DNA of 41,534 bases, taken from assembly GCA_018971605.1 (NCBI GenBank), contig JAGXAL010000004.1:1-41534 (forward strand), given 5' to 3'. Numbering within the stretch: position 1 is the first letter of the stretch; each line of letters opens with the position of its first letter. The translations under genes and the position numbers were made by a program. Positions 1 through 41,534 of this stretch are shown here, one piece after another. The stretch comes from Natronospirales bacterium. GTDB lineage: Bacteria > Pseudomonadota > Gammaproteobacteria > Natronospirales > REEB76. The notes beneath the pieces are model-generated. The model ran no database searches and was not told the origin of the DNA. It saw only the letters and a program-made list of their open reading frames with translations.

Positions 1-9
1 AGAAATGAA

Positions 10-30
10 AAGCCGGCGTAATGCCGGCTT
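10..30 (-). terminator. Intrinsic terminator downstream of ftsH
   Basis: AAGCCGGC-GTAAT-GCCGGCTT hairpin. On the minus strand it is followed by TTTCATTTCT, just past the ftsH stop. Confidence 0.75.
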
Positions 31-54
31 CTCGAAACCACCGAAACTTCAGCC

Positions 55-2010
55 TCAGTGCTGTTCCGCGTGGCTGCTGCTCTTGGCTGCGGCCGTCGCA
101 GGCGTGGCTACGGGCGGTACAACCGGTGCAGTGGCACCCGATGGCTGCGTCTTGCCGCCGCGATCGCCGTCGTCCCAGCCATCCGGTGGGCGCGGCTGCT
201 TGCCAGCCATGATGTCGTCAATCTGTTCCGAGTCGATGGTCTCGTACTTCATGAGCGCCTCGGCCATGACGTGCAACTTCGACAGATTATCCTGCAAGAG
301 TTGCTTGCTGCGCTGATAGTTGTGGTCAATCAGACTGCGCACTTCCAGGTCAATCACGCGCTGGGTGTCGCCGGAAATCTGCTTATGGCGGGTAACCGAG
401 TGGCCCAGGAATACCTCGCCCTCTTCTTCTTCATAGGACAACGGCCCGAGTTTTTCCGACAGACCCCACTTGGCGACCATGTTGCGCGCGATCTGAGTGG
501 CGCGCTCGATGTCGTTGGCGGCACCGGTGGTCACACACTCCGCGCCGAAAATAATCTCCTCGGCTACGCGTCCGCCGAACAAACTGGACAACTGGCTTTC
601 TAGGCGTCGTTTGCTGTAGCTGTAGCGGTCATCCTCAGGCAGGAACATGGTGATGCCGAGCGCGCGACCGCGCGGGATGATACTCACCTTGTAAACCGGA
701 TCATGATCCGGCACCAGCCGGCCGACGATGGCGTGACCGGATTCGTGGAACGCGGTGAGTTTCTTTTCGTCTTCGCTCATGACCATGGAGCGGCGCTCGG
801 CGCCCATCATGATCTTGTCCTTGGCCTTCTCGAATTCATCCATGCTGACGCTGCGCTTGTTGCTGCGCGCCGCGAACAGCGCGGCTTCGTTCACCAGATT
901 GGCAAGGTCGGCACCGGAAAATCCCGGCGTGCCGCGCGCGATGATCGAGGGCTTCACATCGTCGGCGATCGGCACCTTGCGCATGTGCACCTTCAGAATC
1001 TGTTCGCGGCCGCGCACGTCCGGCAGCGGCACCACCACTTGCCGGTCAAAACGGCCCGGACGCAGCAGCGCCGGATCCAAAACGTCGGGACGGTTGGTGG
1101 CGGCAATTACGATCACGCCCTCGCTGCCTTCGAAGCCGTCCATTTCTACCAGCAACTGGTTCAACGTCTGTTCGCGCTCGTCGTGGCCGCCGCCCAAACC
1201 GGCACCGCGGTGCCGGCCAACAGCGTCAATTTCGTCAATAAAGATGATGCAGGGCGCATGCTTCTTGGCCTGTTCAAACATGTCGCGCACACGTGAAGCG
1301 CCCACGCCCACGAACATTTCGACAAAGTCGGAACCGGAAATCGAGAAGAACGGTACCTTGGCTTCACCGGCAATGGCTTTCGCTAACAAGGTTTTGCCGG
1401 TGCCGGGCGAGCCCACCATGAGCACGCCGCGCGGAATGCGTCCGCCCAATTTCTGGAACTTGCCGGGGTCGCGAAGGAATTCCACCAGCTCCGCGACTTC
1501 TTCCTTGGCTTCCTCGACGCCGGCCACGTCACTGAATGTGACCTTGACCTGATCCTCGCCCAGCATGCGTGCGCGGCTCTTGCCGAAAGCCATGGCGCCA
1601 CGCCCGCCGGCACCGCCGGACATCTGGCGCATGAAATACACCCACACGACCACCAACAGGATGATCGGGCCGAAGGAAAACAGCAGTTGCAACAACCACG
1701 AAGTCTGTTCGGGCGGCTTGGCCTCGATCTTGACGTTGGCGTTGTTCTTGCGCAGCTGGTCCACCAGCGGCGTGAAATCCGTGGTCAGCGGACTGTAGGT
1801 GCTGAATTTCTCGCCGGAGGACAGGGTACCGTTGATGTTTCGGCCGTCAAAGGTGACGCTGCCGACGTTGCCCTGCTGCACATCGGAGAGGAACGCCGAA
1901 TAGGCAATCGCCTGGGGCTTGCTGCTGCTGGAGGTGAAGCTGTTGAACACAGCGATCACCACCACTCCTATCAGCACCCAGATCAGCAGGGTTTTCAGAA
2001 AATCGTTCAA
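55..2010 (-). CDS. ftsH: ATP-dependent zinc metalloprotease FtsH
   Basis: 651 aa; N-terminal TM, AAA+ Walker [19 protein letters not shown], Walker [15 protein letters not shown], zinc site HESGHAIVG. Confidence 0.98.
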
Positions 2011-2060
2011 ACTCCGTTCCTCGCACGCGCCGCGTCCGGCGCTCAGTTCAATTCTAGCAT

Positions 2061-2693
2061 TTAGACCGCGGCACGCCGCGGACGTTGCGCCAGCAGGTAG
2101 AGCTCGCGGCTGCGGGCCCGGGAGGCCCCCGGTTTGCGCGTTGCCACGTTTTCAAAATGCCCGCGCAACTCCTTCAAAAAAGCCGCAAATCCGGCACCCT
2201 GAAAGGCCTTGACCAGCAGCGTGCCCCGCGCCGCCAGCAGCGGACGGGCGAAGTCCAGCGCCTGCTCGGCGAGCAGCATGGCCCGTGACGAATCCACGTC
2301 CGCCTGACCGCTGATATTGGGGGCCATGTCCGACAAAACAAGATCTGCCGGACGCTCGGCCAGCCGTTCGCGCAGCTTGGCCTGCACCGCCTCCTCGGTG
2401 AAATCCCCCTGGATAAACTCCACGCCCGGCAGCGGCGCCATCGGCAGGAGATCCAGGGCAATGAGCGTGCCCCGGCCGGACAGCACACCCGCGGCGTACT
2501 GGCTCCAGCCGCCGGGCGCGGCGCCCAGGTCCACGATGGTCATGCCGGGTTTAATCAGGTGATCTCGGCGCTGGATTTCCTCCAGCTTGAAGGCGGCGCG
2601 CGAACGCCAGCCCTGCGCCTGGGCGCGCTTCACGTAGGGATCGGAAAAATGCTCGGCCAGCCACCGGGAACTGCTGGGCGTACGCTTACTCGT
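2061..2693 (-). CDS. rlmE: 23S rRNA (uridine-2'-O-)-methyltransferase RlmE (FtsJ/RrmJ); probable ACG start at 2693
   Basis: SAM motif [13 protein letters not shown] and [10 protein letters not shown]. The track starts at GTG 2633, but in-frame upstream codons encode the family-typical N-terminus (M)[20 protein letters not shown]. Confidence 0.93.
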
Positions 2694-3162
2694 AACGCAC
2701 CTCGACGATTTCGAACTGCCGTTCGCCGCCCGGTGTTTTGACGGTCGCGACGTCCCCCAACTGCTTGCCGATGAGCGCCCGCGCGATCGGCGAGTTCACC
2801 GAGATGCGCCCCGCCTTGATGTCGGCCTCGTCCTCGCCCACGATCTGATAAGTGCTCTGCTCGCCGCTGTCCTCGTCCGCGAGCAGCACGGTGGCGCCGA
2901 ATACCACCTTGCCCTTGGCGTGGATTTGGGTGACGTCAATGATTTCCGCATCGCCGAGCTTGGCCTCCAAGTCCTTGATGCGGCCCTCGATGAAACTCTG
3001 CTGCTCACGCGCCGCGTGATATTCGGCGTTTTCGCTCAAGTCGCCATGGGCACGTGCTTCGGCAATCGCCTTGATGATGCGCGGACGGTCCTCGCTCTTC
3101 AGACGCTTGAGTTCCTCGCGCAGCCGTTCGGCACCGCGCACGGTCAGGGGTACTTTGCTCAT
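2686..3162 (-). CDS. greA: Transcription elongation factor GreA
   Basis: 158 aa; [27 protein letters not shown]..., [30 protein letters not shown]. Confidence 0.98.
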
Positions 3163-6100
3163 CCGGCCAGCTCGCGGTGCAGGTCCTGCAATTTGTTGAC
3201 GTCGGCGGAATCAATATAGTCCAGCGCAATTACCGTGGCTTTGGCGGCCGCGATGGTCGTGTAATAGGTTATCTTGTGGGCCACCGCTTCGCGCCGGATC
3301 GAGTAGGACTCGAGGATGGCCTGCTTGCCCTCGGTGGTGTTGACGATCAAGCTGACTTCCTCGTTCTTGATCAAGTCCACCACGTGCGGCCGGCCCTCGC
3401 GCACCTTGTTGATGCGCTCACAGACGACGCCCGCCGACTGCAAGGCCGCCGCGGTGCCGTGCGTGGCCACCAGCTTGAAGCCGCGTTCGGTCAGCGCCTT
3501 GGCCAGACCCACCACCGCCTTCTTGTCGGCGTCGCGCACCGAAAGCAACGCCTTGCCGCCGGTGGGAATGATGGTGCCCGAGGCAAACTGCGCCTTGGCA
3601 TAGGCCTCACCGAAACCGCGGCCGGTGCCCATGACCTCGCCGGTGGATTTCATTTCCGGTCCCAAAATCGGATCCACGCCGCGGAACTTGATGAATGGAA
3701 ATACCGGCTGCTTCACCGAGTAGTATTTCGGCACCGGGATGGTGCGGATGCCTTGCTCGGCAAGACTGCGGCCCGCCATGCAGCGCGCCGCTACTTTGGC
3801 GAGCGGCACGCCCACCGCCTTGGACACGAACGGCACGGTGCGCGACGCCCGCGGGTTGACTTCCAATATATAAAGCTTGCCGTTCTGGATGGCGAGCTGG
3901 GCATTCATCAGCCCCACCACCTTGAGCGCGGTGGCGAGCTTGGTCACAGTCTCGCGAATTTCCGTTTGCATCGCCGCGGACAGCGTGTTGGGCGGCAGCG
4001 AACAACCGGAATCGCCGGAATGGATTCCGGCCTGCTCGACGTGCTCCATGATGCCCGCAACCAACACCTCCTTGCCGTCGGCAAGTGCATCCACGTCCAC
4101 CTCGATGGCGTCCTCCAGGAAACGGTCCATGAGCACCGGCGAATGGTTGGAGACCTTGACCGCGCTGCGGATATAGCCCACCAAATCCTCTTCGCTGAAC
4201 ACTTCCTGCATGGCGCGCCCGCCGAGCACGTAGGATGGACGCACCATCAGCGGATAGCCGACTTCACGTGCCAACTTCACGGCTTCCTGTTCGTTACGCG
4301 CGCTGCGCGCCGGCGGCTGGCGCAAGCCGAGCTTTTCCACCAGCATGGAAAAGCGCTCGCGGTCTTCGGCCAGATCAATCGAATCCGGCGAGGTACCGAT
4401 GATCGGCGCGCCCGCCGCTTCCAGCGCACGCGCCAGTTTTAAGGGCGTCTGCCCGCCAAACTGCACCACCACGCCTTTGGGCTTTTCCAGCTCGATGATT
4501 TCCATCACGTCTTCGTAGGTCAACGGCTCGAAATACAGCCGGTCGGAGGTGTCGTAGTCGGTGGAAACCGTCTCGGGATTGCAGTTGACCATGATGGTCT
4601 CGAAGCCGTCGGCGCGCAGCGCCAGCGCCGCATGCACGCAGCAATAATCGAACTCGATGCCCTGACCGATGCGGTTCGGCCCGCCGCCCAGCACCACGAT
4701 CTTGTCGCGCCCGGAAGGCTGGGCCTCGTCTTCCTCCTCATAAGTGGAATACAGATAAGTGGTGGCCGAAGTAAATTCGGCGGCGCAGGAATCCACGCGC
4801 TTGAACACCGGGCGGATGCCGTGCTGCTGCCGGCGCGCACGAATGTCGCCTTCTTTGGCGCCCACGAGTGCCGCCAGACGGCTGTCGGCGAAACCCTTGC
4901 GCTTGAGCGCACGCAGACGCTGGGCATCGAGCGAACTCAGCCCGGCCTGGCGCAGTCGCAGTTCTTCCTGCACCAGGTTCGCGACTTGCGCCAGGAACCA
5001 AGGATCAATGCGCGACAGACTGTGGATTTCCTCAAGCGCCAGACCCGCGCGGAAGGCGTCGGCCACGTACCACAGGCGCTCCGGTCCGGCGGCACGCAAT
5101 TCGTGACGCAACGCATCCATGACGCCAGGTGCGCTGAATTCCTCGAGTTTTTCATTCAATCCGTCACTGCCGGTTTCCAGGCCACGCAGCGCCTTTTGCA
5201 GCGATTCCTGGAATGTGCGCCCGATGGCCATGACTTCGCCGACCGATTTCATCTGCGTTGTCAAGCGCGGTTCGGCCTGCGGGAACTTTTCGAAGGTGAA
5301 GCGCGGAATCTTGGTCACCACGTAGTCGATCGTCGGTTCGAAGGAAGCCGGCGTGGCGCCGCCGGTGATTTCGTTTTTTAGTTCATCGAGTGTGTAGCCG
5401 ATAGCGAGTTTGGCCGCGACCTTGGCGATGGGGAAACCGGTGGCTTTCGAGGCCAGCGCCGAGGAACGCGACACGCGCGGATTCATTTCGATGACCAGTA
5501 GCCGGCCGTCCTCGGGATTGACCGCGAACTGCACGTTGGAGCCGCCGGTCTCCACTCCGACCTTGCGTAACACCGCGATGGCGGCGTCGCGCATGATCTG
5601 ATATTCCTTGTCGGTGAGCGTTTGCGCCGGCGCCACGGTGATCGAATCGCCGGTATGCACACCCATGGGATCCAGGTTCTCGATGGAACACACGATGATG
5701 CAGTTGTCCTTTTTGTCGCGCACCACCTCCATCTCGAATTCCTTCCAGCCGAGCACCGACTCCTCGATCAGCAGCTCGCTGGTGGGCGACAAGTCCAGGC
5801 CCAGTTCGCAGATTTCCACGAACTCGTCGCGGTTGTAGGCGATGCCGCCGCCGGAGCCGCCGAGCGTGAACGAGGGACGGATCACGGTGGGATAGCCGAT
5901 CTCGGCCTGCACTGCCAACGCTTCTTCTAGATTGTGCGCTAATGCCGCACGCGGCACCGCCAAACCGATGTCCTGCATGGCGCGGCGGAACAGATCACGA
6001 TCCTCGGCCATGTCGATGGCCTCGCGCGAGGCGCCGATCATCTCCACGCCGAACTTTTTCAATATGCCTTCGCGCGCCAGATCCAGCGCGCAGTTGAGTC

Positions 6101-6383
6101 CGGTCTGCCCGCCCATGGTGGGCAGCAGCACATCCGGCCGCTCTTTCTCGATGATGCGCGCCAGCGTGCGCCAGTGGATCGGCTCGATATACACCGCGTC
6201 GGCCATTTCCGGGTCGGTCATGATGGTCGCCGGATTGGAATTCACCAGCACCACGCGGTAGCCCTCCTCGCGCAGCGCCTTGCAGGCCTGGGCGCCGGAA
6301 TAATCGAATTCGCAGGCCTGGCCGATGACGATGGGACCGGCGCCGATGAGCAGGATGCTGTTGATGTCAGTGCGCTTGGGCAT
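3159..6383 (-). CDS. carB: Carbamoyl-phosphate synthase large subunit
   Basis: 1074 aa; [30 protein letters not shown], duplicated ATP-grasp domains, C-terminal MGS-like domain. Overlaps the greA start by 4 nt (ATGA). Confidence 0.98.
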
Positions 6384-6478
6384 GGCTGGGCTTCAACTCA
6401 CGGACACGCGCAAATCCGGCGTGCGCCTGCCAACGCGGCGCGCGCTTCGCGCCACTGGGAATCTGGAGTTGCGCATGC

Positions 6479-7669
6479 TTAGGCCGTCGCCGCGATCTGG
6501 CCGGGAGCGCGGCGCGCCGCCATGGCGCGCACGAAGCGCTCGAACAACGGCCGCACGTCGTGTGGGCCGGGACTGGCCTCGGGATGCCCCTGGAAACTGA
6601 AGGCCTCGCAGTCGGTACGCTCCATGCCCTGCAACGTGCCGTCGAACAGCGAGCGATGCGTGGCACGCAGCGTCGGTGGCAGGGTCTTTTCGTCCACTGC
6701 AAAACCGTGGTTCTGGCTGGAGATCATCACCCGGCCGGTATCCAGGTCCAGCACCGGATGATTGGCGCCGTGGTGGCCAAATTTCATCTTGAGGGTGCGC
6801 GCACCGCTCGCCAGTCCGAGCAACTGGTGACCGAGACAAATGCCGAAGATCGGCACGCCGGATTTGAGGAATTCACGCATCGCGGCAATCGCGTAATCAC
6901 AGGCTTCGGGATCGCCGGGACCGTTGGAAAAAAACAGCCCGTCGGGATTCAGCGCCAGCGCCTCGCGCGCCGTGGTCTGGGCGGGCACTACGGTGACGCG
7001 ACAGCCGTGGTCCACCAGAATGCGCAGGATGTTGCGCTTGATTCCGTAGTCATAAGCCAGCACATGGAACTGGCCGCTCTTGGCAACGGGCGCTGAGTTG
7101 GTTTCCAGCCGCCAGGTACCCTCGTTCCATTCATAGGATTTGTGCGTGCTGACCACTTTGGCCAAGTCCGCGCCCTGCAATCCGGGGAATTCACGCGCCC
7201 GCTGCAGCGCAGTACTTTCCCGGGCCTCTGGGCCCGCCATGATGCAACCATTCTGCGCGCCTTTTGCGCGCAACAGACGTGTGAGCTTACGGGTATCGAT
7301 GTCGGCGATGGCCATGATGTTTTCGCGTTGCAGGTAATCGCCGAGCGTTTCCCGCATGCGCCAGTTGCTGGCGATCAGCGGCAAATCGCGGATGATCAGT
7401 CCTGCTGCCATGACGCGCGCCGACTCGCCGTCGCCCGGATTGGCACCGGTGTTGCCGATATGCGGATAAGTGAGGGTAACGAGCTGCTGATAATAAGACG
7501 GGTCGGTGAGAATCTCCTGATAACCCGTCATAGCGGTGTTGAACACCACCTCGCCGCTGCTTGCGCCGGAAACACCAATGGAAACACCGCGGAAAATGCT
7601 ACCGTCCTCGAGAGCCAGGATGGCCGGCTGTTCCAAAGGCACCTCCTCATTTGCCGCCGCGGGCGCCAC
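6479..7669 (-). CDS. carA: Carbamoyl-phosphate synthase small subunit (glutamine amidotransferase)
   Basis: 396 aa; [20 protein letters not shown]-like region, class I GATase [25 protein letters not shown]. Exact start uncertain. Confidence 0.97.
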
Positions 7670-7728
7670 GCGTGCCGCAGTCGCGGGCGAATTCTAGCGG
7701 AACCACGGCGCATCCGTCCACGCCCAGT

Positions 7729-8535
7729 TCAGGCACGCGGCAAATTCAGCACCTCGGCCATGTTGTAAAGACCCGGCGGTTGGCGCGCGATCCAGCGCGC
7801 CGCCGCCAGCGCCCCGCGCGCAAAGGCCGCACGGCTGGCCGCGTGATGTGCCAGTTCCAGAGTTTCGGCGGGACCGCCGAAAAGTACGCGGTGCTCGCCG
7901 GCCGCATCGCCTGCCCGCAGTGAGGCGAAGCCGATGCTTCCCTCACGGCGCGGCTGGCTCTTGGCGTGGCGCGTAAATACGGCTTGATCTTCAAGATGCT
8001 GATGGCGTGCGGATGCCGCAGCCTCGCCCAAAGCCAGCGCCGTTCCCGAAGGCGCATCGCGCTTGCTGCGATGGTGAATATCGGTGATCTCGAGGTCGTA
8101 TTCCGGGCCGAGCGCCGCCGCCGCCGTGCGCGTCAAGGCCAGCAACAAATTGGCGCCCAGACTCATGTTGGGCGCGACCAGCAGTGCGATGCGTCCACTG
8201 GCGACCAAGAGTCGGGCGCGCAGCTCGTCATCCATGCCGGTCACGCCGGTCACTAATGGTTTGCCCACAGCCAGGCACGCATCCAAGGCCACTGCAGTGG
8301 AGGCCGGAGTGGAAAAATCCAGCAGCACATCGCTCGCGGCAAGCGCTGCCCGCAAATCCGTGCTGAACTTGATGCCGTGCAATGCGGAGGGCGCCGCGTA
8401 GCCGGCCCGCACCAGCGCGGCGCTGATCTGCACACCGGGGTAGTCCTGGGCCAGTTCCAATACCGCGCGGCCCATGCGGCCGGCGGCGCCGAGCAAGGCG
8501 ATGCGTACTATTGTCTCGGTTGCAACATTGTTCAT
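7729..8535 (-). CDS. dapB: 4-hydroxy-tetrahydrodipicolinate reductase
   Basis: [48 protein letters not shown]. Confidence 0.97.
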
Positions 8536-9677
8536 GTGCGCGCGTGCGAAAAGAAACGCTTCACGCCCTCAAGCCAGGAAAGATGCCGTGGTGAATGCTG
8601 CGCGCCGCCGCTGCGCAGCGAGACATCGAGCTGCCGCAGCAAGTCTTTCTGTTCACGGTTCAGGTTCACGGGCGTCTCCACCTCGATGCGGCACAGGAGA
8701 TCGCCGGTGCCGCCGCCGCGCACCGGCTTCACGCCCTTGCCGCGCAAGCGCAATATGCGTCCGCTCTGGGTTTCGGAAGGAATCTTAAGCACCACCTTGC
8801 CACCCAGCGTCGGCACCTCGACCTCGCCGCCCAGTGCCGCGGTCATAAGTGACACCGGCACGGCACACAACAGATCCGCGCCGTCGCGCGTGAAAATGGC
8901 ATGCGCACGTACGTGGATTTCCACATACAGATCGCCGGCTGGGCCGGCCTGCGGCCCGGCTTCGCCCTCGCCCGCGAGGCGGATGCGGTCTCCGCTGTCC
9001 ACGCCCGGCGGGATTTTCACCGATAGTTTACGGCTTTCTTCGACCCGGCCTTCGCCGTGGCAGCGCGAGCAGGGTTCGCTGATGACCGTGCCGCTGCCGT
9101 GGCAGCGCGGGCAGGTTTGCTGCAAGGAAAAGAATCCCTGCTGCATGCGCACCTGGCCCTGACCCGCGCAGGTCGGGCAGGTTTGGGGCTGACTGCCCTT
9201 GCGGGCGCCGCTGCCGTTGCAGGCCTCGCAGCGCACCAGGGTCGGCACGCGCAGGGTAACGCTGTCGCCGAAGACCGCCTGCTCGAGATCCAGTTCCAAC
9301 GGGTAGCGCAAGTCGGCACCGCGGTACACGCGCTGACCGCGGCTTCCGCGCCGGCCGCCGCCGAAGATATCGCCGAACATGTCGCCGAAAATATCGCCGA
9401 AAGCGTCGGCGGGGTTGAAGCCGCCGCCACGCGCGCCGGCGGCCGCGCTGGCATCCACGCCGGCGTGGCCGAACTGATCGTAGGCCGCACGCTTGTGCGC
9501 GTCGGTCAACACCTCGTAAGCTTCCTTGGCTTCCTTGAATTTGTTTTCCGCCGACTTGTCACCGGGGTTGCGGTCCGGGTGAAACTTCATCGCCAGCCGC
9601 CGGTAGGCCTTCTTGATCTCGGCCTCCGGCGCGCCGCGCGTCACGCCCAGCACTTCGTAGTAATCACGTTTACTCAT
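8532..9677 (-). CDS. dnaJ: Chaperone DnaJ
   Basis: [40 protein letters not shown] (J domain HPD), Gly/Phe region, four CxxCxGxG repeats. The ORF extends to 9758 but the ATG at 9677 is the family-consistent start. Confidence 0.97.
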
Positions 9678-10252
9678 TCGGACAACGCTCGTTCGATGCG
9701 CCGGTCGGGCACCAGCCACAGGAGCGCCACCAGTACGTAGAGTGCGTCGGACGCCCATTGATTGACGAAGGCCAAGCCGATGCCCAGCACATACAACACG
9801 ATTGACAGCTTGCCCTTGATATCGCCGCTCACGGCCTTGGCCAGGCGCGAATCGCGGCCGCCGTTGGCGGCGATCAGGCTGCGCTGCAACGGCTGCCAGG
9901 CCACAGCCGCCAGCAACAACACGACTCCGTAAACCGCGGTGGGTACGGCGGCATAGTGGTTTTCACCCATCCAGCCGGTGACAAACGGAATCAGCGACAG
10001 CCAGAACAGCAAATGCAGGTTGGCCCACATGGCGGGCCCGCTGATGTGCTCCACGGAGTGCAGCAGGTGGTGATGATTGTTCCAGTAAATGGCGAGGTAG
10101 ATGAAGCTCAACACGTACACCAGAAATACCGGTAACACCGGCGCCAGCGCCGCAAGATTGGCACCGCTCGGCACCTTCATCTCCAGCACCATGATGGTGA
10201 TGATGACCGCAAGCACGCCGTCGCTGAAAGCCTCCATCCGTCCTTTGCCCAT
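9674..10252 (-). CDS. TMEM175-family (DUF1211) membrane protein, putative potassium channel
   Basis: Signature [25 protein letters not shown] (FSD motif of TM1), several TM helices. The ORF extends to 10336 but [12 protein letters not shown] at 10252 is the more likely start. The stop overlaps the dnaJ ATG by 4 nt. Confidence 0.88.
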
Positions 10253-10285
10253 GCCCGCTCCCGTCCGCCCCGAACCCACGGAAAA

Positions 10286-10325
10286 GCCCGCAGCGGAGTT
10301 TGTCTCGGCAAACTCCGCTGCGGGC
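10286..10325 (-). terminator. Strong hairpin between dnaK and the TMEM175-like gene; probable intrinsic terminator or attenuator
   Basis: 17-bp perfect inverted repeat GCCCGCAGCGGAGTTTG / CAAACTCCGCTGCGGGC with a 6-nt loop. On the minus strand the 3' arm continues GCGGGCTTTTCC. Confidence 0.75.
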
Positions 10326-10351
10326 CCTGAGTGCATCAGTTTATCCCAAGC

Positions 10352-12295
10352 TCAAGCCTGCTTCTTGCCGTCCTTGACCTCTTCGAATTCAGCATCCACG
10401 ACATTGTCCTTGGAACCGCCACCGGCTTGATCGTCTGCGGCGTTACCCGGCGCAGCGCCGGCTTTGGCTTCGTCGGCCTTGGCCGCGTATACGCGCTCGG
10501 CGAGTTTGCCGGCCGCTTCGCCCAAGGCCTGGGCCTTGGTCTCAATGACGTGCTTGTCGTCCTTCTTGACGGCATCCTTGAGGTCGCTGATGGCCGACTC
10601 GATACGCGCGCGCTCTTCACCCGAAACCTTGTCGCCCAGTTCCTTCAGGCTCTTCTCGGTGGCATGCACCAGATTTTCCGCCTGGTTACGCGCATCCACC
10701 AGCTCGCGGGCTTTCTTGTCCTCGGCCGCATGCGCTTCGGCATCCTTGACCATGCGCTCGATGTCGTCTTTCGACAGACCCGAAGACGCCTTGATGGTGA
10801 TCTTCTGTTCCTTGCCCGTGGCCTTGTCTTTCGCCGAGACATTCAAGATGCCGTTGGCGTCGATGTCAAAAGTCACCTCGATTTGCGGCACGCCGCGCGG
10901 CGCCAGCGGAATGTCGCTCAAGTCGAACTTGCCCAGCGACTTGTTGTCACGCGCCATCTCGCGTTCGCCCTGCAACACGTGCACGGTGACCGCGGTTTGG
11001 TTGTCGTCGGCGGTGGAAAATACCTGGGTGGCCTTGGTCGGAATGGTGGTGTTCTTCTCGATGAGCTTGGTCATCACGCCGCCGAGCGTCTCGATGCCGA
11101 GCGACAGCGGCGTCACGTCGAGCAGCAACACGTCCTTGACGTCACCCTTGAGCACGCCGGCTTGCACCGCGGCGCCCACCGCCACGGCTTCATCCGGGTT
11201 CACGTCCTTGCGTGGCTCTTTGCCGAACAGGTCCTTGACGGTTTCCTGCACCTTGGGCATGCGAGTCTGGCCGCCGACGAGAATGACCTCATCCACGTCG
11301 CTCACCGACAGGCCCGCGTCCTTGAGCGCGGTCTTGCAGGGCGCGGTGGTGTTCTGGATCAAATCTTCCACCAGCGCCTCGAGCTTGGCGCGCGTGAGCT
11401 TGATGTTCAGGTGTTTCGGGCCGGAAGCATCCGCGGTGATGTACGGCAGATTGATTTCGGTCTGCTGCGAGGATGACAGCTCGATCTTGGCTTTCTCCGC
11501 AGCTTCTTTCAGGCGCTGCATGGCGAGCGGATCATTGCGCACGTCGATGCCCTGCTCCTTCTGGAACTCGGCGGCGATGTAGTCAATGATGCGCTTGTCG
11601 AAATCTTCGCCGCCCAGGAAGGTGTCGCCGTTGGTCGAGAGCACCTCGAACTGGTGCTCGCCGTCCACTTCTGCGATTTCGATGATGGAAATATCGAAGG
11701 TGCCGCCGCCCAGGTCATAAACCGCGATCTTCTTGTCGCCCTTGACCTTGTCCAGGCCATAAGCGAGCGCCGCCGCGGTCGGCTCGTTGATGATGCGCTT
11801 GACCTCGAGGCCGGCGATCTTGCCAGCGTCCTTGGTGGCTTGGCGCTGGGAATCGTTGAAATAGGCCGGCACGGTAATCACCGCCTCGGTGACCGGCTCG
11901 CCCAGATAATCCTCGGCGGTCTTTTTCATTTTCTGCAAGACACGCGCGGAAATCTCGGGCGGCGCCATTTTCTTGTTGCTAACATCCACCCAGGCGTCGC
12001 CGTTGTCGGCCTTGACGATCTTGTAGGGCACCATGCCCATGTCCTTCTGCACCACGTCATCGCCATATTTGCGGCCGATGAGGCGCTTGATGGCGTACAG
12101 GGTATTCTTGGGGTTGGTGACCGCCTGACGCTTGGCGGACTGCCCGACCAGCACTTCGTCGTCCTTGGTGAAGGCCACGATCGAAGGTGTGGTACGGTCG
12201 CCCTCGCTGTTCTCAATGACCCGGGGCTTGCCGCCTTCCATGATGGCCACGCAGGAGTTGGTGGTGCCGAGGTCAATGCCGATTATCTTGCTCAT
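10352..12295 (-). CDS. dnaK: Chaperone DnaK (Hsp70)
   Basis: 647 aa; [54 protein letters not shown]. Confidence 0.99.
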
Positions 12296-12362
12296 GAATG
12301 CTTACTCCGAAACAGGGGTGGTGTGCGTGTTATTGGGTTAAGTGGGGGTCTGAGAGGGGCTT

Positions 12363-12968
12363 TCAAGCGGCGGCGTCCGGGGATTTTGCGACGATCACGC
12401 GCGCCGGGCGCAGCAGCCGGTCGTTCAATAGATAGCCCTTCTGGACCGTCAGCAGCACGCTTCCCGGAGGAGCCTCGGTGCTGGGCTGCATGGTCATGGC
12501 CTCGTGCAGCTCCGGATTGAAAGCCGCAGCTTTGGCCGGATTCACTTCGCTCACGCCAAAGCGCTCCAGGGCCGTAGTCAGCATTTTGAGCGTCAAATCC
12601 AGGCCTTCGCGCAAGCCCTCCGCCGAGCTGGCCGCCGCCGCGATGCCTGCTTCCAGGCTGTCTTTGACCGGCAGTAGTTCCTGCGCGAAGCGTTCCAAGC
12701 CGTACTTATGGGCATTCTCGATATCGCGCTGACTGCGTTTGCGCAGGTTATCGAGCTCGGCCACGGCCCGCACGTAACCCTCCCAGTTCTGGGCGGCCTT
12801 TCCCCGGGCCTCGGTCAGCGCGGTTTTGAGTTCCGTGGTCGAATCTGTTGCCAGCGGCTCGGGCGGCGCCGCTGCCGACTCTGCGGCCTGCTCCGCGTGG
12901 GCGGCCTGTTTCTTGCTCACGCTGTCCTCCATTCGACGCTCCCCGGCCGTCTGCCGGATGTGGGTCAT
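12363..12968 (-). CDS. grpE: Nucleotide exchange factor GrpE
   Basis: AVAELDNLRKRSQRDIENAHKYGLERFAQELLPVKDSLEAG; C-terminal GYLLNDRLLRPARVIVAK. Start could be internal (MEDSVSKKQ). Confidence 0.96.
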   Translation of the reverse strand: MTHIRQTAGERRMEDSVSKKQAAHAEQAAESAAAPPEPLATDSTTELKTALTEARGKAAQNWEGYVRAVAELDNLRKRSQRDIENAHKYGLERFAQELLPVKDSLEAGIAAAASSAEGLREGLDLTLKMLTTALERFGVSEVNPAKAAAFNPELHEAMTMQPSTEAPPGSVLLTVQKGYLLNDRLLRPARVIVAKSPDAAA

Positions 12969-13004
12969 CCGCGCTAACGGACGTTGTTTGGCTTGAATTG
13001 GGGT

Positions 13005-14066
13005 TTACTTGCGCGGCTTCAAGGCCGCGCCCAACAGGCGCGCAGTCAAATCCACCAGCGGAATGACGCGCTCGTAAGCCATGCGCGTCGGGCCAATGAC
13101 ACCGAGCACGCCCACTACTTCGTCGCCCACCTTGTAGGGCGCGGTGACCACGCTGCATTCGTCCAATACCTGGTAACCGGACTCTTCACCGATGAATATC
13201 TGCACGCCTTCCGCCGCGGCACACTTGTCCAGCAAGTGCAGAATCTCGCGCCGCTGGTTGAAGGCGTCGAACAGCCGCCGCAGCTTTTCCACGTCGGAGA
13301 GCTCGGCCCATTCCATCAAATTGGTCTCCCCGGCCATGACGTAGCGGCGACCCTGGTCGCGATCGCGGCCTTCAGCGGCTTTTTCCGCCATGCGAATCGC
13401 CGCCGCCATCAGCTCGTTCATGCTCTCGCGCGTACGCCGCAGTTCCTCGAGCAGCGCTGCACGCGCTGCCTGAATATCCTTGCCGGCAAAATGTGCATTC
13501 AGGTAATTACTGATCTGCTGCAGGGCCGCCGGCTCGTAGCGGCGGTCGAGATGCAGCACCCGGTTTTGCACTTCGCCCTCGTTGATCACCAGGATGGCGA
13601 GCACGCGGTTGTCGGACAACGGCAGGAATTCGATATGCCGCCACGCGACATGTCCACGCCGCGGCAGGGTCACCACCCCGGCCATGTGGGTGACGGCCGA
13701 CAGCATGCTGCTGGCTGACGCCAGCAACGCCTGGGGATCGGCCTCGTCCACATCCAGTTGCTGACGGATGAGGCGCACCTCTTGTTGTGCCAGCGGTTTT
13801 ACGGTAAGCAAGCTGTCCACGAAGAAGCGGTAACCCTTGACCGTGGGCACGCGGCCGGCGGAAGTATGCGGCGCAGCGATGAACCCGAATTCCTCCAGGT
13901 CGGCCATGACATTGCGGATGCTGGCGGGGCTCAACTCCATGCCGGAGTCCCGCGACAGGGTGCGCGAACCCAGGGGCTCACCCTCGCGGATATAGCGTTC
14001 CACCAGCACCTTGAGCAGTTGCTGGGCGCGCTCGTTCAAGCCGGTGTTGGCCGTACCGCTCACCAT
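13005..14066 (-). CDS. hrcA: Heat-inducible transcription repressor HrcA
   Basis: LNERAQQLLKVLVERYIREGEPLGSRTLSRDSGMELSPASIRNVMADLEEFGFIAAPHTSAGRVPT wHTH; C-terminal GVLGVIGPTRMAYERVIPLVD. ORF opens at 14117; start uncertain. Confidence 0.96.
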   Translation of the reverse strand: MVSGTANTGLNERAQQLLKVLVERYIREGEPLGSRTLSRDSGMELSPASIRNVMADLEEFGFIAAPHTSAGRVPTVKGYRFFVDSLLTVKPLAQQEVRLIRQQLDVDEADPQALLASASSMLSAVTHMAGVVTLPRRGHVAWRHIEFLPLSDNRVLAILVINEGEVQNRVLHLDRRYEPAALQQISNYLNAHFAGKDIQAARAALLEELRRTRESMNELMAAAIRMAEKAAEGRDRDQGRRYVMAGETNLMEWAELSDVEKLRRLFDAFNQRREILHLLDKCAAAEGVQIFIGEESGYQVLDECSVVTAPYKVGDEVVGVLGVIGPTRMAYERVIPLVDLTARLLGAALKPRK

Positions 14067-14129
14067 ATAAAGACTTGCCTGACTCCACTGCGCCTCGCTT
14101 GGCGCCAATGACCGCAAAGGCCACGGAAA

Positions 14130-14159
14130 AAGCTAGCAACCCACCGGGAAAACTGTCAA
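14130..14159 (-). promoter_or_regulatory. Candidate sigma-70 promoter upstream of hrcA
   Basis: Minus strand TTGACA (14154-14159), 18-nt spacer, TAGCTT (14130-14135). Confidence 0.4.
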
Positions 14160-14199
14160 GCACGCCCGGCGTTTCACCCTGCCCGGCCGCCATGCTAAC

Positions 14200-15111
14200 G
14201 TGGCTGCCGACATGGGCAGCCATTTTGCCACCATCGCGGTGCTGGGTCGCGAAGGCGATCCGCAAATTGCAGCGACGCTTGCCGCCCTGCTTGCCGAGTT
14301 GCGTACTGCCGAGACCGCGGTCCTAGTTGACAAAGCACTCAAACCACTGACGGGCCCGGGTGCCGGCGTACAATTTGCCGGGCATCCGCAGCTCGCGGCC
14401 GAGGCCGAGCTCGCCATCGTGATCGGCGGCGACGGCACCTTGCTCAAGGCCGCGCACATTTTCGATGCGCGGCCGGTGCCGCTGGTCGGCATCAATCTCG
14501 GCCGGCTCGGCTTCCTTACCGATATAACGCCCGAATCCCTGGACGGCGATATCGGCGCGATCCTGCGCGGAGAATACCAGGCGGAGCGCCGCCTGAGGCT
14601 GCAATCCGAAGTGCTGCACGCCGCACAAGTCACGGCCTGCCCGCCGGCGCTCAACGACGTAGTGATCCAGAAAACCGACGGCGGACGGCTGATCGAATTC
14701 GAGACGCACGTGGACGGTCAGTTTGTATGCGCGCACCGTGCCGACGGCATCATCGTGGCCACGCCCACCGGCTCGACTGCCTACGCACTATCCGGAGGCG
14801 GATCCATTCTGCAGCCTGCACTGAACGCCGTGACCCTGGTGCCCATCTGCCCGCACGCACTGGGTGACCGTCCCATTGTGCTCAGCAGCGCCAGCCGCGT
14901 GGAAATCGTCATCAACCATACCCACGGCGGTCGCGCCCAGGTCACCAGTGACGGGCAGCACACACACCTGCTCAGTACCGGCGACCGGGTGCGGGTGCAG
15001 TGCGCCGCAGAAGGCGTGACCTTCATCCATCCACGCGGCTATGACTACTACCGCATCCTGCGCACCAAGCTGCACTGGGGTCCGGCACCGGTACGCACTG
15101 ACAGGTCCTGA
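14200..15111 (+). CDS. nadK: NAD kinase
   Basis: LAIVIGGDGTLLKAAH (GGDG motif), LVGINLGRLGFLTDI, ATPTGSTAYALSGGGSI. Start could be MGSHF at 14212. Confidence 0.96.
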   Translation: MAADMGSHFATIAVLGREGDPQIAATLAALLAELRTAETAVLVDKALKPLTGPGAGVQFAGHPQLAAEAELAIVIGGDGTLLKAAHIFDARPVPLVGINLGRLGFLTDITPESLDGDIGAILRGEYQAERRLRLQSEVLHAAQVTACPPALNDVVIQKTDGGRLIEFETHVDGQFVCAHRADGIIVATPTGSTAYALSGGGSILQPALNAVTLVPICPHALGDRPIVLSSASRVEIVINHTHGGRAQVTSDGQHTHLLSTGDRVRVQCAAEGVTFIHPRGYDYYRILRTKLHWGPAPVRTDRS

Positions 15112-15114
15112 AGC

Positions 15115-16788
15115 ATGCTGACGCAGCTCGCCATTCGCGACTTCGCCATCATCGAAAAGATGGAACTGGATTTCACCGCCGGCCTGAGCGTGCTGACCGG
15201 CGAAACCGGCGCCGGCAAGTCCATCCTGGTGGACGCACTCGGCTTGGTGCTGGGCGATCGCGCGGACGCCGACGTGATTCGCGCGAGTGCCGAGCGCGCG
15301 GAGATCAGCGCCGAGTTCGATACCGGCAAATTACCGGCGGTGCGCGCCTGGCTGGACGCGCATGAGCTCTCTGCCGACGGCGCCTGCATCCTGCGCCGCG
15401 TCATAGCGCGCGACGGCCGCGCCCGCGGCCAGATCAATGGGCGTAGCGTACCGCTGCAATTGCTGCGCGAGCTGGGCGAGCAACTCGTGGACATCCACGG
15501 CCAGCACGAGCACCAATCCTTGTTGCGCCCGGCCGCGCAACTTGCCCTGCTGGACGAATTTGCGGATCACCCGGACTTGCTTGCGCACATCGCGCGGCTG
15601 TACCAAGACTGGAAAGCCACGCAGGAACGCCTGCTCGAATTGCGCAGCGCGGCGCAGCAACGCGACACGCGGCTTGAATTGTTGCGCCATCAAGTCGCCG
15701 AACTGGAAGCGCTCGGCTTGCAGCCCGGCGAGATCGCCGCGCTCGACGAAGAACACCGGCGCCTTGCCAACAGCGGCAAACTCATGGCAGGCACGCAAGC
15801 TGCACTCAATAGTCTCTATGAAAGCGAGGAGGCTTCCGCTCACCAGCTGACTCACCAGGCACTGACTACGCTCGCTGCCTTAACTGAACTTGATCCGTTA
15901 CTCAAGCCGACCTGCGAACTTCTGCAGAACGCCGAAATCCAGCTGGACGAAGCCGGTGACAGCCTGCGCCGTTACCTGTCGGCCGCCGACCTCGACCCGC
16001 AGCGGCTCGAACAGATCGAAAACCGGCTGGGCGCGATTCACGATGTGGCACGCAAGCACCATGCTGAAGCCGAAGACCTGCCGGCACTGCTGGAAAAGCT
16101 GAGCGCGGAACTACGCAGCGTGGAGAACTCCGAAATCACGCTGCAGGAACTGGAAACCGAATTCGCGCGCCTGGGCAAGAGCTATCGCGAAGCCGCCGCC
16201 CGACTCGGTGACCAGCGCCGCCGCGCAGCCGACAAACTGGCCGGCAAGGTTGCCGCCATCATGCACGAACTCGGCATGCCCGGCGGCCGCTTCGCCATTG
16301 AAGTCAGCAGCGATCCCGAGCGCTTCGCGCCGCAGGGCAACAACAACGTGGAATTCCAGGTGAGCGCCAATCCCGGTCAGCCGCTGAAGCCGCTGGCGCG
16401 CGTCGCTTCGGGCGGCGAATTGTCCCGCATTGCACTGGCCATCCAGGTCGTCACGGCGCGCGCCAGCGCCATCCCCTGCCTGATCTTCGACGAGGTGGAT
16501 GCCGGCATCGGCGGAGGCGTCGCCGAAATCGTGGGCCGCTACCTGCGCAGCCTCGGCGCTAGCCGCCAAGTGCTGTGTGTCACGCACCTGGCGCAAGTGG
16601 CCTCGCAGGCGCACCAGCACATCCGCGTGCTCAAGCAGACACGCGGCCAAGCGACCGCCACGCACATTGAAGTGCTTGACAGAAAAACCCGGGTCGAGGA
16701 ACTGGCACGCATGCTGGGCGGGGTGGAAATCACCGCGACCACGCGCAAACACGCCAGTGAAATGATTGCGCGCGCAGGCGGCGACTGA
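15115..16788 (+). CDS. recN: DNA repair protein RecN
   Basis: 557 aa; MLTQLAIRDFAIIEKMELDFTAGLSVLTGETGAGKSILVDALGLVLGDRA, ASGGELSRIALAIQ, LIFDEVDAGIGGGVAEIVG. Confidence 0.98.
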   Translation: MLTQLAIRDFAIIEKMELDFTAGLSVLTGETGAGKSILVDALGLVLGDRADADVIRASAERAEISAEFDTGKLPAVRAWLDAHELSADGACILRRVIARDGRARGQINGRSVPLQLLRELGEQLVDIHGQHEHQSLLRPAAQLALLDEFADHPDLLAHIARLYQDWKATQERLLELRSAAQQRDTRLELLRHQVAELEALGLQPGEIAALDEEHRRLANSGKLMAGTQAALNSLYESEEASAHQLTHQALTTLAALTELDPLLKPTCELLQNAEIQLDEAGDSLRRYLSAADLDPQRLEQIENRLGAIHDVARKHHAEAEDLPALLEKLSAELRSVENSEITLQELETEFARLGKSYREAAARLGDQRRRAADKLAGKVAAIMHELGMPGGRFAIEVSSDPERFAPQGNNNVEFQVSANPGQPLKPLARVASGGELSRIALAIQVVTARASAIPCLIFDEVDAGIGGGVAEIVGRYLRSLGASRQVLCVTHLAQVASQAHQHIRVLKQTRGQATATHIEVLDRKTRVEELARMLGGVEITATTRKHASEMIARAGGD

Positions 16789-16790
16789 GG

Positions 16791-17216
16791 CTACCGGGTA
16801 TTCAATGTTTTGTGGCAACCCGGACAGATGCCATACAAATACAACGAGTGATCGGTGATTTCATAGCCTTTGGCATTGGCAATCTGCTTCTGGCGCTGCT
16901 CGATCTCGCCGTCCACGAACTCGTCCACGCGCCCGCATTTGACGCACACGATATGGTCGTGATGCGTGCCCTGGTTCAACTCGAACACCGAATGGCCGCC
17001 TTCGAAATGATGCCGGGTCACGAGCCCCGCCGCCTCGAACTGGGTCAGCACCCGATAAACCGTCGCCAGGCCTATGTCCTCGCCTGAATCGAGCAGCGCC
17101 TTGTACATGTCCTCCGCGCTCATGTGGCGGTGCTCGCTGCTCTCGAGAATCTCGAGAATCTTGACCCGCGGCAGGGTCACCTTGAGACCGGCATTACGTA
17201 ATTCCTGATTTTCCAC
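16791..17216 (-). CDS. fur: Ferric uptake regulator Fur
   Basis: 141 aa; LRNAGLKVTLPRVKILEILESSEHRHMSAEDMYKALLDSGEDIGLATVYRVLTQFEAAGLVTRHHFEGGHSVFELNQGTHHDHIVCVKCGRVDEF. Confidence 0.98.
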   Translation of the reverse strand: MENQELRNAGLKVTLPRVKILEILESSEHRHMSAEDMYKALLDSGEDIGLATVYRVLTQFEAAGLVTRHHFEGGHSVFELNQGTHHDHIVCVKCGRVDEFVDGEIEQRQKQIANAKGYEITDHSLYLYGICPGCHKTLNTR

Positions 17217-17301
17217 GCAGTATTCCTCGGCTCACCGCTTCTCGACACGCCGGCACTCGGGTATTATCACTCCCTCGCCAAGCAACGCAACCAGCCACCG
17301 A

Positions 17302-17634
17302 ATGCGACCAATTGTTCCCGTCATGGTGTTCGCGGCGCTCACTTTGAGCGCGTGCGTTTACCGTCCCGACATAAAGCAAGGCAATTTTCTCAAGCCCGGA
17401 ATGATCGCGCAGGTGAAACCCGGCATGACCGAGGCGCAGGTGCGCTTCGTGCTCGGCCCGCCGATGATCCGCGATCCGTTCCATCCCGACCGCTGGGACT
17501 ACGTGTACTACAACCTGCCGGCCAGCCGCGCCGCGAATCAAAGCGTGAGCCGCGAGCACGTGCTGGTGCAATTCAAGGATGGCAAAGTGGTGGGCGTCGA
17601 GCAGGTCGCAATACCGCCCCCCGCCAGCGGCTGA
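17302..17634 (+). CDS. bamE: Outer membrane protein assembly factor BamE (SmpA/OmlA lipoprotein)
   Basis: Lipobox LSAC, YRPDIKQGNFLKPGMIAQVKPGMTEAQVRFVLGPPMIRDPFHPDRWDYVYY. Confidence 0.95.
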   Translation: MRPIVPVMVFAALTLSACVYRPDIKQGNFLKPGMIAQVKPGMTEAQVRFVLGPPMIRDPFHPDRWDYVYYNLPASRAANQSVSREHVLVQFKDGKVVGVEQVAIPPPASG

Positions 17635-17635
17635 A

Positions 17636-17926
17636 TCAGCGTTGCCTCCAGGCGCGCTCACGGCGCGCCTGCTTCGGATCAGTTGGCAATTCCCGGTAGA
17701 TTTCCACGCGATCACCGTCGCGCAATACGTGTTGCAGACCGATGGTTCGCCCAAAGATGCCGAGCTTGCAAGTCGTCAGCTCAATTTCCGGAAACTGTTG
17801 CAGCAAACCCGACAAGCGCAGCGCGTCATGCGCCGTGGCACCGACCCCAAGCTCGATCGCTGCCAGCTGCTGCACGTCGCTGCGGGCATACACCACTTCA
17901 ACGTGCAGGATTTGCGGATTTGTCAT
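17636..17926 (-). CDS. rnfH: RnfH family protein (UPF0125, RatB)
   Basis: [26 protein letters not shown]..., KLGIFGRTIGLQHVLRDGDRVEIYRELPTDPKQARRERA. Start trimmed to ATG 17926. Confidence 0.9.
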   Translation of the reverse strand: MTNPQILHVEVVYARSDVQQLAAIELGVGATAHDALRLSGLLQQFPEIELTTCKLGIFGRTIGLQHVLRDGDRVEIYRELPTDPKQARRERAWRQR

Positions 17927-18350
17927 ACAAGGCAGCGGCGCGGCGTGCAAATGCCGCAACGAGCGAATTGCAGATTTCATGGAACACCGGGCCTGCCATC
18001 AAGTCGAGCACCGCACCGGCAAACTCGAATTGCATGTTGAGCGTGACCTTGGAACCTTCAGCGCCAAGGTCCTCGAAGCTCCAATGACCCTCAAGATGCC
18101 GGAACGGACCGTGGTCCAGGGCAATCACAATGCCGCGTCCGGGACTCAGTTGGTTGCGGGTGATGAACGTTTTGTGAAAGCCGCCGCGGGCCAGCTCCAG
18201 ACTGGCGCGCATCTCCGTGTCCGTCTGGGAAAGAATGGCTGCCTGGCTACACCACGGCAGGAATTCGGGGTAACGCGCAACGTCGTTCACCAGTGCGTAC
18301 ATCTGCGCAGCGGTGTACGGCACCAGCGCGGTCTTGTTGACGATACGCAT
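17898..18350 (-). CDS. ratA: RatA-like / coenzyme Q-binding START-domain protein
   Basis: [40 protein letters not shown]...; adjacent to rnfH and divergent from smpB, as is typical. Confidence 0.93.
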
Positions 18351-18444
18351 GCGTTGCGCTCAGCGGGGAATCGTGGCCAGCGTGGCCTGTGATTGTGAAG
18401 CAAATGCCCGAGACGTACAACGCCGGAACGCTGCAGCCTGCAGC

Positions 18445-18450
18445 TATAAT
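18445..18450 (+). promoter_or_regulatory. Perfect TATAAT -10 element just upstream of smpB
   Basis: TATAAT at 18445-18450, 6 nt before ATG 18457; no convincing -35 seen. Confidence 0.35.
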
Positions 18451-18456
18451 CGGCGC

Positions 18457-18936
18457 ATGCCGCAACATAAAGAAACGACTGCTGCTGCTGCCGCAACCAT
18501 TGCACTCAACAAGCGTGCACGCTTTGATTATTTCATCGAGGAGCGCCTGGAAGCCGGTCTCGCGCTGCAGGGTTGGGAAGTCAAAAGCCTGCGCGCCGCC
18601 AAGGCGCAGATCACCGAAAGCTACGTGCTCATCAAGAGTGGGGAAGCCTGGCTCTTGGGTGCACACGTGACGCCGCTCAATACCGCTTCCACTCACGTGC
18701 ACACGGATCCCATCCGGACCCGCAAGCTGCTGCTGAACCGCGCCGAATTGGACCGGCTTACGGGCGCAGTCGAACGCAAGGGTTACACGCTGGTGCCGCT
18801 GGCGCTCTACTGGAAGCGCGGCCGAGCCAAGCTTGAAATCGGCCTCGCCAAGGGCAAGAAACTGCACGACAAGCGCGCCACGCAAAAGGCACGCGACTGG
18901 GAACGCCAAAAGAGCCGGCTGCTGCGGCACGGCTGA
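18457..18936 (+). CDS. smpB: SsrA-binding protein SmpB
   Basis: [58 protein letters not shown]-terminal [28 protein letters not shown] trimmed to ATG 18457. Confidence 0.97.
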
Positions 18937-18977
18937 GCGGCAGGACTCCCGCCGTTGTAAAATGATCCCGACACCGT

Positions 18978-19347
18978 GGGGGCGACCTGGTTTCGACGTG
19001 GGTCGCGAAACCCGAAGTGCATGCCGAGGTGCAGGATTCCTCGTAAAACTGTCTTGCAACAAAGCTAGTTGCGAACGACGCGAACTACGCCCTAGCCGCC
19101 TAATCCCGGCTAGCCGTTGACTGGAGCCGTGCTTGTGCGTCCAGCGCCTTTCGGGGCATTCAACGGTCGAGTCTCACAAGCTCGCGGTGGAGTGCGTCCG
19201 GCACTTACCGCTAAACAAAACCGGACCCGCCACTTGTCTTCCCTGCCCGTCGGGTAGCAGGTGGTTAAATCAAAGACGTGTGCTACGCATGTAGAGCCAA
19301 GGGCGGAGGGCTTGCGGACGCGGGTTCGATTCCCGCCGCCTCCACCA
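18978..19347 (+). ncRNA. ssrA: Transfer-messenger RNA (tmRNA, ssrA)
   Basis: 5' GGGGGCGACCTGGTTTCGACGTGGG and 3' GGTTCGATTCCCGCCGCCTCCACCA pair as a tRNA-like acceptor. Tag ORF 19071-19103 encodes ANDANYALAA*. Lies directly downstream of smpB. Confidence 0.97.
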
Positions 19348-19354
19348 AAACACC

Positions 19355-19379
19355 AAAGGCCGCTCAACGAGCGGCCTTT
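19355..19379 (+). terminator. Intrinsic terminator of ssrA
   Basis: AAAGGCCGCTC-AAC-GAGCGGCCTTT hairpin 8 nt after the tmRNA CCA end. Confidence 0.8.
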
Positions 19380-19421
19380 GCATTTCCGAGGCGGAAGTCA
19401 AACGTCCGGGCAATTGACGGG

Positions 19422-20588
19422 TCAGATTTTAAGCGTTGCCAGCAGCGGCAACGCCGCAAGCTGCAGAACCACCGCGGCAACCACCAGCCACACGGCACCA
19501 AATTGATACAGCGCGCCGAGCATCACGCTGCCCACCAGCCAGGCTGCACCAAAGGCTGTATCGAATAAACCGTAAGCAGTGCCCCGCAAGGCTTCTGGTG
19601 TAAACGTGGCTACCCCCGCGCGCACCGTGCTTTCCTGCACACCGAGCGCCGCACCCCATAACACGGCGCCAATCCATATCCACAGCGGATTCACCGTCAG
19701 GAACAGCAGCGGCAAGGTCGGAAGTGTAAGCAGGGGCAACGCGTACAGCACTTTCAATCCATAGCGGTCATAAAAGCGCCCCGCCACAATGGCGGCAACC
19801 GCGTCCGCACCCATGGCCACTGCGAACAGCACCGGGATAAGCGCAGGTGCCAGGCGCCGGGTCACGGCCAGGTGGTAAGAAACGATGATGAAGTGGGAAA
19901 ACCCGAGCACCGCCACCACGGCGAACGCCAAGTAATAGTAATAACGCGCGTCGAAACGCAAGTGCAGCACCGAGTGCGATGTGTTGCCCGCATCCGGCTC
20001 CAGACCACGCGCACGCCAGAGAAAAAACAGCGCCAATAGCGCCGGCACCGCCAGTACGGCAAACCCGAGCCGATAACCTGAAATCACCACGGCCCCCGCC
20101 ACCACCAGCGGTCCGGTGACTGCGCCCAACTGGTCGAGAAACTCATGCAGGCCAAACGCATAGCCGTGGCCCAGTTCACGGCCGGCGCGCGACAGCAGCG
20201 CATCCTTGGCGGGATTGCGTATGCCCTTGCCGATACGCTCGAGGAACACCAGGATGCTGGCCGGCCACACAGCCGAGGCCAGCGCCAAGGCCGGCACCGA
20301 GAACAGGTTGAGCGTGTAGCCGGCGCCCATCAGCTTCCAATGCCCGCGCCGGTGGTCGGCATAGCGCCCCGCCGCGAGGCGCACGGCGTAACCGAGAAAT
20401 TCGCCCAGACCCGCCACTATCCCCACGATTACCGGTGTGCCGCCGAGCACCGCAAGGTAGGGGCCCACGATGCTGCGCCCGCCCTCATATACCAGATCGG
20501 CAAACAGGCTGACGATCCCAATGCTGATGACGAAGCGCAGCGCACCGCTGCGCCCCGAATTACGCGCACTGTCATGCGGATTTCTCAT
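19422..20588 (-). CDS. Major facilitator superfamily transporter
   Basis: 388 aa; SLFADLVYEGGRSIVGPYLAVLGGTPVIVGIVAGLGEFLGYAVRLAAGRYADHRRGHW, many TM helices, RIGKGIRNPAKDALLS. Confidence 0.88.
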   Translation of the reverse strand: MRNPHDSARNSGRSGALRFVISIGIVSLFADLVYEGGRSIVGPYLAVLGGTPVIVGIVAGLGEFLGYAVRLAAGRYADHRRGHWKLMGAGYTLNLFSVPALALASAVWPASILVFLERIGKGIRNPAKDALLSRAGRELGHGYAFGLHEFLDQLGAVTGPLVVAGAVVISGYRLGFAVLAVPALLALFFLWRARGLEPDAGNTSHSVLHLRFDARYYYYLAFAVVAVLGFSHFIIVSYHLAVTRRLAPALIPVLFAVAMGADAVAAIVAGRFYDRYGLKVLYALPLLTLPTLPLLFLTVNPLWIWIGAVLWGAALGVQESTVRAGVATFTPEALRGTAYGLFDTAFGAAWLVGSVMLGALYQFGAVWLVVAAVVLQLAALPLLATLKI

Positions 20589-20631
20589 GGAGCTGCCGCC
20601 AGATGCCGTGGTGGTAAGGGCTACTGGATAG

Positions 20632-20660
20632 CAAACTGCCGGCTTTCGGCCGGCAGTTTG
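20632..20660 (-). terminator. Hairpin downstream of tonB, probable terminator
   Basis: 12-bp perfect stem CAAACTGCCGGC / GCCGGCAGTTTG with a 5-nt loop between the tonB stop and the MFS gene. No clear U-tract. Confidence 0.55.
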
Positions 20661-20676
20661 TTCAACACCCGGAGGC

Positions 20677-21336
20677 TCAACCCCCGCTCAGACTGTATTG
20701 AATCGGTATCGTGAACACAAATTGCCGGTTCTGGAACTGCTCCGGTGGCGCCGCACAATGCGCGGTATTCACCGCCTGCACGCCGGCGACGTCCAGCGAA
20801 CGTGTACCGCTGGAACGTTTAACCGCGGCATCGGTGATGGTGCCATTCAGGTAATTGAATTGCACCGTTACGGTCCCGGTGCTGCCATTCAGCAGGGCTT
20901 CGCGCGGGTAATGCCGAATTGCCACGGCTTGAATGCAGGTACGCAGCTGCTCCTGGAAACTCGCTTCGATGGCCGCCATGTCAACCGGTTGACGCGGTTG
21001 CGGCGGCGGCGGTGGCGGTGGCGGTGGTACCGCGCCCGGCACCGGGATCGGGATCGGGATCGGCGGCACCTCCGTCAACGGCTGCGGCTTCGGCATATTG
21101 GGCACCGGCGGCTGCGGCGTCTTGGGCGGCGGCGGTGGTGGTGGCGGCGGCGGCGGCGGAATGGTCACCACCGCGACATTGGGTTTCGGGGGCGGTGGCG
21201 GCTTGTGGGTCTGCTGCCAAATGATCACTCCCGTTACGATCAGGCCGATGAGCACTTCGGCGATGATCGCCAAAATGAGGTTCCGGCCATTTTTGAGCGA
21301 GAAAAAGCTTTCGCTAAAAACGTGCTGAGTGTCCAC
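20677..21336 (-). CDS. tonB: TonB-family energy transducer
   Basis: Single N-terminal TM, proline-rich linker with a 12-proline run, C-terminal TonB-like region REALLNGSTGTVTVQFNYLNGTITDAAVKRSSGTRSLDVAGVQAV. Confidence 0.9.
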   Translation of the reverse strand: MDTQHVFSESFFSLKNGRNLILAIIAEVLIGLIVTGVIIWQQTHKPPPPPKPNVAVVTIPPPPPPPPPPPPKTPQPPVPNMPKPQPLTEVPPIPIPIPVPGAVPPPPPPPPPQPRQPVDMAAIEASFQEQLRTCIQAVAIRHYPREALLNGSTGTVTVQFNYLNGTITDAAVKRSSGTRSLDVAGVQAVNTAHCAAPPEQFQNRQFVFTIPIQYSLSGG

Positions 21337-21355
21337 CTTGATACCTTATGATGGA

Positions 21356-21751
21356 TTAATCAATGTTTTTAGCGGCGATACCGATCTGGGTCACCCCCGC
21401 TTCACGACACGCATCCATGACGATCACCAGATCCTGAAGGTTCGCCTCCTTGGCGCCCGCGATGGTGATGTTGGCGTGCGCAGGATCTTGGCCCAGCAGA
21501 TAGGATGTCAGCTGATCGGGAGTCATGATCTGATTCTCGACCACGATCTGTCCATGCGCCTGCAGGCTGATGATGATCTTGGGCCGCTCGATGGTCACCG
21601 CCGTGCTGCTCTGCGGCAGGTGCGAGGCGATGCCCGTAGCCGGGATCATGCGCAGCGTAATCATGATGAAGAACACCAGCAGGAAGAGCATGATGTCGAT
21701 CATGTTGATGATCTCGATTCTGCCCTTCTTTTTTTCAACGAAACTTGCCAT
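21356..21751 (-). CDS. exbD: Biopolymer transport protein ExbD/TolR family
   Basis: 131 aa; RIEIINMIDIMLFLLVFFIMITL TM with the conserved Asp. Confidence 0.93.
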   Translation of the reverse strand: MASFVEKKKGRIEIINMIDIMLFLLVFFIMITLRMIPATGIASHLPQSSTAVTIERPKIIISLQAHGQIVVENQIMTPDQLTSYLLGQDPAHANITIAGAKEANLQDLVIVMDACREAGVTQIGIAAKNID

Positions 21752-21830
21752 GGCGATTACCTGCCTTGGCCGTGCTTGACGGCCAGTTGAAACTCAACCG
21801 CAACCTCGAACCTCAGACCCATATCCGGGC

Positions 21831-22442
21831 TCAGGTGAGGCGGTTCACCAGCATGACCTTGATGGCTTCCATCTGATGCAGGATCAGCCGTGCGCGGTTG
21901 TTGAGGCCGTTAAAGAACACCAGACCGATAATGGCCACCGCCAAGCCTGCGGCAGTTGCGATCAACGCCACCGCCACACCACCGGTAACCTGCGTAGGTG
22001 CGGTGTCGGCAGCACCCAGCACTTGGAAGGCCTCGAAAATTCCGATGATGGTGCCGAGCAGGCCCAGCAACGGGTCCAGCGTGATTACGGTGTCCAGCAC
22101 CCACATGCCGCGGTCCACGCGTGGCGTCTGCAGCAGAATGGTTTCCTCAATCAGTTCGGAGAGGCGCTGGGGATCCTTGAGCTCCGGATATTTAAGCGCC
22201 ACTTCCAGCACCGCGCCCTGCGGATATTTTGCAGTGCGCACCGCCAGATCCATGAGCGCGTCGCGATCCACTTGGTCGGACTGCAGAATGGTGCGCGCAA
22301 TGAGCTCGCCCTGGCGCACAATTTTGGCAAGCGTCCAGGTGCGATCAATGATGATGACCAGCGCCACCAGCAAGGTGAAAATGATGATCCAGATCACGCC
22401 ACCCGAGACGTTGGCAATATGAAGCAGCTCTTGAATATTCAC
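21831..22442 (-). CDS. exbB: MotA/TolQ/ExbB proton channel family protein
   Basis: 203 aa; GMWVLDTVITLDPLLGLLGTIIGIFEAFQVLG...VTGGVAVALIATAAGLAVAIIGLVFFN. Confidence 0.93.
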   Translation of the reverse strand: MNIQELLHIANVSGGVIWIIIFTLLVALVIIIDRTWTLAKIVRQGELIARTILQSDQVDRDALMDLAVRTAKYPQGAVLEVALKYPELKDPQRLSELIEETILLQTPRVDRGMWVLDTVITLDPLLGLLGTIIGIFEAFQVLGAADTAPTQVTGGVAVALIATAAGLAVAIIGLVFFNGLNNRARLILHQMEAIKVMLVNRLT

Positions 22443-22817
22443 TTAGGAATCTCCTGCGATACCGGAGCCGGTATCCGCTGTTTACAAACGCACACAGGTG
22501 CCCTGCGACTGCTCAGGCAGACCGCAGGAACGCCCATCGCACCGTTGAGCCATTATTAGGGGCCCAGTTTTTTACTCGAATATGTTGTGCCAAGTCAAGA
22601 AGCCGGGGGCAAATAGTTGACACCCTGCGACAGCACACGCGTACCACCATAACCCTCTGCAAGCCTCCTGGGTTGTTACCCAAACCCGGGTCCGATGATG
22701 ACACGGGACATAGCATAGCAGCACGGTAAGTCTACTGAACAGAATCAGAAAAATACCGGGTTTATTTCACCTATAAGCCCCGCGCCGCCCACGCAGCAAC
22801 GGACGGGCGGGCCGTTG

Positions 22818-23246
22818 TTACTCGTCGCCCAGCCAGGCAGAAACAAGCTTGAAAAATCCCGTGCGCCAACCCGCCACTCCGAGCGCCAGGACCACGAATG
22901 CGATTACGCCCAGCGCCACCAAATCGCGGTCACGGTTGCCGGGCTCGGCGACCAGCCAGATAACCACCGCTGCGAGTCCCAACACCAGCGCAATTTCCGC
23001 AAGCCAGCGCCATAACCGCTGCGCGACCTGGCCCCAGAACGCCACGCCCGCCAATACCGCCAGCCCCGAAAACATCAGCGTGTTCCGCCCCAACTCGCTG
23101 AGCGGCAGTGCGCTTTGCACGACCGCCTGATCCAGGCTGGAGTCGCGCATGAGCACATAACGGAAAAACAGGATGACGCCGGAGACCCCGCCCAGCGCCG
23201 TGGTGCTGCCGAGTATGACGCCATTAACGAAGGTCAGCGGCCGCAT
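22818..23246 (-). CDS. Hypothetical multi-TM membrane protein
   Basis: 142 aa ORF with about four hydrophobic segments, in an otherwise unassigned gap. Confidence 0.65.
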   Translation of the reverse strand: MRPLTFVNGVILGSTTALGGVSGVILFFRYVLMRDSSLDQAVVQSALPLSELGRNTLMFSGLAVLAGVAFWGQVAQRLWRWLAEIALVLGLAAVVIWLVAEPGNRDRDLVALGVIAFVVLALGVAGWRTGFFKLVSAWLGDE

Positions 23247-23428
23247 AGCTATCAGAGAAGGTCCTGGTCTGCGTCCAAATACACCTGCACTCTTACGCTC
23301 TACGCCTTGCGCCCAGTGATGCCGCCCGGCGCAAACAACGCTTCCAATGCTATGCTACCCGGCGAACCCGGAGTGCGCCATTAAATCGCACTCCCGGACA
23401 GGCTCAACACAGGAATCTCCCAGGTCCA

Positions 23429-25600
23429 ATGCGTGAGAAGTCTCTTGCCGGCCTGATTTGCATCGGGCTGATGTTGCTTGCCGCTGCCGCAAACGCTGCC
23501 AGCGTCACGGTCCCGGCCGCCGCCAGCCTTGCACCCCTGCCCGCACTCAGCCCGCAACCTCGTGAGGCCTTGGTGGATCAGGCGATCGCCGGCATTTTGG
23601 AGCGCTATCACTACAACAAGGCTCCCTTGGACAAGGCCCTGTCCGAACAAATTTTTTTCCACTACCTGCAGAACCTGGATCCCAACCGCAGCTATTTCCT
23701 GCAATCCGACATCGACAGCTTCACGCCCTACAGCGACAGTCTCGGCGATGCCATCCGTAACGGCAACCTGCACCCGGCATTCGCCATTTACAACGTTTAC
23801 CAGCAACGCGTGCAACAACGCATCCAATACGCATTGGGCCTTTTGTCCAAAGAGCCGGATTTCGATGTCAAGGAAAGCTACGCCTTCGACCGCTCCAAAG
23901 CACCTTGGGCAACCAGTGTTTCGCAGCTCAATGACTTGTGGCGCCAACGCGTGAAAAACGACGCCTTGGGCCTGTTGCTGGCAGGCAAGAGCTGGAAACA
24001 AACCGTGGAGATTCTACGCAAGCGCTATCAAAACATCGAATACCGCGCCCGCCAGATCGCGCCGGCGGACGTCTTCGACCTGTTCATGAATTCCTACACC
24101 CTGTCGCTGGATCCGCATACCAATTACTTTTCGCCGGATCAGTCGCAGGAATTCCAGATCCAGATGAGCCTCAAATTGCAGGGCATAGGCGCCGCGCTGA
24201 TTTCCGAAGGCGAATACACGCGCGTGGACCGGGTGATCCCCGGCGGACCTGCGGCACGCAGCAAACAACTGCATCCGGACGACCGCATTACCGGGGTCGC
24301 CCAGGGCGACCAGGGCGGCATGGTGGACGTAGTCGGCTGGCGCCTGGACGACGTGGTGCAGCTGATCCGCGGGCCCAAGGGTTCGGTGGTGCGCCTGCAG
24401 ATCCTGCCGGCGGGCGCACCGCCCGGCTCACCCGAGAAGGTTCTCCGCCTGGTGCGTGACACCGTGAAACTCGAAGCGCAGGCGGCGCACAAAAACGTCA
24501 TCAGCGTGACGCGCGCCAAGCACAGTTACAAGATCGGCGTCATCACCATCCCCGCGTTTTACAGCGATTTTGCGGGCCGCATGGAAGGCGAAGCCAACTA
24601 CACCAGCACCACCCGCGACGTGCGCAAACTGCTGCTGGAACTGGAAGCGGAACACGTCGACGGGGTGGTCATCGATTTGCGCAACAACGGCGGCGGAGCC
24701 TTGGACGAAGCCACCAAACTGACCGGATTGTTCATTCCGCACGGACCGGTCGTGCAGATACGCCACCGCGATGGCCGGGTCGATGTGCTGGATGATGATG
24801 ACAGCGGCATCGTTTACCGCGGCCCCTTGGCGGTGCTGGTAAACCGGTTCACCGCCTCGGCCTCGGAAATTTTTGCTGCCGCCATCCAGGACTACCATCG
24901 CGGATTGATCATCGGCTCGGACACCTACGGCAAAGGCAGCGTGCAAACCTTGTTTGACCTGAATCGCATCGTGCCGGGCAACCAGGACGCCGGCCAGCTC
25001 AAGCTCACGGTGGACAAGTTTTACCGGGTAAACGGCGCCAGTACCCAACGCAAAGGCGTGACCCCCGACATCACGCTGCCCTCGAACATCGACCCCCAGG
25101 AATTCGGCGAGGAGACCCAGGACGATGCGCTGCCCTGGGACCAGATTGCCGCCGTCGATTACAGCCCGCTGCATCTTGGGATCGCAGCGATGCTGCCCAA
25201 ACTGGACAAATTGCACAGTGAACGCACCGCGCACAGCCCGGCCTGGGCGTTGTACCTGGACGGCCTGCGCCTGTTGGCGCAGGAACGCGCGGAAAAATCA
25301 GTGCCCTTGCTGCTCACGGCACGCGCAGCGCAGCGCAGCGACCGCGATCGTGAGCGCCTGGCGCTTGCCAACGGTTGGCGCAAGCTCAAAGGATTACCGC
25401 CTGCAGCCAATCTCGAGGCAGCCTACAAGCTGGCGGAAAGCGGCGCGGATAAAGCGCATGACACGACTGAACAGGATACCGGTGCGGACGATGCCGCTGC
25501 GCTGGTGCCGGACGTGCTCTTGCAGGAAACCGCCCGGATCGCCGCCGACATGGCGGCGCTCGGCGTCGGCAATCTGCCGCCTGCGCCAGCCTCACCGTAG
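23429..25600 (+). CDS. prc: Carboxy-terminal (tail-specific) processing protease, S41A family
   Basis: 723 aa; signal peptide, PDZ-like region, NRFTASASEIFAAAIQDYHRGLIIGSDTYGKGSVQTLFDL Ser/Lys dyad, C-terminal DUF3340-like tail. Confidence 0.93.
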   Translation: MREKSLAGLICIGLMLLAAAANAASVTVPAAASLAPLPALSPQPREALVDQAIAGILERYHYNKAPLDKALSEQIFFHYLQNLDPNRSYFLQSDIDSFTPYSDSLGDAIRNGNLHPAFAIYNVYQQRVQQRIQYALGLLSKEPDFDVKESYAFDRSKAPWATSVSQLNDLWRQRVKNDALGLLLAGKSWKQTVEILRKRYQNIEYRARQIAPADVFDLFMNSYTLSLDPHTNYFSPDQSQEFQIQMSLKLQGIGAALISEGEYTRVDRVIPGGPAARSKQLHPDDRITGVAQGDQGGMVDVVGWRLDDVVQLIRGPKGSVVRLQILPAGAPPGSPEKVLRLVRDTVKLEAQAAHKNVISVTRAKHSYKIGVITIPAFYSDFAGRMEGEANYTSTTRDVRKLLLELEAEHVDGVVIDLRNNGGGALDEATKLTGLFIPHGPVVQIRHRDGRVDVLDDDDSGIVYRGPLAVLVNRFTASASEIFAAAIQDYHRGLIIGSDTYGKGSVQTLFDLNRIVPGNQDAGQLKLTVDKFYRVNGASTQRKGVTPDITLPSNIDPQEFGEETQDDALPWDQIAAVDYSPLHLGIAAMLPKLDKLHSERTAHSPAWALYLDGLRLLAQERAEKSVPLLLTARAAQRSDRDRERLALANGWRKLKGLPPAANLEAAYKLAESGADKAHDTTEQDTGADDAAALVPDVLLQETARIAADMAALGVGNLPPAPASP

Positions 25601-25691
25601 AGAATAAATTAAAGGTCGGACGGGGAACTGCCCCCGCCCGACCCTTCTCATCCGTCGTATGCCTTCGGCAAGCGCCCCGGCAGCGGATTGT

Positions 25692-26552
25692 CTACTTGGA
25701 CTTCGCCACCCGCCAAGAAGGCGGTACGGCCGGGTTCCAGCCGTCAAAGCCGTGCGAGTCCCACACCAACCCCGAGATACTCTGGCCTTCCGATGCCAGT
25801 AGGATCTGGTTGGTCGGACTCAGGGCTTTTTTCGCCACGATGACTTGATTGAAGATCAAGGTGAAATTACCTTGCGGATCCGTGGTGGCGATGCACGACA
25901 GGTCATAAGGCGGGTAACGCACCTTGAAGCGCACGTGCAATTCGCAGGCGCTGCCGTCGATGCTGATGTTGGCGCTGTCCACCAGATACCCGAGGTTCTG
26001 CGCCGCCAGTTTCCATTGCCCGGGGTAAGGCGCCTGGCCCCATTGAGTCGGGAACGGCTGGCCGGTCACCGGCGCTGCGGGTGCGGCGCTGGCCGCGGCC
26101 GGCGCGCTGCCGGCTGGAGTTGCCTTGGTCGCAGCCGCTTTCTTCGTGGTCGTGGGCGACGCGGCAGTCGCCGGCTTGGCCGTGGCAGCCGGCGCGGCAC
26201 TGGTCGCTACCGGCGGCAGGGTCAGCGTGGTGTCGGCGGTGAAGCCGCCTGCGCTGCCTTGCAGGTTGACCTGCTGGCCGCCGATGGTGAAGCTTTTCTG
26301 CGTGGCGCTGTCCTGATTCACCGTGCAGTCCGGCGACCAAGGCGTACCTGAATCTTCGGTCAGGACCGTGACCTTGCAAGTGGAACCGGTCACGTCGATC
26401 GCCGCCATGTAAATCCGTTGCTGCTGCCCCATGGCCGGCAATTTCGCCAGCAAGGTGTAGGATTTCGAAGACGAGGATGAACAGCCAGATATGAACAGCA
26501 GCGCGCCCAACGCGCCACAGACCGCCACCCAGCGCAAAGTGAACTTCCGCAT
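25692..26552 (-). CDS. Hypothetical lipoprotein with Ala/Thr/Pro-rich linker
   Basis: MRKFTLRWVAVCGALGALLFISGCSSSSSK lipobox (ISGC); low-complexity ATAKPATAASPTTTKKAAATKATPAGS linker between two ordered-looking segments. ORF trimmed from 26630. Confidence 0.75.
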   Translation of the reverse strand: MRKFTLRWVAVCGALGALLFISGCSSSSSKSYTLLAKLPAMGQQQRIYMAAIDVTGSTCKVTVLTEDSGTPWSPDCTVNQDSATQKSFTIGGQQVNLQGSAGGFTADTTLTLPPVATSAAPAATAKPATAASPTTTKKAAATKATPAGSAPAAASAAPAAPVTGQPFPTQWGQAPYPGQWKLAAQNLGYLVDSANISIDGSACELHVRFKVRYPPYDLSCIATTDPQGNFTLIFNQVIVAKKALSPTNQILLASEGQSISGLVWDSHGFDGWNPAVPPSWRVAKSK

Positions 26553-26589
26553 GACAATCGCCTCCGCGTACTGATGTTGGGGAAGAATC

Positions 26590-26624
26590 GGCCGCTGCGC
26601 ACCCTGTCCGGGCACGCAGCGGCC
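26590..26624. repeat. 10-bp inverted repeat in the spacer upstream of the lipoprotein gene
   Basis: GGCCGCTGCG (26590-26599) / CGCAGCGGCC (26615-26624). The loop contains a further CCC/GGG inner stem. Confidence 0.6.
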
Positions 26625-26760
26625 ACGCAATCACGCGCGCAATAATCTGAACTTACGGCCAGTCGGAGTCAACCTTGCGGGCAACCAGCATTACCCGTTG
26701 TCATGCAACGGCGTTGCAACAGGCTGAGCTCGGCGTCCCGCAATCGAGGTGCAGGCGCGG

Positions 26761-27927
26761 CTATGCCGCGGCGCCCGTGGTGCCCGGCTCCCGGGGGACA
26801 GCCGCAGCCACGGCAGCGATGGCGGTCGGTGCAGGCATCAGCAGAATTCCCCGGATGTCCCAATAATTCCTGCGCAGCACGTTCATGGCCACGGCTTCAG
26901 CTTCCGCATCAATGGTCGGCGCCAGCCTGGAAGTCTGCGAGATGTAATCGAGGCAGGATTCCTCAGGGACCGTATCCTGATCCGAAGCATAGCTGGCGAC
27001 CGAGCGCAAATGTTCGGTGCGGAAACGCAATTTCTCCGGCCGCGACTTGTCGGTGCGCAGTTTCACCACTACTTCATAGATGTGATTGCCAATCGCCAGG
27101 CAATCGTTGAGCAGGCCGAAATGCACGTCGGCGATAGTCTTGGTGCCGGCGCTGTGCGCCATTTCGGCAATGTTGTACTCGGTCAGATGCAAATACAGGT
27201 ATTGCGCCAGCGCCAGCAACCACAAATTGACCGTGCGTTTGGAAGCCGCGCTGATCCCCGGCCAGGTTTGCAGTTTCTGGTTGCGCAGCACCTCCATGGC
27301 GCCCAGCAATTCCAGTTTCCTGGTTTCGATGGGTTTGAATTGACGGGTAAGCTTGTCAATCTGGAACTGTAGCGTTTCACGCTTGCGTTTGCGCCAGAAC
27401 CTCCGCAGATTCGCCAACTGCTGCTGGACTTCGGCCAGCTGGTTTCGCAGGTTGCGGCGCTCGCGTTCCAGTTTGTCGAACTGCTGCGCGAGTTCGTCCA
27501 GCCGCCGACTGCGGTCGCGCCCCAAGTCCTGCTCAAACCCTCCACGTTCGGCTTTTTCGAAGCGACTGCCGAGATCGTCGGCCAGCAGCCGCAGTTGCTG
27601 CCGGCAGGTTTCCCACACCGCACGCAGTCGATAATACACGATGGCGCTCTGGCCGCGTTCCGCATCTGCCAGCATCTGCTCTAGATTGTTGAGTTGGCGC
27701 TGTGACTCGAGATGCTGACTGCGCAGCGTGTCCAGCTCTTGGCGCAGGGCATCGCGCTCGGCACTGACCTGATCCAGCTCGCGCTTGATCAGATTGCGGT
27801 TTTCGAATAATTCGACCAGCTTGGTTTGTTGTGGCACAGCCGCATCCGATTTCCCGGCTGCGTCTGCCTTGTGCAAGCCCGGAATGATGTTCTTGATGCC
27901 TGCGGCCATGCGAATCCCGGCTCCCAA
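26761..27927 (-). CDS. Uncharacterised coiled-coil protein
   Basis: 388 aa; long heptad-like KRELDQVSAERDALRQELDTLRSQHLESQRQLNNLEQML and a C-terminal ordered region. No family recognised. Confidence 0.7.
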   Translation of the reverse strand: MGAGIRMAAGIKNIIPGLHKADAAGKSDAAVPQQTKLVELFENRNLIKRELDQVSAERDALRQELDTLRSQHLESQRQLNNLEQMLADAERGQSAIVYYRLRAVWETCRQQLRLLADDLGSRFEKAERGGFEQDLGRDRSRRLDELAQQFDKLERERRNLRNQLAEVQQQLANLRRFWRKRKRETLQFQIDKLTRQFKPIETRKLELLGAMEVLRNQKLQTWPGISAASKRTVNLWLLALAQYLYLHLTEYNIAEMAHSAGTKTIADVHFGLLNDCLAIGNHIYEVVVKLRTDKSRPEKLRFRTEHLRSVASYASDQDTVPEESCLDYISQTSRLAPTIDAEAEAVAMNVLRRNYWDIRGILLMPAPTAIAAVAAAVPREPGTTGAAA

Positions 27928-28055
27928 TCCGATTATCTGAAACCCAGCATACGCGCGTTGAAAAATACCGGCTTCAACTCACTTGCGCCTCGTACCGCTC
28001 ACCCACAATCCATAATTTAACATAAAAAATTGCAAGGTGAAGACCTCGCCCCAAC

Positions 28056-28535
28056 TCAAGTCCCACCGGCATGCACAGCCAGCGCTTCGCCAAAGCGGTG
28101 CTGATGATCAAGGCAATGTTCCAGCCATTTGCGCAGCAGCATATTCAAGGTCCAGCGTTGCGCCAGCTCGCAGCGCGCACGTGACACCGGTGCCCCCGGC
28201 CTCACTACCCGCGGCGAGTCGCTGCAACTTACCGCTTCAGCCAGACGTGCATCATGATAAATACGCAGCTCCAAATCGGGACTGTCGCTGGCGCGCCCTG
28301 CCACGTTCAACCGGTAAGTCATGCGCAGACAAGTGGTGTAGCGACTGCGTTCACCCAGCGTGAGATAAATTCGCAAATCGCTGGGACTGTGCGAAATCAA
28401 TGTCGCCGGAAGCTGGTGCAGATTGCCCAGCAACTGCCGCAGGCTTGCATAATTGGCCGCATACAGCGTCATCAATCCCGCAAAACTGCGCGGCTGCACC
28501 AGCCGTATTCCCGGGCTGAGCGTTTCGATGAGCAT
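28056..28535 (-). CDS. DUF1249 (YqiB-like) protein
   Basis: NYASLRQLLGNLHQLPATLISHSPSDLRIYLTLGERSRYTTCLRMTYRL resembles the DUF1249 family. Confidence 0.7.
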   Translation of the reverse strand: MLIETLSPGIRLVQPRSFAGLMTLYAANYASLRQLLGNLHQLPATLISHSPSDLRIYLTLGERSRYTTCLRMTYRLNVAGRASDSPDLELRIYHDARLAEAVSCSDSPRVVRPGAPVSRARCELAQRWTLNMLLRKWLEHCLDHQHRFGEALAVHAGGT

Positions 28536-28605
28536 GCACGGAATATAGCATAGGCATGCGGGGCCGCTGGCTGGCGCTTACCGGCAATACCCATCGCTGA
28601 GCACA

Positions 28606-29439
28606 TCAAAAACGTCGCTTGATGCCAGTCTGATGCAAGACGGTGGTGGCGATCTCTTCGATGGAAGGCAGTGTGGTGTTCATGCAGGGCACGCCGGCGG
28701 CACGAAACACGTCCTCGGCCTGGCGCACTTCATAGCGCACCTGATTGCTGGATGAGTAATGGCTGTTCGGCCGGCGATGATGCCGGATCTGTTGCAGGCG
28801 TTCCGGATCAATGGTCAGGCCATAGAGCTTGTTGCGGTAGGGCAGCAGCGCTTCAGGCAACTGGCCGCGTTTGAGATCGTCTTCGGTCAGCGGGTAATTG
28901 GCGGCGAACACCCCATATTGCAGCGCCAGGTACAGACAGGTCGGCGTTTTCCCCGACCGTGACACGCCCGCCAAGATGACGTCAGCCTTGGGATAATTGC
29001 GGGTACTTACCCCATCGTCGTTGGCCAGTGCAAAATTCACCGCCTCGATTCGCTGGATGTAGGCGGCATTGTCAGCCGAGGCATGCGCCCGTCCCACCGT
29101 GTGTGAGGATTTCACCCCCAGTTCGTTTTCCAAAGGGCCGATAAAGGCGGCGAAAAAGTCCAGATACAGAGCCTGACTGCGCTGAATGATGACGCGCATG
29201 GCATCATCCACGATGGTGCTGAACACGATGGGACGCACCCCGTCGGCACGGCCCGCGGCATTGATACGCGCAACCGCGGCATTTGCCTTGTCAACATCGG
29301 ATATAAATGGCAAAGTGACTTGGCGGAATGCGGCGCCGTCAAATTGACTCATCAGGCTGCGCCCCAGAGCTTCAGCCGTGATGCCGGTGCGATCAGAAAC
29401 AAAGAAGACCGTGCGCTGTTTTTCTGGCGGCGTCGGCAT
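28606..29439 (-). CDS. ppsR: Phosphoenolpyruvate synthase regulatory protein (bifunctional kinase/pyrophosphorylase, DUF299)
   Basis: RTVFFVSDRTGITAEALGRSLMSQF, ILAGVSRSGKTPTCLYLALQYGVFAANYPLTEDDL. Divergent from ppsA. Confidence 0.95.
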   Translation of the reverse strand: MPTPPEKQRTVFFVSDRTGITAEALGRSLMSQFDGAAFRQVTLPFISDVDKANAAVARINAAGRADGVRPIVFSTIVDDAMRVIIQRSQALYLDFFAAFIGPLENELGVKSSHTVGRAHASADNAAYIQRIEAVNFALANDDGVSTRNYPKADVILAGVSRSGKTPTCLYLALQYGVFAANYPLTEDDLKRGQLPEALLPYRNKLYGLTIDPERLQQIRHHRRPNSHYSSSNQVRYEVRQAEDVFRAAGVPCMNTTLPSIEEIATTVLHQTGIKRRF

Positions 29440-29534
29440 GGGATTTCAGGTAGTGCGGTGCGCTCAGGTGACAACTCGGGTGGCATTATATCTTCCCCGG
29501 ACCGGCATTCCGCCAACTAGCCAGAGTCGGACCC

Positions 29535-31907
29535 ATGTCGCAGCGCTATACCATCGATTTTGAACATCTGGGCATGCCGGACCTCGCGGTTGTAGGCGGC
29601 AAGAACGCATCCCTGGGCGAGATGATCAGCCATTTGGCGAAGCTCGGCATTACGGTGCCGGGCGGCTTCGCTACCACCGCCGAAGCCTATCGCGAATATC
29701 TGGCGCACGACGGTCTGGCGGCACGCATCAGCCAGGAGCTGTCGCGCACCAATGTGGATGACGTCGCGGCCCTCACCCGGACGGGCGCCCGGATTCGCGC
29801 GTGGCTGCAAGCTGCACCCTTGCCTGCGGCACTGGAACAAGGTATTCGCAGCGCCTACGCGGCGCTCATGCAACAGTCCGGCAGGGAGATCCCGGTGGCC
29901 GTGCGCTCCTCCGCCACCGCCGAAGATCTGCCGGAGGCCTCGTTTGCCGGCCAGCAGGAAACCTTTCTGAATGTACGCGGCATCGAACGCGTACTGATCG
30001 CCGTCAAGGACGTATTTGCTTCGCTGTTCAACGACCGCGCCATCGCCTACCGCGCGCACCACGGTTACGACCATGCCCAGGTGGCGTTGTCGGCCGGCAT
30101 CCAGCGCATGGTGCGCAGCGACCTGGGCGCGAGTGGCGTCATGTTCACGCTCGACACCGAATCCGGGTTCGATCGCGTGGTGTTCATCACCGCCGCCTAC
30201 GGCTTGGGCGAAACCGTGGTGCAAGGTGCCGTCAATCCGGACGAATTCTACGTGTACAAACCGGCGCTGGCCGCCGGCAAATATCCCATCGTGCGGCGCA
30301 ACCTCGGCAGCAAGGCCAGCATGATGGTCTACGCAGGGGACGAAGCCGGCGCCAAATCCGTCAAAACCATCGAAGTCTCCGCCGACGCGCGCGCGCGCTT
30401 CTGCCTCAGCGATGCCGAGGTGCTGGAGCTCGCCAAGCAGGCCGTGATCATCGAGCACCATTACCAGCGACCCATGGACATCGAATGGGCCAAGGACGGA
30501 GCCGATGGCAAGCTCTACATTTTGCAGGCGCGCCCGGAAACCGTGAAAAGCCGCGCCGGCCAGAAGCTCGAGCGTTATGAACTGAAGCAGCGCGGTCCGG
30601 TGCTGGCCGAAGGCCGCAGCATCGGCCAGAAAATCGGCGCCGGCACCGCCAAGGTCATCCACGAGCTCGGGGAAATGCAACGCATCGAAAAAGGCGACGT
30701 GCTGGTGACCGACATGACCGATCCGGACTGGGAGCCAATCATGAAGCGCGCCGCGGCCATCGTCACCAACCGCGGCGGCCGCACCTGCCATGCCGCCATC
30801 ATCGCGCGTGAACTGGGCATTCCCGCGGTGGTCGGCTGCGGTGACGCCACCCGCAAGATCCGGGATGGCCAGCAGGTCACGGTGTCCTGCGCCGAGGGCG
30901 ACACCGGGCACATCTACGCCGGAAAACTGGCCTTCGAGCGCAGCGAAATCAGCCTGGACAACATGCCCAAGCCGCCGCTCAAGGTCATGATGAACGTGGG
31001 CAATCCGGAGCGGGCTTTCGATTTCGCCATGCTGCCCAATCAGGGCGTGGGCCTGGCAAGGCTGGAGTTCATCATCAACCGCATGATCGGTGTGCATCCC
31101 AAGGCGCTGCTCAACTTCGAGGCCCAGGCGCCCGAGGTGCAACAGCAAATCCGCGAACGCATGGCGGGCTACCAGGACCCGGTCAGTTTCTACGTGGAGC
31201 GGCTCGCCGAGGGCGTTGCCACCATCGCCGCGGCTTTCGCGCCGCAGCCGGTGATCGTGCGCACCTCGGATTTCAAATCCAACGAATACGCCAACATGAT
31301 CGGCGGACGTCAGTACGAGCCGCACGAAGAAAATCCGATGCTGGGCTTCCGCGGCGCCTCGCGTTACATCGCCGACAGTTTCCGCGCCTGCTTTGACCTG
31401 GAGTGCCGCGCGCTCCGCAAAGTGCGCGAGGACATGGGACTCGAGAATGTCGAGGTCATGATCCCCTTCATCCGCACCCTGGACGAAGCCCGGCAAGTGA
31501 CGGAACTGCTCGCCCGAAACGGCCTCAAGCGCGGCGAGCGCGGCTTGAAGATCATCATGATGTGCGAGTTGCCCTCGAACGCGGTGCTCGCCGAGCAGTT
31601 CCTGGAATATTTCGACGGCTTCTCCATCGGCTCCAACGACATGACGCAACTCACGCTGGGGCTGGACCGCGACTCCGGCGTGATCGCGCATTTGTTCGAT
31701 GAACGCAACGCCGCGGTGAAGGCCATGCTGAGCATGGCCATTCAGGCCTGCCGCAAGCACAAGAAATACATCGGCATCTGCGGCCAGGGTCCGTCCGACC
31801 ATCCGGATCTGGCGCGCTGGCTGCTCGAGCAGGGCATCGAGAGCGTGTCGCTCAATCCGGACACGGTGGTGGAAACCTGGTTGTATCTGGCTGGTGACGC
31901 CAAATAG
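29535..31907 (+). CDS. ppsA: Phosphoenolpyruvate synthase
   Basis: 790 aa; [58 protein letters not shown] (His domain), C-terminal PEP-utiliser barrel. Confidence 0.98.
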
Positions 31908-31916
31908 GCACGCGCC

Positions 31917-32567
31917 ATGGCAGCGCAGCACGATACCCGGTTCGAAGATCACTTCCCCATCGCCGTGATGGTGAGTCACCATGCCGGCGTTGATGACATC
32001 AACCGGGAAGTCTTTGAAATCGTGCACCGGCTGCGTGAGCAATATATTGACGACGCGCAGGAAAATGCCGCGCTCTCCGGCAGCATCACCACCTACGGTG
32101 GCTATCAGACTTCAAAGAATATGATGTTCCTGAACCGGCCAGAACCGTCGGTGCGCAGCTTGGTCGAAGAGGTGATTCAACCGGGCGTGGCGCGCTATCT
32201 TGCCAAGGCCTACGACACCAAGGTGGACGCGGCGCGCACCCGCCTGGTGTCCTGGGCCAATCTGCTTGCGGCCGGCGACTGGCAGGCGCCGCACATGCAT
32301 CCCACCCCCGGCAATCTCGCAAGCGGCGTGTATTACGCGCAGGTGCCGGAAAAACCCCAACCCGAAGGCTGTATCGAATTCCTCAATCCGCATCCGGTTG
32401 CGCACCATCACGGCGTCAGCCTGACGCGCCGGCTGTATCCAAAAACCGGTGACCTCGTGATTTTCCCGCCTTACTACATCCACTACGTGTACCCCTTCAA
32501 GGGAGCCGGCGAGCGCGCCATCGTGGCCTTCGACGTGCTGCTGCAAACCACGCAATTCGTGTTCTGA
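31917..32567 (+). CDS. Putative 2OG-Fe(II) oxygenase family protein
   Basis: WQAPHMHPTPGNLASGVYYAQVPEKPQPEGCIEFLNPHP...TGDLVIFPPYYIHYVYPFKGAGERAIVAFDV resembles the TIGR02466-type putative 2OG-Fe(II) oxygenases. Confidence 0.75.
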   Translation: MAAQHDTRFEDHFPIAVMVSHHAGVDDINREVFEIVHRLREQYIDDAQENAALSGSITTYGGYQTSKNMMFLNRPEPSVRSLVEEVIQPGVARYLAKAYDTKVDAARTRLVSWANLLAAGDWQAPHMHPTPGNLASGVYYAQVPEKPQPEGCIEFLNPHPVAHHHGVSLTRRLYPKTGDLVIFPPYYIHYVYPFKGAGERAIVAFDVLLQTTQFVF

Positions 32568-32586
32568 ATCCTGCGTCCATGCACCC

Positions 32587-34176
32587 ATGAGCGCCTCTGC
32601 CGAATCCGCTGCCGCTCCCGGCGTCACACTGCATGCTCCCGCCAGCGGCGAATTTCTTGGCCATTTTCCCTGGCAAAGCGCCGCTGCGGTACGTGCGCTG
32701 CTCGGCAGCGCACATGCCGCGCAGCCGCAATGGGCAGCCACGCCGCTCGCCGAACGCCGGCAATGCATTGCAGGCCTGCGGCAGCTACTGCTGTTTCAAA
32801 CCGATGCGCTTGCGCAGCTGATTGCCGATTGCGTGGGCAAGACCCGCGTGGAAGCCTTGGCTACGGAGATCATGCCTACGGTCGCCGCGAGTCGCTGGTA
32901 CGAGCGCCATGCCGCCAAGTTCCTGCGGCCGCGGCGCCTGCAACGCGGCTCGCTGCTGTACCTCAACAAGCGCAGCACGCTTTATCGGGTACCGTGGGGC
33001 GTGATCGGCGTCATTTCCCCGTGGAATTACCCGTTAGGGATACCCATGCACGAAATTCTGCCGGCGCTGCTCGCGGGCAATGCCGTGGTCTTCAAGACCG
33101 CGCCGGAAACCCTGCCGGTAGGCTTCAAGATTGCGGAGCTCATGCGCTTGGCGGGTGTACCACAGGATGTTTTCCAGCACGTCAATATTGATGGCCCAAC
33201 CTGCGGCGATCTGTGGCTGGAGACCGGCGGCGTCGACAAACTGTTTTTCACCGGCTCGGTACGCGTCGGCAAGTTGCTCGCGGAAAAGGCCGCACGTGCC
33301 CTGGTGCCGGTATCACTGGAACTGGGTGGCAAAGACGCCATGATCGTGTGCGCCGATGCGGATCTGAAACGTGCCGCGGCCGGTGCGGTGTGGGCCGGGC
33401 TCTCGAACGCCGGCCAATCCTGTGCCGGTGTCGAACGCATCTATGTGCAGGAAACGGTGTACGCGCCATTTCTGGAATTGTTGTCTCAAAAAGTAGCGCG
33501 TTTGCGTACCGGCCAAGACCGGGATTTCAATGTGGACGTCGGCGCCCTGTGTACCGCACGCCAGGTTGAAACTGTACGACATCATCTTGAAGACGCATTT
33601 CAACGCGGCGCGCGCGTGGCCGCCAAAGCCGCCGCACCCGCGGACGACAACCCCCACTTCGTTGCTCCGCTGGTGCTCACCCAGGTGGACCACGGCATGG
33701 CTGTGATGCGCGAAGAAACATTTGGGCCGGTGCTGGGCGTCATGCCGTTCGCCAGCGACGCGCAAGCCATACAACTGGCCAACGATTCAGCCTATGGGCT
33801 CACCGCCTCGGTGTGGTCGCGGGACCTGCGGCAGGCTGAACGCCTGGCACGGCAAATCCATGCGGGCGCGATCATGATCAACGACCATTTGCTGTCGCAC
33901 GCGCAAACCGAAACTCCCTGGGGAGGATTCAAGCATTCCGGCTACGGCCGCGGTCATGGGCAATTTGCCTTTGAAGCGGTCACCGCCCCCAAGGTCATCG
34001 TGCACGATTGGCTGAAACTCATCCGTTATCAGCCTTACTGGATGCCCTACAACCGGCAGGTCTACGAGGGTCTCAAGGGAATCACGCTGGCACTGTACGC
34101 GCGCCGCTGGTCTCACCGCTTCGCCGGGCTGTGGCGCGCTCTCAAGCTCGTGCCCCGCGTGTTTCGCCTGCCTTGA
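32587..34176 (+). CDS. NAD(P)-dependent aldehyde dehydrogenase family protein
   Basis: 529 aa; GVIGVISPWNYPLGIP, FTGSVRVGKLLAEKAA, SLELGGKDAMIV, NAGQSCAGVERIYV catalytic Cys; basic/aromatic C-terminal extension. Confidence 0.93.
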   Translation: MSASAESAAAPGVTLHAPASGEFLGHFPWQSAAAVRALLGSAHAAQPQWAATPLAERRQCIAGLRQLLLFQTDALAQLIADCVGKTRVEALATEIMPTVAASRWYERHAAKFLRPRRLQRGSLLYLNKRSTLYRVPWGVIGVISPWNYPLGIPMHEILPALLAGNAVVFKTAPETLPVGFKIAELMRLAGVPQDVFQHVNIDGPTCGDLWLETGGVDKLFFTGSVRVGKLLAEKAARALVPVSLELGGKDAMIVCADADLKRAAAGAVWAGLSNAGQSCAGVERIYVQETVYAPFLELLSQKVARLRTGQDRDFNVDVGALCTARQVETVRHHLEDAFQRGARVAAKAAAPADDNPHFVAPLVLTQVDHGMAVMREETFGPVLGVMPFASDAQAIQLANDSAYGLTASVWSRDLRQAERLARQIHAGAIMINDHLLSHAQTETPWGGFKHSGYGRGHGQFAFEAVTAPKVIVHDWLKLIRYQPYWMPYNRQVYEGLKGITLALYARRWSHRFAGLWRALKLVPRVFRLP

Positions 34177-34824
34177 TCAAAAATTGCTGCTCGGCACTTC
34201 CTCGAGAATCTCGATTTCGCCGTTGCAGGTAATTTCGTCATCGTGCGACTCCATGTCCACGCCGTTCCAATAATCCAGCGCGCGTTTATGCCATTCCACC
34301 AGGGAAATGGTGTCGCCCATGACCAGCTGCTGCGGGGCGCGGTGCATTTCACCGGTGGCGCGCACGCGGAACACCTTCTTGTGATCGCCGCGCATGTTTT
34401 CCAGCCAGAAGCGCACGGCACGCGCATCGTCGGGAATCAGCCAGATGCAGCTGCTGCGTGAGGGCAGATCCGGATACATCTGGCGGCGCACGTCCTCCAG
34501 CACCAGTTCGCGCACCATGCGCGTGGACAGAAACAGGCTGTCCAGCGTTTCCGCCAGCGTCATGACCGGATTGAAGTGATAAAAATTGAGGTGCGGGTCT
34601 TTCTTCCCCTGCTTGCGATACACGTGCAGGGCGCGAAAGGCCACCAGGTCGACGGTGAACACCTCGTTGGTTTCGGGATTGGTAATGCCGCGCCGTGCCA
34701 CCTCGAATGCCCGCCAGGAATTATTAGGCTCTTCGCCGAAATTGAACACCGCGCCTTCCACCCACTTGGGCGAATTGTGTTTGTGAATGTGGTAATACTT
34801 TTCGCTCTCGATGTGCATGTGCAC
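34177..34824 (-). CDS. Uncharacterised protein, possibly DUF2441-like
   Basis: 215 aa; KYYHIHKHNSPKWVEGAVFNFGEEPNNSWRAFE...; clear ORF, family assignment tentative. Confidence 0.65.
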   Translation of the reverse strand: MHMHIESEKYYHIHKHNSPKWVEGAVFNFGEEPNNSWRAFEVARRGITNPETNEVFTVDLVAFRALHVYRKQGKKDPHLNFYHFNPVMTLAETLDSLFLSTRMVRELVLEDVRRQMYPDLPSRSSCIWLIPDDARAVRFWLENMRGDHKKVFRVRATGEMHRAPQQLVMGDTISLVEWHKRALDYWNGVDMESHDDEITCNGEIEILEEVPSSNF

Positions 34825-34918
34825 CCCGGCCTTTGTTGCTCACAAATCCGCCACGCTTGCGGCGCAGCCGAACGCGGAATTTATCACAGCTCCGGCGGCA
34901 ACGCCGCGGCTGCCCGCC

Positions 34919-36022
34919 TCACACCCGGTCGCGCGGCAGCGGCGTGACTCTCACCGGCATTCGCTGCCGTCCCCAGTGACCCGGTTTGCCGGCGAACTTG
35001 CCGGGTATCGCGGTGCCGCAATTCAGGCAATGGCCGTCATCATCCAGATTCCATGCGCCCAGCTCGTACCAGTCACGCTCGATCACCAAGCCGCCGCAGC
35101 CGGGACACCAGGTGCTGCTGCCGCTGCGATCGTGCACGTTGCCGGTGTAGCAATAGTGCAGCCCGTTGTTGAGCGCGATGCTGCGCGCATGCATGAGCGT
35201 GGCTGCCGGCGTCGGCGGCCGATCGCGCAGCTTGTAGTCGGGATGATAGGCGCTGAAATGCAGCGGCACATCCGCGCCGAGGTTTTCCATGATCCACTGA
35301 GTTTCGCTTTCGATGTCGGCGTCGGAATCATTCAGCCCGGGAATCAGCAAGGTGGTGATTTCGAACCATACGCGGGTTTCCTGCTTGAGATACTTGAGCG
35401 TGTCCAGCACCGGCGCGAGATGGCCGCCGCAGATTTTCCAGTAGAACTCTTCGGTGAAGCCCTTGAGGTCCACGTTGGCGGCGTCCATGTGCCGGTAGAA
35501 TTCCAGCCGCGGCTCGAGGCACATATAGCCCGCGGTCACCGCAATAGCGTTGACGCCGAGTTCGTGACCAGCAGCGGCAACGTCCATGGCGTATTCCATG
35601 AATATCACCGGATCGTTGTAGGTGAACGCCAGGCTCGCGCAGCCTAGGGATTTCGCCGCTGCTGCTAAAGCCGCTGGCGTCGCGGCGTCGGCGAGCGTAT
35701 CCATCTCCCGCGACTTCGACATGTCCCAGTTCTGGCAAAACTTGCAGGCTAGGTTGCAACCGGCGGTACCAAAGGACAGCACCGCGGTACCTGGCAGGAA
35801 ATGGTTGAGCGGCTTCTTTTCCACCGGGTCCACACAAAACCCGCTGGAACGCCCGTAGCTGAACAGCTTGATTTGATCATCCTCGCGGCCGCGCACGAAA
35901 CACAGACCGCGCTGGCCTTCCTGCAACTTGCAGGCACGCGGACACACGTCGCACTGCACCCGGCCGTCCTCAAGGCGGTGCCAATAACGCGTGAGCACGA
36001 TGGTTTGTGAAGCGGCAGGCAT
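34919..36022 (-). CDS. amrS: AmmeMemoRadiSam system radical SAM enzyme
   Basis: CDVCPRACKLQEGQRGLCFVRG, FGTAGCNLACKFCQNWDMSKSRE (CxxxCxxC), YNDPVIFMEYAMDVAAA, C-terminal Cys pairs CPGCGG / CLNCG. Confidence 0.93.
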   Translation of the reverse strand: MPAASQTIVLTRYWHRLEDGRVQCDVCPRACKLQEGQRGLCFVRGREDDQIKLFSYGRSSGFCVDPVEKKPLNHFLPGTAVLSFGTAGCNLACKFCQNWDMSKSREMDTLADAATPAALAAAAKSLGCASLAFTYNDPVIFMEYAMDVAAAGHELGVNAIAVTAGYMCLEPRLEFYRHMDAANVDLKGFTEEFYWKICGGHLAPVLDTLKYLKQETRVWFEITTLLIPGLNDSDADIESETQWIMENLGADVPLHFSAYHPDYKLRDRPPTPAATLMHARSIALNNGLHYCYTGNVHDRSGSSTWCPGCGGLVIERDWYELGAWNLDDDGHCLNCGTAIPGKFAGKPGHWGRQRMPVRVTPLPRDRV

Positions 36023-36051
36023 AGCGGCGTTTCCGTACTACCATTAAGTAT

Positions 36052-36840
36052 ATGACCACCCGTGCTGTGCGTGTGCCTGCCGTTGCCGGCTTGTTCTATC
36101 CCGGTGAAGCCCCTGCCCTGCGCGCCCAGCTGGTACAACTGCTCGCGGACAACCCGGCTGCGGGCGCAGCGCCCAAGGCGCTGATTGCGCCGCATGCCGG
36201 CTATGTTTATTCAGGCCCGATTGCAGCGCGCGCCTACAACCGCGCGGCGCTGCACGCCGACACTGTGCAGCGCGTGGTCTTGCTCGGGCCTGCGCATCGC
36301 GTGGCGCTGCGGGGGCTGGCGCTGCCTGGCGTGGACGCCTTCGGCACGCCCTTGGGCAATGTACCGCTGGATCGGGACGCCCTGGCGAGCATCGAGGATC
36401 TGCCGCAGGTGACGCGCTCCGACGCGGCGCACGCGTTGGAGCACAGCCTGGAAGTGCATCTGCCGTTTTTGCAAATCTTGCTGGCCCGCTTCACTCTCGT
36501 ACCCTTGGTTGTCGGCTCGGCGACAACGGACGAGGTTGCCGAGGTCGTGAGCAAGCTCTGGGGCGGCGACGAAACGCTCGTCGTCATCAGCAGCGATCTC
36601 AGTCACTACCATGCGTACGATAGCGCCCGCGATCTGGACGAAGATACTGCGCAACGCATCGAGGCCTGCGCAGTCCCGATTCCGGACGCGCAGGCTTGCG
36701 GAGCCTACCCCATCAACGGACTGCTGAGCGTGGCGCGCCAGCGTCAGTTGCGCGTGGAGCGTCTGGATCTGCGCAACTCCGGCGACACCGCCGGGGACAA
36801 GCGCCGCGTGGTGGGTTACGGTGCCTGGGCCTTTGTATGA
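36052..36840 (+). CDS. amrB: AmmeMemoRadiSam system protein B (MEMO1 family)
   Basis: PKALIAPHAGYVYSGPIAARAYN, VVLLGPAHRVALRGLALP, VVISSDLSHYHAYDSARDLDE, CGAYPINGLLSVARQ. Confidence 0.94.
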   Translation: MTTRAVRVPAVAGLFYPGEAPALRAQLVQLLADNPAAGAAPKALIAPHAGYVYSGPIAARAYNRAALHADTVQRVVLLGPAHRVALRGLALPGVDAFGTPLGNVPLDRDALASIEDLPQVTRSDAAHALEHSLEVHLPFLQILLARFTLVPLVVGSATTDEVAEVVSKLWGGDETLVVISSDLSHYHAYDSARDLDEDTAQRIEACAVPIPDAQACGAYPINGLLSVARQRQLRVERLDLRNSGDTAGDKRRVVGYGAWAFV

Positions 36841-37406
36841 GTCTTAGCGCAGTGACGCGCGCTACCCTGCTGGCTGCAGCGCGGTACAGCATCCACCAGG
36901 CACTGGACAAGGGGCAGGCATGCTTCAGCCATGCCAATCCCGATCCAGCTTTGCGCGCGACATGCGCCACGTTCGTAACCTTAAAACGCCACGCGGTGCT
37001 GCGCGGCTGCATCGGCAACCTCGAAGCCAACCAGTCCTTGCTGGATGACGTCATGCACAATGCCCGGCTGGCCGCCTTTCAAGACCCGCGTTTCCCGCCG
37101 CTGGTGGCGGCAGAGTTACAGGATTTGTATGTGGAAATCTCGGTGCTCTCCAGCAGCGAAGCGCTCGCCGCGCGCAGCCGCGAGGAACTGCTGCGCAGCC
37201 TGCGGCCGGGAGAGGACGGCGTGATTGTCCAGGAAGGCACGCGTCGCGCCACCTTCCTGCCTGCCGTCTGGACCCGCTTGCCCGACAAAGCGCAGTTCTA
37301 CGACGAGCTGCTGCGCAAAGCCGGTCTGAGGTCAACACATTGGTCGGCGGACTTGCAATTCTTCCGCTACCATACCGAAACTTTCGGCGACCGGGAGCCA
37401 ACATGA
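36837..37406 (+). CDS. amrA: AmmeMemoRadiSam system protein A (AMMECR1 family)
   Basis: CFVTLKRHAVLRGCIGNLE-type motif (ATFVTLKRHAVLRGCIGNLEANQSLLDDVMHNARLAAFQDPRFPPL), VEISVLSS. Start ATG 36837 overlaps the amrB stop by 4 nt. Confidence 0.94.
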   Translation: MSLSAVTRATLLAAARYSIHQALDKGQACFSHANPDPALRATCATFVTLKRHAVLRGCIGNLEANQSLLDDVMHNARLAAFQDPRFPPLVAAELQDLYVEISVLSSSEALAARSREELLRSLRPGEDGVIVQEGTRRATFLPAVWTRLPDKAQFYDELLRKAGLRSTHWSADLQFFRYHTETFGDREPT

Positions 37407-37672
37407 AATCGCTGGTCTGCGCCATCCTGATGACTGCCCTGACGCTGGTCCTCGGCGCCTGCGACGCCGGTCATTCCGTCGGTAACACCGCCGGCAGCCA
37501 GGCGCCGCCACCGGTGAGTCACACGGTATTTGCGCCCTATGTGAACGACGTCAACAAGGCCAAACAGTTACAAGACACCGTGAATGCGCAGAAACAAGCA
37601 CTGGATCGCGCCATTCAAGCGCAGACTGGAGCCACCCGCACACCCGCCCCTTCCGCGCAGTCTCCGCGCTGA
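37403..37672 (+). CDS. Small lipoprotein, translationally coupled to the AMMECR1-family gene
   Basis: 89 aa; MKSLVCAILMTALTLVLGACDAGHS lipobox (LGAC). ATG overlaps the upstream stop (ATGA, 37403-37406). Confidence 0.75.
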   Translation: MKSLVCAILMTALTLVLGACDAGHSVGNTAGSQAPPPVSHTVFAPYVNDVNKAKQLQDTVNAQKQALDRAIQAQTGATRTPAPSAQSPR

Positions 37673-37673
37673 T

Positions 37674-38192
37674 TCAGCTGCCAGCGTCGCGCAGCCGCAG
37701 GCTGAAATGCAGGTCGCAGGCATCCGCCTTGCCGGCGGACGCCTGCAGTTGACGCGCAAACCCGTAACGTTCGTAAAGTTGCACCGCTTCTTTCAGCACC
37801 GGCGCAGTGAACAGTTCGATGGTTTCAAAGCCATGGGTCCGTGCCCAGGCCAGCACCCGTTCGAGGAGCACGCGGCCAAGTCCGCGGTGCCGCACCTTGT
37901 ACGCCAGGTACAGGCGCCGCAGTTCGCACAGCGTTTGGCTGCGGCCGTAGGCCCCGCTACAGCCCACGAGCACGCCGCTGCTGTCTTCCAGCACCTCGAA
38001 CATGCCCTGGCGGCTGCCGTACCAGCCGGCGACATCAGCCAGGTCGTCGTCCAGTGCCGCGCCGGGTGCCGGCAAGCCGTAACTTTGCAAAATGCCGCCG
38101 ACCAAACTGCGCAAAGCATCCGCGTCCGCGCGGATTCCCGGCCGCAGCGTCAGGCGCAGCTCGGCCAGCAAATTCTCGTGGTTGGAGGCCAA
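37674..38192 (-). CDS. GNAT family N-acetyltransferase
   Basis: LRRLYLAYKVRHRGLGRVLLERVLAWARTHGFETIELFTAPVLKEAVQLYERYGFAR. Confidence 0.9.
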   Translation of the reverse strand: MASNHENLLAELRLTLRPGIRADADALRSLVGGILQSYGLPAPGAALDDDLADVAGWYGSRQGMFEVLEDSSGVLVGCSGAYGRSQTLCELRRLYLAYKVRHRGLGRVLLERVLAWARTHGFETIELFTAPVLKEAVQLYERYGFARQLQASAGKADACDLHFSLRLRDAGS

Positions 38193-38203
38193 GGACGCGA
38201 GGC

Positions 38204-38884
38204 CTATTTGATCCTGCGCACGAACACGGTTTCACCGTGCCCCGGCAGGGTCAGGAGGTAACCGAAGCCGAGCTTCTTGATAACCACCTGCGGATGATCG
38301 AGCCTCACATTGGTGAAATATCCGGTGCCCGCTTGTTGCCACTGCTGCCCGTTTTCCAGCGTGAACACCGTATTGCCGCTCCAACCGGTAAATACGCCGG
38401 CCAGGCGTGTTTCGATGCGTTCTGGCGTCGCCGAATTTTCCTTGCGGGGCATGGTATCCGCACCGAAACTGGCGGCCACGGGCGCCTTGGCTTGCGACAC
38501 CGGCGGCGACATGGCCGCGGAAAGCGGTGCTGCCGACACTCTGTGCGTGCCAAGATACTGATCCAGCCAGTCATTGAATGCCGCAAGCTGCGCGGGTGAC
38601 AGTTTGTCGAGACCGGTCCGGTCGAACTCGCCGACGGTAATGACATTGCGCACGTCCACCGGCGTAGACGAGGCTGCCGGCTGCGAGGCCAGGTAATGAC
38701 CCAGCCAGAGATTCAAGGCCTCGAGCTGCGGCGGCGAGAGCGTATCCAGGCCGCTCGCATGAAACTGCGAGACCGTAATCAGATTGCGCACGTCCACGCT
38801 CTGCGATGCAGCGGGTGCCGCCAGCACCGTTGCGCAACACCAGAAGCCAAGCAACGCTGCGATGCCCGCTGTCAATCTGTGCAT
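38204..38884 (-). CDS. Secreted hypothetical protein with two tandem repeats
   Basis: MHRLTAGIAALLGFWCCATVLAAPA signal peptide. Repeats VDVRNLITVSQFHASGLDTLSPPQLEALNLWLGHYL and VDVRNVITVGEFDRTGLDKLSPAQLAAFNDWLDQYL. Start trimmed from 38941. Confidence 0.75.
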   Translation of the reverse strand: MHRLTAGIAALLGFWCCATVLAAPAASQSVDVRNLITVSQFHASGLDTLSPPQLEALNLWLGHYLASQPAASSTPVDVRNVITVGEFDRTGLDKLSPAQLAAFNDWLDQYLGTHRVSAAPLSAAMSPPVSQAKAPVAASFGADTMPRKENSATPERIETRLAGVFTGWSGNTVFTLENGQQWQQAGTGYFTNVRLDHPQVVIKKLGFGYLLTLPGHGETVFVRRIK

Positions 38885-38891
38885 GCCTGCC

Positions 38892-39839
38892 TCACCACGG
38901 TAAATGATCCAGATCCACGTTGCCGCCACTGAGGATAACACCGACCCGGCGACCCTTCACCTCGACCAGCCTTTCGCGCAGCGCCGCCAGCACCACGGCC
39001 GCCGACGGCTCAATGATGATTTTCAAGCGCTCCCAGACAAAGCGCATGGCGGCCACGATGGCGGGCTCCGCGACGCGCACGATTTCGTCCACCTGCGTGC
39101 GCAGCACCTCGAAAGTCAGCGGCCCGATGGTGGCGCGCAAGCCGTCGGCCACGGTATCGGGATGCGCCACCGGCTCGATGTGCCCCGCGCGCAATGAACG
39201 CCAGGCATCGTCGGCGCCGAGCGGCTCGACGCCGAGGATTTTGCATCCGGGACGCAGCGCGCGCGTAGCGACCGCCGTGCCGGACAGCAGCCCGCCGCCA
39301 CCCACCGGTGCCAGTACCCACTCCAGTCCCGGAACTTCCTCGTGCAATTCCAGCGCTGCGGTTCCCTGCCCGGCCATGACCAGCGGGTCGTTGTACGGAT
39401 GCACGATGGTCGCACCGCTTTGTGCCACGTAATTTTGCAGCGCAGTTTCTCGACCGCGCATGCTCGACTCGCAATAAATGATCTTGGCACCGTATTCCGC
39501 AACCGCACGTTTTTTGAAGGCGCTGGAGTTCTCCGGCATCACGACGCACGCCGGTATCCCGCGGCGGCGTGCCGCCAGCGCCAAGGCCGCGCCGTGGTTG
39601 CCGGACGAATGCGTGGCTACGCCGCGGGCCGCCGCCGCTGTTGATAGCGACAACACGGCATTGGCAGCGCCGCGGATCTTGAAGGCGCCCATTTCCTGAA
39701 AGTTCTCGCATTTGCAGAAAACTTCAGCGCCCAGCTCCGCTTCCAGCGGCGTACACCGCATGACCGGCGTGTGGCTGATCTGCGCAGCGATGCGCGCCGC
39801 GGCCGCACAGATATCGGCGAATGTCAGAATGTCCGGCAT
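38892..39839 (-). CDS. PLP-dependent threonine/serine dehydratase or serine racemase-like enzyme
   Basis: 315 aa; HTPVMRCTPLEAELGAEVFCKCENFQEMGAFKIRGAANAV (PLP Lys), SSGNHGAALALAARRRGIPACVVMPE, GGGGLLSGTA. Confidence 0.92.
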   Translation of the reverse strand: MPDILTFADICAAAARIAAQISHTPVMRCTPLEAELGAEVFCKCENFQEMGAFKIRGAANAVLSLSTAAAARGVATHSSGNHGAALALAARRRGIPACVVMPENSSAFKKRAVAEYGAKIIYCESSMRGRETALQNYVAQSGATIVHPYNDPLVMAGQGTAALELHEEVPGLEWVLAPVGGGGLLSGTAVATRALRPGCKILGVEPLGADDAWRSLRAGHIEPVAHPDTVADGLRATIGPLTFEVLRTQVDEIVRVAEPAIVAAMRFVWERLKIIIEPSAAVVLAALRERLVEVKGRRVGVILSGGNVDLDHLPW

Positions 39840-39846
39840 GCGGAGT

Positions 39847-40407
39847 TTACAGTGCCTGAAATTCCGGTCGCAGCAGACGTTCGCGGTAATGCTTGAGCTC
39901 CGTTACCGAATCCCGGATGTCCTGCAGCGCCAAATGCGTGGATTCCTTGGTGAAACCCTCGGCGACGCCCGGAGCCCAGCGTCTGGCGAGCTCCTTGAGC
40001 GTGCTTACGTCGAGGTTGCGATAATGAAAAAACTTTTCCAGCTCCGGCATGTAGCGGGCCAAGAAACGCCGGTCCTGACAGATGCTGTTGCCGCACATGG
40101 GCGAGGTGTTCGGCGGCAAATAGCGGCGCACAAACGCAAGCGTCGCCTGCTCGGCTTCGCGTTCGCTCACCTGGCTGGCACGCACCCGCGCGGTGAGTCC
40201 CGACTGCCCGTGCTGGTGTGTGCACCATTCGCCCATGGCGTCCAGCACCGTGTCGCTCTGGTGCACGGCGATCACCGGACCCTCCGCCAGCAGGTTCAAC
40301 TGCTTGTCGGTCACCAGCGTGGCCACTTCCAGGATCCGGTCCTGTTGCGGATCGAGGCCGGTCATTTCCAGATCCAGCCAGATCAGGTTTTCGACATTCA
40401 ACGACAT
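39847..40407 (-). CDS. orn: Oligoribonuclease
   Basis: [77 protein letters not shown]. Confidence 0.97.
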
Positions 40408-40511
40408 GGGCATCCTTCAAGCGGCAAGCGTGCTCAGTCTAAACCCCGGGCGCGATTCTGCCCATCCGCCGCATCGTGTACAATGCGCCGGTCGCAACTT
40501 TCCACCGCTGC

Positions 40512-41534
40512 ATGAATGCTTTGACCGTGATTTTTGTTGCGGCCCTGGCCCTGTGGGCCGCAATCCGCGCCTGGCTCGTGGGCCGTCAAATTCAGCATGT
40601 GCGCCGCCACCGGGAAGCGGTGCCGGACGTCTTCCAGGCCAGTGTCCGCCCGGATGAGCACCGCAAAGCAGCGGACTACACGGCCGCCAAATGCCGCTTC
40701 AGCTTGTTCGGGATTGCGCTGGAACCGATCCTGGCAGTGTTGTGGACCCTGGGTGGCGGGCTGGCGTTGCTGGACTCGGCTTGGCGAGGTGTGCAGCTGG
40801 GCGCACTCACCACCGGCGTTGCGGTCATCGCCAGTTACGCGCTGATCAACGTGCTGATCGAGTTGCCGCTTGGCGCCTATGCCACTTTCGGCATCGAGGC
40901 ACGCTTCGGCTTCAACCGCACCACGCTCAAGACCTACGTGCTCGATCACTTCAAGATGCTGCTGCTCGCGGTAATTCTAGGCTTGCCGCTGCTCTACGCC
41001 GTGCTGTTCCTGATGCAGCGCGCCGGCGGTTGGTGGTGGCTGTATGCGTGGGTCCTATGGCTGGCATTCAGCTTGCTGCTCACCTGGGCATGGCCGGTGC
41101 TGATTGCACCGCTGTTCAACAAGTTCGTGCCGCTCGCGGATGCTGACCTGAAGCAACGCATCGAATCTTTGCTGGTGCGTTGCGGCTTCGCGAGCCGCGG
41201 CGTATTCGTGATGGACGGCTCGGCGCGTTCCGCGCATGGCAACGCCTACTTCACCGGTTTCGGCCGCCACAAACGCATCGTGTTCTTCGATACGCTCATG
41301 GACAAGCTCGGGCCCGAAGAAATCGAGGCGGTCCTGGCCCACGAGCTCGGACATTTCCGTCTGCATCACGTCATCCAGCGGCTGCTGGTGAGCGGCTTGC
41401 TGAGCCTCGCGGGATTGGCGGTGCTCGGCGAACTCGCGCTGCAGCCGTGGTTTTACCGTGGTATGGGGGTTACCCAGGCTTCGGCCTACATGGCCTTGCT
41501 GCTGTTCGTGTTGCTGGCGCCGCCGTTCTTGTCG
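40512..41534 (+). CDS. M48 family (Ste24-type) metallopeptidase, 3' truncated by window end
   Basis: Open frame from ATG 40512 to the window edge (not in the supplied ORF track): MNALTVIFVAALALWAAIRAWLVGRQ..., LIELPLGAYATFGIEARFGFNRTTLKTYVLDHFK, VLAHELGHFRLHH (HExxH). Confidence 0.93.
   Translation, partial: MNALTVIFVAALALWAAIRAWLVGRQIQHVRRHREAVPDVFQASVRPDEHRKAADYTAAKCRFSLFGIALEPILAVLWTLGGGLALLDSAWRGVQLGALTTGVAVIASYALINVLIELPLGAYATFGIEARFGFNRTTLKTYVLDHFKMLLLAVILGLPLLYAVLFLMQRAGGWWWLYAWVLWLAFSLLLTWAWPVLIAPLFNKFVPLADADLKQRIESLLVRCGFASRGVFVMDGSARSAHGNAYFTGFGRHKRIVFFDTLMDKLGPEEIEAVLAHELGHFRLHHVIQRLLVSGLLSLAGLAVLGELALQPWFYRGMGVTQASAYMALLLFVLLAPPFLS

Follow-up and report, generated by a model that had tools for sequence, protein, structure and literature searches.

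The window, by which we mean the whole 41,534-nucleotide stretch of DNA analysed here, from a gammaproteobacterial MAG of 1.94 Mb, very probably carries the standard gammaproteobacterial AmmeMemoRadiSam gene set together with a syntenic bystander, a lipoprotein gene that is now the distal gene of the transcript. The lipoprotein is real, but it is unlikely to be a fourth component of AmmeMemoRadiSam.

The AmmeMemoRadiSam locus

The products of the three core genes were each matched to their family far above the cut-off: the radical SAM enzyme (rSAM) to TIGR04337 with 639.8 bits (E 8.7e-193, cut-off 220), the MEMO protein to TIGR04336 with 255.9 bits (cut-off 26) and the AMMECR1 protein to TIGR04335 with 189 bits (cut-off 99). 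The genes are contiguous over 34919-37406, and the set is complete, as the first-pass annotation had claimed. The divergent layout, the 29-bp gap and the ATGA overlaps that it described at both plus-strand junctions are likewise present in the sequence. The start codons of rSAM (36022, minus strand) and MEMO (36052, plus strand) enclose the gap at 36023-36051, while ATGA is shared between the MEMO stop and the AMMECR1 start at 36837-36840 and between the AMMECR1 stop and the lipoprotein start at 37403-37406. The rSAM gene itself falls beyond the interval 36023-37672 which that annotation had assigned to the locus.

Table 1. Features of the AmmeMemoRadiSam locus in the window, and of the small membrane-protein gene in related genomes
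Feature	Position	Strand	Basis
AmmeMemoRadiSam radical SAM enzyme, 367 aa	34919..36022	-	TIGR04337, Pfam Radical_SAM, CxxxCxxC motif CNLACKFC
Divergent intergenic region, 29 bp	36023..36051		Read from sequence
18-bp conserved element CGTACTANNNTTAAGTAT, ending at the MEMO ATG	36034..36051	+	Invariance across genus genomes
MEMO-family AmmeMemoRadiSam protein B, 262 aa	36052..36840	+	TIGR04336, PF01875, invariant His48/His82
AMMECR1-family AmmeMemoRadiSam protein A, 189 aa	36837..37406	+	TIGR04335, PF01871, LRGCIGN motif
Predicted lipoprotein, 89 aa, Cys20 lipidation site; syntenic neighbour, non-core	37403..37672	+	Lipobox, synteny, dN/dS, AlphaFold2
Small membrane protein, 117-124 aa, several predicted transmembrane segments	L043:9032-9385, L051:8123-8476, L053:8764-9138	-	Before the lipoprotein gene in three genomes

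The order of a minus-strand rSAM diverging from plus-strand MEMO and AMMECR1 is the usual one, being found in 32 of the 46 gammaproteobacterial loci examined, and in the remaining 14 the 1.5-kb flank may have truncated the layout. In contrast, the divergent gap measures 29-35 bp in this genus and roughly 75-474 bp in other Gammaproteobacteria (homology-based starts), and the locus further differs in having a genus-specific invariant element in the gap and a lipoprotein gene directly downstream.

The rSAM, MEMO and AMMECR1 proteins are all predicted to be cytoplasmic. The PflA-like rSAM would generate a 5'-deoxyadenosyl radical, which may act together with a non-haem-iron-type MEMO, of the LigB/extradiol-dioxygenase fold, and AMMECR1 on a cytoplasmic substrate. 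Known AMMECR1 domain structures, those of ST0229, PH0010 and MM0484 (1WSC, 1VAJ and 1ZQ7), belong to the same family over most of its length, but these are archaeal proteins, and nothing about mechanism carries over from them to the protein of the window. The rSAM of AmmeMemoRadiSam has been related to rSAMs of peptide-processing systems (PMC7159879), which we take as a lead only; the literature found on AmmeMemoRadiSam consists of passing mentions, none of which establishes a biochemical activity for the family.

Candidate metal ligands of the MEMO protein

MEMO resembles the LigB-type extradiol dioxygenases in fold and has two conserved candidate metal-binding histidines. Human MEMO1 binds iron, and dioxygenase activity was not found for it (eLife 2024); its iron ligands, three in number, include His49, His81 and Cys244 (PMC11081632). 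The two histidines of the human protein (PDB 7KQ8, 3BCZ) align with His48 and His82 of the window MEMO, both of which are invariant in 53/53 sequences. The region of human Cys244 lies outside the alignable part; in the bacterial family, the candidates for a third ligand are Cys216, which is invariant, and the conserved NSGDT motif.

A conserved element in the divergent gap

The element CGTACTANNNTTAAGTAT was found without mismatch in the rSAM-MEMO gap of all nine genus genomes holding the region, once per genome, with no further copy at one mismatch or fewer in the same nine genomes. It is absent from the sister-genus genome G011 and was not found in gammaproteobacterial AmmeMemoRadiSam intergenic regions outside the genus, the best matches being at the level of shuffled sequence. 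Of 70 four-fold degenerate sites in MEMO, just 5 were invariant over eight of the nine element-bearing genomes, and since synonymous sites are thus nearly saturated, the 15 fixed invariant positions of the element are far beyond what drift would leave. The element contains a TAnnnT hexamer, whose variable bases are the NNN of the element and which stops seven bases short of the MEMO ATG. A consensus scan of 34700-38300 returned no known sigma-70 promoter. A likeness to the TrpR operator (GTACT...AGTAC) was rejected, since the second half-site does not match and the spacing between the half-sites is off by one base.

The element is probably a shared promoter or operator serving both divergent arms, which it would drive or regulate from within the 29-bp gap. 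It is likely to act either as a core promoter, from which a near-leaderless MEMO transcript would start, or as an operator overlapping both promoters. That its conservation reflects only an overlap with translation-initiation sequence, with no role in transcription, would fit its position, as in the window and several relatives it runs exactly up to the start codon of MEMO; however, the element offers MEMO no Shine-Dalgarno-like stretch, it lies between divergent genes, and its fixed positions stand where synonymous sites have been nearly saturated, which together make this reading unlikely.

The lipoprotein gene and its product

The 89-aa lipoprotein of the first-pass annotation was recognised in the translation, with a VLGAC lipobox (Cys20) and a Pro/Ala-rich C-terminus. 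The LGAC lipobox and a Cys20 invariant in 11 aligned homologues, from the genus and G011, identify the protein as a bacterial lipoprotein, while searches of Pfam and NCBIfam gave no match and no named family. The gene is kept in 10 of 11 genus genomes and is missing from one MAG that is 52% complete, and pairwise dN/dS values of 0.09-0.20 indicate purifying selection; with such conservation across the genus and such selection, it is not a chance open reading frame.

AlphaFold2 modelled a signal helix (residues 3-19) and a single confident helix (residues 44-77), joined by a linker of low confidence. The best-conserved part across the 11 sequences is the helix, residues 43-74, with F43, P45, N51, A53, K54, A62, Q65 and Q74 invariant. 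The product would be an independent small envelope lipoprotein, consisting of a signal peptide, a lipidated Cys20, a disordered linker and a periplasmic helix of ~34 residues, and a predicted periplasmic location makes direct participation in the system less likely. The residue that follows Cys20 (codon at 37463) is Asp in the window, where most relatives in the genus have Gly. In E. coli, a change of the residue after the lipidated Cys can alter sorting between the inner and the outer membrane.

The lipoprotein gene is genuine and conserved, and in the subclade of the window it is probably co-transcribed. The ATGA overlap suggests co-transcription and probable translational coupling, and does not suggest membership of the system.

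The lipoprotein in the genus and in a sister genus

The first-pass annotation had proposed the lipoprotein as a possible fourth component and had suggested searching for it beside AMMECR1 in relatives. Within the genus the association held, the lipoprotein gene lying within one gene of AMMECR1 in 10/10 genomes with the locus, whereas outside the genus it was absent from that position in the loci examined. The sister genus was represented by a single genome, G011, which is ~100% complete and in which no rSAM, MEMO or AMMECR1 was found by the same searches that succeed in the genus genomes. G011 nevertheless keeps the lipoprotein (E 1.6e-27 by a profile in which G011 itself was included, and E 5.8e-6 by the window protein alone) in the same slot, flanked by PPDK-2OG-ALDH-DUF2441 and, at the opposite end, by X245-ThrDH-Orn. 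The lipoprotein is thus not confined to genomes with AmmeMemoRadiSam, and the fourth-component claim was not borne out.

A 124-aa membrane-protein gene directly precedes the lipoprotein gene in G011, and in G001 and G008 the same small gene, whose product has no Pfam match, intervenes between AMMECR1 and the lipoprotein gene. It is located at another site of the genome in G006, G007, G009 and G010, and no copy was found in G000 or G002-G005. The direct ATGA junction between AMMECR1 and the lipoprotein occurs only in a single clade (support 100) made up of G000, G002, G003 and G004, while other genus members have a gap of 27-32 nt or an extra gene between the two. As the membrane-protein gene intervenes in two genus members, the direct junction appears to be derived in the subclade of the window. 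On the basis of one outgroup together with G001 and G008, and with the basal genus split at a support of 66, the simplest history is that the pair of inner-membrane-protein and lipoprotein genes was ancestral at the site. The three AmmeMemoRadiSam genes would have come to lie directly upstream of this pair, through gain in the genus or loss in the sister genus, and the membrane-protein gene would later have been lost or have moved away in further lineages, among them the subclade of the window, where the lipoprotein was left adjoining AMMECR1.

From this arrangement it could be envisaged that the functional partner of the lipoprotein is the small membrane protein and not AmmeMemoRadiSam, the two genes lying ~11-25 nt apart in G011, G001 and G008. 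The lipoprotein persists, however, in the four genomes that have the membrane-protein gene elsewhere and in the five with no copy found, and such a pairing is distinctly unlikely.

The surroundings of the pair show further variation. The unannotated X245 protein (38204-38941, minus strand) contains in the window an internal tandem duplication of a ~40-residue unit, VDVRN-ITV-F--(S/T)GLD-LSP-QL-A-N-WL--YL, which is present as a single unit in G001, G006, G008 and G011. The interval between the lipoprotein and X245 (37673-38203 in the window; also L043, L048, L049, L050 and L053) varies in gene content within syntenic outer flanks, and, with genes for a GNAT protein, a DUF2147 protein, a fatty acid desaturase and a further membrane protein, forms a small hotspot of gene turnover. 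The DUF2441-family protein (34177-34824, minus strand) is among the most conserved neighbours, with 73-92% identity and retention in G011; a search of eight genomes, of which seven belong to other families of the order, did not recover it.

Distribution of the lipoprotein across the Gammaproteobacteria

Among 46 other AMMECR1 loci of the Gammaproteobacteria, two of them from one genome and 41 offering 600 nt or more of downstream sequence, AMMECR1 was never followed by a credible small lipoprotein, using a detector that was positive for 10/10 genus loci. Lipoproteins with a similar helix were detected in 34 of 367 other genomes of the class at E 1e-3 or better, some of them probably spurious, and none of the 28 loci examined for these candidate relatives had rSAM, MEMO or AMMECR1 within 1.5 kb. 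Adjacency to AMMECR1 thus does not recur beyond the one genus (0/46 class loci, 0/28 relatives), which, with the intervening gene in G001 and G008, also counts against a fourth component; that reading was rejected on synteny and distribution, and the hint at envelope involvement of AmmeMemoRadiSam loses its support on the same evidence. Where a candidate relative shares a contig with AMMECR1, the distance between the two ranges from 69 kb to 2.5 Mb. The distant relatives have no obvious conserved neighbour, plsB being adjacent at 1/28 loci.

The scattered gammaproteobacterial lipoproteins with an 'LDKAKGVQ' helix, such as Steroidobacter L088, are alike in having a lipobox, a linker and one C-terminal helix, and share with the window lipoprotein a KAK/KAR-x-VQ-type motif in the helix. 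They differ in their unrelated genomic contexts (Steroidobacter L088 lies beside plsB), and with 34-40% identity at best and mostly weak matches, the distant kinship is tentative.

In favour of a link, AMMECR1 is present more often in the genomes with candidate lipoprotein relatives (26 of 34) than in the others (153 of 333; Fisher p about 0.001), in a test that ignores phylogeny and in which many relatives are weak matches. G382, which has the strongest relative outside the genus in the class sample, is without AMMECR1. This co-occurrence is treated as a lineage effect until shown otherwise.

Weak as it is, the class-wide co-occurrence could be joined to the proximity to AMMECR1 throughout the genus, the ATGA coupling in four genomes and the purifying selection on the gene to argue that the lipoprotein is a genus-specific accessory component, recruited on co-transcription, for instance to serve the product as an envelope partner or a substrate carrier. 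We consider this very unlikely, as G011 keeps the gene at the same place without the system, another gene intervenes in G001 and G008, adjacency to AMMECR1 was never seen outside the genus among the loci examined, and the mature protein is predicted to be periplasmic while the three enzymes are predicted to be cytoplasmic. Very unlikely indeed is its recruitment, as a lineage-specific envelope partner, into an AmmeMemoRadiSam transcription unit under the single-copy bidirectional element.

Significance

The conservation of AmmeMemoRadiSam extends over both bacteria and archaea, two of its parts have relatives in humans, and a new component, if true, would be a real lead. The lipoprotein neighbour is conserved but separable from the system, and its persistence in a genome without the system removes a tempting false lead. 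The invariant 18-bp element at the divergent promoter of the genus is a smaller lead, which may help to show when the system is expressed.
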